From positions 1 to 64,000 of the forward strand of contig PNQY01000062.1 of assembly GCA_002909145.1 (NCBI GenBank): a stretch of DNA of 64,000 bases. The letters run 5' to 3'. The first letter of the stretch is position 1. Each line of letters begins with the position of its first letter. Of this stretch, positions 1 through 64,000 are shown piece after piece. The translations under genes and the position numbers were made by a program. This DNA is from Candidatus Thioglobus perditus. Lineage in GTDB: Bacteria > Pseudomonadota > Gammaproteobacteria > PS1 > Pseudothioglobaceae. Under the pieces are notes generated by a model. That model was not told the origin of the DNA. It searched no databases and saw nothing but the letters and a program-made list of their open reading frames with translations.

Positions 1-255
1 CACGAGCTTAAAAAATATATTAAGCGCGAGCGCAATAAGACGCTACCTAAAGATGTAGATTTTTGGGATTTTGATTGTCGTTATGGCGCTGATGAAGCAT
101 CTTGTGGGGTTATACACGTTTCAGAGATTAGCAAATGTATCTCAGAGGCAGATACAGAAGGACTAGATACTTTCTTCTTAGAAGTGTTGGCAAAGCCTGG
201 AGTTAGAACCAAAAGACCTAAAGAAGAAGATCCGGTTGAAAGTTTTTTAGATTAG
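1..255 (+). CDS. C-terminal part of a DUF6172-like protein (5' end outside window)
   Basis: An open frame runs from the first base to a TAG at 253-255 and gives 84 residues without a start. The peptide begins HELKKYIKRERNKTLP and contains FWDFDCRYG near residue 21. From memory this resembles the small DUF6172 family of uncharacterised proteobacterial proteins, which share the KKYIKRERNK...VDFWDFDC segment. No catalytic function is known to me for that family. The tail is charged and ends in EEDPVESFLD. The reading frame and end are certain; the family name is a recollection, not a search result. Confidence 0.6.
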   Translation, partial: HELKKYIKRERNKTLPKDVDFWDFDCRYGADEASCGVIHVSEISKCISEADTEGLDTFFLEVLAKPGVRTKRPKEEDPVESFLD

Positions 256-385
256 TATTTTTTTTACATAGAATCTGTAAAAATTTGATTAAAGTTAATT
301 TTATTTTATTGGATTTAAATTAAGACAACACATCTAATTAACTTGGGTATTATTTAAGCTTTATTTGTAATAATAAGGAGAAATA

Positions 386-1603
386 ATGTCAGACTCTTAT
401 CTTGATTCCCATCCTAATGAAGAAGGTTTTTTTGGTAAATTTGGAGGGTCGTTTATACCTCCAATGCTTGAAAAGCCGTTCGCTGAAATTACGCAAGCTT
501 ACAAAGAAATAAAAGATTCCCCGGAGTTTATCAATGAATTGAAATATGTGCGTAAACATTTTCAGGGTAGACCAACGCCAATTTCATATGCTAAAAATCT
601 AACCAATCATTGTGGTGGTGCAAAGATATATTTAAAACGTGAAGACCTTAATCATACTGGAGCACACAAACTTAACCACTGTATGGCCGAAGTTATTTTG
701 GCAAAACACCTTGGTAAAAAGAAAGTTATTGCTGAAACAGGTGCCGGACAGCACGGTGTTGCATTAGCAACAGCCGCCGCATACTTTGGCCTTGAGTGTG
801 AAATACATATGGGTGAAGTTGATGTTGAGAAAGAGCATCCAAATGTTGTAAGAATGAAAATATTAGGCGCCAAAGTAGTTACTGTAACAGATGGCTTAAA
901 AACCCTAAAAGAAGCTGTGGATTCAGCGTTTGGCACCTATATACAAGAGTATGAAGATTCTATCTACTGTATTGGATCTGTAGTTGGCCCTCACCCATTC
1001 CCAATGATGGTGAGAGATTTTCAATCAGTAGTTGGTTTTGAGGCTAAAGATCAGTTTAATGAGCTTGAAAACTCACTGCCAAATAAAGTGGTTGCATGTG
1101 TTGGTGGTGGTTCAAACGCTATGGGAATTTTTGCAGGTTTTATTGATGACAAAAATGTTGATTTGGTTGGTGTTGAGCCTATGGGTAAGAGTAGCAAACT
1201 TGGCGATCATGCGGCTAGCCTTACTTATGGAGAAGAGGGTGTTATGCACGGATTTAACTCTATTATGCTAAAAGATGAGGATGGAGAGCCGGCTCCAGTT
1301 TATTCAATTGGCTCTGGAATTGATTATCCTTCTGTTGGTCCAGAGCAAGCCTATCTAAATAAAATTGGTAGAACTTCAGTTGGCCTATGTGATGATAAAG
1401 AGGCGGTAGATGCTTTTTATGCATTATCTCAATTAGAAGGCATTATTCCAGCGCTAGAGTCAGCTCACGCGGTAGCATATGCAATGAAAATTGCTAAAGA
1501 TATGGGCGAAGACGAAACTATTTTGGTCAATCTTAGTGGTAGAGGTGATAAAGATATTGACTTCGTGGTCGATAATCACCCAATTCCAAACGCTAAGTTT
1601 TAG
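386..1603 (+). CDS. trpB: Tryptophan synthase beta chain (divergent active-site loop)
   Basis: Pyridoxal-phosphate enzyme that joins indole and serine to make tryptophan in the cytoplasm. The 405-residue length is normal for TrpB. The PLP lysine is K95 in [11 protein letters not shown]. It is followed by [11 protein letters not shown] with the catalytic glutamate, the phosphate-binding GGGSNA loop and the terminal SGRGDKD motif. The usual stretch after the lysine is HKINN; here it is HKLNHCM, and the COMM segment reads [17 protein letters not shown], so the protein is a divergent TrpB. No trpA follows: the next gene is convergent thiG. trpC lies 2 kb away on the other strand. An AGGAG-like site (aaggag) sits just before the ATG. 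Confidence 0.88.
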
Positions 1604-1608
1604 TATTG

Positions 1609-1648
1609 AATCTAATCTAGACTCAAACCTGATTCTAGATTAGATTTT
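1609..1648. terminator. Bidirectional terminator between trpB and thiG
   Basis: A perfect 13-bp inverted repeat has arms at 1609-1621 (AATCTAATCTAGA) and 1634-1646, a 12-base loop, and TTTT immediately after. It sits at the tail-to-tail junction. The right arm overlaps the last codons and stop of thiG. Confidence 0.7.
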
Positions 1649-2414
1649 CCATTGGTGATGAAGCTGAAGCGAAAGCCTTCTTCATCATTCTTCCTGCTAA
1701 GAAAGATTCACGTCCAGCAATAATTGCGTGCCTCATAGCGCTTGCCATTAGGATTGGATCTTGTGCGTTAGCAATTGCTGAGTTCATAAGCACTCCATCA
1801 CAGCCAAGCTCCATAGCGCGAGCTGTATCTGTTGCACATCCAATGCCAGCGTCTACTAGTATTGGAACATTGGCTTGTTCTTTGATTAGCTTAATATTTG
1901 CAGGATTAGCAATGCCTTGGCCTGATCCAATAAGGGATGCAAGTGGCATAACTGCACAACAACCTATATTTTCTAATTCTTTAGCAACAATTGGATCGTC
2001 ACTAGTATAGACCATCACATCGAAACCATCATCAACCAAGGTTTGTGCAGCAGCCAGTGTTTCAACAATATTTGGATATAGTGTTTTTTCATCACCCAAC
2101 ACTTCAAGCTTAACTAAGTTATGCCCACCTAATAGTTCACGTGCTAATTGGCAAGTGCGTACCGCATCTTTAGCGGTATAACAGCCAGCAGTATTAGGCA
2201 ATATTGTGTATTTATCTGGTGAGATAACATCAAGTAAGTTTGGTTCGTTTTCATCTTGACCAATGTTGGTGCGACGAATGGCAACAGTAATAATATCAGC
2301 TTGTGCTGCTTCTGTTGCAAGGCGTGTTTCTTCTAAATCTTTGTATTTTCCTGAGCCAACTAGTAAGCGTGAATTATAAGTTTTGCCTGCAATTACTAAT
2401 GGTGTGTCAGTCAT
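1635..2414 (-). CDS. thiG: Thiazole synthase ThiG
   Basis: Forms the thiazole phosphate of thiamine from 1-deoxyxylulose-5-phosphate, dehydroglycine and the ThiS thiocarboxylate. The 259-residue TIM-barrel protein carries the expected signatures: LVGSGKY near residue 18, the Schiff-base lysine K102 in [28 protein letters not shown] and a phosphate-binding [12 protein letters not shown] segment. No thiS, thiF or thiE is adjacent and no TPP riboswitch is apparent upstream. The nearest gene on that side is tRNA-Ser, co-directional and about 95 bp away. The start ATG at 2414 gives the usual N terminus. Confidence 0.95.
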
Positions 2415-2508
2415 GATAGGGGTGATTGATGTGAAATAATTTAAAAATTTTACCCGAACTAAGATATGGGTATTGTAAGTATTTTTTATTCTACAAGGTG
2501 TAACAATA

Positions 2509-2600
2509 TGGCGGAGAGTGAGGGATTTGAACCCTCGATAGGGGATAAACCCTATACACCCTTAGCAGGGGCGCGCCTTCAGCCACTCGGCCAACTCTCC
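2509..2600 (-). tRNA. tRNA-Ser (GCT)
   Basis: On the minus strand the sequence folds as a class II tRNA. The acceptor is GGAGAGT paired with ACTCTCC, the D arm reads GGCCGAGTGGCTGAAGGC, the anticodon loop in CCCCTGCTAAGGGTG carries GCT, and there is a long variable arm with a GTATAGGGTTTATCCCCTATC hairpin and a TTCAAAT T loop. CCA is encoded at 2511-2509. Length is 92 bases with CCA. A likely -10 box TATAAT lies at 2617-2612, just upstream. Confidence 0.97.
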
Positions 2601-2649
2601 GTGAAAAAAATATTATACGCTAAATTTTTAAAATTCAAATACCCAGTTT

Positions 2650-3084
2650 TTAAAAACCGTAGTTGTATCTAAGGTTTGCGTCACCAGGGTTTTCGCCACC
2701 AAAATCTTGAATTCTAAATCTGATTTCCCCCCAGTCGCCTTCAAGTTTTATTTTTTCCTGTAGGGCTTGTAATTTGATTTTTGCATCTAGAATCATTTGC
2801 TCTGATTCATTCCACTGATCATCATTGCCTTTTGGGGTTCCTAGGTTGTACTCATAGTAAAGCAGCTGGTTTTCAATGTCTTTAGTTTCATTTGATATTA
2901 CGAATGCACTTTCACCTAACTCGTACTCTACTTCTAGATCTAATATATTAATATTAAGTTCTTCAATTTTCTCAACAACTGAAGTTACTTTTTTATTCTC
3001 TTCTTCTGCTATAGAAGAGAGTGAGAGTATTAATAAAAAAATACTATAGGATAAATATTTATTGAATTTTATTAGATAAACCAA
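2650..3084 (-). CDS. Small exported protein of unknown function
   Basis: 144 residues. I do not recognise the family. The N terminus has a basic start and a hydrophobic run (YSIFLLILSLSSIAEEE), which looks like a cleavable signal peptide ending near residue 27, so the mature protein should be periplasmic or outer-membrane associated. The mature part is acidic with heptad-like spacing in ILDAKIKLQALQEKIKLEG, suggesting a short helical segment. It ends in an aromatic residue (LRYNYGF). The start is TTG at 3084, inside the end of the upstream gene; no better ATG is available before the signal peptide, so the exact start is uncertain. It is last in the trpC-osmC-like-membrane protein run. Confidence 0.6.
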   Translation of the reverse strand: MVYLIKFNKYLSYSIFLLILSLSSIAEEENKKVTSVVEKIEELNINILDLEVEYELGESAFVISNETKDIENQLLYYEYNLGTPKGNDDQWNESEQMILDAKIKLQALQEKIKLEGDWGEIRFRIQDFGGENPGDANLRYNYGF

Positions 3085-3284
3085 CGATATATACCAACTG
3101 TATTAACAATTACAAATACAGCGTTAAGCAGAACTAAAGCTTTATCACTATTTTTTGAGCCTTGGATAATCCAGCTTATAGCAGAGGCCATAAAAAAGAT
3201 ATATCCAAACTTTGAATATTCAAAATTAAGAGCAACAAAAAGTCCGCCAATAATTCCGGTAATGGTGCCAATCCAGCCCCACAT
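3072..3284 (-). CDS. Two- to three-helix small membrane protein
   Basis: 70 residues, almost entirely hydrophobic, with segments WIGTITGIIGGLFVALN, YIFFMASAISWIIQG and ALVLLNAVFVIVNTVGIYRW. The GxxGxxxVALN...S.W...G...L...N..FV..N..GIYRW layout resembles small PnuC/SemiSWEET-like half-transporters seen in many proteobacteria, but I cannot assign a substrate. The start ATG overlaps the stop of the OsmC-like gene by one base (TAATG type), so translation is probably coupled. The end overlaps the TTG start of the next gene. Confidence 0.7.
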   Translation of the reverse strand: MWGWIGTITGIIGGLFVALNFEYSKFGYIFFMASAISWIIQGSKNSDKALVLLNAVFVIVNTVGIYRWFI

Positions 3285-3709
3285 TATGCGGATCCAATTT
3301 GAATTACTTCAAAATCGTGAGTAACAGTAGCTGTCTTTGCCAGCATAATTGAGGCAGAGCAGTATTTATCAGCAGATAAACTAACTGCTTTTGTAATTTT
3401 TTTGTCATTAAGATTGTCACCTTCGACAATAAAATGCAGATGGATTGCGGTAAATACTTTAGGATGCTCGTCAGCTCTTTTGGCTGATATTTCTACGCGA
3501 CAATCCTGTACATTTTCGCGCATTTTTTTCAATGTTGAAACCACGTCAACTGTTGTACAGCCACCCATACCTAATAACAGCATCTCCATTGGGCGAACAC
3601 CTAGGTTTTTGCCACCTAACTCCTCTGGGCCGTCCATAACAATGGCGTGGCCACTGGCTGATTCACCAACCATCATCATTCCATCGATCCATCTTACTGT
3701 TGTATTCAT
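3284..3709 (-). CDS. OsmC/YhfA family protein
   Basis: 141 residues, close to the usual OsmC length. Two family cysteines are in place: C51 in LGMGGCTTVDV and C117 in ADKYCSAS. In OsmC/Ohr proteins this pair reduces organic peroxides; the YhfA branch, which this resembles more, has no firm substrate. The protein is expected to be cytoplasmic. Its ATG overlaps the last bases of trpC by four bases (ATGA), so the two genes are translationally coupled. That gives no obvious link to tryptophan synthesis and may simply reflect compact packing. Confidence 0.85.
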   Translation of the reverse strand: MNTTVRWIDGMMMVGESASGHAIVMDGPEELGGKNLGVRPMEMLLLGMGGCTTVDVVSTLKKMRENVQDCRVEISAKRADEHPKVFTAIHLHFIVEGDNLNDKKITKAVSLSADKYCSASIMLAKTATVTHDFEVIQIGSA

Positions 3710-4503
3710 GAGAAGATCTCCTGTAGTGCTTTTCCTGGGTTGTCTTGACGCATAAATGCTTCACCAACTAAGAAACTGTGAATATTATTTTCCCTCATTA
3801 AGGATACATCATCTGATGTTAAGATACCACTTTCAGTTATAACCAAGGTCTCATCATCAAGCTCCTGAAGTAGGTCAATAGTAGTTTTCAGAGAAACTTC
3901 AAAAGTACGCAAGTTTCGGTTATTAATGCCGATCATTGGCAAACGTAATTGTATAGTGCGTTTAAGCTCTTCTAGATCATGCACTTCAACTAGTACGTCC
4001 ATCTTTAAGGTAATAGCAAGCATAGCTAAATCTTCCATTTGACTATCACTTAAGCATGCTGCAATTAGCAAAATACAATCAGCACCTAGCACTCTAGATT
4101 CAAATACCTGGTACGGCTCAATAATGAATTCTTTGCGTAGTACTGGTATTGAAACAGCAGATCGAGCATCAATAAGGTATTGATCATCACCCTGGAAAAA
4201 GTCTTTATCAGTTAATACTGACAAACACGCAGCACCATGATCTTCATAGCTTTTAGCTATTTCAACTGGATTAAAATTTTCACGCAAAACCCCTTTTGAA
4301 GGGGATGCTTTTTTAATTTCGGCAATAATAGCGTTCTGCTTAAGGTCTGCTTTATCTTTTAAAGCTTTAAAAAAATCACGTGTATTGCGATTGTCATAAG
4401 CTTTTTCCATTATCTCATCGGGCGAGATAATACCCTTTGCTTGTATAATCTCTTGCTCTTTACGAGCTATTATCTTTTTTAGAATATCTGGTGTATTTGT
4501 CAT
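3706..4503 (-). CDS. trpC: Indole-3-glycerol phosphate synthase
   Basis: Closes the indole ring of 1-(2-carboxyphenylamino)-1-deoxyribulose-5-phosphate in tryptophan synthesis. The 265-residue single-domain TIM barrel (no TrpF fusion) shows all core motifs: AEIKKASPSKG at 61-71, VLRKEFI at 121-127 with the general-acid lysine, VEVHD at 172-176, GINNRNL at 192-198, ESGI at 224-227 and GEAFM at 247-251. It heads a minus-strand run with osmC-like and two small genes. No trpD or trpG is next to it, so the trp genes are dispersed here. Confidence 0.96.
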   Translation of the reverse strand: MTNTPDILKKIIARKEQEIIQAKGIISPDEIMEKAYDNRNTRDFFKALKDKADLKQNAIIAEIKKASPSKGVLRENFNPVEIAKSYEDHGAACLSVLTDKDFFQGDDQYLIDARSAVSIPVLRKEFIIEPYQVFESRVLGADCILLIAACLSDSQMEDLAMLAITLKMDVLVEVHDLEELKRTIQLRLPMIGINNRNLRTFEVSLKTTIDLLQELDDETLVITESGILTSDDVSLMRENNIHSFLVGEAFMRQDNPGKALQEIFS

Positions 4504-4604
4504 TATTCTATAGCAGTTGATTTAACATTATTTATGCAAAGGTGTCATTTTAAATGAATTGTTTTAACTTATAATTAAACTTTAAATTCTTAAACCCTAA
4601 AAAC

Positions 4605-6169
<1,565 letters not shown>

Positions 6170-6179
6170 GGGTAGATAT

Positions 6180-6479
6180 ATGTTATATGCAATTATTTCA
6201 CAAGATGTAGAAAACTCTTTAGAAAAGCGTATGAAGGTGCGCCCAGCGCATGTTGAGCGCCTTAATATTTTAAAAAATGAAGGTCGTTTAATTCTAGCAG
6301 GTCCTCATCCCGCAATAGACAACAATGAACCTGGTGAGGCTGGATTTACTGGCTCGCTTGTAGTTGCTGAATTTGACTGCCTTGAAGATGCACAAACCTG
6401 GGCAGATGCCGATCCTTATTTAGAATCTGGCGCCTATGCAAGCGTTATAGTTAAGCCATTTAAGAAGGTTCTGCCTTAA
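6180..6479 (+). CDS. YciI family protein
   Basis: 99 residues with the dimeric alpha+beta YciI-fold pattern: a start [28 protein letters not shown] carrying the conserved His near residue 24, then [10 protein letters not shown] and the [17 protein letters not shown] ending. Members are small cytoplasmic proteins with a proposed but unproven His/Asp catalytic pair. It lies 10 bp after dapB in the same operon and is followed with no gap by an unknown gene. This neighbourhood (dapB with a YciI-like gene) gives no direct functional clue. Confidence 0.88.
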
Positions 6480-6734
6480 ATGGTTAATGGTTACGCGCTA
6501 GATCCACATCCTAGTGTAAATGTTGTAAAGGAGGAGTTCGCTGTTGTATTTATCCCTAGAGTTAAGCGCGAAAGAGTTCCTTCTAATAATGTAGAAATAG
6601 TTGACGACTTACAAACTGCAATGGACGAATCTAATCCTGATAGCAATTATTATGCTGCTAAAGTTCTTGGACCATCAAAATCATCTGAAGGTACAATTTT
6701 GTATTACATAATTGAAATATACAACGCCCAATGA
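6480..6734 (+). CDS. Unknown 84-residue protein
   Basis: I do not recognise this protein. The ATG at 6480 immediately follows the TAA of the YciI-like gene, and the end overlaps the next start by four bases, so it is embedded in a coupled operon and very likely translated. It is mixed alpha/beta in composition, without a signal peptide, membrane segment or cysteine. The tail GTILYYIIEIYNAQ looks like a terminal beta strand. No catalytic motif is visible. Confidence 0.7.
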   Translation: MVNGYALDPHPSVNVVKEEFAVVFIPRVKRERVPSNNVEIVDDLQTAMDESNPDSNYYAAKVLGPSKSSEGTILYYIIEIYNAQ

Positions 6735-7975
6735 AGTGGTTTTTTGCAATCATTTTTGTATTTTCTTCTGCGATTTTTGCAGGCGATAAAATACAGCTAG
6801 AGCTATCATCCGGAAGTGTTATTGATATTGACACCTATTCAGCTGATGGCGAGACTATGTTTTTGTACTTACCTTCAGAGCGTGGCCTTGGTGCGGGGTA
6901 TGTATCGGCGGCACAACAGTTAGCATTTTTTGGTACAGATGTTTGGGCGCTTGATTTACACGAAAGCTATATGGTGCCAAAATACCGCAGTAGTATTGAG
7001 CGTTTCGATGTTAAAGATGTGCTTGAGTTGGTTGAAGCTATACAGAGTATGGGCTTTAAGGATCTAGTTTTTGTAACCTCAAGCAGGGGTGCACAATTAG
7101 CACTAAAGGTTGCATATCAATGGCAAATAAAACATACGGATAGTGACTTCATAAAGGGGCATATTTTTCATTCTCCACAACTGGTAAGCGGGAAATCGAA
7201 TCTGGGCAATAAGGCTGAATATGTAGATATTTCCAAGGTTAGCAACCTACCTGTTTATATGGTATTGCCAGAATTTAGTACTAAATATTTTCACGCTGAT
7301 GAGATAGCGGAACAACTCAGCAGTGGAGGTAGCTTTGTAACTATGAATAAGCTAAAGGGCGTTAGTGGTGGTTTTCATATGCGCAAAGCACAAGACTTAA
7401 CTTTGCTCGACTTAAAGTACAGAGATGACTTAACTGAAATTTATTCTAATGCCTTTCAGATGATGAAAGATGTCGATGTTACAAAACCAAAAACCCTAGC
7501 TACTGATGTTAACAAACGCACCTCACCTTTATTTGGTGATCCAGTATTGTCTAAATACAGTGGCAAACAAAATATAGGGCTCAAATTACAAACCCTAAAG
7601 GGTGACATTCTAGATATTAATGATCTTATTAATCATGTGGTTCTTATTAACTTTTGGGCTAGTTGGTGCTCTCCTTGTGTAAAAGAAATCCCATCATTAG
7701 TCAGACTGCAAAATAAACTAAAAGACCAGCCTTTTAAAATTATTACAATTAATATTGGTGAGTCAAAATCTAGAATTAATGAATTTATGCAAAAGGTAAA
7801 GTTTGATTTACCAATTATGCTCGACTCTTCTGGAGATGCAGTAAAAGACTGGGGTGTATATGCCTACCCCTCTAACTTCTTGTTGGATAAAAATGGTGTA
7901 ATTCGTTATTCTTATCGTGGTGCATTAGAGTGGGACGCTGATTCAGTTGTAAACACTATCAAGAGTTTACTTTGA
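6731..7975 (+). CDS. Exported alpha/beta-hydrolase-like domain fused to a TlpA-type thioredoxin
   Basis: 414 residues. A signal peptide (WFFAIIFVFSSAIFAG) occupies about 1-18. Residues ~20-255 resemble an alpha/beta hydrolase: VWALDLHESYM, then a nucleophile-elbow-like TSSRGA with S118, and a possible catalytic H216 in GGFHMRK. Residues ~275-414 are a TlpA/ResA-like redoxin with the dithiol C313-S-P-C316 in FWASWCSPCVKEIP and a cis-proline region YPSNF. The protein should act in the periplasm, with the redoxin domain reducing or shuffling a disulfide. The hydrolase substrate is unknown. Both domains match the separate genes at 16272-17030 and 15772-16275 (shared YM.PK.RSS and PSNF...EWD). It is coupled by overlaps to the genes on both sides. 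Confidence 0.8.
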   Translation: MKWFFAIIFVFSSAIFAGDKIQLELSSGSVIDIDTYSADGETMFLYLPSERGLGAGYVSAAQQLAFFGTDVWALDLHESYMVPKYRSSIERFDVKDVLELVEAIQSMGFKDLVFVTSSRGAQLALKVAYQWQIKHTDSDFIKGHIFHSPQLVSGKSNLGNKAEYVDISKVSNLPVYMVLPEFSTKYFHADEIAEQLSSGGSFVTMNKLKGVSGGFHMRKAQDLTLLDLKYRDDLTEIYSNAFQMMKDVDVTKPKTLATDVNKRTSPLFGDPVLSKYSGKQNIGLKLQTLKGDILDINDLINHVVLINFWASWCSPCVKEIPSLVRLQNKLKDQPFKIITINIGESKSRINEFMQKVKFDLPIMLDSSGDAVKDWGVYAYPSNFLLDKNGVIRYSYRGALEWDADSVVNTIKSLL

Positions 7976-9156
7976 AGCAATACGACGTTATTGTTATTGG
8001 CGCAGGAGCCGCTGGGTTAATGTGTGCCAGTGAAGCTGTTAAGCGCAAGCGTAGGGTTTTAATAATAGACAAAGCCAACAAGCCCGGTAAAAAGATACTT
8101 GTTTCTGGTGGTGGGCGCTGCAACTTTACCAATTTATTTACCGATCCAGAGGCCTACCTTTCTACTAATCCACACTTCTGCAAATCAGCTTTATCTAGAT
8201 ATACGCAGTGGGATTTTATTGCTATGCTCGATAGGCACAAACTTAGCTGGAGTGAAAAAACCTTGGGTCAGCTATTTTGCGACCAAAAAGCCCCAGCAGT
8301 GCTACAGCTGTTATTAGATGAATGTAGAGATGTTGATATGGTTTTCGAGTGTAGTGTAGATAATATTACCCCTCAAGATGGCTATATTGTAAATTCCAAT
8401 CAAGGTAGTTTTCAAGCACAGTCTTTAGTTGTAGCTACAGGCGGAGCATCAATTCCGAAAATGGGAGCTACAGATTTTGGCCTGCAAGTCGCCAAACAGT
8501 TTGGCCTAAAGTCTATTGCTTTTAAGCCTGCTTTGGTGCCATTTACGTTTTCACAAAAAGATATTGATCGATACTTTAAAGGCTTGTCAGGCTTGTCATT
8601 AGAAGTAAGCATTAGTTGTAATAATCAAACCTTTAAAGAAATGGCACTAATCACTCATCGGGGTATTAGCGGTCCTGCTGTTTTACAAATATCTTCTTAT
8701 TGGCATAAGAATAATCAAATTAAAATTGATTTATTGTCAGAAACAAATGCAACAGATTTATTGCTAAACGCACAGCAAGAGCGTGGAACAACTGCACTAA
8801 AAACTATTTTAAGTGAGCACTTTTCTAAGCGTCTAGCGCAACGACTTGCCAAGGCTCTAATATCAAAAGACTTATCTGAAAAGACCCTCGGAGAAATTAA
8901 TCACTCAGATCTAAAAGAGTTCGCCAAAGTATTGAATAATTGGGAATTAACCCCTAGTGGTACTGAAGGTATGCGTACAGCTGAAGTATGTACGGGCGGT
9001 GTGGATACTAATGAGCTATCATCCAAAACCATGGAATCCAAAAACCATAAAGGCTTATATTTTATTGGAGAAACGGTAGATGTTACTGGCTGGCTTGGGG
9101 GCTATAACTTTCAATGGGCCTGGTCATCAGGCTGGGCAGCAGGGCAGGTGGTTTAA
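7972..9156 (+). CDS. FAD-dependent oxidoreductase of the HI0933/YhiN family
   Basis: 394 residues. An N-terminal dinucleotide-binding VIVIGAGAAGLMCASEA is followed by KPGKKILVSGGGRCNFTN, the signature of the HI0933/BaiN/YhiN flavoproteins. The C terminus has GLYFIGETVDVTGWLGGYNFQWAWSSGW, also diagnostic. Members bind FAD; the physiological substrate is poorly known, so I give no symbol. The start is TTG at 7972, in a TTGA overlap with the stop of the hydrolase/TlpA gene; no ATG precedes the conserved Rossmann strand. It is last in the kdsA operon and is followed by A-rich sequence without a clear hairpin. Confidence 0.9.
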   Translation: MKQYDVIVIGAGAAGLMCASEAVKRKRRVLIIDKANKPGKKILVSGGGRCNFTNLFTDPEAYLSTNPHFCKSALSRYTQWDFIAMLDRHKLSWSEKTLGQLFCDQKAPAVLQLLLDECRDVDMVFECSVDNITPQDGYIVNSNQGSFQAQSLVVATGGASIPKMGATDFGLQVAKQFGLKSIAFKPALVPFTFSQKDIDRYFKGLSGLSLEVSISCNNQTFKEMALITHRGISGPAVLQISSYWHKNNQIKIDLLSETNATDLLLNAQQERGTTALKTILSEHFSKRLAQRLAKALISKDLSEKTLGEINHSDLKEFAKVLNNWELTPSGTEGMRTAEVCTGGVDTNELSSKTMESKNHKGLYFIGETVDVTGWLGGYNFQWAWSSGWAAGQVV

Positions 9157-9216
9157 AAAAAACTATTTTTTTGCAGAATATATGCAATAAACTTTAATTA
9201 AAATAATAAAATATAT

Positions 9217-9840
9217 ATGTTTGAGTTTGGTGAAAAAGTTGAGAATTATGAAGCACTCATGTTTAATGAGCGTGAGGTAAGAGCAGCTGCAGGAATCGTA
9301 TTTTTGTTTGCTTTTATGGCATTTATGAGTGGCTTTTTAACTGGCAACAACGAGCCTACTAAGTTAATGGTGTCGGCATTTTTGTTTGATTTTTTTATTC
9401 GCATCTTTGTTAATCCTAAGTATGCACCATCAATGGTAGTTGGCCGATGGATGGTTAATAATCAAAAACCTGAATATACCGATGCTGCGCCTAAAAGATG
9501 GGCTTGGTCATTTGGCTTTATATTGGCGGCAACTATGTTTTATTTAGTGGTGCTAAATGATATTCGCGGACCTATTAATATTATTACTTGTTCGCTTTGC
9601 CTGGGATTGTTGTTCTTTGAGGCGGTATTTGGAATTTGTGCAGGATGTAAGGTTTATAATCTTGTGCATCAGCAGAAAGTTAAAAATTGTCCTGGTGAGG
9701 CTTGTGATTTAACTAGAGATAGGGCGCCAATCCAATACTTGAATTCAGTACAAAAGATCATATTTACTGTATCAATACTCATACTCTTTTATTTGGCTTT
9801 TGGCGATATTATCGAATTTCTAATCTTTGGAAAAAATTAA
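9217..9840 (+). CDS. DUF4395-type integral membrane protein
   Basis: 207 residues with about four hydrophobic segments (near 25-45, 95-112, 120-140 and 185-203). Before the last one stands GICAGCKVYNL with C141 and C144, the CxxC characteristic of DUF4395 membrane proteins. DUF4395 proteins often sit next to thioredoxin or rhodanese genes and are suspected to take part in thiol or sulfur chemistry at the membrane; this is not proven. A small exported protein gene follows at 9 bp and the pair shares a terminator. Function is inferred only from the motif. Confidence 0.82.
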   Translation: MFEFGEKVENYEALMFNEREVRAAAGIVFLFAFMAFMSGFLTGNNEPTKLMVSAFLFDFFIRIFVNPKYAPSMVVGRWMVNNQKPEYTDAAPKRWAWSFGFILAATMFYLVVLNDIRGPINIITCSLCLGLLFFEAVFGICAGCKVYNLVHQQKVKNCPGEACDLTRDRAPIQYLNSVQKIIFTVSILILFYLAFGDIIEFLIFGKN

Positions 9841-9849
9841 GGAAAAAAT

Positions 9850-10098
9850 ATGAAAAAATTAAAAATATTATTTACAGTGTTAACCTTAACACTAAGCTTT
9901 GGAGCTAGTGCTTTATTTGGCATTGGTGATGATAAAAGTAAAAATAAAGCTAATGACTTGCAAGAAAAAACGGCTGATGAATGTGAAATTCCAGCATTTG
10001 CCAAGGCTATTGGCCATGAAGACTTATGGTTAAAACATAATGGCTGTCCTCCAAGAGAAGAGGTAGATAAATCTAAAGCAGAAGAAGCTAAAAAATAA
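9850..10098 (+). CDS. Small exported two-cysteine protein
   Basis: 82 residues with a clear signal peptide (KILFTVLTLTLSFGASA, cleavage near residue 22). The mature part is lysine/glutamate rich and has exactly two cysteines, in DECEIPAF and NGCPPREE, about 22 residues apart; these could form a disulfide in the periplasm. It is 9 bp downstream of the DUF4395 gene with GGAAAA as a weak ribosome site, and is followed by a strong terminator, so the two form one unit. I know no family for it. A role as a partner or substrate of the CxxC membrane protein is speculation. Confidence 0.68.
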   Translation: MKKLKILFTVLTLTLSFGASALFGIGDDKSKNKANDLQEKTADECEIPAFAKAIGHEDLWLKHNGCPPREEVDKSKAEEAKK

Positions 10099-10170
10099 TA
10101 ACTTTTGCTACATTATTAAAATTTGCTAAATTTTTGGTTTTTGCTTAATTTAAAGACCTAAAAGATATAA

Positions 10171-10197
10171 AAAATGCCGTTTTAGCGGCATTTTTTA
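10171..10197. terminator. Bidirectional terminator
   Basis: AAAATGCCG, a six-base loop and CGGCATTTTTT form a short GC stem with A- and T-tracts on both sides. It lies between the plus-strand DUF4395 pair and the minus-strand RutE-like gene and can serve both. Confidence 0.88.
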
Positions 10198-10255
10198 TTG
10201 ATTATTCTAAATTTTGAGGACTGTTTTATCCTTATATGGATAATTTTCTAATTTT

Positions 10256-10837
10256 TTAAATAATCTTGCAAGCCTCATCAAAACTTAAGCGCGGACTTCT
10301 TGGAAATATTTTGCTACTATCGCCGTGACCAATCGCGCACATAAAGATGGATTTAGTTTTTCCATCTGGAAAAAATTCCTCGTCAAGACTTTCATTGTTG
10401 AATCCACTCATTGGTCCGCAGTCAAGCCCAACTGATCGTGCAGCTAGCATAAAGTAAGCGCCTTGCAATGTTGCATTCATCTCACCTGCAGATTTAATTT
10501 TTTCTGGATTGCCAGCGTACCAACTTCTGGCATCCATATGCGGAAACAGAAACGGGAGCTTTTCATAAAACTCCACATCATAGCCAATAATTGCAACTAC
10601 CGGCGCACTCATAGATTTATCAACATTGCCCTCGTCTAGGTGTGGTTTTAGTTTCTCTTTTGCTTCAATGGATTTAACAAAGGTAATGCGAGCAGGGCAG
10701 TTGTTGGCAGCTGTTGGACCGAACTTCATTAGCTCATAAATTTGATTAATTTGAGTATCTGATACGTCTTGATCTAGCCAATCATTTTGGCTTCTAGCTT
10801 CTCTAAATAAAGTGTCTAGCGCGTCCTTGTCAAGCAT
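10256..10837 (-). CDS. RutE-like nitroreductase family protein (malonic semialdehyde reductase type)
   Basis: 193 residues, close to E. coli RutE (196). Shared features along the whole length include LFREARSQNDW, LMKFGPTAANNCPARI, FLFPHMDARSW, GLDCGPMSGF and the end RLPRLSFEEAC-like PRSPRLSFDEACKII. Family enzymes use FMN and NAD(P)H to reduce malonic semialdehyde (3-hydroxypropionate formation) or other small electrophiles. None of the other rut genes (pyrimidine degradation) is nearby, so the biological substrate may differ. It stands alone, with a convergent terminator at its 3' end. Confidence 0.88.
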   Translation of the reverse strand: MLDKDALDTLFREARSQNDWLDQDVSDTQINQIYELMKFGPTAANNCPARITFVKSIEAKEKLKPHLDEGNVDKSMSAPVVAIIGYDVEFYEKLPFLFPHMDARSWYAGNPEKIKSAGEMNATLQGAYFMLAARSVGLDCGPMSGFNNESLDEEFFPDGKTKSIFMCAIGHGDSSKIFPRSPRLSFDEACKII

Positions 10838-10869
10838 TAAAATATCCTAAACGTTTTTATAAAATTATT

Positions 10870-11289
10870 ATGCTAGATTATATATTTTTTGACGCCAATC
10901 TATCGGCCAAATTTAAAGACCATTTAACAAAAATGGGAATAGAATTTGAAGCAGAAATTGATAAGGGTTTTGGTTCTGTTCAAGGGGAAATTGTTTCAAT
11001 TACTGATGATACTAGTGATGATGTGCTAGAAGAGTTACAAGTTTTGTATGATAATTTGCAAGATGAGCTGGAGAAGTTATTAGAGCAAACTGATGATGCT
11101 TTGCTTATGAATGCTGCGGGCATGCAAACCCAACTAAAAGATGGCACAATGTGCACATTACGAGTTTCTCCCAATGTTGTGACTCGCATTTTAACTGTGC
11201 TTGATTTTGATGAATTACAAGAGTTTGTTGATAACATAACAAGAAGTGTTGAAGATCCAGATAGTGGACACTTTTGTCATAATAAGTAA
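10870..11289 (+). CDS. Unknown acidic protein, 139 residues
   Basis: I do not recognise the family. The protein is strongly acidic, with a helix-forming middle (LEELQVLYDNLQDELEKLLEQTDDA) that could be a short coiled coil, then LRVSPNVVTRILTVLDFDELQEFVDNITRSVEDP. The two last cysteine-bearing parts are GTMCTLRV and the C-terminal GHFCHNK. No signal peptide or membrane segment. It starts at an ATG 32 bp from the divergent RutE-like gene. Codon use looks like its neighbours, so I regard it as a real gene. Confidence 0.72.
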   Translation: MLDYIFFDANLSAKFKDHLTKMGIEFEAEIDKGFGSVQGEIVSITDDTSDDVLEELQVLYDNLQDELEKLLEQTDDALLMNAAGMQTQLKDGTMCTLRVSPNVVTRILTVLDFDELQEFVDNITRSVEDPDSGHFCHNK

Positions 11290-11404
11290 TCAACCTTAAT
11301 CATTTGCAAGTTGAAAAATAATAAGCCATAGTCTTTGCTATGACGTATGATTTAAAATTCACAATTAGATACAACTAAATATTTATTGGATTAGTAAAAA
11401 AGAT

Positions 11405-12532
11405 ATGAAAAAAATTACCATTATTGGCTCTGGATTTGGCGGTTTAACCGCTGTAAGAACCATTCGTAAAAATGATAAAGAGGCAGAAATTACTCTAATT
11501 TCTCCAAAGGCAGAGTTGATATATATGCCAAGTCTTATTTGGGTGCCATCTGGTGCGGCTAGTAAAAAAGATATAGTTGTACCGCTTGATAATTTTTTCA
11601 AGCGTATGAATGTAACCCATATTTGTGCTGAAGTAACTGGCCTTGAAGATAGCGGCAGAAAGGTAATTACCCCAATTGGACTGTTCGAAAATGATGCTCT
11701 TATTATTGCTTCAGGTGGGCAATTTATTAAAAAATTACCGGGTATTAAAAATGCCATTACCCCTTGTGAGGGGTTGACTGGTGTCGAGCAAATACGCGAT
11801 CGCGTCAAGGCTATGGATGGTGGCGATATTGCCATTGGTTTTAGTGGTAATCCAAAAGAGCCAAGTGCGATGCGCGGCGGCCCAATGTTTGAATTCTTAT
11901 TTGGTTTGGATACTCAACTGCGAGCAGAAGGGCGTCGTGATAAATTTAATTTAACGTTTTTCACTCCTGCGCCTAAGCCAGGTGCTCGTTTGGGTGAGAA
12001 GGCAGTCGACGGCTTATTAAGAGAGATGAAAAAGCGTAATATTGCAACGCATCTTGGCCATAAGATGAAAGAATTTACAGCTGAAAAAGTAATTACTGAA
12101 GGCGGTGAGTTTGCTGCAGATTTAATTTTGTTTATGCCTGGTATGACGGGCAATGCCTGGTTTAATAATACTGATCTTACTCGTAGTGAGGGCGGTATGC
12201 TTAAGGCCAATAAGTTTTGTGAAGTTGAAGGCTCTGACAAAGTATTTGTTGCTGGAGATTCTGGCTCTTTCCCAGGACCAGAATGGATGCCAAAACAAGC
12301 GCATATGGCTGATTTACAAGCTGAAGCTGCAGCTAAAAACGCTCTGGATGTGCTGGACAATAAACCATCTTCGCACACGTTTAAAATTGAACTTATGTGT
12401 ATTGTTGATTCGAACAATAAAGGTATGTACATATCACGCACATTAACTGGTGGATTAATGCTGCCAAATTGTAGATTAATGCACTTAGCCAAAAAAGTGT
12501 TTGGCTGGTGGTATTTAAGGCAATATCGTTAG
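11405..12532 (+). CDS. Sulfide:quinone oxidoreductase-like flavoprotein
   Basis: 375 residues. FAD-binding GSGFGGLTAVRTIRKND at 8-24, NAD/FAD-type strand LIIASGG near 100, and VFVAGDSGSF near 280 place it in the two-dinucleotide-binding flavoprotein family with SQR and FCSD. True SQRs use three redox cysteines. Here C121 (NAITPCEGL) and C332 (ELMCIVDSN) fit the first and third positions, but the second, normally in a C-x-GP-x-YE motif, reads AMRGGPMFEF without cysteine. It may therefore be an SQR relative with altered chemistry. The C-terminal AKKVFGWWYLRQYR is suited to membrane association. A HIT protein gene follows at 13 bp. Confidence 0.78.
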   Translation: MKKITIIGSGFGGLTAVRTIRKNDKEAEITLISPKAELIYMPSLIWVPSGAASKKDIVVPLDNFFKRMNVTHICAEVTGLEDSGRKVITPIGLFENDALIIASGGQFIKKLPGIKNAITPCEGLTGVEQIRDRVKAMDGGDIAIGFSGNPKEPSAMRGGPMFEFLFGLDTQLRAEGRRDKFNLTFFTPAPKPGARLGEKAVDGLLREMKKRNIATHLGHKMKEFTAEKVITEGGEFAADLILFMPGMTGNAWFNNTDLTRSEGGMLKANKFCEVEGSDKVFVAGDSGSFPGPEWMPKQAHMADLQAEAAAKNALDVLDNKPSSHTFKIELMCIVDSNNKGMYISRTLTGGLMLPNCRLMHLAKKVFGWWYLRQYR

Positions 12533-12545
12533 GGGAGAGAGAGTT

Positions 12546-12884
12546 ATGTCTGATTGTTTATTTTGTAAGATTATTGCAGGTGAGATTCCATCAAATAAAA
12601 TTTATGAGGATGAAGATGTGTTTGCATTTCATGATATTGAAGCGCAAGCTCCGCATCATTTTTTGGTGATTCCAAAAATCCATATATCTACTTTAAATGA
12701 TGCAGACGATGCTCATTTACTTGGTAAATTAACATTAACTGCTAGCAAAATTGCTAAGGACTTAGGTTTTGCTGATGATGGCTATCGCGTGGCAATGAAT
12801 TGTAATGAGCAAGGTGGTCAATCGGTTTATCATATTCATCTTCATTGCCTTGGTGGGCGCCAGTTAAAATGGCCTCCAGGATAG
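12546..12884 (+). CDS. hinT: HIT family hydrolase (HinT-like)
   Basis: Cytoplasmic purine nucleoside phosphoramidase type. 112 residues with the N-terminal DCLFCKIIAGEIPS and a histidine triad H96-I-H98-L-H100 in YHIHLHCLGGRQLKWPPG. The length and motif match HinT. It follows the SQR-like gene by 13 bp and has a GGGGAGAG purine run as ribosome site, so the two are probably cotranscribed. No functional link between them is implied by the motifs. Confidence 0.92.
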   Translation: MSDCLFCKIIAGEIPSNKIYEDEDVFAFHDIEAQAPHHFLVIPKIHISTLNDADDAHLLGKLTLTASKIAKDLGFADDGYRVAMNCNEQGGQSVYHIHLHCLGGRQLKWPPG

Positions 12885-12925
12885 TAAAAAAAACCATTGT
12901 TTTTTTGTAAGTAAAACAAGTACTT

Positions 12926-12950
12926 AATAAGATAAAATCTTATTATTTTT
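12926..12950 (+). terminator. Weak AT-only hairpin with T-tract
   Basis: AATAAGAT, loop AAA and ATCTTATT are followed by ATTTTT. It could end the SQR-like/HIT transcript before gcvP. The stem contains almost no GC, so its strength is doubtful. Confidence 0.35.
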
Positions 12951-12969
12951 AGCGCTCCCTATTTTCATT

Positions 12970-15768
12970 ATGAGTAACGAATTCCTAGACAGACACATTG
13001 GCCCAAGTAGTGCAGATATTAAGGCAATGTTAAACACAATTGACTGTGAATCAGTTGATGAAGTGGTGTCAAAAACAGTTCCAAGCAGTATTTTATTCGG
13101 CAATCGTATGGAGCTTGATGAGGGGTTAACTGAGCGTGATACACTAAAGCTAGCAACTAAGCTTGCAAGTGACAATGCTTTGGCTACTAATTTTATTGGT
13201 CAAGGTTATTACGGCACACTAATGCCGGCAGTTATTCAGAGAAATATTTTAGAAAATCCAGGCTGGTACACAGCTTACACACCATATCAAGCAGAGATTT
13301 CCCAAGGTCGTTTGGAAATGTTGCTTAATTTCCAACAGATGATTACTGATCTTACAGGTATGGATATATCTAACGCCTCACTTCTAGATGAGCCTACAGC
13401 ATGTGCTGAGGCGATGATGATGGCTAAACGTGGTAATAAAAAGAATAAATCAAAACGCTTTTTGGTTGATATCAATACTCATCCACAAACAGTTACTATT
13501 TTGCAAACTCGTGCAAAACCACTAGGTATCGAGCTTGTTGTTGATGATATTCAAAGCAATAGCTTTGATGATTGTTTTGCTGTTCTTATGCAATATCCTG
13601 GCACAGATGGAGAATTAAGGGACTTATCTAGCGATATTGCTAAAGCAAAATCTAGTGGCGTTATTAGTATTGTTGCTTGTGATATTTTGTCACTAACTCT
13701 GTTTAAAACTCCGGCAGATATGGGCGCTGATATTGCAGTTGGAAATTCACAAAGATTTGGTGTGCCGATGGGATTTGGCGGCCCTCATGCTGCATTTTTA
13801 GCCACGCGTGATGAATATAAACGTATGGTTCCAGGACGTATTATTGGAGTATCACAAGATGCACACGGCAACCCTGCTATGCGTATGTCGCTACAGACCC
13901 GTGAACAACATATTCGTCGTGACAAAGCTACTAGTAATATCTGTACTGCACAGGTTCTTTTAGCGGTTTTGGCTGCAGCCTATGGTGTTTACCATGGCGC
14001 ACAAGGGCTAAAGAGAATTGCCACTAAAGTTCACTCTAAGGCTAATGCTGTTGCTGCTAGTCTAACTAAGGCTGGATTTACATTACTACATAGTCAATTC
14101 TTTGACACAATTACTATTGACACAAGTAGTGCAGTTGATCTTTTCAATAAGGCGCAGTCTAACAATATTAACCTGCGTTTAATTAGTGATACAAAGCTAT
14201 CTATTGCAGTTGATGAAACCACTACAAGTGAAGATTTATCTGCATTATTAGCAATATTCTCAATCGACAGTGTTGAGAGTGCTGAATCTAGCGTTGCAGA
14301 TCAGATGTTGCGCAAATCTGAATATTTAACTCACCCAGTATTTAGCTCTTATCATTGTGAAACTGAGATGATGCGTTATTTAAAACGCCTAGAGAACAAA
14401 GATATTGCACTTAATCATTCAATGATAGCGCTAGGATCTTGCACAATGAAACTAAATGCTGCCACGCAAATGTATCCAATTAGTTTGCCAGGTTTTTCTC
14501 AGTTACATCCTTATGTTCCGGAGAATCAAGCGTCGGGATATCAACAATTATTTAAAGATTTAGAGAATGCTTTGGCAGAGGTAACTGGTTATGATGCGGT
14601 TTCATTACAGCCAAACGCCGGATCACAGGGTGAGTTTGCAGGTCTTTTGGCTATACACTCTTATCATCAGTCTCGTGGAGATGATAATCGTAATATCTGC
14701 TTAATTCCTTCATCTGCACATGGAACAAATCCTGCAAGTGCAGTAATGGCTGGAATGAAAGTTGTAATTGTCAAATGTGATGAGTCAGGCAATATTGACA
14801 TTAACAATCTTAAAGCTAAGGTTGAAAAGCACGCTGACAATCTTTCAGCAATAATGGTAACTTATCCTTCAACTCACGGTGTGTTTGAAGTTGAAATTAA
14901 GCAAATTTGTGAAATTATTCACACCGCTGGCGGTCAAGTTTATTTAGATGGTGCTAATCTTAATGCTATGGTTGGTGTAACCCGTATGGGTGAGTTTGGC
15001 GCTGATGTATCACATATTAATCTACATAAAACTTTTGCAATTCCACATGGCGGTGGTGGTCCCGGTATGGGGCCAATTGGAGTTAAGAAGCACTTGACTG
15101 AGTTTTTGCCAGGCAATCCACTAGATAAAGACTCAAATGCAGTATCAGCTGCAATGTACGGATCAGCTTCTATTTTGCCAATTTCATGGTCCTACATAAA
15201 ACTATTGGGTAAGTATGGTATGCAGCGCTCTACTGAGATTGCAATACTAAGTGCTAACTATATTGCTAGTGAGTTAGCTGATTATTTTCCAATTTTATAT
15301 CGTGGCGATCAAGGTATGGTTGCGCATGAATGTATTATTGATATTCGACCTCTTAAAGATAAAAGTGGTATTAGTGAAGAAGATATTGCCAAGCGTTTAA
15401 TGGACTATGGGTTTCATTCTCCCACTATGTCATTCCCAGTGGCCGGCACGCTTATGATTGAACCAACTGAGAGCGAATCCAAACGTGAGATTGATCGTTT
15501 TATTACTGCAATGATTAGTATTTATGGTGAAATTCAAGATGTTATTTCTGGTGTGAGTGATAAAGACAACAATGTATTAAAAAATGCACCACATACGGCA
15601 TTTGAAATGGCTGGAGAGTGGAGATATCCGTACTCTAGGGAAAAGGCACTATATCCAGTTGAATCGTTGGTAGTAAACAAATACTTCCCACCGGTTAAGC
15701 GTATTGATAATGTTTATGGTGATCGTAATTTATTCTGCTCATGCATCACCACGCAAGAATTTGAGTAA
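12970..15768 (+). CDS. gcvP: Glycine dehydrogenase (decarboxylating), P protein
   Basis: PLP-dependent decarboxylase of the glycine cleavage system; it releases CO2 from glycine and loads the aminomethyl group onto the H-protein lipoamide. The 932 residues form the one-chain (fused alpha/beta) type. N-terminal RHIGPSSADIKAML, SLLDEPTACAEAM, and the PLP lysine K687 in HINLHKTFAIPHGGGGPG are present; the C-terminal EWRYPYSREKALYP is intact. gcvT and gcvH are not in the window. There is no glycine riboswitch in the 85 bp upstream. Together with the aminotransferase at 32058-33173 and the glycolate oxidase genes it could complete glyoxylate use. Confidence 0.97.
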   Translation: MSNEFLDRHIGPSSADIKAMLNTIDCESVDEVVSKTVPSSILFGNRMELDEGLTERDTLKLATKLASDNALATNFIGQGYYGTLMPAVIQRNILENPGWYTAYTPYQAEISQGRLEMLLNFQQMITDLTGMDISNASLLDEPTACAEAMMMAKRGNKKNKSKRFLVDINTHPQTVTILQTRAKPLGIELVVDDIQSNSFDDCFAVLMQYPGTDGELRDLSSDIAKAKSSGVISIVACDILSLTLFKTPADMGADIAVGNSQRFGVPMGFGGPHAAFLATRDEYKRMVPGRIIGVSQDAHGNPAMRMSLQTREQHIRRDKATSNICTAQVLLAVLAAAYGVYHGAQGLKRIATKVHSKANAVAASLTKAGFTLLHSQFFDTITIDTSSAVDLFNKAQSNNINLRLISDTKLSIAVDETTTSEDLSALLAIFSIDSVESAESSVADQMLRKSEYLTHPVFSSYHCETEMMRYLKRLENKDIALNHSMIALGSCTMKLNAATQMYPISLPGFSQLHPYVPENQASGYQQLFKDLENALAEVTGYDAVSLQPNAGSQGEFAGLLAIHSYHQSRGDDNRNICLIPSSAHGTNPASAVMAGMKVVIVKCDESGNIDINNLKAKVEKHADNLSAIMVTYPSTHGVFEVEIKQICEIIHTAGGQVYLDGANLNAMVGVTRMGEFGADVSHINLHKTFAIPHGGGGPGMGPIGVKKHLTEFLPGNPLDKDSNAVSAAMYGSASILPISWSYIKLLGKYGMQRSTEIAILSANYIASELADYFPILYRGDQGMVAHECIIDIRPLKDKSGISEEDIAKRLMDYGFHSPTMSFPVAGTLMIEPTESESKREIDRFITAMISIYGEIQDVISGVSDKDNNVLKNAPHTAFEMAGEWRYPYSREKALYPVESLVVNKYFPPVKRIDNVYGDRNLFCSCITTQEFE

Positions 15769-15771
15769 ATA

Positions 15772-16275
15772 TTACTTTTGAGATAATTTGGTAATTTTAT
15801 CAATTATCTCTTGTGAATCCCATTCAACACCGCCAAATAGTGTGTATTGAATTTGACCTTGTTTGCCAATTATAAAGTTTGATGGTGCGGCAAAAACATT
15901 CCAGGATTGAATGCTAGAACCAGTTTCATCAATGAGAATAGTAAATTCTGGTTTAATCTTTTTTACAAATGCATCAACTTCAGCTTTGGTTTCGGCCATA
16001 TCTATAGCTAAGATTTTAAAAGGCACTCCAGATTCGGCTAGCTTATCCTGCATTTTATTCATTGAAGGCATTTCTTTGACACAAGGTGGACAGTAAGTGG
16101 CCCAGAATTGCACCAAGACTACCTTGCCTTTATATTGCTCTAAAGTGTGAGTATTGCCATTTAGATCTTTCAGGGATATTGCTGGATCTGTGATTGAGCC
16201 GCTATAAGGTTTAAGATGTGCGCCATTTGCATACAGCGAAACACTTAAAAGCAACAATACAAATATTTTTCTCAT
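15772..16275 (-). CDS. TlpA-like periplasmic thioredoxin (partner of the upstream hydrolase-like gene)
   Basis: 167 residues with a signal peptide (IFVLLLLSVSLYANG). The redoxin active site is C62-P-P-C65 in FWATYCPPCVKEMP; the cis-proline segment is APSNF rather than the common PTT. The same PSNF and a C-terminal GGVEWD recur in the redoxin half of the 414-residue fusion at 6731-7975, so these are paralogues. It overlaps the upstream hydrolase-like gene by four bases and both are transcribed away from cytochrome c4. The expected role is periplasmic disulfide reduction; the target is unknown. The 3' end lies 3 bp from the gcvP stop. Confidence 0.87.
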   Translation of the reverse strand: MRKIFVLLLLSVSLYANGAHLKPYSGSITDPAISLKDLNGNTHTLEQYKGKVVLVQFWATYCPPCVKEMPSMNKMQDKLAESGVPFKILAIDMAETKAEVDAFVKKIKPEFTILIDETGSSIQSWNVFAAPSNFIIGKQGQIQYTLFGGVEWDSQEIIDKITKLSQK

Positions 16276-17030
16276 TTCGAGTTCTCCTGTAGATAAAACA
16301 AACTAACTTTTATTAAACCTGATAATTGTGAAGTTACTACATCTTCAGTTCTGTTTGGGTCGGAGCGTTTAAAAAAGTAACCGCGTATATCTGGCACAAT
16401 CTTTGATACAACCTCGCTTCCACCGGCTTTTAATTTGTTACTAAGATGGTTAATACCCCATCTATTTGGAGTTCTACCACCTTCCAAAACCATAAGTGGT
16501 ATTGTAGTAGTGCCGACTGATTCTACATACTTTGGCTCTACTCCTGGAATTGGCTCGCCATCATTTAGACGTGGAAACAATAAGATAGCACCCTTTAGAT
16601 TTTTGTATTCTGGGTATTCTTGCCTCCATTGTGCTGCAACACGCAATAATAATTGCGTTTCAGGTCCAGATGCAATAATGTAGACATCTTTGTTGGTTGA
16701 TACTGCCTCATAAATTATATGAGCCAAGTCTTCATCTGGCATTTCTTCGTAACTACTACGTGCTTTTGGAAGCATATATGCACTTAGCATATCAGGCATC
16801 CATACTTCTATATTGTCTTCAACAAGACTCTGAGCCGTAGCTTCTTCGTGCTTACTTTTCCCTGCGTCGCAAGGAAAACCTATGATTAATATATTGCCAT
16901 CTGCAGGAAACACTCTAATCTCTACCTCTTCTCCAGATGGCAGCTCCACTTCCATTAACTCTTTTGCATTTGTAGCTGTTAAAAGGAGAAGTGTAAATAC
17001 AAAAAAAATATTGCGAACAATAAGGGTCAT
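16272..17030 (-). CDS. Exported alpha/beta-hydrolase-like protein, probable pseudoenzyme
   Basis: 252 residues with an N-terminal signal peptide (IFFVFTLLLLTATNA). It aligns by eye over its whole length with residues ~15-255 of the 414-residue fusion: EVWMPDMLSAYMLPKARSS against DVWALDLHESYMVPKYRSS, and LLLRVAAQW against LALKVAYQW. At the positions of S118 and H216 of the fusion it has a glycine (IIASGPETQ) and a phenylalanine (RGYFFKR), so a hydrolase triad seems lost. It is coupled to the TlpA gene by an ATGA-type overlap, i.e. the same two modules as the fusion but as separate chains. A binding or scaffold role is inference. Confidence 0.75.
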   Translation of the reverse strand: MTLIVRNIFFVFTLLLLTATNAKELMEVELPSGEEVEIRVFPADGNILIIGFPCDAGKSKHEEATAQSLVEDNIEVWMPDMLSAYMLPKARSSYEEMPDEDLAHIIYEAVSTNKDVYIIASGPETQLLLRVAAQWRQEYPEYKNLKGAILLFPRLNDGEPIPGVEPKYVESVGTTTIPLMVLEGGRTPNRWGINHLSNKLKAGGSEVVSKIVPDIRGYFFKRSDPNRTEDVVTSQLSGLIKVSLFYLQENSK

Positions 17031-17098
17031 TGTTAATTGCTTTATTAATAAAATTGAAATAAACTAACGCACATTCTACCAATTTCTTTAGGTTCCGT

Positions 17099-17719
17099 AT
17101 GTGGTCATTTATTTTATCTTTTTTTGTGGTTTGTGCTGGTATTAATAATGCCTATGCTAAAGATGTTTATGAGTCTGCATTGATGCTTACGCCAGATTTA
17201 AAAAATGGCAAGCATAGTTATAGATTATGTGCATCTTGCCATCTTGAAAATGGCCTAGGTAAGAGTAATGGTAGTTTTCCAGTTATAGCTTCTCAACATA
17301 GATCTGTAATTATCAAGCAACTTAAAGACATACAAAAAAAATATCGTCAAAATCCTACTATGTATCCTTTTTCTGACCCCCAGACAATTGGTGGTGTGCA
17401 GGCAATAGCAGATGTTGCTGCTTATATTGAAAGTATGCCAAGTGATAAAAATAATGGAGTTGGGTCTGGCGACAATCTTGTAAGTGGTAAGGAGCTTTAT
17501 TTGAATAATTGTATAGCTTGTCATGGTAATAGTGGCCAAGGAGATGGTGAAAAAGTATTTCCTAGAATTAAAGATCAGCATTATGAATACATATTACGAC
17601 AGCTAAAATGGATACGTGATGGCTATCGAACTAATAGCAACCCAGGCATGCTGGCTTTAATTAAAAATATGTCAGATCAAGATTTGGTAAATTTGGCAGA
17701 TTATGTTTCGCGTTTTTAG
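17099..17719 (+). CDS. Diheme cytochrome c4-type protein
   Basis: Periplasmic electron carrier. 206 residues with a signal peptide (ILSFFVVCAGINNAYA) and two CxxCH heme sites: C44-A-S-C47-H48 and C138-I-A-C141-H142. Candidate Met ligands are in NPTMYPF and in NPGMLALIKNM. The two halves are homologous (GKHSYRLCASCH / GKELYLNNCIACH), the cytochrome c4 design that feeds cbb3 or similar oxidases. It is divergent from the hydrolase/TlpA pair. TlpA-type reductants commonly serve heme-site cysteines, so a link is possible but not shown. Confidence 0.9.
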   Translation: MWSFILSFFVVCAGINNAYAKDVYESALMLTPDLKNGKHSYRLCASCHLENGLGKSNGSFPVIASQHRSVIIKQLKDIQKKYRQNPTMYPFSDPQTIGGVQAIADVAAYIESMPSDKNNGVGSGDNLVSGKELYLNNCIACHGNSGQGDGEKVFPRIKDQHYEYILRQLKWIRDGYRTNSNPGMLALIKNMSDQDLVNLADYVSRF

Positions 17720-17816
17720 TAAGAAAGACTTTAGTTAATTTGTTTTTTAAAGACTTAAAGTTGAATTAAAATAGCTCAAAACTTATAAATATCTTTATAG
17801 TATTTCCAGGGGGAGA

Positions 17817-20054
17817 ATGAGCCAAATCGGCCTTGAGCAGCAAAGCGTAGCAGAGTTTAGTGAAAGAGCATATCTTGACTATTCGATGTATGTTATTCTG
17901 GATCGTGCATTACCATTTGTGGGTGATGGCCTTAAGCCGGTGCAAAGAAGAATCATCTATGCGATGAGTGAACTAGGGCTTAAATCTACTGCCAAGTTTA
18001 AAAAATCTGCTCGTACTGTTGGTGACGTATTAGGTAAATTCCATCCGCATGGCGATAGTGCTTGTTATGAGGCTATGGTGCTTATGGCTCAGCCATTTTC
18101 TTACCGCTATCCATTTATCGATGGTCAAGGAAATTGGGGAGCTCCAGATGATCCAAAATCTTTCGCAGCAATGCGTTACACTGAATCTAAGCTTTCTAGA
18201 TATGCTGATTTATTACTTTCAGAAATTAATCAAGGTACGGTAAGTTGGGCTGATAATTTTGATGGGTCAATTCAAGAGCCAGAAAATCTTCCTGCACAAG
18301 TGCCAAACCTACTTTTAAATGGAACCTCTGGTATTGCTGTTGGTATGGCTACAGACGTACCACCGCATAATCTAAGTGAGGTTGTTAGTGCGTGTATCCA
18401 ATTATTAGAAAAGCCCTCAACTGAGCTAGATAGTTTAATGGAGATATTGCCAGCTCCAGATTATCCTACCAACGCCGATATTGTTTCATCTGCTACTGAT
18501 TTAAGGCAAATTTATGAAACCGGACATGGCTCGGTAAAGATGCGAGCCACTTATCAAAAAGAAAATGGTGATATTGTAATTGAAGCACTCCCATACCAAG
18601 CGTCTGGATCTAAAGTTATTGCTCAAATAGCTAGCCAAATGAGAGCTAAAAAACTACCGCTGGTAGATGATATTCGTGATGAATCTGATCATGAAAACCC
18701 AACTCGCATTGTTATTGTGCCACGCTCAAACCGTGTTGATATGGATAACTTAATGCTGCATTTATTTGCTACTACAGATCTAGAGAAGAATTATCGCGTT
18801 AATATGAATGTTATTGGTTTAGATGGCAAACCGCAGGTTAAGCCTCTAATTCCAATGCTTAAAGAATGGCTAAATTACAGAACCCAAGTTGTAACTAGAC
18901 GTCTTAATCATCGCTTAGATAAGATTTTAGCGCGTTTACATATCTTAGAAGGGTTGCTCGTTGCGTTTCTAAACATTGATGAAGTAATAGCAATTATTCG
19001 CTCAGAGGACAAGCCAAAGCCAGTATTAATAGAGCGCTTTAAGATTAGCGACATCCAGGCCGAGGCCATTTTAGAATTAAAGCTACGCCACCTTGCTAAA
19101 TTAGAAGAAGTTAAGATCCAGTCTGAACAAGAAGAGCTGGCAAAAGAAAAAGAAAAGCTAGAGTTGTTGCTTTCTAGTGATACTCGTCTTAAAACGTTTA
19201 TTAAAAAAGAACTTAAAGCTATTATCAAAGACTTTGGCGATGAGCGTAGATCAAACATAGTTGCTAATGTTGAAGCATCTCAAGCATTTAATGAGGATGA
19301 TTTGGTTCCTGCTGAAAACATAACTGTAGTGCTTAGTGATAAGGGCTGGGTGCGTAGTGCCAAAGGTCATGATATAGATCCAACAACGCTAAATTATAAA
19401 TCTGGAGATAACTACCTAACCAGTGTTAAAGGTAGAAGCAATAAGAGTGCTATATTTATTGATTCAACCGGAAGATCATATTCATTATTAGCAAACTCTC
19501 TGCCAAGCGCGCGTGGACAAGGAGAGCCATTAACAGGCAGACTATCCCCTCCTGTAGGGGCTGAATTTGTAGATGTGGTTATGGGCGATAATGATCAAAA
19601 TATATTGTTGTCATCAGACTATGGATACGGTTTTGTTGCTACTGTTGAAGACTTACTCTCTAAGAAAAAAGCTGGAAAAGCCTCAATTTCTCTACCGGGT
19701 GATGCAAAAGTAATGAAGGTGGTTAAGGTTGATGATATTGAATCTCAATTTGTTGCTGTTGCTACTAATCGAGGTAGACTACTGGTATTTCCTATTACCG
19801 AATTACCGATACTGTCAAAAGGCAAAGGTAATAAACTTATTCAAATACCAGCCAAAGATCTAAAAGATAGACAGGAGTTTATTACTGGCATTTGTGTTCT
19901 GACTGAAACTCAAAATCTAAAAGTGCACTCAGGTAAACGCCATTTAACTATTAAATTTCAAGATTTAACTAACTACATAGGCTCAAGAGCGCGCCGTGGT
20001 AATGCACTTCCTAAAGGTTATCAAAATGTTAGATTAATTGAGGCAGTTGATTGA
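17817..20054 (+). CDS. parC: DNA topoisomerase IV subunit A
   Basis: Decatenating type II topoisomerase subunit. 745 residues, as in other gammaproteobacterial ParC. N-terminal [15 protein letters not shown], catalytic Tyr121 in AMRYTESKL, and quinolone region [14 protein letters not shown] with Ser and Glu at the sites usually changed in resistant strains, i.e. the sensitive type. The C-terminal part has fewer beta-pinwheel repeats than GyrA and no GyrA box. ATG at 17817 with GGGGGAG just before it. parE is not nearby. Confidence 0.95.
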
Positions 20055-20149
20055 TTTTACTAGGTATTTACCCAGTAATTAAGGGTGTAATAATCAAAGA
20101 ATCAACGTAGCAATAGGTATAATCAACCCTTTTACCAATTTTTCCGAAA

Positions 20150-20527
20150 ATGTTCGTCCTAAAAATTGTTACAGATTTTGCATCAGCTCACTCCCTAAGA
20201 GACTATCCGGGTGATTGTTCGCGCCTGCATGGACACAATTGGCAAGTTGAAGTTTTAGTAGAATCCGAGGTTCTAAACGATGTCGGTATTGCAATTGATT
20301 TTCGTGAAATTAAAAGACAAACAAAGGTAGTCGCCAAAAGACTTGATCATCAGTATTTAAACGAAATTGAGCCATTTGATAAGCTAAACCCTACGGCTGA
20401 AAACATTTCCAAATACTTCTTTGAAGAAGTAGGTAAATTAATTAACAACAAAGATGTTAGTGTTAAAGAAGTGGTAATCTGGGAAACACCAAGAGCATCA
20501 GTCGCTTATTCACAAGGAAAATTATGA
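20150..20527 (+). CDS. queD: 6-carboxytetrahydropterin synthase QueD
   Basis: Second step of queuosine precursor synthesis (dihydroneopterin triphosphate to 6-carboxy-tetrahydropterin). 125 residues. Zinc ligands H14 (FASAHSL), H27 and H29 (LHGHNW), catalytic C23 in GDCSRLHGH, and the substrate-binding glutamate in VVIWETP. It is coupled by a four-base overlap with folE2, which makes its substrate from GTP, so the pair is functionally consistent. Confidence 0.94.
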   Translation: MFVLKIVTDFASAHSLRDYPGDCSRLHGHNWQVEVLVESEVLNDVGIAIDFREIKRQTKVVAKRLDHQYLNEIEPFDKLNPTAENISKYFFEEVGKLINNKDVSVKEVVIWETPRASVAYSQGKL

Positions 20528-21315
20528 ACGCATCACACTTGCCTGATACACAGAACAAAATAGATAATCGCAATATTGTAATTGACAAGGTTGGAATTAA
20601 GGATATCGTTCATCCCATTATCTATATTGATAAGGATGGTAACAAAACCCCTACAGTTGGTAATTTTACAATGACAGTGACCTTACCAGAGAATGTCAAA
20701 GGTACGCATATGTCGCGTTTTGTACAGATACTTAACGAAGGCCCGTGTGAATTTGACAGTAAAAACTTTAGTAGGATTATTAATAAAGTTAGAGAAAGGC
20801 TGGAGGCTGACACAGCTTATATTACGCTTAAATTTCCATTCTTTAGAAGAAAAAAAGCCCCATCTTCTGGTGTTGAGTCGATGATGGATTATCAGGTCAC
20901 TTTGTATGGTGTCTTAAATAAAGGTGTGTCAGAAGTAATGATGAAGGTTGTGGTTCCAGTAACTAGCCTATGCCCATGCTCAAAAAGTATTTCTAAATAC
21001 GGTGCACATAACCAGCGCTCACATATAACCATAAAAGTAAGAGCAACACCAGGCAAAGATCTGTACTTGGAAGATTTGATAGATCTTGCTGAGCGTAAAG
21101 CTTCTTGTGAGCTTTATGCAATACTTAAGCGTGACGATGAAAAGGTTGTAACTGAAAGAGCATATGAAAATCCAGCATTTGTTGAAGACTTGGTGCGCGA
21201 TATAGCACTTGATTTAAATAATGATGATAAAATCAACTACTATCGTCTTGAGTCGGAGAACTTTGAATCAATTCATAATCATTCAGCATATGCATTAATT
21301 GAGAATCAAAAATAA
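20524..21315 (+). CDS. folE2: GTP cyclohydrolase IB
   Basis: Converts GTP to dihydroneopterin triphosphate for folate and queuosine; the type IB enzyme does not strictly need zinc. 263 residues. Catalytic cysteine C150 in VTSLCPCSKSIS, followed by GAHNQRSHI, and the C-terminal SENFESIHNHSAYALIE. It overlaps queD by four bases and is 2 bp from the aroG-type gene, forming a pterin/aromatic operon. Use of FolE2 is often a sign of growth under variable zinc; no Zur-like site is obvious upstream of queD. Confidence 0.95.
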   Translation: MNASHLPDTQNKIDNRNIVIDKVGIKDIVHPIIYIDKDGNKTPTVGNFTMTVTLPENVKGTHMSRFVQILNEGPCEFDSKNFSRIINKVRERLEADTAYITLKFPFFRRKKAPSSGVESMMDYQVTLYGVLNKGVSEVMMKVVVPVTSLCPCSKSISKYGAHNQRSHITIKVRATPGKDLYLEDLIDLAERKASCELYAILKRDDEKVVTERAYENPAFVEDLVRDIALDLNNDDKINYYRLESENFESIHNHSAYALIENQK

Positions 21316-21317
21316 AC

Positions 21318-22373
21318 GTGAAATATAATACTGACAATTTAAGAATTACCTCTAGCGCTCCGATTGTAGCTCCAAAAGTACTTATGGATAAGTACCCACT
21401 CAGTGAAAGTGGCTCATCTGAAATTTTTCAATCTAGAGAAATTATTAAAAATATACTAAATGGTGATGATAAGCGCCTAATGGTAATTGTTGGTCCGTGC
21501 TCTATTCATGATACAGAGGCTGCACATGAATATGCTAATAGACTTGTAGCATTGAGAGAAGAGCTTAAAGAAGACTTGTTTATTTTAATGCGTGTATATT
21601 TTGAAAAACCACGTACAACTATTGGATGGAAGGGTCTTATAAATGATCCAGACTTAGATGAAAGTTTTGATATTGACAAAGGCCTTAAGATTGCTAGGCA
21701 TTTGTTGGTCGATTTAGCTGATATGAATATGCCTGTTGCGGTTGAGTATCTTGATATTATTACTCCACAATATCTTTCAGATCTTATTTCGTGGGGTGCA
21801 ATTGGTGCACGTACCACAGAGAGCCAATCTCATCGTGAGTTAGCATCTGCATTGTCTTGCCCAGTAGGGTTTAAAAATGGCACTACAGGCTCTCTTAGAG
21901 TTGCTATTGACGCCATTAAGTCGTCTAATAGTCCCCATCACTTGCTTTCAATTAATAAAGATGGTGGTGTTAGTCATTACACATCTTCTGGTAATGAGAC
22001 ATCCCATATTATCTTGCGTGGAGGTTCAGATGGTCCAAATTACTCAGAAGAGCATGTAAACAAAACATCTAAACAATTAGCCGATGATGGTTTGCTTGAT
22101 AAAATAATGGTTGATTTTTCTCATGCAAATAGTGAGAAAAAGTTTAAAAATCAAATCCTAGTAGGTAAAGACGTTGCTGCGCAAATTAGCTCTGGATCAG
22201 ACAAGATTTTTGGAGTTATGATTGAGTCAAACATTAATGAAGGTTGTCAACCAGTAGGCCCTTTAAAATCACTCAAATATGGTGTCAGTATTACTGATAG
22301 CTGTATTGGTTGGGATGATACAGAAAACCTATTAAAAACCTTAGCAATTGCAGTTCAAAAAAGAAACTCATAA
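21318..22373 (+). CDS. aroG: 3-deoxy-7-phosphoheptulonate synthase (class I, AroG/F/H type)
   Basis: First step of the shikimate pathway (PEP plus erythrose-4-phosphate). 351 residues, the E. coli AroG/F/H length. VIVGPCSIHD near 56, MRVYFEKPRTTIGWKGLINDP, GARTTESQSHRELAS and GFKNGTTGS are diagnostic; metal ligands are in the first and the HANSEKKFKNQ motif. The start is GTG at 21318, 2 bp after folE2; no ATG lies before the conserved N-terminal NLRITS. The isozyme letter cannot be fixed from sequence alone. Confidence 0.94.
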   Translation: MKYNTDNLRITSSAPIVAPKVLMDKYPLSESGSSEIFQSREIIKNILNGDDKRLMVIVGPCSIHDTEAAHEYANRLVALREELKEDLFILMRVYFEKPRTTIGWKGLINDPDLDESFDIDKGLKIARHLLVDLADMNMPVAVEYLDIITPQYLSDLISWGAIGARTTESQSHRELASALSCPVGFKNGTTGSLRVAIDAIKSSNSPHHLLSINKDGGVSHYTSSGNETSHIILRGGSDGPNYSEEHVNKTSKQLADDGLLDKIMVDFSHANSEKKFKNQILVGKDVAAQISSGSDKIFGVMIESNINEGCQPVGPLKSLKYGVSITDSCIGWDDTENLLKTLAIAVQKRNS

Positions 22374-22421
22374 ATCGTTGATTTTTAAGTAGTTTTTACT
22401 GTGTTTATTTGCACAATATTG

Positions 22422-22451
22422 TTGTGTATTTTCGCTCAAATAAGGTACAAT
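22422..22451 (+). promoter_or_regulatory. Candidate sigma70 promoter of gyrA
   Basis: TTGTGT at 22422-22427 and TACAAT at 22446-22451 are separated by 18 bp, and the gyrA ATG follows 29 bp later. It is a good but not perfect match; no experimental start is known here. Confidence 0.5.
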
Positions 22452-22480
22452 AAAAGTTAATTTAATCAAGCCTTTTTTGT

Positions 22481-25057
22481 ATGTCTGACAACATCGATAA
22501 TCCAGAAGTATTTGAGCCTAATTTCCCTGTAATAACGATTGAAGATGAGATGCGAGATTCCTATTTGGAATACGCAATGAGTGTTATCGTTGGGCGCGCT
22601 TTGCCGGATGTTAGGGATGGACTTAAACCAGTGCATCGTCGAGTTCTTTATGCAATGGATGTACTTGGCAATGATTACAACAAATCTTACAAAAAATCAG
22701 CACGTATTGTTGGTGACGTGATTGGTAAATATCACCCGCATGGTGATACTGCTGTATACGATACTATCGTACGTATGGCGCAACCATTCTCAATGCGTAA
22801 TATACTGATTGATGGTCAAGGTAACTTTGGTTCAGTTGATGGCGATTCGGCAGCGGCAATGCGTTATACAGAAATTCGTATGGCAAAGCTTTCTCATGAG
22901 TTATTGCGCGACCTTGATAAAAATACTGTTGATTTTATTGAAAACTATGACGGCTCTGAATCAGAGCCATCAGTTCTTCCAACCCGCGTACCAAACCTTT
23001 TAGTTAACGGCTCGTCTGGTATCGCTGTTGGTATGGCTACTAATATTCCACCGCACAACTTGGGCGAAGTGGTTGAGGCTTGTCTTAAAACTATCGACAA
23101 TGAAGATATAAGCATTGATGAGTTGTTAGAAGTTATGCCTGGTCCAGATTTCCCAACTGCAGGAATTATTAATGGCGCTAGTGGTATTCGCCAAGCTTAT
23201 GAAACTGGCAAAGGCAAAATTTACCTGCGCGCAGTATCGCACATTGAGGGTGAAGACAAACAAAGCATTATCGTTACAGAATTGCCATATCAGGTCAATA
23301 AAGCTAAATTAATAGGCAAGATTGCCGAGTTAGTTAAAGACAAGCGCATAGATGGAATTACCGGCCTTAGAGACGAATCTGACAAAGACGGTATGCGCAT
23401 GGTGGTTGAACTTCGTCGTGGTGAAGTGCCAGAAGTAATGCTAAATAATCTTTACAAGCTTACTGAGATGCAAACTGTATTTGGTATTAATATGGTTGCT
23501 ATTGATAAAGGCATGCCTAAATTAATGACACTCAAAGGTGTTTTAGAAGCGTTCATTGCCCATAGGCGTGATGTGGTAACACGCAGATCTATCTTTGATC
23601 TTAACAAAGCTAGAAATCGTGCGCATTTATTAGAAGGCTTGTCTGTTGCACTACATAACATTGATGAGATTATTGAGTTAATTAAATCAGCTCCTAATCC
23701 AACAGAAGCCAAAGCTCTATTGGTTGCCAAAACTTGGCAGGGGTCTGTTATTAAAGAACTTATTGGTGATCGTGATATGGCAATGTTCAAGCCAGAAGAT
23801 CTGCCAGCAGAGTTAGGCCTACAAAAAAGCGGTGACTACCAGCTTTCTACTCAGCAAGCGCAAGCAATCCTGGACCTTAAGCTTCATCGCTTAACTGGTC
23901 TAGAAAAAGATAAGATTTTTGATGAATTCAATGAGCTTTTAGAGCGCATTAAATACCTATTAGATATCTTGCAAAATCCAGAAAGATTAATGCAAGTAAT
24001 TCGTGATGAGCTTATTGAGATACGTGACAATTTTGCTAATGCACGTATGACTCAAATTATTGAAAATAAGATTGATCTTACGCTTGAAGATCTGATCGCT
24101 CAAGAAGATCGTGTAGTTACATTGTCACATGGAGGTTATGTTAAAGCTCAATCACTGAGCGATTATCAATCTCAACGTCGTGGTGGTAAGGGTAAGGCTG
24201 CTACCAAGATGAAAGATGAAGACTTTGTTGATCAATTGTTTGTTGCTAACTCTCATGCCACAGTTTTGTGCTTCTCATCCACAGGTAAAGTTCACTGGCT
24301 TAAGGTTTATGAATTACCAGTGGCATCACGCACAGCACGTGGAAAACCAATTGTCAACTTATTACCACTTGATAAAGATGAAGTAATTAACGCAATTCTT
24401 CCAGTAACTGAATTTACTGATGATCAATTTGTATTTATGGTTACTAGCAGTGGAACATGTAAGAAAACTGCACTTACTAATTTTGCCCGTCCAAGAAAAG
24501 GTGGAATTATTGCTATCGATTTAAGAGATGGTGATAAGCTAGTGGGCGTGGAAATCACATCTGGCGAAAATGATATTATGCTCTTCTCGTCTAATGGTAA
24601 GTCTATCCGCTTTAAAGAGTCTGATGTGCGTGCAGTAGGCCGTACAGCAATAGGTGTACGCGGTATTAAGTTAACTGATGATGAGGTGGTATCGGTGATT
24701 GTTGCGGATGAAACAAGCCCAATTCTAACCGCTACAGAAAAAGGTTATGGTAAGCGTACAGGGCTTGATGAATATCGTGCTCAAGCGCGTGGTGGTAGTG
24801 GCGTAATCTCTATTAAAACTTCAGATCGTAACGGCAAAGTGGTTGGTGCTATTCAGGTAACTGATGACGATGAAATGATGCTTATTTCTAACAAAGGTAC
24901 ACTAGTACGAGCTCGTGCTGTTGATGTTTCTATTATTGGTCGTAATACCCAAGGTGTAACACTTATTAATATCGCCAAAGGTGAAAAGCTGGTATCGGTC
25001 GCCAAAATTGCTGAAACTGAAAATGACGAACCAGAAGAGGAAGTTGCTGAAGAATAA
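22481..25057 (+). CDS. gyrA: DNA gyrase subunit A
   Basis: Supercoiling type II topoisomerase subunit. 858 residues. Catalytic Tyr129 in [11 protein letters not shown] and the GyrA box QRRGGKG near residue 568, followed by the beta-pinwheel repeats (for example [33 protein letters not shown]). Quinolone region [10 protein letters not shown] has Thr90 where E. coli has Ser83, with the second key residue Asp94 unchanged. Thr at this place is natural in several gammaproteobacteria. An acidic tail ([11 protein letters not shown]) ends the protein. A long terminator follows. Confidence 0.98.
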
Positions 25058-25090
25058 CTCCTAAGTTTGTTAAATATTATTAATGCTAAA

Positions 25091-25133
25091 TACCGTTTTA
25101 AAGCTTAAAAGCACTTTAAAACGGTATTTTTTT
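25091..25133 (+). terminator. Rho-independent terminator of gyrA
   Basis: A perfect 13-bp stem (TACCGTTTTAAAG at 25091-25103 with its complement at 25114-25126), a 10-base loop, then seven T. Confidence 0.92.
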
Positions 25134-25235
25134 ATCTAGAAGCATATCACTTTAAAAAGAATTTAATTTTTTTATATTAAAATCAACCTATCTTTGTTAT
25201 ATAGATTCTTAGTTGTTTTATGTTAATTGCAAATT

Positions 25236-26915
25236 ATGATTTCAAACTATCTAATTGATATTATTATTCTGCTAATAGCTGCAGTAGCTATAGTTCCTTT
25301 ATTTCAAATACTCAAAGTCGGAGCGGTGCCGGGCTTCTTAGTTTCGGGTGTTCTGGTTGGCCCCTATGGCCTGGGTCTAATTAGTAATATTGAAGAAATC
25401 TATCAGTTCGCTGAAATAGGGGTAGTTCTATTATTATTTATTATTGGTATTGAGCTTAAACCTTCGCGTCTGTGGCTAATGAGGCGCCTTGTGTTTGGCT
25501 TGGGGACTCTGCAGATACTATTTACAGGGGTAGTCCTAGGTTTTGTATTTGATTTGATTTTTGATATTGGGCTAAATGCATCTATCTTGGTGGGTCCAGC
25601 TTTAGCGTTATCTTCTACTGCTTTTGTTTTGCAGTTACTGGGAGAGCAAAAATTATTTAAATCTGAATATGGTAGGACATCTATTTCTGTATTGTTGATG
25701 CAAGATATTGCAGTTGTGCCTTTGCTTGCACTGATTCCACTTTTGACAATTACTGAGTTAAGTATTGGTGCTGACATTGGATTTGCCCTAGTTGAATCAT
25801 TTTTGATTCTTGTGGTAATTATATTTGTTGGAAGATACTTACTTCATCCTGTTGTTCATCGTGTGGCGCTTTCTGGAAGTCCGGAAGTATTTACTGCGTC
25901 TGCGGTGCTGCTTGTTTTAGGTATGGCGGCTATTACTGAATATGCCGGTTTCTCTATGGCAATGGGAGCTTTTTTAGCAGGACTGTTGATATCTGATTCA
26001 TCTTATAGGCATCATATAGTCGCAGAATTACAGCCATTTAGAGGTTTCCTATTAGGTCTGTTCTTTATGTCTATGGGTATGTATCTGAATACTGATCAGT
26101 TGTTTGATGGCGCACTAATAATTTTTGGATCATTGTTTCTGCTAATTTTAATAAAGATTTTGATATTAGTTTTATTAACAAAACTATTTAGAATTAATAG
26201 TGCTGCTAGATATGCAACGTCGCTCATATTGGCGCAAAGTGGTGAGTTTGCATTGGTGCTATTCTCCTTAGCGCATGAATCACAAATAATAACAGAGCAG
26301 GCATTTCAAAGATTGTTAACGGTTGTTTTGTTGAGTATGCTTGTGACTCCATTATTGGCATTTTTTGCAAAAAATATTAACAATAAAAAAAGTGCAAAAG
26401 CTTTAAAGAATGACAATAGTGAAACTAATAATGTACCAATAGTAATTGTGGGCTTTGGGCGTGTTGGTGCGCGCATAGGTCAAATTCTATCAATAGCCAA
26501 AATACCTTTTGTAGCTGTAGATTGTGACGCGAAAATTGTTGAAGAGCAAAGAAAGAAAGGTTGTTCTATATATTTTGGAGATGTACTTAAGCCTAATTTT
26601 TTAGATGCTATTGGAGTTGAGAGTGCCAAAACAACCTTGATAACTATGAATGATCCAGAGGCTAGTATAAAAGTTGTTTCGTTGTTGAATAAAAATCATC
26701 CTGAGCTCAATGTTTATGCTCGAGGACATAATTTAGAGCAATGTATAGAATTGAAAAAAAAGGGAGCTTCTGGCGTTGTTTCTGAAAATATAGAGGCCAG
26801 TATAGAGTTGTCACAAATGGCAGTAAGAACTGTAGGTTTTGATAGTAAGAAGATAGATAATATTTTAAAAAAATACAGGGATGAATATTATTCTGAAATT
26901 AACAAGAAAGTCTAA
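25236..26915 (+). CDS. Monovalent cation:proton antiporter, KefB/KefC (CPA2) family with TrkA-N domain
   Basis: About 559 residues. Residues 1-~385 form some twelve membrane segments of the Na+/H+ exchanger fold, with GLYVGPYGLG-like VSGVLVGPYGLGLI early and VEALALSSTAF-like GPALALSSTAFVLQLLGE. Residues ~400-525 are a Rossmann TrkA-N domain (IVIVGFGRVGARIGQIL, then AVDCDAKIVEE and YFGDVLKPNFL), which senses nucleotides. This layout is typical of Kef potassium efflux. I chose ATG 25236 (MISNYLID); the frame also allows a TTG three codons upstream, which is less likely. No KefF/KefG partner is adjacent. Confidence 0.9.
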   Translation: MISNYLIDIIILLIAAVAIVPLFQILKVGAVPGFLVSGVLVGPYGLGLISNIEEIYQFAEIGVVLLLFIIGIELKPSRLWLMRRLVFGLGTLQILFTGVVLGFVFDLIFDIGLNASILVGPALALSSTAFVLQLLGEQKLFKSEYGRTSISVLLMQDIAVVPLLALIPLLTITELSIGADIGFALVESFLILVVIIFVGRYLLHPVVHRVALSGSPEVFTASAVLLVLGMAAITEYAGFSMAMGAFLAGLLISDSSYRHHIVAELQPFRGFLLGLFFMSMGMYLNTDQLFDGALIIFGSLFLLILIKILILVLLTKLFRINSAARYATSLILAQSGEFALVLFSLAHESQIITEQAFQRLLTVVLLSMLVTPLLAFFAKNINNKKSAKALKNDNSETNNVPIVIVGFGRVGARIGQILSIAKIPFVAVDCDAKIVEEQRKKGCSIYFGDVLKPNFLDAIGVESAKTTLITMNDPEASIKVVSLLNKNHPELNVYARGHNLEQCIELKKKGASGVVSENIEASIELSQMAVRTVGFDSKKIDNILKKYRDEYYSEINKKV

Positions 26916-27025
26916 ATATTTGTTTGTGTAAACAGTTAAACAATTAGTCAACATTACTTAGTAAATAAAAAAAGCTCAATATGAACCAATAATCATTGTT
27001 ACAATAAAGTAAAAAAAGGATTGTT

Positions 27026-27268
27026 ATGAAAATGGATTTATTGCAAAGTTTCTTAGGCTGGAACTTGATAATTAATTGGGGCGTTCTTTTATTGTGGGCA
27101 TTTATACTTAAGTTTTATCCTGATTTTATGCACAAGATGCATAGCTATTGGGTTCCAATATCTAGAGAAGCCTTTAATTCTATTCATTACGGAGGTATGG
27201 GGATTTATAAGTTGTTAATATTTGTATTCATTATGGTCCCGTATTTTGTTTTATTGATTATTAAGTAG
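27026..27268 (+). CDS. DUF6868-like small membrane protein
   Basis: 80 residues with two hydrophobic helices (LIINWGVLLLWAFILKFY and IYKLLIFVFIMVPYFVLLII) separated by a conserved-looking polar loop, SREAFNSIHYGGMGIYK. I recall this pattern from the DUF6868 family, which has no assigned function. AAAAAGGA precedes the ATG. A second tiny membrane protein gene starts 2 bp after the stop, so they are likely made together. Confidence 0.72.
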   Translation: MKMDLLQSFLGWNLIINWGVLLLWAFILKFYPDFMHKMHSYWVPISREAFNSIHYGGMGIYKLLIFVFIMVPYFVLLIIK

Positions 27269-27270
27269 AT

Positions 27271-27453
27271 ATGAATAGATATGTAGCGGTTTCTGGATTT
27301 TTGTTTTTAATTGTATCTTTTGCACACTTGTTTAGAATTTTACTTGATTGGCAAATCACAATTAATGGACAAGAATTGCCGATGAGTATTTCTTATATTG
27401 CTATTGCGCTAACTTTAGTATTAACAGCTTGGGCTTTTAAAATTAATAAATAA
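27271..27453 (+). CDS. Small two-helix membrane protein, 60 residues
   Basis: The product has two hydrophobic stretches (YVAVSGFLFLIVSFAHLFRILL and ISYIAIALTLVLTAWAF) joined by DWQITINGQELPMS. It begins 2 bp after the DUF6868-like gene. I know similar short proteins with an SxAHLxR...W...I.g..ip...S motif from marine proteobacteria, without function. The close spacing and the conserved-looking loop support a real gene. Confidence 0.65.
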   Translation: MNRYVAVSGFLFLIVSFAHLFRILLDWQITINGQELPMSISYIAIALTLVLTAWAFKINK

Positions 27454-27514
27454 CTGTATTTGCAAAGGTAAAGTTATATAAAAAAGAAAATATACAGGTA
27501 AATGTTTTCCTGTA

Positions 27515-29083
27515 TTAATGCTCTCTTGTGGCTGAGAAAGTTAGATTAGGGTGGCGCTCCATAGTGAGTTGTAAGTTAACCATAGATGGCGCTAGGTAAG
27601 TTAGCATGCCTGCTGAATCAATGGCAACATTATTACCTGCTTTGGCTTTAAGTTGTTCAATGTCTTTATCACTACCTGTTACCCAGCGTGCTGTAGCAAT
27701 GGCAATGGTTTCAAACTGACAATCAACTCCATATTCATATTTAAGTCTATGCATTACTACATCAAACTGCAATACACCAACAGCGCCAAGAACTTGCGAA
27801 CTATTAATAATTGGTCTAAATACCTGGGTCGCCCCTTCTTCTGAGAGCTGATCAAGGCCTTTCTGTAGAGCTTTTGCTTTAAGTGGATCTTTAAGTTGTG
27901 CGCGTCGGAATAATTCTGGAGCAAAGTTTGGAATACCTTGGAAAGTTAGTTTTTCTCCTTGAGTGAAGGTATCGCCAATACTAATGCCGCCATGGTTGTG
28001 AATGCCAATTACATCACCAGCATAGGCCGTTTCAGCTGATGCGCGTTCGCGTGACATAAAGGTAACCGCATTGGCAATTTTTATTTGCTTGCCGGTAGCA
28101 ACTTGTAAGACCTTCATGCCTTTTTTGTATTCGCCACTAACAATGCGCATAAATGCCAAGCGGTCATGGTGTTTTGGATCCATATTGGCTTGAATTTTAA
28201 AAACAAATCCAGTAAGTTTTTTCTCATCTGGGGCTACCTTACGAACATCAGATTCTCTATTTTTTGGTGTTGGAGCGTATTCAATAAATCCATCCAATAA
28301 ATTCTGAATACCAAAGTTAGAGATGGCAGATCCAAAGAATACTGGAGTTTGCTTACCATTTAAAAATGCATCCAAGTCGAACGGAGTGGTAGTTTCGGTG
28401 ATTAGCTCTACTTCATCGCGCATCTCTTGAGCAACATCAGCGCCTAAAATCTCATCTAGCTGTGGATTATCAATACCATTAATAATAATGTTTTCACCAA
28501 TTTCAGAGTTTTTGCCAGCCTCATATAGGTAAATTTTATCTTCAAGTAAATGCACCACTCCTTTAAAACGCTTGCCCATACCAATTGGCCAGGTGATTGG
28601 TGCACATTCAATATTAAGCACAGTTTCCACTTCATCCATTAGGTCAATTGGCTCTTTACCTTCACGATCAAGTTTGTTAATAAATGTAAGAATAGGAGTG
28701 TCACGCAGGCGACAAACTTCCATGAGTTTAATGGTGCGCATCTCAACACCTTTGGCAACATCAATTACCATTAGTGCTGAATCTACAGCAGTTAGAGTGC
28801 GATATGTATCTTCAGAGAAATCCTCATGTCCCGGGGTGTCAAGCAAGTTGATAACATGATTGTCATAATCAAACTGCATAATTGAAGAGGTGATAGAGAT
28901 TCCACGCTCTTTCTCCATTTCCATCCAGTCAGATGTGGCGTGGGTGCTAGCTTTTCTTGCTTTGACACTGCCAGCAGTTTTAATTGCACCTGCATAGAGT
29001 AACAGCTTTTCAGTAACGGTAGTTTTACCAGCGTCAGGGTGGGAAATGATCGCAAAGGTGCGACGCTTAGAAACTTCAGACAT
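27515..29083 (-). CDS. prfC: Peptide chain release factor 3
   Basis: GTPase that recycles RF1/RF2 after termination. 522 residues. G1 HPDAGKTT at 15-22, G3 DTPGHEDF near 78, G4 NKLDRE near 135, and the later domain with [21 protein letters not shown] typical for RF3. It is the last gene of the minus-strand run mraY-dCMP deaminase-prfC, 4 bp after the deaminase gene. Nothing unusual in the sequence. Confidence 0.97.
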
Positions 29084-29087
29084 GATG

Positions 29088-29540
29088 CTAGTTATTGCCT
29101 TTAATAATTAATTCTACGCCAGCCTCATTAAACATTTCCTGTGAAAGCATAACACTTTCATTCCAATTGTCTAGCTCTTTGCATTTTTCAATTACTACTT
29201 TTTTAATGCCTACTTGAATGATGCCTTTGGCACATTCTGAGCAAATTGGTAATCCATAAACATAAAGTGTTGCCCCATCAAGTGAGGTGCCAGAGTAAGT
29301 TGCATTGTAGATGGCGTTCATCTCAGCATGTACAACAAACTTGTATTTAGTTTCTCTATGATTGTAGCGCTCATCAGTGTCATGAATCCCGCGTGGAAAT
29401 CCGTTAAAACCTTGAGATAATACTTCTTTTTTACTGCCAACAGTTACTGCACCAACTTGAGTTGATGGGTCTTTTGACCAAGTGGCAACTTCAGCTGCTA
29501 AGGCTAAATAACGATTGTCCCATTTATCTAATGTGCTCAT
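29088..29540 (-). CDS. Deoxycytidylate deaminase-type zinc deaminase
   Basis: Converts dCMP to dUMP for thymidylate synthesis. 150 residues with zinc motif H71-A-E73 and C100-S-E-C103 ([15 protein letters not shown]). The N-terminal [23 protein letters not shown] and the extra zinc-site-like [17 protein letters not shown] match the dCMP deaminase branch rather than CDA. It lies 2 bp after mraY and 4 bp before prfC. ComEB-type naming is possible but no competence context is present. Confidence 0.9.
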
Positions 29541-29542
29541 AG

Positions 29543-30628
29543 TTATCGTATTTTAATAGATGCTAGGCTGATCAATACCAATATTAGAGTTACCATCCAA
29601 AAACGCACAATGATTTTAGGTTCTGACATACCTTTTTTTTCAAAGTGGTGATGTAGTGGGGCCATTAGGAAAATGCGTTTTTTAGTTTTTTTGTACCATC
29701 CAACTTGAATCATAACTGATAAAGTTTCAGCTACAAAAACCCCTCCCATAATGAATAGTAATATTTCTTGGCGAATAATGATGGCAATAACCGCAAGAAT
29801 TGCGCCTAATGATAGTGAGCCAACATCACCCATAAATATTTCAGCAGGGTAGGTGTTAAACCATAAAAACCCAAGTCCAGCACCAATTAACGCTGCACAA
29901 ATTACAAATATTTCACCAGTGCCAGGCATAAACGGCATATTTAAATAATTAGCAAAGTTATAGTTACCACTAAGATAGGCGAGGACTGCTAACGCTCCGG
30001 AAATTAAAACAACCGGCATAATTGCCAAACCATCGAGACCATCAGTAAGATTTACAGAATTAGAGCTGCCAACGATTACAAAATAAGATAAAACTACTAG
30101 CCCAACTACACCTAAAGGTATAAATAAATCTTTAGAAAACGGGACTATTAATTGAGTTTGTATCGGGGATTCAGCTATAGATGCAATCCATATTCCAATT
30201 AATATTGCACCTATAGATTGACCCAGGTATTTTTGCTTGGCACTAAGACCATCAGAAGATTTATGTTTGATTTTTAGATAGTCATCGGCAAAACCGATTG
30301 CCCCAAAAATAATTGCAGTAACAACCACAATCCATAAGTAAACATTGTGCAAGTCACCCCAAATAAGAACACTAACAATAAATGCAAATAGAATCATTAC
30401 TCCACCCATAGTTGGAGTACCAGATTTGCTTAGATGTGATTCAGGGCCATCAGTTCTGATAACTTGTTTGATTTGGTATTGTTGCAGTCTAGATATGAAA
30501 AAGTGTCCAAGAGATAGAGTAATAAATAGTGCTGCTATCATTGCTAGAACAGCTCTAACTGTTATATAGCTAATAACACCGAAACCTGTGTCAAGTGTTG
30601 TTAGGAAGTTGATTAATTCTAGAAACAT
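29543..30628 (-). CDS. mraY: Phospho-N-acetylmuramoyl-pentapeptide transferase MraY
   Basis: Membrane enzyme that makes lipid I from UDP-MurNAc-pentapeptide and undecaprenyl phosphate. 361 residues, about ten membrane segments. Signatures: [23 protein letters not shown] with the aspartate pair, [13 protein letters not shown] and the [11 protein letters not shown] loop. It is not in a division/cell-wall cluster here: the flanks are dCMP deaminase and a periplasmic isomerase, so this gene has been separated from the usual mur-fts neighbours, at least within this window. Confidence 0.97.
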
Positions 30629-30646
30629 ACAGCTTTACAACTTCCT

Positions 30647-31642
30647 TTAGTCTAGATCATTAATCGATAATAGCTCTATATTAAAAACTAATAGGGCGTT
30701 TTCTAGCGGACTGTTGGTTTTGTTTTCACTATCAAGCTCTGAGTAATGGGCAATGATTGTACGTTTTTCACCAACCTTCATTGCCAATACTGAACTGTCA
30801 ATTATATTAATAATTTTTCCAGTACCAGGTGCGAATTGTAGTGTCTTATCAGCCTTACGAAGGCTGAAGCCTTCATCTGTATCAATTGTTAATGCAATTT
30901 TAACTAAGTCGCCTTTGCTCGGTTTTTCGCCAGATCCATTTTGATTAATATATACAAAATATCCGTCTTTATTTTCCTTGGCATTTGGGTGTTTTATTTT
31001 TGCAAATTCAGCTATTCGAGCTACTTTTTTTGCTTTTGCTAGATCTTCTTTTGCCTGGTATTTGCTATTAGCCTTCACAAAAGCAGCTTCATCAGTTTTG
31101 AATTTTTTTGCATCTTCACCAATACGAACAATTTTTACTTTGCGGATAAAATCGTCTTGTTTAATTGAGTTTACAACCTCCATTCCTTCAACAACATGGC
31201 CAAATACGGTGTGTTTACCGTTCAACCAAGGGGTTGCTCTGTGGGTGATAAAAAATTGTGAACCATTGGTGTTTACGCCAGAGTTGGCCATAGATAAAAT
31301 TCCACCATCATTATGAGTTAGATCAGTTATTTCATCTACAAATTTATATCCAGGCCCGCCAGTTCCGTTGCCCTCAGGATCGCCACCTTGAATCATAAAA
31401 TTATCAATAACCCTATGAAATTTTAGACCGTTATAAAAAGGCTTGCCAATTTGTTTGTTTGAATCTTTAGTGCCTTCAGCTAGACCAACAAAATTAATAA
31501 CTGTTAATGGGGTCTTTTTATAGGCAAGTTTTATAATAATATCGCCTTGGTTAGTGTGTAGATTAGCATACAGTCCATTATCAAGTTTTGCTTGTGACTG
31601 GATTGAGAAAAGTAGTGTTGAAATTAGTAGTAAAAAACGCAT
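30647..31642 (-). CDS. Periplasmic peptidyl-prolyl isomerase: cyclophilin plus FKBP-like domain
   Basis: 331 residues from ATG 31642 (MRFLLLISTLLFSIQSQA, a clean signal peptide); the frame extends to a TTG at 31666 but that would bury the signal. Residues ~30-185 are a cyclophilin: GLKFHRVIDNFMIQGGDP, GGILSMANSG, NGSQFFIT and LNGKHTVFGHVVEGM. Residues ~215-331 look like an FKBP-type domain (GSGEKPSKGDLVKIALTIDTDEG ... PGTGKIINIIDSSVLAMKVGEKRTI). The second domain is divergent and may be inactive. The two isomerase folds in one exported chain suggest an outer-membrane-protein folding role. It is upstream of mraY by 18 bp. Confidence 0.85.
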   Translation of the reverse strand: MRFLLLISTLLFSIQSQAKLDNGLYANLHTNQGDIIIKLAYKKTPLTVINFVGLAEGTKDSNKQIGKPFYNGLKFHRVIDNFMIQGGDPEGNGTGGPGYKFVDEITDLTHNDGGILSMANSGVNTNGSQFFITHRATPWLNGKHTVFGHVVEGMEVVNSIKQDDFIRKVKIVRIGEDAKKFKTDEAAFVKANSKYQAKEDLAKAKKVARIAEFAKIKHPNAKENKDGYFVYINQNGSGEKPSKGDLVKIALTIDTDEGFSLRKADKTLQFAPGTGKIINIIDSSVLAMKVGEKRTIIAHYSELDSENKTNSPLENALLVFNIELLSINDLD

Positions 31643-31758
31643 AATAGTTAAGTTAAATTTTGCCAATAAAGAATTAAGAATGATACCTAAAAACTTACTT
31701 AAGCGCTTATCAACAATACGTTAAAATGTAACATTTATTTTTATAAAAACCCAACTAG

Positions 31759-32001
<243 letters not shown>

Positions 32002-32017
32002 TTGTTTTGCTAGATAA

Positions 32018-32045
32018 AAAAAGCGACCAATAGGTCGCTTTTTAT
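32018..32045. terminator. Bidirectional terminator
   Basis: AAAGCGACC, loop AATA and GGTCGCTTTTT form a stem with A- and T-tracts on either side. It separates the ferredoxin gene from the convergent aminotransferase gene. Confidence 0.9.
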
Positions 32046-32057
32046 TTTATTGGGTTT

Positions 32058-33173
32058 TTATTTGTCTAAGGTTTGCTTTAGTGCTGATAAGCATAAAGTT
32101 ATATTTTCCTTTCTAGAGGCATAACCCATAAGTCCAATACGCCAAACCTTGCCTGCATAAGCACCTAAACCAGCGCCAATCTCTAGGTTGTAATCATTTA
32201 GCAGTGTTGAACGAACAGCTGCATCATCAACACCATCAGGAATTATTACCGAGTTGAGTTGGGGTAGGCGATCTTCTTTATTTACTAAGAAGTTAATACC
32301 CATAGCCTCAAGACCACCTCTTAATTCTTCATGGTTTTTCTGATGACGATCCCAAGAGTTTTCAATTCCTTCTTCTGAAACCATCACTAAAGATTCATGT
32401 AAGCCGTAAAGTGTATTTACTGGGGCAGTGTGGTGATAAGTACGTTTAGCACCTTCTCCCCAATAACCCATTACTAAATTCAAATCTAAGAACCAAGAAG
32501 TAACTGGAGTTTTACGCTCGGTAATTTTTTTGACTGCACGATCACCGATTGAAATTGGTGAAATTCCAGGCATAGCAGATAGACATTTTTGTGATCCCGA
32601 GTAGATGGCATCGATTTCCCATTCATCAACACGTAATTCACTACCACCTAGTGAAGTTACCGCATCAACAATAGTTATGCAATCGTTTTCATGTGCAATT
32701 TTACATAGTGTTTTAGCATCGGATTGAGCGCCAGTTGATGTTTCTGCATGCACAAATGCTAGGATTTTTGCATCTGGATTGTCTTTAAGGGTTTGCTCAA
32801 CTTTATCTACAGATACAGCTTCTCCCCAGTTGTCCTCAACCACTACAGCTTCACCGCCAAAGCGTGTAATGTTTTCTTTCATACGCATACCAAATACACC
32901 GTTTATGCACACAACAACTTTATCACCTGATTCAACAAGGTTTGCAAAGCAAGTTTCCATACCTGCAGAGCCTGGAGCCGATACTGGCATAGTAAGATCA
33001 TTTTCAGTTTTAAATGCGTATTGCAATCCTTGTTTGGTCTCATCCATCATTCCAACGAATGCGGGATCAAGATGACCAATAGTAGGTCGAGCCATTGCAG
33101 ATAAAATTCTTGGGTGAACGTCAGATGGACCTGGGCCCATAAGTGTTCTAATAGGTGGGTTAAAAGATTTCAT
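32058..33173 (-). CDS. Alanine/serine-glyoxylate aminotransferase family protein
   Basis: 371-residue class V PLP aminotransferase. N-terminal MGPGPSDVHPRIL and H34 context IGHLDP, AETSTGAQ near 143-150, VDAVTSLGGSEL and PLP lysine K196 in SGSQKCLSAMPG match the AGXT/SgaA/PucG group, which moves an amino group onto glyoxylate to give glycine. The donor (alanine, serine or ureidoglycine) cannot be settled by eye. No uricolytic genes flank it. With the glcDEF-type genes 10 kb away and gcvP in the same window, a glycolate-glyoxylate-glycine route is a plausible inference. Confidence 0.88.
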   Translation of the reverse strand: MKSFNPPIRTLMGPGPSDVHPRILSAMARPTIGHLDPAFVGMMDETKQGLQYAFKTENDLTMPVSAPGSAGMETCFANLVESGDKVVVCINGVFGMRMKENITRFGGEAVVVEDNWGEAVSVDKVEQTLKDNPDAKILAFVHAETSTGAQSDAKTLCKIAHENDCITIVDAVTSLGGSELRVDEWEIDAIYSGSQKCLSAMPGISPISIGDRAVKKITERKTPVTSWFLDLNLVMGYWGEGAKRTYHHTAPVNTLYGLHESLVMVSEEGIENSWDRHQKNHEELRGGLEAMGINFLVNKEDRLPQLNSVIIPDGVDDAAVRSTLLNDYNLEIGAGLGAYAGKVWRIGLMGYASRKENITLCLSALKQTLDK

Positions 33174-33253
33174 TGTTTATATTAAATTTAAAAAAAATAC
33201 ATAGATAATTATAGATTCAATAATGTATTTATCTCACTCTTTGTTTATGGTTA

Positions 33254-34141
33254 TTATTTAGTTAATGTTGGCATTAGCAGATAAAGTGCTAATGATATAG
33301 TAATTACACTAAATAAATTCCCAAATAGTACTAATGCTGCAACTTTTTTCGGCTCTTGGTTGTATTTTTCAGAAACCATAAAATTCAAAACAGCGGGAGG
33401 AAGTATTGCAAAAATAACTAATAACGCTTGATTTGTTTTATCTATATTGATCCAAGGAATAACAATAGCAAGTGCAATTAACCCTGATATAGGCCTAAAT
33501 AGCGCCCCAATAGCTCCTATTTTCCAATCATCAAGATTAATATCAACCAATCTCACCCCAAGTGAAAAAAGCATAAGAGGTATAGCTATATCGCCAATCA
33601 TTGTTAGGGGGTTTAGCAATATTTCTGGAAGGTTTAAATTCATTGAGTTTAATAACAATCCAAATATAGTGGCTAACACTATTGGGTTTCTCAATGCTCC
33701 AATAATAGATGAATTTTTATCAAGAGTTTTAATGCCAAGTGTAAAGTGGAGTGTATTCTCGATAATAAACAAGACCAAAGCTGCAGGAATTGCAGACTTA
33801 CCAAATGCAAATAAAGCTAGCGGTAATCCAATATTTCCAGTATTTGTATACATCATTGGAGGTACAAATGTTTTTATATTTATTTTGTTAATTTTTGCAA
33901 ATATAAAAGCAATAAGTCCTGAAATAAATATTATTAACAAAGCGCCGAGTGCTAAATTTCTATAGTCATAAATCTGAAATTCTTCGCTACTTAAAACAGA
34001 TAAAATCAAGGCAGGAAGGAACAAATCAATTGTTAGTCTATTACTAATTGACATATCTGTTTCATACTTTTTTGCATACAGATATCCAGTTAATACAATT
34101 AAAATAATTGGAGAAATAATTGTTAGTACTTGTATAAGCAC
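33254..34141 (-). CDS. AEC (auxin efflux carrier) family transporter
   Basis: 295 residues with about ten membrane segments in two inverted halves. MMYTNTGNIGLPLALFAFG near 105 and IPLMLFSLGVRL near 190 are the typical crossover motifs of the AEC/MdcF family. Bacterial members carry malonate, malate or other carboxylates, or have unknown cargo. The start is GTG at 34141, preceded by an AAGG site and overlapping nothing; the ppsR stop lies 4 bp upstream, so it is probably read with ppsA-ppsR. Confidence 0.87.
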   Translation of the reverse strand: MLIQVLTIISPIILIVLTGYLYAKKYETDMSISNRLTIDLFLPALILSVLSSEEFQIYDYRNLALGALLIIFISGLIAFIFAKINKINIKTFVPPMMYTNTGNIGLPLALFAFGKSAIPAALVLFIIENTLHFTLGIKTLDKNSSIIGALRNPIVLATIFGLLLNSMNLNLPEILLNPLTMIGDIAIPLMLFSLGVRLVDINLDDWKIGAIGALFRPISGLIALAIVIPWINIDKTNQALLVIFAILPPAVLNFMVSEKYNQEPKKVAALVLFGNLFSVITISLALYLLMPTLTK

Positions 34142-34145
34142 AGAC

Positions 34146-34964
34146 TTACCTTAATGATAATTTGTTGATAATTTTTGCACTAATTTCTTCAATTGAAGTT
34201 TGAGTGGTATCAATAAACGGAATGTTATTGGCATGATACATGTCTTCGGTTCTTCTAACTTCACTTTGACATTGCTTTAATGAGGCATAACTGCTATTGT
34301 CTTTTCTTTCTTTTCTAATTTTTTGCAATCGAATTGGGTTAATACTTAATCCGAATAATTTATGCTTGTACGGCTGTAGTACTTTTGGTAATTTTGTACT
34401 GGATAGATCTTGGTCTATAATTGGATAATTGGCCGCATTAATGCCATATTGTAGTGCCATAAATAGACAGCTGGGCGTTTTCCCAGATCTGGAAACTCCA
34501 ATAAGAATAATGTCTGCTTGATCGTAGTTTTTTAAACTTAATCCGTCATCGTTACTAAGTGCAAAGTCAATACTATTGATTTTATTAGAGTATTCGCTAT
34601 CTTTATACCCAAGCTCATGCAATCGTCCTATACTATGTGAAGATTTTGATTCAAGCGAGCTTTCCATTTTTGATATGAACGCTTCAAAAAAGTCAAAAAA
34701 TATACAGTCACTTTGTGACAATAACTTTCTGTGTTCAGCATTAATTTGAGTGCTAAATACAAGTGGAGGACTCTCGTCTTTTAACGAGGTATTGTTGATT
34801 GTATAAACAGCATTTGTCGCTTTATCAAGTGTGTCGATAAATGATAAATGAACCTTCTCAAAATCTATATTTTGAAATTGACTTAATAGACAACTGCCAA
34901 GCGTTTCTGCCGTAATTCCAGTACGGTCAGAAATGAAAAATACAGTTCTTTTGTTAGCTGCCAC
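34146..34964 (-). CDS. ppsR: PEP synthase regulatory protein (bifunctional kinase/pyrophosphorylase)
   Basis: Phosphorylates and dephosphorylates PEP synthase to switch gluconeogenesis. DUF299 family: [15 protein letters not shown] at the start, P-loop GVSRSGKTP near residue 155, [12 protein letters not shown] and YASLKQC later. I chose GTG 34964, giving 272 residues and a leader the size of that in E. coli PpsR (277 aa). The frame could start at TTG 34985. Either way it overlaps the 3' end of ppsA, its target, by 11 to 32 bases, so the two are tightly coupled. Confidence 0.92.
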
Positions 34965-37320
34965 CAAGCGCCGACCAAGTTTCAATAACGGTATCGGGAT
35001 TTAAAGAAACACTGCTAATATTTTGTTCGAGTAGCCATTTGGCTAAATCAGGATGATCAGAGGGTCCTTGACCACAAATACCAACATATTTATTTTGCTT
35101 GTGGCATGCTTTAATAGCCATTGAGATTAACTTCTTAACTGCCGGGTCTCTTTCGTCAAAGCTGCTGGCAATAATGCCAGAGTCTCTATCCGTTCCTAGA
35201 GTTAGTTGGGTCATATCATTAGATCCAATTGAAAATCCATCAAAATATTGTAAAAATTCATCTGCCAGTATGGCGTTAGATGGCAGTTCACACATCATAA
35301 TAATTCTTAGCTTATTAACACCACGCTCTAATTGATTTTCTTTTAGTAGCTGAATTACCTGTTTAGCTTCATCTAGAGTCCTAACAAATGGAATCATTAT
35401 CTCAACATTGGTTAGACCCATTTCCTCTCTAACTTTTTTTATGGCTTTGCATTCAAGTTCAAAGCACTCTTTAAAGTCATCTGATATGTACCTTGAGGCG
35501 CCTCTAAATCCAAGCATAGGGTTTTCCTCTTTAGGCTCGTACCTATCACCAGCGTATAAATTAGCATACTCATTAGATTTAAAGTCTGACATTCTAATAA
35601 TAACCGGATGCTTAGAAAAAGAGGCTGCGATTGTGGAAATCCCTTCGGTTAGCTTTTCAACATAAAAATCAACTGGAGATTTATAGCTCGCAGTTTTTTT
35701 CTGAATTGTGTTTTTCATATCATCTGGCAGCTCATCAAATCCTAGCAATGCCTTAGGGTGAATGCCAATCATAGTATTAATGATAAATTCTAAGCGCGCA
35801 AGCCCAACGCCAGAGTTGGGAATATTTGCAAAGTCAAAAGCTCTACCTGGATTGCCAACATTCATCATAATTTTGACAGGTATTTCCGGCATAGTATCTA
35901 CTGACTGTTGTGTGTGTTCATAATCCAGAATGCCTTCGTAGACATATCCCACATCTCCTTGAGCGCATGATGCTGTAACGGATGTTCCATTGGTGAGTTT
36001 TTTGGTGGCATCAATGGTGCCAACAATTGCAGGAACGCCTAGTTCTCTAGCAATAATTGCAGCGTGGCAAGTGCGACCACCGCGATTCGTGATAATTGCC
36101 GAAGCGCGCTTCATAACAGGCTCCCAATCAGGATCTGTCATATCTGTTACTAAAATATCGCCATCCATCATTTTATCCATTTCAGAGATATTGTTAATAA
36201 TATGCACAGTTCCACTGCCTATTTTTTGTCCAATTGACCTGCCTTCTACCAGTATATTTCCAGTCTGTTTAATTTTGTATCGATCAATTTGATTTGAAGC
36301 TTTACCCCTGCTCTGAACAGTTTCTGGTCGTGCTTGAACTATGTATAGTTCATTAGTATTACCATCAAGCGCCCATTCAATATCCATAGGTCTTTTGTAA
36401 TGATTTTCAATTGTAATGGCATAACGAGCTAACTCTTCAACTTGCTCATCATTTAGACTTAAAGACTGTTGCTGATCTTCCGACACTGTTTCTATTGACA
36501 CCTGGCTTTTTAAGTCATCATATGCGTATACCATTTTGATTTCTTTTGAGCCAACAGTGCGACTTAGAACTGCTTTTTTTCCATTATTAAGAGAGGGTTT
36601 GTGTACGTAAAATTCGTCAGGATTTACAGATCCTTGAACAACTGTTTCTCCCAAACCATAAGCAGATGTGATGAAAACAACATCTTCAAAACCTGACTCA
36701 GTGTCTATTGTAAACATAACACCACTAGTGCCAATATCACTCCTTACCATTTGTTGAATGCCAGCAGAAAGTGAAACCTCTGAGTGATCAAACCCCTGAT
36801 GAACACGATAAGAAATGGCGCGATCATTGTATAGTGATGCAAATACTTTTTTGATAGAGTTCAGTATTTCATCAATACCACTTACATTAAGATAGGTCTC
36901 TTGTTGTCCAGCAAATGAGGCCTCTGGTAAATCTTCAGCGGTTGCAGAAGAACGTACTGCAAATGTTGCATCTTTACCAAGTGAATCTTCAAGTTTTTTG
37001 TAGTTGAGTTTTATCTCATCAAGAAACTCATCGGGGAAATCTGATTCCTGCACCCAATTTCTGATTTTTGCACCAACTTGAGTAAGCTCCTTTATTTGAT
37101 TTGTATCCAGATCTTTAAGAAGCTTATCAATTTTTGATTTGAGGTTGTTATGATTTAGGAACTCTTCAAAGGCATCTGCTGTGGTTGCGAACCCACCAGG
37201 TACTCGTACTCCTTTATCTGACAAGGCGCCAATCATCTCACCTAGAGAGGCGTTTTTTCCGCCTACAATTTCAACGTCACTTATTCTTGCATCTTTTAAC
37301 AAGATAACACGATTATCCAT
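34954..37320 (-). CDS. ppsA: Phosphoenolpyruvate synthase
   Basis: Makes PEP from pyruvate and ATP (with AMP and Pi as products). 788 residues. N-terminal ATP-grasp domain with [11 protein letters not shown], swivelling domain with phosphorylated H419 in [14 protein letters not shown], and C-terminal TIM barrel with [16 protein letters not shown] and [10 protein letters not shown]. The regulator ppsR overlaps its end. Location near a lactate/hydroxyacid locus fits a need for gluconeogenesis from C3 acids, which is inference. Confidence 0.97.
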
Positions 37321-37427
37321 CTCTCTCTACCCCTTTATTTAAACTAACTTCTATCTTCTAAAAACGTAAGTATACCGTCTAATTAAATAGGGTTTGAGAT
37401 TTTATATAGCAAGTTAATTTTGTTATA

Positions 37428-38828
37428 TTAATTTGTTGCATATGCCACAGAAGGAAGCCAAGTAACTAGTGCTGGGAAATAAAACACAAGGCCAAGTCCA
37501 ATAAGCTGAAGAACTATAAAAGGAACCACGCCTTTATAAATATGAGTTAATTTAACCCCAGGAGGACATACGCCTTTTAAATAGAAAATAGCAAACCCTA
37601 CTGGTGGTGTTAAGAAGGATGTTTGCAGCGTAACCGCAACCAGAAGTGCAAACCATACTAAGTTTGGATTATCCACCACACCATAACCATCAACCGCCAA
37701 GTCAAGACCACCAATAACTGGCCCAAGTAGTGGCAGAATGATTAAGCTGATTTCAATCCAGTCTAGGAAAAATCCTAGAGCAAATATTAGTAGTAGCACA
37801 AATCCAATGAGAGCATATGGACCAAGACCCATACTATTTAATGCAGTTTCTATTAGTTCATCACCACCACACTCTCTAAGAACTAGAGCAAAGATTGTGG
37901 CACCAATAAATATGGCAAAAATGTAGGCAGATGTGTTCATAGTGTTAATAACCACATCTTTTACGACGCCAAAGTCTAAGCGCTTGTAAGCCAGTGATAA
38001 GAGTGTTGCGCCTAGTGCGCCAATTCCAGAGGCTTCAGTAACAGTTGCAATACCCATAAAAATAGATCCTAGAACCGCTAATATTAATAATGCTGGAGGT
38101 ATGATATCCATCATTACACGCAAAACATCTTGTAGACGAATTTCTGTATGGTCTGCTGCAAGTGGTGCTTTTTCTGGGTTTAGCTTTCCATAAAGTAAAA
38201 TATAAGTAATATATAAAACTCCAAGAATCATGCCTGGAATAACTGCGCCCATAAATAAATCACCTACCGATACACCCAACTGATCGCCCATAATAACAAG
38301 CATAATTGAAGGTGGTATTAGTATCCCTAGTGTGCCAGAAGCGGCAATGGTTCCAAGTGCCAGAGGTTTGTCATAATTTTGTTTAAGCATTACAGGTAGC
38401 GACATTAGTCCTAATAGTACTACTGAGGCGCCGATAATTCCAGTTGATGCAGCAAGAATAATACCAATTAGTGTGACAGTAATAGCCAATCCACCTCTAA
38501 CGTTACCAAACAGTCTTTGCATAGATTTCATCATTTGTTCAGCAACACCTGATTTGTCAAGCATAAGGCCCATAAATATAAACATAGGCAGGGCGACCAA
38601 CACCCAGTTATCCATAATATTAAATACTCTGCCAGTTAATAAACCAAGAGTGTTGTAATCAAGACCTGTAAAGGTCCATCCCATAATGTTGTCACTCCAC
38701 CATGCAATTCCAGTAAACCCAACACCAACTCCAGCCAACACCCAGGCAACCGGAAATCCAGTAAAAATTAAAGCTATAAAGGAAGCAAACATAGCTATTA
38801 CAAGGTAATATTCGGGGTGAAATTCCAT
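37428..38828 (-). CDS. TRAP transporter large permease (DctM type)
   Basis: 466 residues, about twelve membrane segments of the DctM/SiaM fold; carries out Na+-coupled uptake of an organic acid together with the small permease and binding protein. Features: GFPVAWVLAGVGV, SVVLLGLMSLPVML, GTLGILIPPSIMLVIMG and FLTPPVGFAIFYLKG. The start overlaps the dctQ-type stop by one base. The family label is firm; the substrate must come from the binding protein. Confidence 0.93.
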   Translation of the reverse strand: MEFHPEYYLVIAMFASFIALIFTGFPVAWVLAGVGVGFTGIAWWSDNIMGWTFTGLDYNTLGLLTGRVFNIMDNWVLVALPMFIFMGLMLDKSGVAEQMMKSMQRLFGNVRGGLAITVTLIGIILAASTGIIGASVVLLGLMSLPVMLKQNYDKPLALGTIAASGTLGILIPPSIMLVIMGDQLGVSVGDLFMGAVIPGMILGVLYITYILLYGKLNPEKAPLAADHTEIRLQDVLRVMMDIIPPALLILAVLGSIFMGIATVTEASGIGALGATLLSLAYKRLDFGVVKDVVINTMNTSAYIFAIFIGATIFALVLRECGGDELIETALNSMGLGPYALIGFVLLLIFALGFFLDWIEISLIILPLLGPVIGGLDLAVDGYGVVDNPNLVWFALLVAVTLQTSFLTPPVGFAIFYLKGVCPPGVKLTHIYKGVVPFIVLQLIGLGLVFYFPALVTWLPSVAYATN

Positions 38829-39457
38829 TAGTTTTTCTCCTGGTTGTTGTTTTTAAATTGTGGATAAAATAAGTTCTTAATCATTGAAACCCTTCCAGGT
38901 GTTGTGCCATTATGTCTGTTGTTATGTGTTATTAGCAGAACAGACTCCTCAATAAGTTTAGCGAGTGCCGCGATAAATACTAAAGCTAAAGAGATTGGAA
39001 GTACTGCTTTAATAATCCACCGGTAAGGAAGCCCGGTTGGATTTGCAGATGACTCTGAAACTCGGTAAGATTCAGCAACCCATCCCAAACTATGGTCTAT
39101 GATAATAACAGTAAAAGGCATTAATAGTAACGCAACGCCTAATATTTCAATAATTCTTTGAGCTTTTGTTGAAAAATGCATATGAGCGAGGTCCACTCTA
39201 ATGTGTGCGTCTGTTGTTATTGCGTAAGAAACACCAAACATAAATGCAACAGCATACAGGTGCCAAATCAGTTCTTCTAATTCAACCATACCGTTGCTAA
39301 ATCCATACCTAAGTATTACCTGGGTTAGAATTATAAATATAAGAGCTACATTTAACCATGCAGTAGTTCCTGCAATACTTGTAACGATTTTATTTAAAAA
39401 TGAAACAATCGGTATATGAATGTGAGCATTTTTTATATTTTCATTTTCTTGCTGCAT
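38828..39457 (-). CDS. TRAP transporter small permease (DctQ type)
   Basis: 209 residues with four membrane segments (near 22-40, 60-80, 100-120, 150-170) and the motif WLNVALIFIILTQVILRY followed by ELIWHLYAVAFMFGVSYAITTDAHIRVD, typical for DctQ. It lies 129 bp downstream of the binding-protein gene, separated by two hairpins, and is fused translationally to dctM by a one-base overlap. The end KNNNQEKN is polar and cytoplasmic. Confidence 0.9.
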   Translation of the reverse strand: MQQENENIKNAHIHIPIVSFLNKIVTSIAGTTAWLNVALIFIILTQVILRYGFSNGMVELEELIWHLYAVAFMFGVSYAITTDAHIRVDLAHMHFSTKAQRIIEILGVALLLMPFTVIIIDHSLGWVAESYRVSESSANPTGLPYRWIIKAVLPISLALVFIAALAKLIEESVLLITHNNRHNGTTPGRVSMIKNLFYPQFKNNNQEKN

Positions 39458-39491
39458 AGGTTAATCCTTATTTTTTATTTATATTTTTTTT

Positions 39492-39535
39492 TACTTTAAG
39501 TATATCTTTTATTTAAGGAAAATATACTTAGAGTA
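39492..39535 (-). promoter_or_regulatory. Second hairpin in the dctP-dctQ spacer
   Basis: TACTTTAAGTATAT at 39492-39505 pairs with 39522-39535 over 14 positions (one G-U). It lies directly after the terminator-like hairpin on the minus strand, and its A/T tracts do not form a terminator in that direction. It may protect or process the downstream mRNA. Confidence 0.4.
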
Positions 39536-39564
39536 AAAAAATAGCAGGCCTAATGACCTGCTAT
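39535..39564 (-). terminator. Intra-operon terminator between dctP and dctQM
   Basis: Read on the minus strand, an 8-bp stem (ATAGCAGG with CCTGCTAT; arms 39564-39557 and 39548-39541) is followed by six T. It lies 23 bp after the binding-protein stop. Partial termination here would make more binding protein than membrane subunits, as is common in binding-protein operons. Confidence 0.75.
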
Positions 39565-39586
39565 TTTTATTTATATTAGCACTAAG

Positions 39587-40666
39587 TTATTTCTTTTCCG
39601 TGCCTGGGCGTGGTAAAAATGCCCACTCGTTCCAAACTTTGTAGCCATCACGGAACTCATTTAGTTTTCCGTAAATCACACCAAATTCTGGATCTTTTGC
39701 AGTTTCTTCAGCAACAACTTCATCCCATTTCTCTTTAAATAGAGCTAGCATTTCTTTAGACCAGTAATGATTAGTTACGCCTTTTTCTGCGTTAGCCTTC
39801 ATGTAAGGGAACTGAATTGCTTCACCCATTGCTAAACCGTCAAGCATAGCAGCTTTACATGTAGTTTCAACAACATTTTGTTGTGCAGAGCTCATGCCTT
39901 TCCATGTATCTTTGTTAATTAACAGGTCAAACATTGTTGCAGGTTGATGCCAACCAGGGTAGTAGTTGTGTTTAAGAATCTTATGGAAGCCTAGTAGCTT
40001 ATCAATAGCCGGCATTGAGAATTCAGTCGCATCAATTGCTCCTTTTTCTAGTGCTGGGAATATTTCTTTAGAAGATAGTAGTGATGTTGATACACCTAAT
40101 TTCTCCATAACTAATGCGCCCAAACCAAAGAATCTCATACGTAAGCCATTTAAGTCCTCAGCACTGTTGATTGGTTTAGAGAACCAGCCTGACGTTTCAG
40201 GTGAAATAATTGAACAAGGTACTGCATGTACATTGTAGCCATTGTCATCATATAGCTTTTGCCATAAATCTCTACCACCGCCGTAGTAAACCCATGCTAA
40301 GAATTCAGGAGCATCAGGTCCAAAAGGTGTTGCTGAGAAAATAGAAGCTTTTGTTCCAAGCAAGCCAGTGTTATAACCTGGTGTTGACCAACCTGCATTT
40401 ACTTGGCCTTTTGAAACAGACTCTAAAATCTCTTTAGCAGGAACAAGCTTTCCTGGCTCATAGATTTTAACTTTTAGTTTTGTAATGTTTGATGAACTAT
40501 TGATATTTTCAGCAAACCATTTAGGTGTTGAACCTAAACCAGTTAGATGAGTACCAAACCACACTGGTAGTTTTAGTAGAACTCTTTCTTCGGCAGCTAC
40601 AGGTGCTGAAGCCATCGTCACAGCAACTGCAACAGCCGTACTTAGTTTAACTATTGTTTTTTTCAT
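39587..40666 (-). CDS. TRAP transporter substrate-binding protein (DctP/TakP-like)
   Basis: 359 residues with a signal peptide (KLSTAVAVAVTMASAPVAAEE). The order WFSKPINSAEDLNGLRMRF, KEIFPALEKGAIDATEFSMP and YYPGWHQPATMFDLLIN resembles the TakP/lactate-binding branch of TRAP proteins (2-oxoacids, lactate) more than the C4-dicarboxylate or sialic acid branches; the conserved Arg of GLRMRF should hold the carboxylate. The neighbouring FMN hydroxyacid dehydrogenase supports a 2-hydroxy- or 2-oxo-monocarboxylate. A sigma70-like promoter and operator lie just upstream. Confidence 0.88.
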   Translation of the reverse strand: MKKTIVKLSTAVAVAVTMASAPVAAEERVLLKLPVWFGTHLTGLGSTPKWFAENINSSSNITKLKVKIYEPGKLVPAKEILESVSKGQVNAGWSTPGYNTGLLGTKASIFSATPFGPDAPEFLAWVYYGGGRDLWQKLYDDNGYNVHAVPCSIISPETSGWFSKPINSAEDLNGLRMRFFGLGALVMEKLGVSTSLLSSKEIFPALEKGAIDATEFSMPAIDKLLGFHKILKHNYYPGWHQPATMFDLLINKDTWKGMSSAQQNVVETTCKAAMLDGLAMGEAIQFPYMKANAEKGVTNHYWSKEMLALFKEKWDEVVAEETAKDPEFGVIYGKLNEFRDGYKVWNEWAFLPRPGTEKK

Positions 40667-40725
40667 TTTTCTCTCCTCGAGGGTTAATTTTAATTTGTCT
40701 TACTAACTTATTTATTTTTGGTAAA

Positions 40726-40738
40726 TTGGTCAGACAAC
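40726..40738 (-). promoter_or_regulatory. Candidate FadR/LldR-type operator at the dctP promoter
   Basis: TTGGTCAGACAAC (plus strand) resembles the TTGGT-N3-ACCAA site of PdhR/LldR-class regulators, with an imperfect right half. It covers the predicted dctP transcription start, where binding would block transcription. Confidence 0.5.
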
Positions 40739-40741
40739 TAC

Positions 40742-40770
40742 ATAATATATAAAAATAAGATGAGTGTCAA
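40742..40770 (-). promoter_or_regulatory. Sigma70-like promoter of the TRAP genes
   Basis: Minus strand: -35 TTGACA at 40770-40765, a 17-bp spacer, and -10 TATTAT at 40747-40742. Predicted start is near 40735, with a 69-base leader to the binding-protein ATG. Confidence 0.7.
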
Positions 40771-40849
40771 GAGTTTTTTATTTTATTTTATTTTTTATGC
40801 AAATAAAGGATAATAGGATTAAAAGTATAGTAGAATTTATATACGCCCA

Positions 40850-40862
40850 TTGGTAAGACCAT
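40850..40862 (+). promoter_or_regulatory. Candidate FadR/LldR-type operator before the regulator gene
   Basis: TTGGTAAGACCAT is a near-perfect TTGGT-N3-ACCAA palindrome 46 bp before the GntR-family ATG. Together with 40726-40738 it gives one site for each divergent transcript, suggesting autoregulation. Confidence 0.6.
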
Positions 40863-40907
40863 ATAACTGAAAGAAATAATATAACAATGTAAGGGAACTA
40901 TATAGTA

Positions 40908-41684
40908 ATGAAAGAAGTCACAGTAGATAAAAAAGGTACCGTTGCAGAAAGTGTTGTTGAAAAGTTAGAGTCTTTGATTTTGAATGGTGTGCTAAGGACT
41001 GGAGACAAGCTACCATCAGAAAGAGCATTGTCTGAAAAATTAGGCGTGTCCAGACCTTCTCTTAGGGAGGCAAAACAAATACTTGTTTATAAAGGTATTC
41101 TGAGAACCACACAGGGTGGCGGTACTTATGTAGAGAAAACATTAGGTTCTGAGTTGTCTGATCCATTGCTTGACCTTCTTCAAAATAATGCAAATGCTAG
41201 TTACGATATTTTAGAGATGAGATGTGCTCTAGATAGTTTGGCTGCATACTCTGCTGCGCAGCGCGCTACAAGGGAAGATAAAGAAAAAATTAAGAAAGCT
41301 TATGCAACCTTAGAGAGATTGCACAATACAAAAGATTGTAGTTCGTCCGATGAAGCTGAAGCAGATGCATTTTTCCATCTATCTATTGTTGAAGCCTCCC
41401 ATAATGTTATTTTATTACTCATTATGAGAAGATTATTTAAAGCATTAAGAAGTAGTATCAGAAATAATTTAAAGTTGTTTTATGCTAAAAGTGAAATTGC
41501 AGGACCGCTACATGATCAGCATTACAGACTAATGAAAGCTGTTATTGATGGCCGAGCAACAGATGCTAGAGATTTTGCTAAGGCTCACCTGAAATTTGTT
41601 GATCAATCTATTCATGAATTAGACCTAGAAGCTCAGAGGCTAAATAGGCATAAATCACAAAACTCACTTCTTGGTGACTTCTAA
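40908..41684 (+). CDS. GntR-family regulator, FadR/LldR (FCD) subfamily
   Basis: 258 residues. Winged helix-turn-helix at about 10-75 with GDKLPSERALSEKLGVSRPSLREAKQIL and GGGTYV; all-helical FCD ligand domain at about 95-240 with EMRCALDSLAAYSAA, FHLSIVEASHN and HDQHYRLMKAVIDG, whose histidines usually bind a metal and a carboxylate effector. Divergent from the TRAP genes and 34 bp before the FMN dehydrogenase gene, it is likely the local lactate/glycolate-responsive repressor. Two matching operators stand in the intergenic region. Confidence 0.92.
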   Translation: MKEVTVDKKGTVAESVVEKLESLILNGVLRTGDKLPSERALSEKLGVSRPSLREAKQILVYKGILRTTQGGGTYVEKTLGSELSDPLLDLLQNNANASYDILEMRCALDSLAAYSAAQRATREDKEKIKKAYATLERLHNTKDCSSSDEAEADAFFHLSIVEASHNVILLLIMRRLFKALRSSIRNNLKLFYAKSEIAGPLHDQHYRLMKAVIDGRATDARDFAKAHLKFVDQSIHELDLEAQRLNRHKSQNSLLGDF

Positions 41685-41718
41685 ATATTAAAACACATAA
41701 CAAACGGAGATAAAAATT

Positions 41719-42867
41719 ATGGCGGATTATTTTAATAGTAACTATCCTAGCGTTGATGCGCTTCGTATAAAAGCAAAAGAGCGCATGCCAAAGTTTGCGT
41801 TTGAATATTTGGATGGCGGATGCTTTTCTGAAATAAATTTACAGCGCAATACGCAAGAGATTAGAGATGTTCAATTGCAGCCATACTATCTCCGTGATTA
41901 CGATAGCGCAAATATGAAAACTGAATTGTTTGGTGAAACTTATGATGCACCTTTTGGTATGTCGCCTATTGGTCTTCAGGGTTTAATGTGGCCAAAATCT
42001 TGTGAAATTCTTGCACAGGCATCAGTCGATCACAATATTCCTTTTGTGCTTTCTACTGTTGGCACTGCAAGTATTGAGACAGTATCAGATATTACAGATG
42101 GTAAGTTCTGGTTTCAACTATACCATCCAGCTGAGAACGAGTTAAGAGACAAGTTACTTAGTCGCGCTTGGGATGCTGGATGTAGGACACTGGTAATTTT
42201 AGCTGATACACCTACATTTGCTTATCGACCTAAGGAGATAAAGAATGGGCTATCTATTCCGCCTAGAATGACAGCCGATAACATATTGCAAATGTGTACC
42301 CATCCTACGTGGTCGTTATCACAACTTATGTCCGGATCTCCAGAATTTAAAACAATGAAGTCATATATTCCAAAAGGTTTGAATATGAAGCATCTGGCGC
42401 AGTTTATGGATAAAAATTTCTCAGGGCGTTTGACCCAAGACAAAATTAAAGCGTTAAGGGATTCATGGAAGGGGAATTTAGTAATCAAAGGAATTGTAAA
42501 TCCTGAAGAGGCGGATATCGCTGTTAAGCTAGGACTTGATGGTTTGATTGTGTCTAACCATGGAGGTCGTCAACTTGATAGTGGTCAGTCTACAATTGCT
42601 GCACTTAAGACATTACAAGAATATAAAGGAAAAATTAAAATTATGATGGATGGTGGATTGCGTTCAGGAGCTGACATTGCAAATTCATTAGCCTCTGGTG
42701 CAGAGTTTACCTTTTTAGGTAGGGCGCCAATGTATGGCGTTGGTGCGCTCGGAAGTAAAGGTGGAGACCATACCTTTACAATGCTCAAACAGCAGTTGCA
42801 ACAAGTTATGCAACAAGTTGCATGTGAACAAGTGCAAGATTTTACAAACCATTTGATTAGTGAATGA
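41719..42867 (+). CDS. FMN-dependent alpha-hydroxyacid dehydrogenase (LldD/glycolate oxidase family)
   Basis: Oxidises an L-2-hydroxyacid to the 2-oxoacid with electrons passed to FMN. 382-residue TIM barrel: FEYLDGGCFSE, APFGMSPIGLQGL, LVILADTP, LVIKGI with the FMN lysine, catalytic H281 in SNHGGRQLD and MDGGLRSGADI. The usual DxPxxGxRxxD segment reads DTPTFAYRPKEIKNG, an altered loop. It is most like L-lactate dehydrogenase LldD, but glycolate or mandelate cannot be excluded. It overlaps the rhodanese gene by four bases. GGAG lies before the ATG. Confidence 0.9.
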   Translation: MADYFNSNYPSVDALRIKAKERMPKFAFEYLDGGCFSEINLQRNTQEIRDVQLQPYYLRDYDSANMKTELFGETYDAPFGMSPIGLQGLMWPKSCEILAQASVDHNIPFVLSTVGTASIETVSDITDGKFWFQLYHPAENELRDKLLSRAWDAGCRTLVILADTPTFAYRPKEIKNGLSIPPRMTADNILQMCTHPTWSLSQLMSGSPEFKTMKSYIPKGLNMKHLAQFMDKNFSGRLTQDKIKALRDSWKGNLVIKGIVNPEEADIAVKLGLDGLIVSNHGGRQLDSGQSTIAALKTLQEYKGKIKIMMDGGLRSGADIANSLASGAEFTFLGRAPMYGVGALGSKGGDHTFTMLKQQLQQVMQQVACEQVQDFTNHLISE

Positions 42868-43271
42868 GTAAATTAATACAGTACCTTCCAAAGAAGGCGT
42901 ATGAGCGACTAAAGGCCAGCAAAGATGCAATCTTGATTGATGTTCGTTGTGAGGCGGAAAACAAATTCGTGGGTCGTCCTATAGACTGCATACTTGTGCC
43001 TTGGCTGGATGAACCTGACTGGGAGCCAAGTCCAAAAGACTTTATAGCCGCTGTTAAGCGATTTATTGGTGACAAAGCTCTAAGCGCTGAGATTATCCTT
43101 ATTTGTCGTAGTGGTTACCGTTCTGATGATGCAGGTAGATGCTTACTTGAAAATGGTTTCACTAACGTGGCCCATGTGGTTAGTGGCTTTGAGGGCGACC
43201 TAGATGAGGAAGATCAGCGTGGAAATTTGAATGGCTGGCGCCATGACGGTATGCCTTGGAATCAGTGTTAA
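42864..43271 (+). CDS. Rhodanese-like sulfurtransferase, single domain
   Basis: 135 residues. A rhodanese fold with AILIDVRCEAEN near 23 and catalytic C81 in the loop LICRSGYRSDDAG; the N-terminal MSKLIQYLPKKAYERLKAS is a distinctive lead-in. The C-terminal ...HVVSGFEGDLDEE...NGWRHDGMPW is normal for PspE/GlpE-type proteins. Cytoplasmic, no signal. It is translationally coupled to the FMN dehydrogenase. The N-terminal 30 residues reappear in a broken copy at 48274-48372. Confidence 0.9.
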   Translation: MSKLIQYLPKKAYERLKASKDAILIDVRCEAENKFVGRPIDCILVPWLDEPDWEPSPKDFIAAVKRFIGDKALSAEIILICRSGYRSDDAGRCLLENGFTNVAHVVSGFEGDLDEEDQRGNLNGWRHDGMPWNQC

Positions 43272-43352
43272 TAAAGTATTGCTTACTCCATAGTTAATTC
43301 CGCAAACATCACAAGGGTATTCTTAATAAGACTTTGATTATAATTCTAAAGC

Positions 43353-44786
43353 ATGAAATTTATAGATGAATTACTGCGCGAACTGCCAGAAGACATAGTT
43401 TTAATTGGTGAGGAAAATACACGCCCATACGAATGTGATGCATTAACCATTTATCGTCAAAAGCCACTAGCAATAGTGTTGCCGAGAAATGTAGAGCAGA
43501 TTAAATATGTTTTAAAAATCTGTAAAGATAATAAAATTCCCATCGTAACTCGTGGAGCCGGTACAGGGTTGTCAGGTGGTGCGTTGCCCCTTGAGGGTTG
43601 TGTGGTGTTAGGTTTGTCTAAGATGGATAAAATTCATTCAATAGATCCTAAAAGAGCTGTTGCTACAGTTGATCCAGGTGTGCGTAATTTAGCAATTAGT
43701 GAAGCTGTTGAGTCTCATGGACTGTATTTTGCTCCAGACCCTTCATCACAGATTGCTTGTACAATTGGTGGCAATATTGCTGAAAATGCAGGGGGTGTTC
43801 ATTGTTTAAAATATGGTTTAACAGTAAATAATATTCAAAGCATCACCATGCTAACACTTGATGGTCAAGAATATAAACTTTCTCGTGAAGATAAAGGGCT
43901 TGGCCTATTAGCTCTGATGAATGGTTCAGAGGGGCTCTTGGGTGTTATCACTCAAGTCGAAGTTAAGCTTATGAAGAAACCCATTTTTGCTAAATTAATT
44001 ATGGCCGGGTTTGATAGTGTTGCAGATTGTGCTAATGCTGTTACATTAATTATCAAGTCAGGAATTATTCCAGCAGGCTTAGAGATGATGGATTCGTTTG
44101 CAATTCAAGCCTCAGAAGAGTTTACTCATGCAGGGTACCCGGTTGATGCGAGAGCATTATTGTTGTGTGAACTTGATGGTGACAAAGAACAGGTTGAGAT
44201 TGAAATTAATCAAATAAAGGAGTTGTTGTCAAATGCAAGTACACTAAAGGTATCTGCAGACGAAGCAGAACGGCTACTATTATGGAAAGGTCGCAAATCT
44301 GCCTTTCCTGCGGTAGGCAAGCTTTCTCCTGATTATTATTGTATTGATGGAACTATACCCAAGCGACACTTGGCAAGTGTTTTGGAGCAAATCAGCAAAT
44401 GGTCGGATCAATATAAGTTACGAGTAGCCAACGTTTTTCACGCAGGAGATGGCAATTTACATCCACTTATACTTTATGATGCATCAGTCGAGGGCGAAGT
44501 AGAAAAAACTGAAGCTTTTGGTTTGGAGATATTGAAGTTGTGCGTTGAAGTGGGCGGAACAATTACAGGGGAGCATGGTGTCGGCATTGAAAAACTTGAT
44601 GGTATGTGTCATCAGTACAATGACCAAGAGCTAAGTGTTTTTCATCAGATAAAAAAAGTATTTGATCCGGATGAATTATTAAACCCTGGGAAAGCAATAC
44701 CAGTATTGCACCGTTGTGTAGAGTTGGGTCGCAAAATGCATCCGCATAATGGTAATTTACCACAGCCAGAATTAGAGAATATTTAA
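43353..44786 (+). CDS. glcD: Glycolate oxidase subunit GlcD (FAD-linked D-2-hydroxyacid dehydrogenase)
   Basis: 477 residues. PCMH FAD-binding domain with PIVTRGAGTGLSGGALP, DPSSQIACTIGGNIAENAGG and GSEGLLGVITQ; C-terminal FAD-oxidase domain with VFHAGDGNLHP, TITGEHGVGIEK and FDPDELLNPGK, all canonical. With GlcE and GlcF it oxidises glycolate or D-lactate and passes electrons to quinone. A TATAAT at 43339-43344 lies 8 bp before the ATG with no Shine-Dalgarno site, so the mRNA may be leaderless or nearly so. It is followed 1 bp later by glcE. Confidence 0.95.
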   Translation: MKFIDELLRELPEDIVLIGEENTRPYECDALTIYRQKPLAIVLPRNVEQIKYVLKICKDNKIPIVTRGAGTGLSGGALPLEGCVVLGLSKMDKIHSIDPKRAVATVDPGVRNLAISEAVESHGLYFAPDPSSQIACTIGGNIAENAGGVHCLKYGLTVNNIQSITMLTLDGQEYKLSREDKGLGLLALMNGSEGLLGVITQVEVKLMKKPIFAKLIMAGFDSVADCANAVTLIIKSGIIPAGLEMMDSFAIQASEEFTHAGYPVDARALLLCELDGDKEQVEIEINQIKELLSNASTLKVSADEAERLLLWKGRKSAFPAVGKLSPDYYCIDGTIPKRHLASVLEQISKWSDQYKLRVANVFHAGDGNLHPLILYDASVEGEVEKTEAFGLEILKLCVEVGGTITGEHGVGIEKLDGMCHQYNDQELSVFHQIKKVFDPDELLNPGKAIPVLHRCVELGRKMHPHNGNLPQPELENI

Positions 44787-44787
44787 T

Positions 44788-45348
44788 ATGAATTCTATCA
44801 GCGAATTTCAACATTTTATTAAGCAACACGATCAACTTCATATTGGGACTGAGTCTGACAATACAGCGCCGTGTCTTAATATATCTGGATACAGTGGTGT
44901 GGTTGAATATTTACCCGAAGAGTTGGTAATAACACTAAGAGCGGGCACAACAATTAGGCAAGTAAATGCTATTTTAGGAGATCAAAACCAAGCGCTTATA
45001 TTTCAAATTAAGGATCTTGATCAAACCATAGGAGAAGTTTTTTCGTGCTCTGGAGCGCAGTTTTCTGATAGCGTACTAGGTGTGCAAATAATAAATGGTA
45101 ATGGCGAGGTGATGAATTTTGGTGGACGAGTATTAAAAAATGTTGCAGGTTATGATGTATCTCGAATGCTGGTGGGGTCTCAAGGTAAACTTGCTTTGAT
45201 TACTGAAGTTAGTTTAAAAGTATTACCAAAAAAATTTGCATTAGAATTTTACGAGGGCGTATCCGAATCAGGCAAACGTTCTGAGCTTGACAAACGATTA
45301 TTTGATGGTTTGAAAAAAATATTCGACCCGAAGGGGGTTTTTGTTTAA
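44788..45348 (+). CDS. glcE: Shortened GlcE-like FAD-binding subunit
   Basis: 186 residues against about 350 in E. coli GlcE. The FAD-binding part is complete: ISGYSGVVEYLPEELVITLRAGTTI, VLGVQIINGNGEVMNFGGRVLKNVAGYDVSRMLVGSQGKLALITEVSLKVLP. The normal ~150-residue middle is absent, and the text goes directly to LDKRLFDGLKKIFDPKGVFV, which matches the family's C-terminal end. No frameshift or stop is visible and the gene is coupled on both sides, so this is an in-frame deletion with a likely functional remnant. Confidence 0.88.
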   Translation: MNSISEFQHFIKQHDQLHIGTESDNTAPCLNISGYSGVVEYLPEELVITLRAGTTIRQVNAILGDQNQALIFQIKDLDQTIGEVFSCSGAQFSDSVLGVQIINGNGEVMNFGGRVLKNVAGYDVSRMLVGSQGKLALITEVSLKVLPKKFALEFYEGVSESGKRSELDKRLFDGLKKIFDPKGVFV

Positions 45349-46493
45349 TGATAAATTCAATAAAACCAGACTTATTGTCAACATTAAATGCGAATAAGGC
45401 TACTGATGTAATTAATACATGTGTGCACTGTGGATTTTGTTTGGCAACTTGCCCAACATATTTGTTGTTAGGTAATGAGCTTGACTCGCCAAGAGGTCGA
45501 ATATATTTAATAAAGTCAGCCTTAGAAGGTAATTATTCGAGCAAAGACACCTTAAATCATTTAGATAAATGTTTAACTTGCCGTTCTTGTGAGACTACTT
45601 GTCCTTCAGGGGTGGGATATGCCGAGCTGCTTGATGTTGGTCGTGAATTCTTAGAGCAGAAGCGACCGCTATGGCAAAAAGCTTTTCGTTACGGCGTACG
45701 CAAGCTGTTGACCAATCCTGTATTATTTAATCCAGTTGGATTCTTAAGCCGACACTCAAAAGTTAATAATCCATTATTAACGCCTAATAAGAATGCGGAA
45801 AAAGTGCTACTTTTAGGTGGCTGTGTTCAGCCAGTTTTGGCGCCAAATATTAATCAAAGTATAAAAAATATTTTGGTAAAAATAGGTTTTGAAGCTATTG
45901 AAACGCCACAAAGTGAGTGCTGTGGTGCGGTAGACCATCACTTGAGTGCAACCAAAGAGTCGATGGCTAAAGTTAAGAAAAATATTGACAGGTGGCTGTC
46001 TATTAATACGGATGTAATTATTTCAAGCGCAAGTGGTTGCGGATTAATGGTTAAGGATTACCCATCTTTATTTGATAAGTCAGATCCTTATTACCGAAAA
46101 GCACAGCAAGTATCTAATAAAACTAAGGATATTGTCGAATTTTTGAGTGATAAAGATTTAACTCAGCTTAATTTAGAGAAGGCGGACATTGTTTATCATG
46201 ACCCTTGCACATTGCAACACGGGCAAAAGCTAGGTGGGGCGGTTGAGTCCATTTTAAAAAAACTAGGTTATATGCCGTCTGCAGTTCAAGATTCACATCT
46301 TTGTTGTGGGTCTGCAGGTACATATTCTATATTCCAACCAAAATTATCAAAACAACTAAAAACTAACAAGTTAAACAATCTTATGGCATCGAGCCCACAG
46401 ATAATTGTGACAGCTAATATTGGATGTTTAATGCATTTGCAAAAAGACAGTAAAATTCCGGTCAAACATTGGGTAGAACTATTGGATAATTAG
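45348..46493 (+). CDS. glcF: Glycolate oxidase iron-sulfur subunit
   Basis: 381 residues. Two 4Fe-4S motifs near the N terminus (CVHCGFCLATCP and CLTCRSCETTCP) and two CCG domains (GGCVQP ... SECCGAVDHH; HDPCTLQHGQ ... HLCCGSAGTYS), which pass electrons from GlcD to the quinone pool. Starts in a TAATG overlap with glcE. After the stop come 24 bp to rlmD, so the hydroxyacid transcript may continue. Confidence 0.95.
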   Translation: MINSIKPDLLSTLNANKATDVINTCVHCGFCLATCPTYLLLGNELDSPRGRIYLIKSALEGNYSSKDTLNHLDKCLTCRSCETTCPSGVGYAELLDVGREFLEQKRPLWQKAFRYGVRKLLTNPVLFNPVGFLSRHSKVNNPLLTPNKNAEKVLLLGGCVQPVLAPNINQSIKNILVKIGFEAIETPQSECCGAVDHHLSATKESMAKVKKNIDRWLSINTDVIISSASGCGLMVKDYPSLFDKSDPYYRKAQQVSNKTKDIVEFLSDKDLTQLNLEKADIVYHDPCTLQHGQKLGGAVESILKKLGYMPSAVQDSHLCCGSAGTYSIFQPKLSKQLKTNKLNNLMASSPQIIVTANIGCLMHLQKDSKIPVKHWVELLDN

Positions 46494-46517
46494 CCTAATT
46501 AATTATCTGGACGCACC

Positions 46518-47834
46518 ATGGGTCGAAGAAGAAAACCAAAGGCTAGAACTTACGAATTAGATATAGAGTCACTTTCGCACGAAGGTCGCGGTATTGCACA
46601 CCTTGATGAAAAAGTAATTTTTGTATCAGGAGCCCTTCCAGGTGAAAAAGTTATTGCAGATCGTACATTTTCTCGTGCAAAATTTGAAGAAGCCGATGTT
46701 AAAGAGGTTTTAAGCCCCGCTGCTAATCGCATCACACCAAAGTGTGAAGTGTTTGGTATTTGTGGTGGTTGTTCATTCCAGCACTTATCTAGCAAGGACC
46801 AAATAGCTGCTAAGGGTGAGTGGCTAAAAGATGCACTTATGGGTCAGGCAAAGGCCGAACCTAAAAACTGGCTTGAGCCTTTACAAGTTCAGAGTTGGGG
46901 TTATCGTCGAAAAGCTAGGCTTGGTGTTCGCTATGTTGCTAAAAAAGAAAAGGTCTTGGTTGGCTTTAGAGAAAAAAAATCTGGTTTTATTACCAATATG
47001 AGTCGTTGCGAAGTTCTACATCCTTCTTTGGGCGACAATTTAGAAGTGCTTGCAAATGCCATCGAACGCCTTTCAATTAAATCACAGGTGCCACAAATTG
47101 AAGTGGCTGTTGCTGAAAGTAGTACCGTGCTAATCTTAAGGCATCTTGAGCCATTGACGGCAAAAGATGAGCAAATTTTGCTAGATTGTGCTAATGAGCT
47201 AGATGTTACTTTTTATACTCAAAGTGGTGGTGAAGATACAGTCAAGCCGTTAGATAAGCCCGCTATTCTTACTTATTCTCATCCTGATCATAGTATTGAA
47301 ATGGAGTTTTTACCTACAGATTTTACTCAAGTAAATTTTAAACTAAATCAAAAGATGATTAATCTAGCAACTGATATGCTTGAGTTAGATGATACTGATG
47401 AAGTAATTGATTTATTCTGTGGTTTGGGCAACTTTACCTTGCCAATTGCACGTCATGCTAAACATGTTGTTGGTGTTGAGGGTGATTTGGGTTTGATTGA
47501 GCGTGCTAAATACAACGCTGAGAAAAACTCTATTACTAATGCTGATTTTTATAAGGCGGACTTATTTAAAGAGGTTAATGGTTTTCAGTGGTTTAGGGGC
47601 AAGACTTATAATAAAGCGCTTATTGATCCCGCTAGATCTGGTGCAATTGAAATTGTAGAATTGCTACCCAAATTAGGTGTTAAAAGACTAGTATACGTAT
47701 CTTGTAATCCTGCGACTTTAGCGCGTGATACAGCTAAGCTGATAGAGCTTGGATACACATTAGAGACGGCTGGAGTTATGGATATGTTTCCACAAACAGC
47801 ACATGTTGAATCTATTGCGCTATTTACTCGATGA
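46518..47834 (+). CDS. rlmD: 23S rRNA (uracil-1939-C5)-methyltransferase
   Basis: SAM-dependent methyltransferase with a TRAM domain (residues ~10-65: ESLSHEGRGIAHL...). Iron-sulfur ligands C76, C82, C85 (CEVFGICGGC) and C164. Rossmann part has DLFCGLGNFTLP, VGVEGD and the nucleophile C396 in VSCNPATLARD. 438 residues, as in E. coli. The L,D-transpeptidase gene overlaps its end by four bases. Confidence 0.96.
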   Translation: MGRRRKPKARTYELDIESLSHEGRGIAHLDEKVIFVSGALPGEKVIADRTFSRAKFEEADVKEVLSPAANRITPKCEVFGICGGCSFQHLSSKDQIAAKGEWLKDALMGQAKAEPKNWLEPLQVQSWGYRRKARLGVRYVAKKEKVLVGFREKKSGFITNMSRCEVLHPSLGDNLEVLANAIERLSIKSQVPQIEVAVAESSTVLILRHLEPLTAKDEQILLDCANELDVTFYTQSGGEDTVKPLDKPAILTYSHPDHSIEMEFLPTDFTQVNFKLNQKMINLATDMLELDDTDEVIDLFCGLGNFTLPIARHAKHVVGVEGDLGLIERAKYNAEKNSITNADFYKADLFKEVNGFQWFRGKTYNKALIDPARSGAIEIVELLPKLGVKRLVYVSCNPATLARDTAKLIELGYTLETAGVMDMFPQTAHVESIALFTR

Positions 47835-48277
47835 TAGTTATAAATATCAACAAGCAAACGCTTGAACACAAAGGCAAGTCTTATTTAATTAGTAGTGCGA
47901 AAAATGGTGTGGGTGAGACTGAGGGCTCATTTTGCACGCCTACTGGAAATTTTAAGGTTGCCGAAAAAATAGGTGACAAGCTAAAAGTTGGATCAGTACT
48001 TGTTGGTAGGGTTGCAACTGGTGAGGTGTATTCAAAACAATTGTTTGACCAGTATCCTAATAAAGACTGGATTCTAACTCGAATACTGTGGCTAGATGGC
48101 ACTGATGAGCACAATAGAAACACAAAAGACAGATATATTTATATCCACGGGTCACCTGATGAATTTACTATGGGAGAAGTGGGGTCAAAAGGGTGTATTC
48201 GCATGCATAATAAAGATGTGATTGAGTTATTTGATCATGTTCAAATTGGTGAAGATGTTGCTATAATTGAAAAATGA
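47831..48277 (+). CDS. L,D-transpeptidase (YkuD family), no signal peptide
   Basis: 148 residues with the YkuD active-site pattern: IHGSP, later SKGCIRMH with nucleophile C122. Members cross-link or trim peptidoglycan stem peptides. This one begins MIVININKQTLEHKGKSYLIS without a leader, like the short YkuD subgroup of gammaproteobacteria whose export is unclear. It is grouped with ampG and nagZ, supporting a peptidoglycan role. The stop overlaps (ATGA) the start of a rhodanese remnant. Confidence 0.9.
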   Translation: MIVININKQTLEHKGKSYLISSAKNGVGETEGSFCTPTGNFKVAEKIGDKLKVGSVLVGRVATGEVYSKQLFDQYPNKDWILTRILWLDGTDEHNRNTKDRYIYIHGSPDEFTMGEVGSKGCIRMHNKDVIELFDHVQIGEDVAIIEK

Positions 48278-48372
48278 ATAAGTTAGTACAAAACTTGCCA
48301 AAGAAAGCTTATGGGCGTTTACAAACGAATCTTGATGCGTTTTTAATTGATATTCGTTGGATTCAATGCTAG
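48274..48372 (+). pseudogene. N-terminal remnant of a rhodanese gene
   Basis: A 32-codon frame, too short to be called automatically, begins with ATG in a four-base overlap with the transpeptidase stop. Its product (MNKLVQNLPKKAYGRL... ending FLIDIRWIQC) aligns with the first 32 residues of the intact rhodanese at 42864: shared K-L-Q-LPKKAY-RL and LIDVR/LIDIR. After IDIR the similarity stops and a TAG follows, with the catalytic domain missing. The ampG start overlaps its end. It is therefore a truncated duplicate; whether the short peptide is still made is unknown. Confidence 0.75.
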
Positions 48373-49880
48373 ATAGTCTACGATTGTTTTTCCACCCTAG
48401 GGTGGTAACAATGTTGTTTTTAGGTTTTTCAGCAGGCGTTCCAATTCTACTTATTTTTTCCACACTTGGTTTATGGCTCAATGAGGCTGGAGTTGCAAAA
48501 TCAACTATTACTTATTTTTCTTGGGCGGCATTAGGGTACTCATTTAAATTTGTGTGGGCTCCACTAGTTGATCGTATGCCTTTGCCGGTTTTAACTCACC
48601 TGCTGGGCAGACGTCGCTCGTGGATGTTGTTATCACAATTGGCAATTATGGCTGCAATTTTATTAATGTCATCAGTTGATCCTAAGTCAAGCGTTGATAG
48701 TTTAACCATTATGGCTTATGGTGCAGTGCTACTAGGATTTTCATCAGCAACACAAGATATTGTAATTGATGCTTATCGTATCGAATCAGCCGATAAAGAT
48801 ATGCAGTCAATGTTAAGTGCAACTTATATTGCAGGTTATCGTATTGGTATGTTGGTAGCTGGAGCGGGTGGTTTATTTATAGCTAGTTATTTAGGCTCTA
48901 CCAAAGAGCTTTATAGTTATTCTGCTTGGTCTAATACTTATGTATTTATGTCTGCTGTTATGCTGATTGGTATTGCAACCACGCTTATTATTGGCGAGCC
49001 AAAATCATCCAAAGCGCAGAGCGAATATAGCACGCTAGATTATGCAAGATTTTTCTTGTTATTTTTGTCTATTGTTGCAGCTTTTATTTTGACATTTATC
49101 TCAACCGCAGACTTAGTTAAATCCTCTAAAGAGGTATTAACTGAAACATTTTCAAATAAACACTTATCCGGGTTTATTGTTGGCAGTTTGCGCATGTTGA
49201 TAGCTTTAGTGGTGGCATATGGTGCGGCTAAGTTGTTAGTTGTGCTTAATATTGTTAATAGATCTATGGTTAATAGCACTTATGTTGACCCAGTAAAAGA
49301 TTTTTTTAACCGTTACGGTATGAGTGTGGCGTTGCTACTACTAGCAGTAATTGGCCTGTACAGAATTAGTGACATTGTGCTTGGCGTAGTGGCTAATATT
49401 TTTTATCAAGATATTGGCTTTACCAAGGTTGAAATTGCCACCATATCTAAAACTTTCGGCCTGTTTATGACTATTGCTGGTGGATTTTTAGGCGGGGTTA
49501 TGGCGATAAGATTTGGAGTATTTAAAGTATTGTTCTTAGGTGCTGCACTCTCAGCACTCACTAACTTATTATTTATTTTGTTGGCCAATGTTGGACATGA
49601 TATTACCTGGTTGTATATAACCATCACTATGGATAATCTATCTGCAGGGTTGGCAGGAGCTGCATTTATTGCATTTTTATCTAGCCTTACTAATATTAAA
49701 TTTACTGCTGTACAGTATGCAGTGTTTTCATCGCTGATGACACTATTACCTAAGATATTTGGTGGTTATTCTGGCACTATGGTTGAAGCATTTGGTTATA
49801 GTGAATTCTTTATGATTACTACGCTGATTGGCGTACCAGTACTTTGGTTAGTATATAAGGTTAAACCGTATATATCATGA
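48366..49880 (+). CDS. ampG: AmpG-type muropeptide permease (MFS)
   Basis: About 504 residues, twelve or more membrane helices. MLFLGFSAGVPILLIFSTLGLWLNEAGV and GYSFKFVWAPLVDR near the N terminus, then SSATQDIVIDAYRIE are AmpG marks. It imports GlcNAc-anhydroMurNAc peptides for recycling. I chose ATG 48366 (MLDSLRLFFHP); the frame also has a TTG three codons earlier. nagZ follows in a four-base overlap, giving a coherent import-and-digest pair. The start overlaps the rhodanese remnant. Confidence 0.93.
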   Translation: MLDSLRLFFHPRVVTMLFLGFSAGVPILLIFSTLGLWLNEAGVAKSTITYFSWAALGYSFKFVWAPLVDRMPLPVLTHLLGRRRSWMLLSQLAIMAAILLMSSVDPKSSVDSLTIMAYGAVLLGFSSATQDIVIDAYRIESADKDMQSMLSATYIAGYRIGMLVAGAGGLFIASYLGSTKELYSYSAWSNTYVFMSAVMLIGIATTLIIGEPKSSKAQSEYSTLDYARFFLLFLSIVAAFILTFISTADLVKSSKEVLTETFSNKHLSGFIVGSLRMLIALVVAYGAAKLLVVLNIVNRSMVNSTYVDPVKDFFNRYGMSVALLLLAVIGLYRISDIVLGVVANIFYQDIGFTKVEIATISKTFGLFMTIAGGFLGGVMAIRFGVFKVLFLGAALSALTNLLFILLANVGHDITWLYITITMDNLSAGLAGAAFIAFLSSLTNIKFTAVQYAVFSSLMTLLPKIFGGYSGTMVEAFGYSEFFMITTLIGVPVLWLVYKVKPYIS

Positions 49881-50866
49881 GCATATTGGGGCCAATTATG
49901 TTGGATGTGTCAGGCTTGACACTAACTAGTGATGAAGAGTCTCAATTAGCAAAGCCATCTGTTGGCGGGGTTATTTTATTTGGACGTAATTTTGAATCGA
50001 TTGAGCAGGTAAACCTGCTAATTAAATCTATACGTGAAGTTAATAGTGAGTTATTAATAGCAGTTGACCATGAGGGTGGGCGTGTACAAAGATTTCGTAC
50101 TGGCTTTACTCATCTGCCATCAATGGCAAAATTTGGCGAGTTGTATGATCAAAACCCATCAGAAGCTACAGATAAAGCATTTTCATGTGGGTTTGTATTA
50201 GCATATGAGTTGTTAGAGGTCGGGGTTGATTTTTCTTTTGCGCCGGTTTTAGATGTTGATTATGGCAACTCTAGTGTGATTGGAGATAGGGCGTTTCATT
50301 CCAATCCAGATGCAATAATAAAACTAGCTGGAGCTTTAATAGACGGCATGCATGAGGCAGGAATGAAGTGTGTGGGTAAGCACTTTCCAGGTCACGGTCA
50401 TGTTGTGGCTGATTCACATCTTGATCTGCCAGTTGATGATAGGCCTATGAGTGAATTAACTCAAGACATAGCAACATTTAAAGGCTTGATTAATAACGGG
50501 CTTGATGCAATTATGCCTGCACATGTTGTGTACTCTCAGGTTGATGACAAACCTGCCGGGTTTTCAACAAAATGGATTAATGATATCTTGCAATCCCAAT
50601 TAGGCTTTGGAGGAGTTATATTTAGTGATGATTTATCTATGCAGGGTGCGCACTTTATTGACAATATTAAAGACAGGGTAAAAGTAGCACTTAATAGTGG
50701 ATGTGATATGGTGTTAATATGTAACCACCCTGAATTAGTAGCCCAAGTTATTAATGTGAATTGGGGTGAAAATGAGAAGTTACAATCAATGCAGGGATAT
50801 AATCAGTATAAATCCGATAAAATATTACATACGCAACATTTAGAAACAATTAAAGATTTATTATGA
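49877..50866 (+). CDS. nagZ: Beta-N-acetylhexosaminidase NagZ
   Basis: Cytoplasmic GH3 enzyme that cuts GlcNAc from anhydro-muropeptides. 329 residues, standard length. GVILFGRNF, IAVDHEGGRVQRF, KHFPGHGHVVADSHLDLP with the catalytic Asp-His loop and VIFSDDLSMQGA with the nucleophile aspartate are all present. Overlaps ampG and the next gene by four bases each. This matches the recycling role with AmpG. Confidence 0.96.
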   Translation: MSILGPIMLDVSGLTLTSDEESQLAKPSVGGVILFGRNFESIEQVNLLIKSIREVNSELLIAVDHEGGRVQRFRTGFTHLPSMAKFGELYDQNPSEATDKAFSCGFVLAYELLEVGVDFSFAPVLDVDYGNSSVIGDRAFHSNPDAIIKLAGALIDGMHEAGMKCVGKHFPGHGHVVADSHLDLPVDDRPMSELTQDIATFKGLINNGLDAIMPAHVVYSQVDDKPAGFSTKWINDILQSQLGFGGVIFSDDLSMQGAHFIDNIKDRVKVALNSGCDMVLICNHPELVAQVINVNWGENEKLQSMQGYNQYKSDKILHTQHLETIKDLL

Positions 50867-51141
50867 GTACAAAAGACCAAGATTTTGAAATTAGACTTCT
50901 TTCTGCAGTTAGAAAAACCTTAATATCAGTTGCCAGAGATACAATGACACAGCCTGGTCTTAAACATCCTTTAAGTGAATCAACTCAGAAAATGATAACT
51001 GATTGTCTAGATATTGTAACTTCGAGGCAGATGGCTTTTGAAAAAAAATCAGGCTCCCATACAAAAATGAAGCCAGTTTATACTGATGAACAAACTGTTC
51101 AGAGTGTTTCTGTTGACGATCTTAAAAAAACTCTAAACTAA
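50863..51141 (+). CDS. Unknown 92-residue cytoplasmic protein
   Basis: I do not recognise this gene. The protein is helical and polar, with IRLLSAVRKTLISVARDTMTQPGLKHPLSESTQKMITDCLDIVTSRQ forming two predicted helices around a PGLKHPLS turn, and an unstructured C-terminal end. No signal, membrane segment or catalytic motif. It is coupled to nagZ by a four-base overlap and convergent with uvrD. The pattern reminds me of small conserved gammaproteobacterial proteins next to nagZ, but I cannot name one. Confidence 0.68.
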   Translation: MSTKDQDFEIRLLSAVRKTLISVARDTMTQPGLKHPLSESTQKMITDCLDIVTSRQMAFEKKSGSHTKMKPVYTDEQTVQSVSVDDLKKTLN

Positions 51142-51144
51142 GTT

Positions 51145-53310
51145 TTATACAAATTCCAAATTAGCATAGCTGGCAATTAGCCATTTAGTGCCAGCTGTTT
51201 TAAACTTTATTTGAATTCTGGCGCTATCACCTTCACCCTCAAAATTAAGTACAGAGCCATAGCCAAATTTTGCGTGTTTGACTGTCACGCCTATTGATAA
51301 TTGCCCACTAGATTCTGGCGCAATATCTTGATTGAATATATCGTCATCCCGATAGTTCTTCTGAGTTGCACCAAATTTTTGTTTAATTTTATTTAAATAT
51401 TCGCTTGGTATCTCATCTAGGAATCTAGAAGGGTAGGCATACAAAGATTGACCGTGCAAAAAGCGCTTAATTGCATATGAGAGCGATAACTTCTTCATAG
51501 CTCTGGTCATGCCCACGTAGCACAATCGTCTTTCTTCGTCCATTAAGTGTGGCTCATCTTTGGATTGTCTAGATGGGAACAGGTCCTCTTCCATTCCACC
51601 TATAAACACATAAGGAAACTCCAAGCCTTTTGCAGAGTGTATAGTCATAAGTTGTACATTTTGATTAGCTGGCGCATTAGTGTCACCACTTGAGTCAAGT
51701 GAGGCTAGTGAAATAAAACCTACTACTTCGTTCATTTCACTGTCATCTTCATGATTGTACTGTTTAGCAGCAGCAATAAGTTCTTCGAGGTTGTCTTTTT
51801 TGCTGCCAGCCTTATCAGTTTTATCATTTGAATAATGATTAACAAGACCTGACTCTTTAAGCAAGTAGGCTACTTTTTCACTTAGTTCAAAGTGTTTAGC
51901 ATCGTCACTCATTTTTTCAATTAGCTGAGTAAAGCCACTAAGTGCGTTTGCCGCCCGTGTTGGTAGATTTGGTGTAATCTGAACTGCCGCTTGATACAGG
52001 CTAGTGTGGTTATCTCGTGCAAATTCACGTACTTTTTCAATTGTTGCATTTCCAATCCCGCGTGTTGGAAAGTTAACTACACGCTCAAACGCCACATTGT
52101 CGGAGCTATTCTCCATAAGTCGAAGATAGCAAAGTGCATCTTTAATTTCAGCACGTTCAAAAAATCTAAGACCTCCATAGATAACATATGGAATGTTATA
52201 TTTAATTAACACCTCTTCAAATACTCTTGATTGAGCATTAGATCTGTATAGAATCGCACACTCATTTGCAGCGGAGCCGTCGTTTATTATTTTTTGAATA
52301 GTACTAACTACATAATCAGCCTCATCTCTCTCAGTTCTGGCTTCATATACATCAATTAAATCACCATCACCAGACGATGTCCATAATGACTTACCCATAC
52401 GATTGGAATTATTGGCAATTAGTGTATTTGATGCTGCTAGGATGTTTCCAGTTGATCTATAGTTTTGCTCAAGGCGAATGGTTTGAATTGGAGAAAAATC
52501 AGTCTCTAGTTTGGTTATGTTTTCAATTTTAGCCCCACGCCATCCATAGATAGACTGATCATCATCGCCAACACAAAACACTTTATTGTTATTGTTAAAT
52601 AATAGATTTATCCATTTATATTGAACAGTGTTGGTGTCTTGGAACTCATCAACTAATATATGCTTAAATCGTTTTTGGTAGTGTTCTAATAATTCAGGAT
52701 TGTTTTTTAATAACTCATAACTGCGCACCAATAGCTCGGCAAAATCAATTAGGTCATTAGCTCGACAATGCGCCTCATAAAGGCTAAATACTTCAATACC
52801 TTTCTTAATAAAATAGTTGTATCCGGCATCTATATCTTGCGCTCGTAGCCCCTCATCTTTTTGTTGGTTAATAAACCATTGGATCTTTCTTACTGGAAAC
52901 TTAGCCTCATCAATGTTATTCTCTTTCATTAGTCTTTTAACAATACGAAACTGATCTTGTGCATCTAGAATTTGAAACGCAGAACTTAGGTTTGCTTTGT
53001 CATAATGTGTGCGCAACAATCTATGGGCTAATCCGTGGAAAGTTCCAACCCACATGCTCTGGATAGGACGTCTTAGTAGCACTCCTAATCTTTCTCGCAT
53101 TTCTAGAGCGGCCTTGTTAGTAAATGTAACGGCCAAGATTGCATCTGTATGGATGTCTTTTTGTGTGACTAAATATGCAATTCTATGAGTTAGCACCCTA
53201 GTTTTTCCACTGCCAGCTCCAGCAAGGATTAAAGAATTATGACTTATGTCAAGAGTAACCGACTCAAGTTGTCTCTGGTTAAGTCCTGCGGTTATTTCTG
53301 ATAAATTCAT
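51145..53310 (-). CDS. uvrD: DNA helicase II UvrD
   Basis: Superfamily 1 helicase of nucleotide excision and mismatch repair. 721 residues from ATG 53310 (MNLSEITAGLNQRQ); a TTG start seven codons upstream is possible but unnecessary. Walker A LAGAGSGKTRVL near 32, Walker B VDEFQDTN, GDDDQSIYGWRGA, YRSTGNI and TIHSAKGLEFPYVF are standard. The C-terminal segment VTVKHAKFGYGSVLNFEGEGDSARIQIKF is the UvrD tail that binds partners. It is alone on its strand. Confidence 0.97.
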   Translation of the reverse strand: MNLSEITAGLNQRQLESVTLDISHNSLILAGAGSGKTRVLTHRIAYLVTQKDIHTDAILAVTFTNKAALEMRERLGVLLRRPIQSMWVGTFHGLAHRLLRTHYDKANLSSAFQILDAQDQFRIVKRLMKENNIDEAKFPVRKIQWFINQQKDEGLRAQDIDAGYNYFIKKGIEVFSLYEAHCRANDLIDFAELLVRSYELLKNNPELLEHYQKRFKHILVDEFQDTNTVQYKWINLLFNNNNKVFCVGDDDQSIYGWRGAKIENITKLETDFSPIQTIRLEQNYRSTGNILAASNTLIANNSNRMGKSLWTSSGDGDLIDVYEARTERDEADYVVSTIQKIINDGSAANECAILYRSNAQSRVFEEVLIKYNIPYVIYGGLRFFERAEIKDALCYLRLMENSSDNVAFERVVNFPTRGIGNATIEKVREFARDNHTSLYQAAVQITPNLPTRAANALSGFTQLIEKMSDDAKHFELSEKVAYLLKESGLVNHYSNDKTDKAGSKKDNLEELIAAAKQYNHEDDSEMNEVVGFISLASLDSSGDTNAPANQNVQLMTIHSAKGLEFPYVFIGGMEEDLFPSRQSKDEPHLMDEERRLCYVGMTRAMKKLSLSYAIKRFLHGQSLYAYPSRFLDEIPSEYLNKIKQKFGATQKNYRDDDIFNQDIAPESSGQLSIGVTVKHAKFGYGSVLNFEGEGDSARIQIKFKTAGTKWLIASYANLEFV

Positions 53311-53319
53311 TGTTTTTTC

Positions 53320-53348
53320 TTGCCTGGTCAATTTTAAGTTGTTATAAT
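53320..53348 (+). promoter_or_regulatory. Promoter of the 61-residue protein gene
   Basis: TTGCCT at 53320-53325 and TATAAT at 53343-53348 with a 17-bp spacer. The predicted start near 53355 leaves a leader of about 75 bases containing the inverted repeat CTTATAT (53360-53366) / ATATAAG (53386-53392). Confidence 0.6.
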
Positions 53349-53430
53349 ATTACCTTTATCTTATATCGGTCTAATTATTGGTCTTATATAAGAGTACAAA
53401 ATTATAAACATTAATTAAGGAGTATCAGCA

Positions 53431-53616
53431 ATGACTTACTATGAAGGCGTTAAAAAAATGGAAGAAATGGGAGTTAATGACAATTACATTCAAGGCTGGG
53501 TAGCAGGTTTTTTAAATAATCCTGAAATTGAAGAGCAAAGAATTACCGATGAGTGGGAATCTGGTTACGAAGATGGCAAAGAGCAAACAGATGCTAACTT
53601 TGCAAACTTCTGCTAA
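53431..53616 (+). CDS. Small acidic protein with twin aromatic-Gly motifs, 61 residues
   Basis: I do not recognise the family with certainty. The sequence has two similar patches, YIQGWVAGFLNNPEIEEQR and WESGYEDGKEQ, each with W/Y-x-x-G-x-x-x-G spacing, and is acidic overall. A perfect AAGGAG site lies upstream, a good promoter stands at 53320-53348 and a strong terminator follows, so it is an independently expressed short gene, perhaps abundant. Similarity of layout to ribosome modulation factor (short, G..W.G repeats) is only superficial. Confidence 0.72.
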   Translation: MTYYEGVKKMEEMGVNDNYIQGWVAGFLNNPEIEEQRITDEWESGYEDGKEQTDANFANFC

Positions 53617-53637
53617 ATTCTAAGCATAAGAATATTT

Positions 53638-53663
53638 AAAGCCCCGTTATCGGGGCTTTTTTT
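53638..53663 (+). terminator. Rho-independent terminator
   Basis: AAAGCCCCG, loop TTAT, CGGGGC and seven T; a textbook GC stem directly after the 61-residue gene. Confidence 0.93.
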
Positions 53664-53684
53664 GTGCATCAATAAAAGTCAGAA

Positions 53685-54638
53685 ATGAGTCCATCTAAAA
53701 ACAATTTATGGCATCAAAATGCAAGGGCTTCACTTAAAGAAGCAAATAGCTGTAATGAATTTTTTCAAACCGATGTATTTGAAAACCAATCTTTTCCAAT
53801 TAAAATACCTTTAGAATTTGCCAATCTGATTGATAAAGATAATCCCAATGACCCTCTATTAAGACAAGTTATTAGCTCAAAATCTAAGCTTAAAGATCCT
53901 GAGTTTAGCCTCTCTCCACTAGAAGATGATAGGCACTCTCCTGTTTCAGGTCTTATCCATAAATATCCTAATAGGGTGCTACTGATTGCTTCTAGAGTTT
54001 GTGCAATTCATTGCCAATACTGTTTTCGTCAAAATTTTGATTATCAGCAGCATGATGCTATTAGCAATTGGATTCAAGTAGAGAATTATATTATCAACAA
54101 CTCACAAATTAATGAGGTTATCTTAAGTGGCGGAGATCCGCTTAGTTTGAGCGATGATAAGTTGGAGTTGTTAATTGGTAATATTGAAAAAATAAAACAT
54201 ATTAAGACTTTGCGTATTCACAGTAGGTCTGCAGTGGTAACTCCAAGTAGAATTACTGACAAGCTAGCAGACATATTAAACAACTCGAAACTTAGTGTTG
54301 TTTTGGTTTTGCATACAAATCATATGCGTGAACTATCAGAGCAATTTGCAAGTGTTGTTAATAAATTAGATGGCATTACTTTATTAAATCAATCAGTTCT
54401 ATTAAAGGGTGTTAATGATTCTTTAGAATCTTTAAGCACCCTTAGTTTAAGGCTGTTTTCTTTAGGGATTTTGCCTTACTATTTACACCTATTAGACAAG
54501 GTTAGTGGCACAGAACATTTTTTAGTGAGTGATAAGCGTGCAAAACAACTACATAAGGAGCTTAAAGCCAACTTGAGTGGTTATCTAGTGCCAAAATTAG
54601 TTAGAGATAAAAATACTGAGTCTAAGGTCTGGCTATAG
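53685..54638 (+). CDS. epmB: EF-P beta-lysylation protein EpmB
   Basis: Radical SAM lysine 2,3-aminomutase-like protein that makes (R)-beta-lysine for elongation factor P. 317 residues (short, without the tetramerisation arm of LAM). Radical SAM cysteines C106, C110, C113 in RVCAIHCQYCFRQ; EVILSGGDPLSLSD and LRIHSRSAVVTPSRI are diagnostic. efp and epmA are not in the window. The 3' end overlaps the convergent tlpA gene by 17 bp. Confidence 0.94.
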   Translation: MSPSKNNLWHQNARASLKEANSCNEFFQTDVFENQSFPIKIPLEFANLIDKDNPNDPLLRQVISSKSKLKDPEFSLSPLEDDRHSPVSGLIHKYPNRVLLIASRVCAIHCQYCFRQNFDYQQHDAISNWIQVENYIINNSQINEVILSGGDPLSLSDDKLELLIGNIEKIKHIKTLRIHSRSAVVTPSRITDKLADILNNSKLSVVLVLHTNHMRELSEQFASVVNKLDGITLLNQSVLLKGVNDSLESLSTLSLRLFSLGILPYYLHLLDKVSGTEHFLVSDKRAKQLHKELKANLSGYLVPKLVRDKNTESKVWL

Positions 54639-55149
54639 TCGCTTTTTCTAAAAAATCTATATCAACTTCACCCATACGAAAGTCAATCAATTTTCCTTCA
54701 GTATCATATACGTATGTAGTAGGCATTCCTAATACTGAACCAAAATCACTAAACTGTGGACCATTTTTTTCATCAAAAATAATAATTGGGTAGTTGACAT
54801 CTAGGTCTTGAGTAAATCTAGCTACAATTTTTTCATTGGTCTGTTCAAAATCTAAGCCTAGTACTTGCACCTTGTCAGAGTGCTTATCGTAGAATTTAAC
54901 AAAAGCAGGTATTTCTTTTACGCATGGTGGGCACCATGTTGCCCAAAAGTTGACTACCAAGTATTTGCCCTTTGTAGATTCTTTAGTGTGCACATTGCCG
55001 TTTAAGTCAGTAAGGGAGAAGTCTGGCAGAGTGATTTGTTTTTCTTTATTCCAAATTTTTTTGGCAGAGTCAATAAGTTCACTAACATTAACTGCTTGAG
55101 CGTAGTTAAAGGTTAAGAATAGTGAGAGTATAATAATAATTTTTTTCAT
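54622..55149 (-). CDS. TlpA/ResA-like thiol-disulfide oxidoreductase
   Basis: 175 residues with a signal peptide (IIIILSLFLTFNYAQA). Active site C73-P-P-C76 in FWATWCPPCVKEIP; cis-proline region MPTTYVYD of the ordinary type, unlike the PSNF in the two other TlpA domains of this window. Probable periplasmic reductant, for example of cytochrome c heme-site cysteines. It is divergent from the ArsC-like gene (14 bp) and overlaps epmB tail to tail. Confidence 0.9.
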   Translation of the reverse strand: MKKIIIILSLFLTFNYAQAVNVSELIDSAKKIWNKEKQITLPDFSLTDLNGNVHTKESTKGKYLVVNFWATWCPPCVKEIPAFVKFYDKHSDKVQVLGLDFEQTNEKIVARFTQDLDVNYPIIIFDEKNGPQFSDFGSVLGMPTTYVYDTEGKLIDFRMGEVDIDFLEKATIARP

Positions 55150-55163
55150 AAGGTTTTGGTGTA

Positions 55164-55511
55164 ATGTCTACAGTAATTTATCATAATCCTAAGTGTTCTA
55201 AATGCAGAACAACCTTGTCTATTTTAGAAGAAAAAGGTGTTGATTTTGAGGTAATTAAATACTTAGAAAGCCCTCCAACTGCAGCTGAATTGAAAGGGTT
55301 GCTTAGTGATTTGGGGCTTAATGCTAGAGATCTTATGCGCAAGGGTGAGAGTGAATATAAAAGTCAAAATCTTAATGATGAATCCCTTAGTGAGGATGAT
55401 TTAATTCAAGCAATGGTTAGCACTCCAATACTTATAGAGCGCCCAATTATAAAAACCGATAAAGGCATAGTAATTGGACGACCTCCAGAGAACGTTTTGA
55501 CTATTATCTAA
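55164..55511 (+). CDS. arsC: ArsC/YfgD-like reductase
   Basis: 115 residues of the glutaredoxin-type arsenate reductase family. Active-site region HNPKCSKCRTTL with C11 and C14; RKGESEYK; TPILIERPIIKTDKGIVIGRPPENV with the conserved arginines that bind oxyanion. No ars operon genes are nearby, and YfgD-type proteins with the same fold have uncertain substrates, so arsenate reduction is only a family-level call. The start is ATG 55164, 14 bp from the divergent tlpA gene. Confidence 0.85.
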   Translation: MSTVIYHNPKCSKCRTTLSILEEKGVDFEVIKYLESPPTAAELKGLLSDLGLNARDLMRKGESEYKSQNLNDESLSEDDLIQAMVSTPILIERPIIKTDKGIVIGRPPENVLTII

Positions 55512-55520
55512 GTTGTATTA

Positions 55521-56180
55521 TTAGTCAACTAGTAAGGTTGATAAATGCCCTTCTCGTCCTTCAATATTAGAATAGTAGACATCGTCAAGTCCTTCAACTA
55601 CTGAGGTTTTAGTCTCTTCTATTGCTAATAAATTTTCACTCCAAGCGCTAAGGTTTTTAAATTCTGCAATTGACAATGCATTGTTAGTAAATTCATTAAT
55701 CCAGGCTATGCGCATAAAAATTGGGGCAATTGCTGCATCGATAATTGAGAAGTCATTGCCGTTGAAAAACTTATCATCACTCTTAACTGACTCAATACGG
55801 GTTAATTTGTTAAACAATGATTCTTTAGCTTTATTAAATTTGTCTTCATCTCCAGTAACAATTGGCATTAATTCTCCAGTAATGCTAGATATAAACTGAA
55901 TCCATGCACGATTCTTAGCTTTTTGAACATTATCAGTTGGATGTGCATCAATATCACTAATGTCATTAATAAACTCACTAATAACTGCTGATTCAAAAAT
56001 AATCTCGTCGTCAGCTTTTAATAATGGCACTTGCCCAGTAGGAGAAATATCTTTAAACCATTGTGGTGGATCCATAATATTTATATAAGTAACCTCATGC
56101 TCAATATTTAACTTGTTTAATAAAATAATTGCATGTTGTGCAAATGGACAAAGTTTAAAGCTGATAAGTTCTAATTTCAT
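55521..56180 (-). CDS. Glutathione S-transferase family protein
   Basis: 219 residues. Thioredoxin-like N-terminal domain with C11-P-F-A-Q (omega-like cysteine active site), SPTGQVPLL and FESAVISEFI for glutathione binding, then an all-helical domain with DFSIIDAAIAPIFMR. Catalyses glutathione-dependent redox or conjugation; substrate unknown. Preceded by a clear AGGAG site. A 17-base palindrome at 56199-56215 lies just upstream, separating it from rlmH. Confidence 0.88.
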   Translation of the reverse strand: MKLELISFKLCPFAQHAIILLNKLNIEHEVTYINIMDPPQWFKDISPTGQVPLLKADDEIIFESAVISEFINDISDIDAHPTDNVQKAKNRAWIQFISSITGELMPIVTGDEDKFNKAKESLFNKLTRIESVKSDDKFFNGNDFSIIDAAIAPIFMRIAWINEFTNNALSIAEFKNLSAWSENLLAIEETKTSVVEGLDDVYYSNIEGREGHLSTLLVD

Positions 56181-56198
56181 ATTTTTTTCTCCTAAAGA

Positions 56199-56215
56199 GG
56201 AAGGCCTTGCCTTCC
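56199..56215. repeat. 17-base palindrome, copy 1
   Basis: GGAAGGCCTTGCCTTCC: a 7-bp GC-rich stem with a 3-base loop. The exact reverse complement occurs at 63916-63932. It stands between rlmH and the GST gene. REP-like element is the best guess; the rlmH transcript may also use it as a terminator, although no T-run follows on that strand. Confidence 0.6.
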
Positions 56216-56221
56216 TTTTGA

Positions 56222-56689
56222 TTATTCCCGATGATAAGGGTGGTTGTTAAGTAGTGAATGCGCCCTATAAATTTGTTCAAGCGCCAATAATCTAGCCATT
56301 GAGTGTGGCAAGGTCAAGTTGGACAGCCCCCATAATTGATTAGCATGCTGTTTGATAGAGGCGCTTAAACCATCAGCCCCACCAATAATTAGTGATACAT
56401 TATCACCATTTTGTTGCCAAGATTCTAGCTGATTAGCTATTGATTTAGTTGTGTGTTGTTTGCCTTTTTCATCAAATGCAATAACTACATTTGAGCCTTT
56501 ACATGCCTTTATTAGTATTTGCGCTTCAAGCTCTTTAATTTGCTCAATATTTTTACCTTTGCGTTTTTGCGCATCAAGGGCAATTAGATTAAAGTTAAGC
56601 TGAGATGGTAGTTGCTTTTGATAATGATTAATCCCTGTTTGTATCCAATCTGGCATTTTTTTGCCAATTGCAATCAGGTTGATCTTCAT
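56222..56689 (-). CDS. rlmH: 23S rRNA (pseudouridine-1915-N3)-methyltransferase
   Basis: SPOUT-type methyltransferase. 155 residues, typical. LIIGGADGLSASIKQHANQ and LTLPHSMARLLALEQIYRAHSLLNNHPYHRE at the C terminus are diagnostic. It is last of the operon MBL hydrolase-nadD-rsfS-rlmH, 4 bp from rsfS. rsfS-rlmH adjacency is widely conserved. Confidence 0.97.
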   Translation of the reverse strand: MKINLIAIGKKMPDWIQTGINHYQKQLPSQLNFNLIALDAQKRKGKNIEQIKELEAQILIKACKGSNVVIAFDEKGKQHTTKSIANQLESWQQNGDNVSLIIGGADGLSASIKQHANQLWGLSNLTLPHSMARLLALEQIYRAHSLLNNHPYHRE

Positions 56690-56693
56690 ATTT

Positions 56694-57026
56694 TTATTTA
56701 CTTTCAGCGCCAGACCAAAGTTTTTCTAGTTTGTAGAATTCTCTGGTTTTTTCAGTCATAACATGTACAACCACTTCGGCCAAATCTATAAGCACCCAGT
56801 GCCCAGTTTCTGTGCCTTCAATACCAACAACCTTCATACCAAGGCGTTTAGCCTCAATTTTCACATTTTCAGCAATACCGCGCACATGTTGTGTTGAGCG
56901 TCCAGTGGCAATAACAATAGCCTCAATATCAGCACTTTGTTCTAGCACTTTCAGGGTAACTACATCCTCACCTTTTAGCTCTTCAATGGTTTCAGTAACG
57001 GTTTTTAGTTGTTGTTCTAGGTTCAT
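56694..57026 (-). CDS. rsfS: Ribosomal silencing factor RsfS
   Basis: 110 residues. Binds uL14 on the large subunit and blocks joining when nutrients are short. ATGRSTQHVRGIAENV, GIEGTETGHWVLIDLAEVVVHVMTEKTREFYKLEKLW are conserved. Overlaps nadD by four bases; the nadD-rsfS-rlmH order is the common one. Confidence 0.96.
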   Translation of the reverse strand: MNLEQQLKTVTETIEELKGEDVVTLKVLEQSADIEAIVIATGRSTQHVRGIAENVKIEAKRLGMKVVGIEGTETGHWVLIDLAEVVVHVMTEKTREFYKLEKLWSGAESK

Positions 57027-57652
57027 AAGCTCTTAATGTAATTAACGATTGAATCTGGCAATAAGTCGGACAGATTTTTTTGTTCGGCTATTTTACCACT
57101 CAAGTTGTCATTTAAAAGAATACTACGAATTTCACTAGAAGAAATATCAAGCATTGGTGTATTAGCAAAATATACATACCCAGATGCTTGGCTTTGTAAA
57201 TCATTGACACTATTTGCTAGCTTAAAATTATGAGTTAGATCTTTTGCAATATCTATACCTGGCCTATTAATAACCACCAGATGGCAATAATTTTTAAACT
57301 CTTTCCAGTCTTTCCAGCTACGCAAGTTAATAAAACTATCGGCACCAATAATTAGGCAAATTGTTGTTTTTGAGTGTTCAGTTTTTATTTCTTTTAGAGA
57401 GTCAATTGTATAAGATTCACCCCCTCTGTCTATTTCGCGAGTGTCGATTGACAAACCATCAAATTCATTTTCTATAATGCGCAGCATAGCAAGGCGCTGA
57501 GTTGTTGAGAAGTTAAGTGTGTCTTTGTGTACAGGGTTGGCACACGGCATCAAAAACAGCTTGGATAATGCCAGCTCATTTTTAATTGCTATTGTATTAT
57601 TTAGATGAGCAAAATGAATAGGATCAAATGACCCGCCAAACACTCCGATCAT
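57023..57652 (-). CDS. nadD: Nicotinate-nucleotide adenylyltransferase
   Basis: Makes deamido-NAD from nicotinate mononucleotide and ATP. 209 residues; GVFGGSFDPIHFAHL with the nucleotidyltransferase HxGH-like motif (HFAH), LIIGADSFINLRSWKDWKE and the C-terminal DISSSEIRSILL. Coupled by four-base overlaps to the MBL hydrolase gene before and rsfS after it. Confidence 0.96.
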   Translation of the reverse strand: MIGVFGGSFDPIHFAHLNNTIAIKNELALSKLFLMPCANPVHKDTLNFSTTQRLAMLRIIENEFDGLSIDTREIDRGGESYTIDSLKEIKTEHSKTTICLIIGADSFINLRSWKDWKEFKNYCHLVVINRPGIDIAKDLTHNFKLANSVNDLQSQASGYVYFANTPMLDISSSEIRSILLNDNLSGKIAEQKNLSDLLPDSIVNYIKSL

Positions 57653-58371
57653 AACATCAATTCAATTTCTTTTTTGGTTACAGCATCGGTAGGGTAGGCT
57701 ATTAATCCTTGTTGCATACCATTAATATAGCGCACAAAGTCTTCTTGTTTATCTATCATTAAAAACGCATTGCCATTTTTTTGTTCACCCATGGTGGTGG
57801 AAATTTTTATTCCATAATCATGCCCACAATGCAGAGCTATATCATCATCAACTTTTCTAAGTTTTTGCATTGAATGGAAAAATGCATCTATATTTCCCCC
57901 AGGTGCTGAGCAGTGTCCCGCGCCATATACAAATAAGGTATCGCCAACAATCAGGTCATGATCCAGTAGATAACAAACCCCCCCAGCAGTGTGCCCAGGA
58001 GTGTTAATAACTGTTGCTTTTGTATCTCCAAGACTAATTATATCGCCATCGTTAACTGTGGTTATTTCGCTATTTATTTCTAAATATGGAACCTCATTAG
58101 CACCTATAGTAATTTTAGCTCCAGTTTTTTCAGTAATTTCATCAGCAGCGTTAACATGATCGCCATGCCAATGAGTTAACCAAACATCTGTAAGCTTATA
58201 ACCTTTTTCGGTTATTTTTTGAATAAATAAATCCGCATCCCACGCCGGATCAATTATCGCACAAGTTTTTGAATTATGATCAAATATAAAATGAATGGAG
58301 TTTTCATACACTCCAACATGATGCAATGATTCTATTTTGTAGCTATTTTTGTTATTTTTTTTTAGTTTCAT
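57649..58371 (-). CDS. Metallo-beta-lactamase fold hydrolase (glyoxalase II-like)
   Basis: 240 residues with the metal motif H67-W-H69-G-D71-H72, later NTPGHTAGGVCYLL and HCGHDYG, plus GDTLFVYGAGHCSAPGG. The order resembles hydroxyacylglutathione hydrolase and persulfide dioxygenase. The AGHCSAPGGN segment is close to the glyoxalase II pattern, but the C-terminal domain is short, so the substrate is open. First gene of the nadD operon. Confidence 0.85.
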   Translation of the reverse strand: MKLKKNNKNSYKIESLHHVGVYENSIHFIFDHNSKTCAIIDPAWDADLFIQKITEKGYKLTDVWLTHWHGDHVNAADEITEKTGAKITIGANEVPYLEINSEITTVNDGDIISLGDTKATVINTPGHTAGGVCYLLDHDLIVGDTLFVYGAGHCSAPGGNIDAFFHSMQKLRKVDDDIALHCGHDYGIKISTTMGEQKNGNAFLMIDKQEDFVRYINGMQQGLIAYPTDAVTKKEIELML

Positions 58372-58394
58372 ACAAATATTTTACCAAACTAGTC

Positions 58395-58422
58395 TTGACT
58401 AATTCATCTTAGAGGATATAAT
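58395..58422 (+). promoter_or_regulatory. Promoter of the tRNA-Ala/tRNA-Glu operon
   Basis: TTGACT at 58395-58400 and TATAAT at 58417-58422 with a 16-bp spacer; the tRNA-Ala gene begins 30 bp downstream. Confidence 0.8.
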
Positions 58423-58451
58423 TTACTTCTTTTGCTTACGTACCAGTGTTT

Positions 58452-58527
58452 GGGGCTATAGCTCAGCTGGGAGAGCACGACACTGGCAGTGTCGGGGTCA
58501 GCGGTTCGATCCCGCTTAGCTCCACCA
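58452..58527 (+). tRNA. tRNA-Ala (GGC)
   Basis: 76 bases with encoded CCA. Acceptor GGGGCTA/TAGCTCC, D arm GCTC...GAGC, anticodon stem CGACA/TGTCG with loop CTGGCAG giving GGC, T arm AGCGG-TTCGATC-CCGCT. First of three tRNA genes here. Confidence 0.97.
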
Positions 58528-58545
58528 AAAGCAAAGAAAATTTAT

Positions 58546-58620
58546 GTCGCCTTCGTCTATCGGTTAGGACCCCAGGTTTTCATCCTGGTAAGAGGAGTTC
58601 GATTCTCCTAGGCGATGCCA
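58546..58620 (+). tRNA. tRNA-Glu (TTC), copy 1
   Basis: 75 bases with encoded CCA. Acceptor GTCGCCT/AGGCGAT (one G-U), D loop of 10, anticodon stem CCAGG/CCTGG with loop TTTTCAT giving TTC, T arm AGGAG-TTCGATT-CTCCT. It is 18 bp after tRNA-Ala and followed by a terminator. Confidence 0.96.
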
Positions 58621-58628
58621 TATCTATA

Positions 58629-58671
58629 AAAATGGTTTAGTTTCTTAAAAAAAGCTAAACCATTTTTTTTT
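58629..58671 (+). terminator. Terminator after tRNA-Glu copy 1
   Basis: AAATGGTTTAG and CTAAACCATTT form an 11-bp stem around a 14-base loop, followed by a run of T. It separates the first two tRNA genes from the second tRNA-Glu gene. Confidence 0.85.
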
Positions 58672-58690
58672 ATCTATTAAAATACTTTTT

Positions 58691-58768
58691 GTCGCGTTCG
58701 TCTAGTCTGGCCCAGGACCCCAGGATTTCATTCTGGTAACAGGAGTTCAAATCTCTTACGCGACGCCA
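58691..58768 (+). tRNA. tRNA-Glu (TTC), divergent copy 2
   Basis: 78 bases with encoded CCA. Acceptor GTCGCGT/ACGCGAC is perfect; anticodon stem CCAGG/TCTGG with loop ATTTCAT gives TTC; T arm AGGAG-TTCAAAT-CTCTT has a G-U pair. The D loop (TAGTCTGGCCCAG) has 13 bases against 10 in copy 1. It differs from copy 1 in most stems and lies beyond a terminator, so its expression is uncertain. It could be an isoacceptor of separate origin or a degenerating copy. Confidence 0.85.
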
Positions 58769-58787
58769 AATTACCAATAAAATTTTT

Positions 58788-59732
58788 ATGAGTCAATTAC
58801 AAGTAATCATCCCCGATAGACTAATTGGCCAACGTATAGATAGCGCTCTTGCGCAAATGTTGCCAGATTACTCAAGATCAAAAATTACCTCGTGGGTTCG
58901 CTCTGGCGATGCTCTACTTAATGGTAATACTTTCAAGCCCAAAGAAAAAATTCTTGGTGGTGAAATTGTTTCTGTAACTATTAAGCAAGAAAAAACCAAC
59001 GATTGGCAAGCTGAAGATATTGCCATTGATGTGGTTTATGAAGACGACGATATCCTTGTTGTTAATAAACCAGTAGGGCTGGTTACTCATCCTGGTGCCG
59101 GAAACTGGAGCGGTACGCTTGCTAATGCACTTCTGCATTATGATTCATCTTTGGCTAACTTAGATAGAGCCGGGATTGTGCATAGATTAGACAAAAACAC
59201 TTCAGGACTTATGGTGGTTGCTCGCAGTGAATTGGCACAAAAGAATCTAGTTGAACAACTACAAACTCATAGCGTTTCGCGCGAATACTCGGCTGTTGTT
59301 TATGGGCATATGATATCTGGTGGTACGGTAGATGAGCCTATTGGTCGTGACCCAAAAGATAGAATTAGACAGGCTGTAGTTGAAGAGGGCAAACATGCCA
59401 TCACTCATTATCGAGTTATTGATCGTTTTGCTAATCATACTCATGTGAAATGTATTTTGGAAACAGGGCGCACTCATCAGATCCGTGTGCATATGTCTTA
59501 TATTGATCACCCACTTATTGCTGATTCAATGTATGGTGGCAAGATTCGTTTTCCTAAAAAAGCCGATGATGCACTTAAAAATGCGCTTAAAGGCTTTAAT
59601 CGTCAAGCGCTACACGCCAAAAAACTTAGTTTAACCCACCCAATCACTGGCGAGTCAATGTCATGGAAAGCACCTTTGCCACAAGATTTACAAGAGTTGC
59701 TCCAGGTTTTAAGTGAATTTGACCCTGTTTAA
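58788..59732 (+). CDS. rluD: 23S rRNA pseudouridine(1911/1915/1917) synthase
   Basis: 314 residues. N-terminal S4 domain (about 1-75: RLIGQRIDSALAQMLPDYSRSKITSWVRSGDALLNG), then the RluA-type catalytic domain with D135 in HRLDKNTSGLMV and GRTHQIRVHMSYIDHPLIAD. RluD pseudouridine 1915 is the base later methylated by RlmH, whose gene is 2 kb away. The pgeF gene follows at 2 bp, a conserved pairing. Confidence 0.95.
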   Translation: MSQLQVIIPDRLIGQRIDSALAQMLPDYSRSKITSWVRSGDALLNGNTFKPKEKILGGEIVSVTIKQEKTNDWQAEDIAIDVVYEDDDILVVNKPVGLVTHPGAGNWSGTLANALLHYDSSLANLDRAGIVHRLDKNTSGLMVVARSELAQKNLVEQLQTHSVSREYSAVVYGHMISGGTVDEPIGRDPKDRIRQAVVEEGKHAITHYRVIDRFANHTHVKCILETGRTHQIRVHMSYIDHPLIADSMYGGKIRFPKKADDALKNALKGFNRQALHAKKLSLTHPITGESMSWKAPLPQDLQELLQVLSEFDPV

Positions 59733-59734
59733 AT

Positions 59735-60439
59735 GTGAACAAATTTCCTGAAAATGTTCATCTAGTCTCAACACCAAGAATGATTGAGGGTGGGGTAACT
59801 CAGAATAATTATCAAAATTTTAATCTTGCCACACATGTGGGTGATGACCTGGATTTAGTTGAGCACAATCGGGCATTGCTTGTTAAGTATTACAATCTGC
59901 CTAGCTTGCCAAAATATTTAGAACAGGTGCATTCGAACAACTGTTTAGAGGCTACAAGCGCTGAATGCGTAGGTGACGCTGTAGTTACAAGTGATAAGAA
60001 TGTGGTTTGTTGTGTGCTAACAGCAGACTGCTTGTCAATTTTTGCTAGTAATAAATCTGGTACCAAAGTTGGTGTGGCGCACGCAGGATGGAAGGGTGTT
60101 GTAAATGGAGTGATTGAATCTTTTGTCAATAAGTTTGACGCTACGGATTTATTAATACATTTTGGCCCAGCAATATCTCAGAAAAATTTTGAAGTTGGCA
60201 AAGAGGTGTTTGATCAGTTTATTGATAAAGATGAAAATCTTAAGCCCTCATTTATAAAATCAGGTGATAAATATAAATTAGATATTTATCAGGCGGCAAC
60301 AATTATTCTTAATGGTTTAGGAGTTAGAAATATCACCGGCGGAGATCAGTGTACATTTGCCCAGAAGGGCGATTACTTTTCTTATCGTCGGGACGGCTCT
60401 AAATCAGGCAGAATGGCTAACCTTATCTGGATTGAGTAG
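59735..60439 (+). CDS. pgeF: PgeF/YfiH multicopper-like polyphenol oxidase family protein
   Basis: 234 residues. Motifs EQVHSNNCLEA, VLTADCLSIFASNK, VGVAHAGWKGVVNGVIESFV and FSYRRDGSKSGRMANLIWI define the DUF152/YfiH family, linked to peptidoglycan editing in E. coli and to purine nucleoside cleavage in other members. Zinc ligands are the His and Cys of these motifs. The start is GTG at 59735; ATG 59733 is out of frame. Second gene of the rluD operon. Confidence 0.93.
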   Translation: MNKFPENVHLVSTPRMIEGGVTQNNYQNFNLATHVGDDLDLVEHNRALLVKYYNLPSLPKYLEQVHSNNCLEATSAECVGDAVVTSDKNVVCCVLTADCLSIFASNKSGTKVGVAHAGWKGVVNGVIESFVNKFDATDLLIHFGPAISQKNFEVGKEVFDQFIDKDENLKPSFIKSGDKYKLDIYQAATIILNGLGVRNITGGDQCTFAQKGDYFSYRRDGSKSGRMANLIWIE

Positions 60440-60442
60440 TTT

Positions 60443-60850
60443 TTAAGATTTTTTATCTTTCTCTTTACCACTAGCACTGAAATCCATAGTTTTAGTAAAT
60501 GGATTAAGGTGGTAATAATGCAGTGGTTTTTGCTTGCGCTGTTTTTGTTGTACCACACAGCCAACTACTTCGAACTCACTCTTAAGCTCAATTTCATCGT
60601 GTTGGGTGTTTAAAGGAATTAGGAATTTATCATTACCGCGTTCAATGTATTGACGAAAATACATATCTCCGTCATAGCGCACTACAGCGTATGCCAGGTT
60701 ATGAATCTGCATATTGGGGTCAATTATAACAATACAATTCTCACTAAACTCTGGCTCCATATAACTGCCAAGGTTTTGTAAGGCGAACGGCTCGGAGTTA
60801 GTTGAGCAATTAGTTTCGAATAATTCTTGTGGAGTATCTATGTCTGACAT
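60443..60850 (-). CDS. Degenerate S24/LexA-like peptidase domain protein
   Basis: 135 residues from ATG 60850 (a TTG start three codons earlier is possible). The beta-rich core FALQNLGSYMEPEFSENCIVIIDPNMQIHNLAYAVVRYDGDMYFRQYIERGNDKFLIPLN follows the S24 fold. At the nucleophile (GDSMEP in active members) it has GSYMEP, with Tyr where Ser stands, and the catalytic-lysine region reads MYFRQ with Arg. There is no helix-turn-helix. It is thus probably not a protease and may be a binding remnant. It overlaps the end of mutM. Confidence 0.75.
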   Translation of the reverse strand: MSDIDTPQELFETNCSTNSEPFALQNLGSYMEPEFSENCIVIIDPNMQIHNLAYAVVRYDGDMYFRQYIERGNDKFLIPLNTQHDEIELKSEFEVVGCVVQQKQRKQKPLHYYHLNPFTKTMDFSASGKEKDKKS

Positions 60851-61647
60851 TGTTTGCAATAAAACGTTGAGCGTTGATTTTGTGTAATTCGCTCTATTTT
60901 ACCATTGCAAGTGTCGCAACTATCACCTTCACGCCCATATACTAATAAAGTTTGGGCAAAATACCCAGGCGAGCCATCTACTTGAGAAAAGTCTTGTAGC
61001 GTAGTACCACCAGACTCAATTGATTTTTTTAAAATAGATTTAATATTCTCACTTAGTAGTTTGTATTTTTGTTTAGAAACTTCGCCAGCTTTGCGTTGCG
61101 GGTCAATGCCCGATTTAAACAAACTCTCACATGCGTAGATATTACCCACTCCAACTACAACCTTACTATCCATAATAAAGGCCTTGATGTTTTGCATTTT
61201 TTTGCGTGAGCGCGTATATAAATATGTATCGTCAAATAACCCCTCTAGTGGCTCAACTCCCAAAGAGTCTAATAATTTATGCGAACCGTCTTTGGAAAAT
61301 AGCACCGCACCAAAGCGCCTAGGGTCATTCAAACGCATAGATTTACCATTGGTAAAAATCACCTCGAAATGATCGTGCTTTATAAGTGGTGTGTTTTTAT
61401 CAACTACTTTAATTGACCCACTCATACCTAGATGCATTATTAATGTACCAACATCAAACTCTACAAGTAAGTACTTGCCTCTGCGTTTAATAGATTTAAC
61501 TTTTTGATTAGCAAACGTAGTATTCAGATGTTTGGGTATATCCCAGCGTAAATTATCACGATGTAATAGTACTCTTTCAACAGTTTGATTTACAATTAGC
61601 GGTTCTAGTCCACGTTTAGTGGTTTCCACCTCTGGCAATTCTGGCAT
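60838..61647 (-). CDS. mutM: Formamidopyrimidine-DNA glycosylase
   Basis: Removes 8-oxoguanine and formamidopyrimidines. 269 residues when started at ATG 61647, which gives the mature N terminus PELPEVET; the catalytic proline must follow the initiator Met, so a longer start at 61674 is excluded. Lysine of the GKYLLVEF strand, RLNDPRRFGAVLF, VGVGNIYACE and the C-terminal zinc finger CDTC...CKQC complete the family set. Its 3' end overlaps the S24-like gene. Confidence 0.96.
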   Translation of the reverse strand: MPELPEVETTKRGLEPLIVNQTVERVLLHRDNLRWDIPKHLNTTFANQKVKSIKRRGKYLLVEFDVGTLIMHLGMSGSIKVVDKNTPLIKHDHFEVIFTNGKSMRLNDPRRFGAVLFSKDGSHKLLDSLGVEPLEGLFDDTYLYTRSRKKMQNIKAFIMDSKVVVGVGNIYACESLFKSGIDPQRKAGEVSKQKYKLLSENIKSILKKSIESGGTTLQDFSQVDGSPGYFAQTLLVYGREGDSCDTCNGKIERITQNQRSTFYCKQCQT

Positions 61648-61678
61648 AATTTTTTCTAAGTTATTAATATGCAAAAGC

Positions 61679-61692
61679 TTGACTTAAGTCAA
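61679..61692. promoter_or_regulatory. FNR/CRP-type palindrome upstream of the PuuD-like gene
   Basis: TTGACTTAAGTCAA is a perfect 14-base palindrome close to the FNR/Anr consensus TTGAT-N4-ATCAA. A TATAAT at 61711-61716 puts its centre about 38 bases before the likely start, near the -41.5 activation position. Confidence 0.6.
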
Positions 61693-61710
61693 TAAATATT
61701 CACACGAGTG

Positions 61711-61716
61711 TATAAT
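61711..61716 (+). promoter_or_regulatory. -10 box of the PuuD-like gene
   Basis: TATAAT, with no good -35 at the right distance; a second TATAAT follows at 61724-61729. Lack of a -35 fits an activator-dependent promoter. Confidence 0.45.
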
Positions 61717-61759
61717 ACCTTATTATAATAATCAACTTCTAAATAGCAGAGGCAAAAAA

Positions 61760-62341
61760 ATGGAATACGTTAATTCAGTTAAAGGCAAAATTTTATTAGG
61801 ATTTTTATTTGCAGCAATAGTATTTGTTGCATTTAATGGCACAGGCAATATGAATCACTACTCAATGCATGTATGGTTACATGTTGCAGCAGGTGTTTTA
61901 TGGGTAGGATTACTTTACTACTTTAACTTTGTACAAGTACCAGGTATGGGTGAGGCCCTAGCTGATACTGACGGCCCAGGCCCAGCAGCAATTGGCAAGT
62001 ATATTGCACCTAGAGCGCTTTTGTGGTTTAGAATGGCAGCAGCTACAACTTGGGCATTAGGTTTAATTCTTCTAGCTCTACAAGGTCGTGGTGTTGATGG
62101 TGTTGTCGGTGCGTTTACTCTTGCTCAGGGTTACGAGATAATTGGCATAGGTGCATGGATGGGTACAATCATGGCATTTAATGTTTGGATCATCATCTGG
62201 CCAAATCAACAAAAGATCTTAGGTATGGTTTCAGCATCTGCTGAAGAGATTGTCACAGCGAAGAAGAATGCGGCGTTGGCATCTTCAATAAACGTAATAT
62301 TGTCTATCCCAATGTTATTAGCAATGATTGCATGGCACTAA
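61760..62341 (+). CDS. PuuD-type membrane protein without cytochrome domain
   Basis: 193 residues with four to five membrane segments (near 10-27, 35-58, 95-115, 130-150, 173-190). MHVWLHVAAGVLWVGLLYYFNFVQVP is the start of the PuuD/DUF989 urate hydroxylase membrane domain, with His residues suitable for heme or metal. Full PuuD is about twice as long and ends in a cytochrome c; that part is missing, as in short homologues often seen in marine bacteria. Urate oxidation is therefore not established. An FNR-like site precedes it. Confidence 0.75.
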   Translation: MEYVNSVKGKILLGFLFAAIVFVAFNGTGNMNHYSMHVWLHVAAGVLWVGLLYYFNFVQVPGMGEALADTDGPGPAAIGKYIAPRALLWFRMAAATTWALGLILLALQGRGVDGVVGAFTLAQGYEIIGIGAWMGTIMAFNVWIIIWPNQQKILGMVSASAEEIVTAKKNAALASSINVILSIPMLLAMIAWH

Positions 62342-62373
62342 TATAGATTCTAATTTTTGTTAATTTCTTTGTT

Positions 62374-62433
62374 GGGCTGTTTGTTTGACTTGTCGTGTAT
62401 GTTTTATACCTTCCGATTTCAAACAGACAGCCC
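62374..62433 (+). other. Long hairpin in the 3' region of the PuuD-like transcript
   Basis: GGGCTGTTTGTTTG at 62374-62387 pairs with CAAACAGACAGCCC at 62420-62433 (14 positions, one G-U) around a 32-base loop. It lies 33 bp after the stop and before the terminator, so it would be in the mRNA 3' end or in a processed small RNA. Confidence 0.5.
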
Positions 62434-62485
62434 GCCTCAAACTTAACTAAAAATTAAAACTATATACATACATTTATAAGTCATT

Positions 62486-62513
62486 AAAAAACCGAGAACG
62501 TATCTCGGTTTTT
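62486..62513 (+). terminator. Terminator of the PuuD-like gene
   Basis: AAAAACCGAGA, loop ACGTA and TCTCGGTTTTTT; strong stem with T-tract. Confidence 0.92.
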
Positions 62514-62668
62514 TATTGTCTGAAATTTAATGACATATATATAAGTATAGAAAAGAGACATTAAATGCTATTAAAAATCCAATCAAAAGCTATTGTTGTC
62601 ATTGTTTTAAGGCAATTTTAATTACTTGCCACTTCTAAGTTGAGGGTGGCTGTGTGTCTCTTGTAGTA

Positions 62669-62680
62669 TTTTTGCAAAAA
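62669..62680. repeat. Palindrome TTTTTGCAAAAA, distal copy
   Basis: A 12-base perfect palindrome repeated exactly at 62791-62802, 122 bp apart, both upstream of the porin promoter. A direct repeat TGTAGTATTTTT surrounds this copy. Confidence 0.6.
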
Positions 62681-62790
62681 TGTAGTATTTTTACTTAAAA
62701 GTACTGAAAATCCTATTAAATAAGGCTTTTCAGACTGTTTTTAGTTACTAAGAGTACTATATTTGTAGTAAATATGTGTTTTTTGTATTT

Positions 62791-62802
62791 TTTTTGCAAA
62801 AA
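62791..62802. promoter_or_regulatory. Palindrome TTTTTGCAAAAA, promoter-proximal copy
   Basis: Ends 3 bp before the -35 box of the porin. Position and repetition suggest an operator or an UP-like element. Confidence 0.5.
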
Positions 62803-62805
62803 GTG

Positions 62806-62833
62806 TTGACTTTTAAAATAATATTCTTATAAT
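62806..62833 (+). promoter_or_regulatory. Porin promoter
   Basis: TTGACT at 62806-62811, 16-bp spacer, TATAAT at 62828-62833. Expected start near 62840, leader about 70 bases. Confidence 0.82.
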
Positions 62834-62865
62834 ATGCACTATCTTGACAAAAAGTTGGGAAAACC

Positions 62866-62892
62866 GTCAGAAATTATTCTGACATTTTTATT
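62866..62892 (+). promoter_or_regulatory. Hairpin in the porin leader
   Basis: GTCAGAA, loop ATTA, TTCTGAC, then ATTTTTATTT. It resembles a weak terminator inside the 5' leader, or a stabilising stem 20 bases before the GGAG site. Confidence 0.5.
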
Positions 62893-62910
62893 TAATTTTG
62901 GAGACAAAAA

Positions 62911-63828
62911 ATGAAAAAACAATTAATCGCAGCTGCAGTAGCAGCTACAATGACTTCAGTTGCTATGGCTGATATTTCTATCACTGGTACTGCTAAAGCA
63001 AACTACAAGAACAAAGATGCTAACGGTACTACTACTGACACAGTTACTAACGAAGTTGACTTAGTACTTGCTGGTTCAAACGGCGACTCTAAAGTTCACG
63101 TTGAACTTTCTATGGACGGTGGTAGCTCAACTAATACTGAAGATGCATGGTTATCAACTAAAGTTGGTGACGTAAGTATTAAGGCAGGTACTTGGAACCC
63201 TGGAGATACAGTTTTTACTGGTAATGCTACTCGTTCAACTGGTAACTGGATTCTTTCAAGTAGCGTTTCTGGTGTTAAAATTGCTTTAGAAGGTGATTCT
63301 CAAAAATCTGCAACTAAAACTACTTTTTCAGGCGACCTTGGTGGTGTGAATCTTAAGTACAACATGAAGCACACTTCTGATGAAGTATATGCATCAACTG
63401 ACCTTTCTGGCTTTGCTCTTGGTTTTGCTACGATCAGTGCTGACGCTGCAAACTCTGATGCAAGTTACGTAACTCTTTCTAAAGAATTAAACGGCGTAAC
63501 AGTTACTTTAGCAGATGCTAATGCTGATTCAAGCTACACTTTTGCTGGTGATACTAGTTACTTCGGTGATTCTGCTGCTAACGGTGTGGGTGCAGGCGAT
63601 GATCTTACTTCTGTTAAGCTTGCTGGTTCTGTTGGCGGTAACAAAGTTTCTGCACGTTTCGTATCAGTTGACTCTGCTGCTTCTACAGACTTCGACGTAA
63701 ACACTTTCCAAGTAACTCGTCCATTAGCTGGTGGCTCAACTCTTGAAGTAACTTACACAGATACTGATAAAGCTGGAGCTACTAATGACACAGAAGTTTT
63801 AGACTTTGAGCTAGCTGTTAAATTCTAA
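62911..63828 (+). CDS. Outer-membrane porin
   Basis: 305 residues with a signal peptide (KKQLIAAAVAATMTSVAMA) followed by DISITGTAKANY, the start of a gram-negative porin barrel. Alternating beta-strand pattern throughout, rich in Ser, Thr, Gly, Asp, no cysteine, and a terminal phenylalanine in DFELAVKF as required by the BAM machinery. Codon choice is unusually uniform (for example GGT, GCT, ACT), which with the strong promoter, GGAG site and terminator suggests high expression. It allows diffusion of small solutes; selectivity cannot be read from sequence. Confidence 0.88.
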   Translation: MKKQLIAAAVAATMTSVAMADISITGTAKANYKNKDANGTTTDTVTNEVDLVLAGSNGDSKVHVELSMDGGSSTNTEDAWLSTKVGDVSIKAGTWNPGDTVFTGNATRSTGNWILSSSVSGVKIALEGDSQKSATKTTFSGDLGGVNLKYNMKHTSDEVYASTDLSGFALGFATISADAANSDASYVTLSKELNGVTVTLADANADSSYTFAGDTSYFGDSAANGVGAGDDLTSVKLAGSVGGNKVSARFVSVDSAASTDFDVNTFQVTRPLAGGSTLEVTYTDTDKAGATNDTEVLDFELAVKF

Positions 63829-63872
63829 ATCTTATTTAGAAAACAGTTAACTTAAACTAAAAGTTTAAGTCT

Positions 63873-63904
63873 AAAACCCCCAACTTCAGTTGGGGGTTTT
63901 TTTT
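63873..63904 (+). terminator. Porin terminator
   Basis: AAAACCCCCAACT, loop and AGTTGGGGGTTTTTTTT; very strong stem. A smaller stem CTTAAACT/AGTTTAAG lies just upstream at 63851-63869. Confidence 0.94.
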
Positions 63905-63915
63905 CACCTCTTTGA

Positions 63916-63932
63916 GGAAGGCAAGGCCTTCC
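63916..63932. repeat. 17-base palindrome, copy 2
   Basis: GGAAGGCAAGGCCTTCC, the exact reverse complement of 56199-56215. On the minus strand it is preceded by GTGG, like the conserved head of REP elements. It lies 34 bp before a short open frame at the edge. Confidence 0.6.
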
Positions 63933-63965
63933 CCACTAATGGTAAATTTATGTACAATATTTAAT

Positions 63966-64000
63966 ATGGGTATTAGAAATATAGAATTTTCAAACGGTGA
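63966..64000 (+). CDS. Start of a gene cut by the window edge, possibly a REP-associated tyrosine transposase (RAYT)
   Basis: ATG then 10 more codons reading GIRNIEFSNG, open to the end. From memory, many RAYT (TnpA-REP) proteins begin with an RxIEFxNGxYYHIxNRG-like sequence, and a REP-like palindrome stands directly upstream. Eleven residues are too few for a firm call; this could be another gene or chance. Confidence 0.35.
   Translation, partial: MGIRNIEFSNG

Follow-up and report, generated by a model that had tools for sequence, protein, structure and literature searches.

A predicted Crp/FNR-family operator upstream of a short DUF989 gene in Candidatus Thioglobus perditus

The nearest described counterpart of the site reported here is the FNR operator of Escherichia coli, TTGATN4ATCAA, from which narG and narK are activated at -41.5, while ndh and pdhR are repressed from -50.5 (PMC3688515, excerpts). 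According to the same excerpts, class II sites of E. coli FNR lie at most 4 nt from -41.5, an arrangement that covers 19 of the 23 activated promoters, and the class II centres listed run from -40.5 to -45.5. Similar values come from excerpts of other papers: class II sites in general are placed at -41.5 (PMC4886647), those of Sphingopyxis are centred between -40.5 and -42.5 (PMC7713065), an FF-41.5 test promoter has been used (PMC4505428), and class I sites stand at -61.5 or further (PMC4886647, PMC3688515). On the protein side, PuuD, a cytochrome c urate oxidase, is defined by an 8-helix DUF989 domain together with a cytochrome c, and short DUF989 proteins are set apart as variants with four helices, whose gene context differs from that of puuD (PMC4562309, excerpts). 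Among the papers listed by our literature search, none dealt with regulation by Crp/FNR proteins in SUP05.

Here, we examined a perfect 14-bp palindrome, TTGACTTAAGTCAA, read directly in a window of 64,000 nucleotides of Candidatus Thioglobus perditus (the window being the whole stretch of DNA that was analysed). Its centre is at 61685.5, within the 112-bp gap between the divergent mutM and short DUF989 genes (Table 1). The palindrome agrees with the inverted repeat TTGAY-N4-RTCAA at 10 of 10 positions and so belongs to the half-site class of the E. coli FNR sites; it differs from them in its half-site, TTGAC and not TTGAT, in its organism, and in that its regulator is a candidate proposed from sequence. 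A sequence-only reading of this DNA had described it as perfectly symmetric with Crp/FNR half-sites, a description that holds, the half-sites being of the FNR type. The same reading had assigned to the gene a promoter with a perfect -10 and no -35. This is true of the TATAAT at 61711, for which the hexamers 16–18 bp to the 5' side (TCAATA, GTCAAT and AGTCAA) match TTGACA at no more than three of six positions; it overlooked a second TATAAT (61724-61729), overlapping a TATTAT (61721-61726), and the TTCACA hexamer at 61699-61704. TTCACA and TATTAT form an overlapping promoter with a 10/12 match in the promoter scan.

Table 1. Features between and around mutM and the DUF989 gene (window positions)
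Feature	Position	Strand	Basis or remark
TTGACTTAAGTCAA palindrome, candidate Crp/FNR-family operator	61679..61692	no strand	read directly; genome-wide motif counts
TATAAT, -10 named in the sequence-only reading	61711..61716	+	no -35 at 16–18 bp; missing in relatives
TTCACA, -35-like hexamer	61699..61704	+	16 bp before TATTAT
TATTATAAT, -10 region	61721..61729	+	kept in most close orthologues' promoters
193-aa membrane protein gene, short DUF989 (Urate_ox_N, partial match)	61760..62341	+	ATG 61760
mutM (formamidopyrimidine-DNA glycosylase), divergent neighbour	60838..61647	-	ATG 61647
Possible weak mutM promoter: TTGACT 61692-61687, 17 bp, TATTAA 61669-61664	61664..61692	-	direct reading

In the window alone, the exact class TTGAYN4RTCAA is found once against 0.63 expected, which is not unusual, and sites with up to two mismatches (38 against 33.5 expected) are uninformative. 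The significance of the motif therefore rests on its counts and placement in the whole genome (1,589,048 bases), with the reversed pattern as control. Genome-wide, there are 40 sites against 14 for the control, and 27 of the 40 are intergenic compared to 3 of the 14 (Fisher P 0.004), the intergenic share by the same rule being 8.6% of an 85-kb genome sample. The window palindrome is among the best-matching members of this set. Moreover, the exact 14-mer TTGACTTAAGTCAA occurs twice in the genome, window copy included, whereas a second copy of a given 14-mer of such composition is expected 0.018 times by chance; the other copy lies 60 nt before the gene of a Crp/FNR-family protein, P0002. Motif sites are also found upstream of narG, a NarK-like transporter, hemN, nrdD, cytochrome c, coxB and ctaA, upstream of all four Crp/FNR regulator genes of the genome, and upstream of a nosZ-like gene (570 bits against a cut-off of 625, its reading frame being cut by the locus end). 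The overlap with low-oxygen genes for which the sequence-only reading had proposed a genome scan is thus present, narG, narK, nosZ, hemN and nrdD sharing the motif class, and the motif-bearing genes, as annotated by sequence, make up a predicted regulon of the textbook anaerobic/denitrification kind. FNR-type sites also precede the genes of two inverse-autotransporter beta-domain proteins (L016:483-1409 and L131:2-1411), by 98 and 136 nt, and two similar ORFs of 61–62 aa (M-Y-Y...NYIQGW-AG-L) each lie near an FNR-like site, one in the window (~53239 and 53431) and one just after narI (L008:17311-17526).

The sequence-only reading presupposed a Crp/FNR regulator in the genome, and four are found above the Pfam cut-off. 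P0002, of 243 aa, is followed by napD-, napG-, napH- and napA-like genes (names from our own reading of the translations); a paralogue, 58% identical to it, stands beside hemN; the third is a NIT-cNMP-HTH_Crp fusion beside narK-narGHJI; and the fourth is an FNR-type protein with N-terminal cysteines. These FNR cysteines are missing from three of the four regulators, so that the oxygen or redox control suggested for the DUF989 gene is no more than possible, and for P0002 in particular there is no reason to assume an oxygen sensor like that of FNR. The pattern with which FNR contacts DNA is E-x-x-S-R. All of the four but the FNR-type protein carry it in the recognition helix; in that protein the first position is V. 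Against solved structures, P0002 matches DNR (3dkw) with an E of 6.4e-9, as third best match, and its best NCBIfam model is FtrB, below the cut-off. It thus resembles the DNR/NNR denitrification regulators in this match, in its linkage to nap genes, in the E-x-x-S-R helix and in having no N-terminal cysteine cluster, and differs from them in its C-terminal CxxC...C...C tail and in having FtrB as best model.

This tail (CxxC, C, C) is common to three of the four proteins (L009:9259-9990, L011:4682-5407 and L008:5797-7347) and may form a metal or Fe-S site, at the opposite terminus from that of FNR. The NIT fusion is a 516-aa protein joining a NIT nitrate/nitrite-sensing domain to cNMP_binding and HTH_Crp_2 (L008:5797-7347, G000:C16, minus strand). 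Open frames of 509–558 aa with the same HTH, the only part compared, occur in G051, G052, G057, G058, G062 and G066; the excerpts of two papers on NIT domains (PMC8199190, PMC8014003) do not mention a one-component nitrate-sensing NIT-Crp fusion.

For P0002, 30 orthologue loci were fetched and 18 assessed, the other 12 being NIT fusions, distant hits or fragments; one of the 18 (L181, G047), whose gene starts at the contig end, was left out of the upstream count. A 10/10 site lies within 250 nt upstream in 15 of the 17 assessable cases, own copy included and with L178 and L179, identical upstream, possibly representing one lineage counted twice; of the remaining two, one has a 9/10 site and one has neither. 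Given that the identical 14-mer otherwise occurs only before the P0002 gene, that P0002 has the E-x-x-S-R helix, and that its orthologues carry such sites, P0002 is the first candidate binder. In its own promoter the site is separated from TATTAT by a 13-nt gap, while several orthologues appear nearer to 21–22, which indicates that operator geometry drifts.

We then turned to the upstream regions of DUF989 orthologues. The family comprises 83 genomes, of which 68 have a match to the DUF989 gene; eight were left out (seven in which a longer protein matches only through its C-terminal part, one truncated), 60 upstreams were examined and 59 placed, tblastn failing to place that of L203 (G034). 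The genus search yielded no genome besides the window's own. In the 42 genomes that do not belong to the more distant genus g4, the promoter element that is conserved is TATTATAAT, the window's second -10, and the TATAAT at 61711-61716 is wholly missing in relatives. A palindrome at 9 or 10 of 10 positions is found in 16 of these 42 close relatives, window included, and in several related genera, compared to a chance expectation of ~0.016 sites of at least 9/10 per 110-nt upstream at any position. In the 15 other carriers 13 or 14 nt separate it from the TATAAT downstream, so that its centre is at about -32.5 and it lies over the -35 region. The upstream conservation expected by the sequence-only reading is thus partial, since 26 of the 42 are without the palindrome and it is missing at this position from all 17 g4 genomes, including the four that carry a P0002-like regulator.

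A 9 or 10/10 site is present in 7 of the 8 genomes with intact P0002 and in 9 of the 34 without it (Fisher P 0.003, uncorrected for relatedness); for 10/10 sites the counts are 4/8 and 1/34, likewise uncorrected for phylogeny. Five clam-type symbionts (G038, G039, G035, G036 and G041; L185, L186, L188, L195 and L196) have P0002 in fragments, most with internal stop codons, and in these genomes the operator is TTAACACACATCAA or resembles it. Judging from these reading frames, P0002, broken in the clam-type symbionts and intact in relatives, appears as a case of regulator decay during genome reduction. G043 has an intact P0002, yet its operator is similar to TTAACACACATCAA; G069 has a 10/10 site and no HTH_Crp_2 match (genome 92% complete); G036 and G044 have 9/10 sites and no HTH_Crp_2 match; and G040 has a 9/10 site with an HTH_Crp_2 match only below the cut-off. 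Beyond the close clade, a search by name covering the best 80 of 571 relatives gave 57 upstreams of at least 100 nt, with six sites of 9 or 10/10 at scattered positions, which argues that the gene family as a whole does not share the palindrome. Among these best 80 of 571 relatives, the same arrangement was found only in Thiomicrorhabdus arctica (L055, a named isolate), where a 10/10 site, TTGATTTAAATCAA, stands 12 nt before TATAAT.

The sequence-only reading saw in this layout the design of a class II activator promoter. In that case a regulator at -37.5 would recruit RNA polymerase to the TATAAT at 61711-61716 and confer induction by low oxygen or nitrogen oxides. A perfect operator, a perfect -10 and no -35 speak for it, and the distance of about 38 bases to the inferred start was correctly read (gap 18, centre -37.5). 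This centre falls at the very edge of the E. coli FNR range of 4 nt around -41.5 and outside the centres listed above for E. coli and for Sphingopyxis. We compared it with the register used in the genome itself, counting every intergenic site toward each gene no more than 260 nt away, which gives 35 oriented cases (-10 being TATAAT at 5/6 or better); with the first T of the -10 taken as -12, a gap of 22 corresponds to a centre of -41.5. A -10 lies at gap 22 in 7 of the 35 cases and at gaps 21–23 in 10, including hemN, nosZ, nrdD, the P0002 paralogue, cytochrome c and a radical SAM gene, against a mean of 1.2 per gap (gaps 0–49). The curve is noisy, as gap 9, the next highest, has five cases; gap 18 is represented once in 35, by the window palindrome alone, which lacks the class II spacing of ~22 nt. 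Since, in addition, this -10 is missing from relatives and is overlapped by another promoter that does have a -35-like hexamer, the class II design was abandoned as the leading interpretation, and we regard such activation as unlikely.

Two readings dispense with a regulator altogether. The palindrome might be the minus-strand -35 of mutM, symmetric by chance: the TTGACT that forms its other half on that strand matches at five of six positions and has an ideal spacer to a 4/6 -10 ahead of the mutM ATG, this TATTAA being absent from the scan list for want of the final T that the scan demands. Its whole length, however, is symmetric and matches the regulon motif of the genome. Moreover, while mutM starts 31 nt from the palindrome in Candidatus Thioglobus perditus, in G055 and G076 the site is 3–4 nt from the mutM ATG, where it cannot be a -35, and it remains 13 nt from the DUF989 -10. 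A spacing that is kept toward the DUF989 -10 and varies toward mutM indicates that the site belongs to the DUF989 promoter, and the mutM reading is very improbable. Somewhat less remote, but still improbable, is that relatives conserve only a -35 hexamer of the DUF989 gene (TTGACT or TTAACA), of which the window palindrome would be a leftover. Indeed, TTGACT stands 18 bp before TATTAT in G061, G062, G067–G069 and G072. Against this, the right half, (A/G)TCAA, is kept alongside the left in G062, G067, G069 and G072, and in G035, G036, G038–G041, G043 and G044 it is the better preserved of the two; the window halves, 26 and 39 bp away, are unusable as a -35 for the DUF989 gene and yet perfect; and the 10/10 sites are concentrated where P0002 is intact, as counted above. 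Finally, a Crp/FNR regulator might act in another mode, class I-like or by co-activation from -50.5 or -47.5, or bind silently. The operator is close to TTCACA/TATTAT and not over them, and FNR peaks without expression change exist as a category (PMC3688515, excerpts). Class I sites, though, are those at -61.5 or further, nothing specific favours such a mode, and we give it little weight.

Taken with the genome-wide motif set, these comparisons argue that the palindrome is very probably a real Crp/FNR-family operator, as far as sequence can tell, and that it probably acts on the DUF989 gene. In the explanation we prefer, it would be an operator of the genome's Crp/FNR regulators within the DUF989 promoter, bound most likely by P0002 or by close relatives keeping the E-x-x-S-R helix, and the bound regulator would lower or modulate transcription rather than activate it in the class II manner. 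Repression is favoured because the operator of related genera covers the -35 region, although here it lies 18 bp further up: from the conserved TATAAT at 61724 the gap is 31 and the centre -50.5 (gap 28 and -47.5 from TATTAT), as for ndh and pdhR. We put a net repressing effect at about even chances. The reading as a whole, a predicted operator that modulates, and most likely represses, the DUF989 gene when the denitrification regulators would be active, is held with the same balanced confidence.

The protein concerned has 193 aa and no cysteine, hence no cytochrome c, and matches Pfam Urate_ox_N at residues 128–193 only. Long helices are predicted at 35–68, 84–107, 126–153 and 161–192 with a weaker one at 7–26, giving four or five by the model. 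It therefore shares with PuuD a partial match to Urate_ox_N/DUF989 and differs from the 8-helix domain plus C-terminal cytochrome c (CXXCH) that define PuuD (PMC4562309, excerpts). With the cytochrome c and half of the membrane domain missing, the PuuD-type label given by the sequence-only reading was dropped; four transmembrane helices, a partial DUF989 match and no cytochrome are the marks of a short DUF989 protein, and this protein agrees with them. H41 and H193 are invariant in 36 aligned relatives. The predicted structure is a bundle of helices, modelled with intermediate confidence (mean pLDDT 78, pTM 0.71), for which Foldseek returned no solved structure at E 0.001; a sequence search against solved structures also gave no match. 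VIA-align reached Z 13.8 with designed helical bundles and Z 11.9 with cytochrome b6f (rmsd 3.1 over 135 residues); for this model, such matches are below the level at which the tool is trusted for helical bundles and are not specific. Gene context in the named loci (mutM, housekeeping neighbours and a gene that we read from its sequence as argD-like) gave no hint of function. The DUF989 gene is followed at 62911-63828 in the window by a porin-like protein of 305 aa, which is probably secreted and has no match in Pfam; similar proteins follow it in 15 named loci.

The principles of FNR-type control are unchanged by this site, which would be ordinary regulation in a new place. Through its operator, a short DUF989 protein that is widely conserved and uncharacterised would join the low-oxygen/nitrate regulon of a sulfur oxidiser that denitrifies, and this link would be a first indication of the conditions that call for the protein. 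The relatives provide a series in which the same operator moved or decayed. It is conceivable, though doubtful, that the promoter was rewired here, given that the operator lies over the -35 in relatives and that ~18 bp with a second TATAAT and the -35-like TTCACA intervene in Candidatus Thioglobus perditus, where the operator has stayed perfect. If so, what was a steric repressor site would now act from upstream and give another output at a second start, and the locus would offer a natural experiment.
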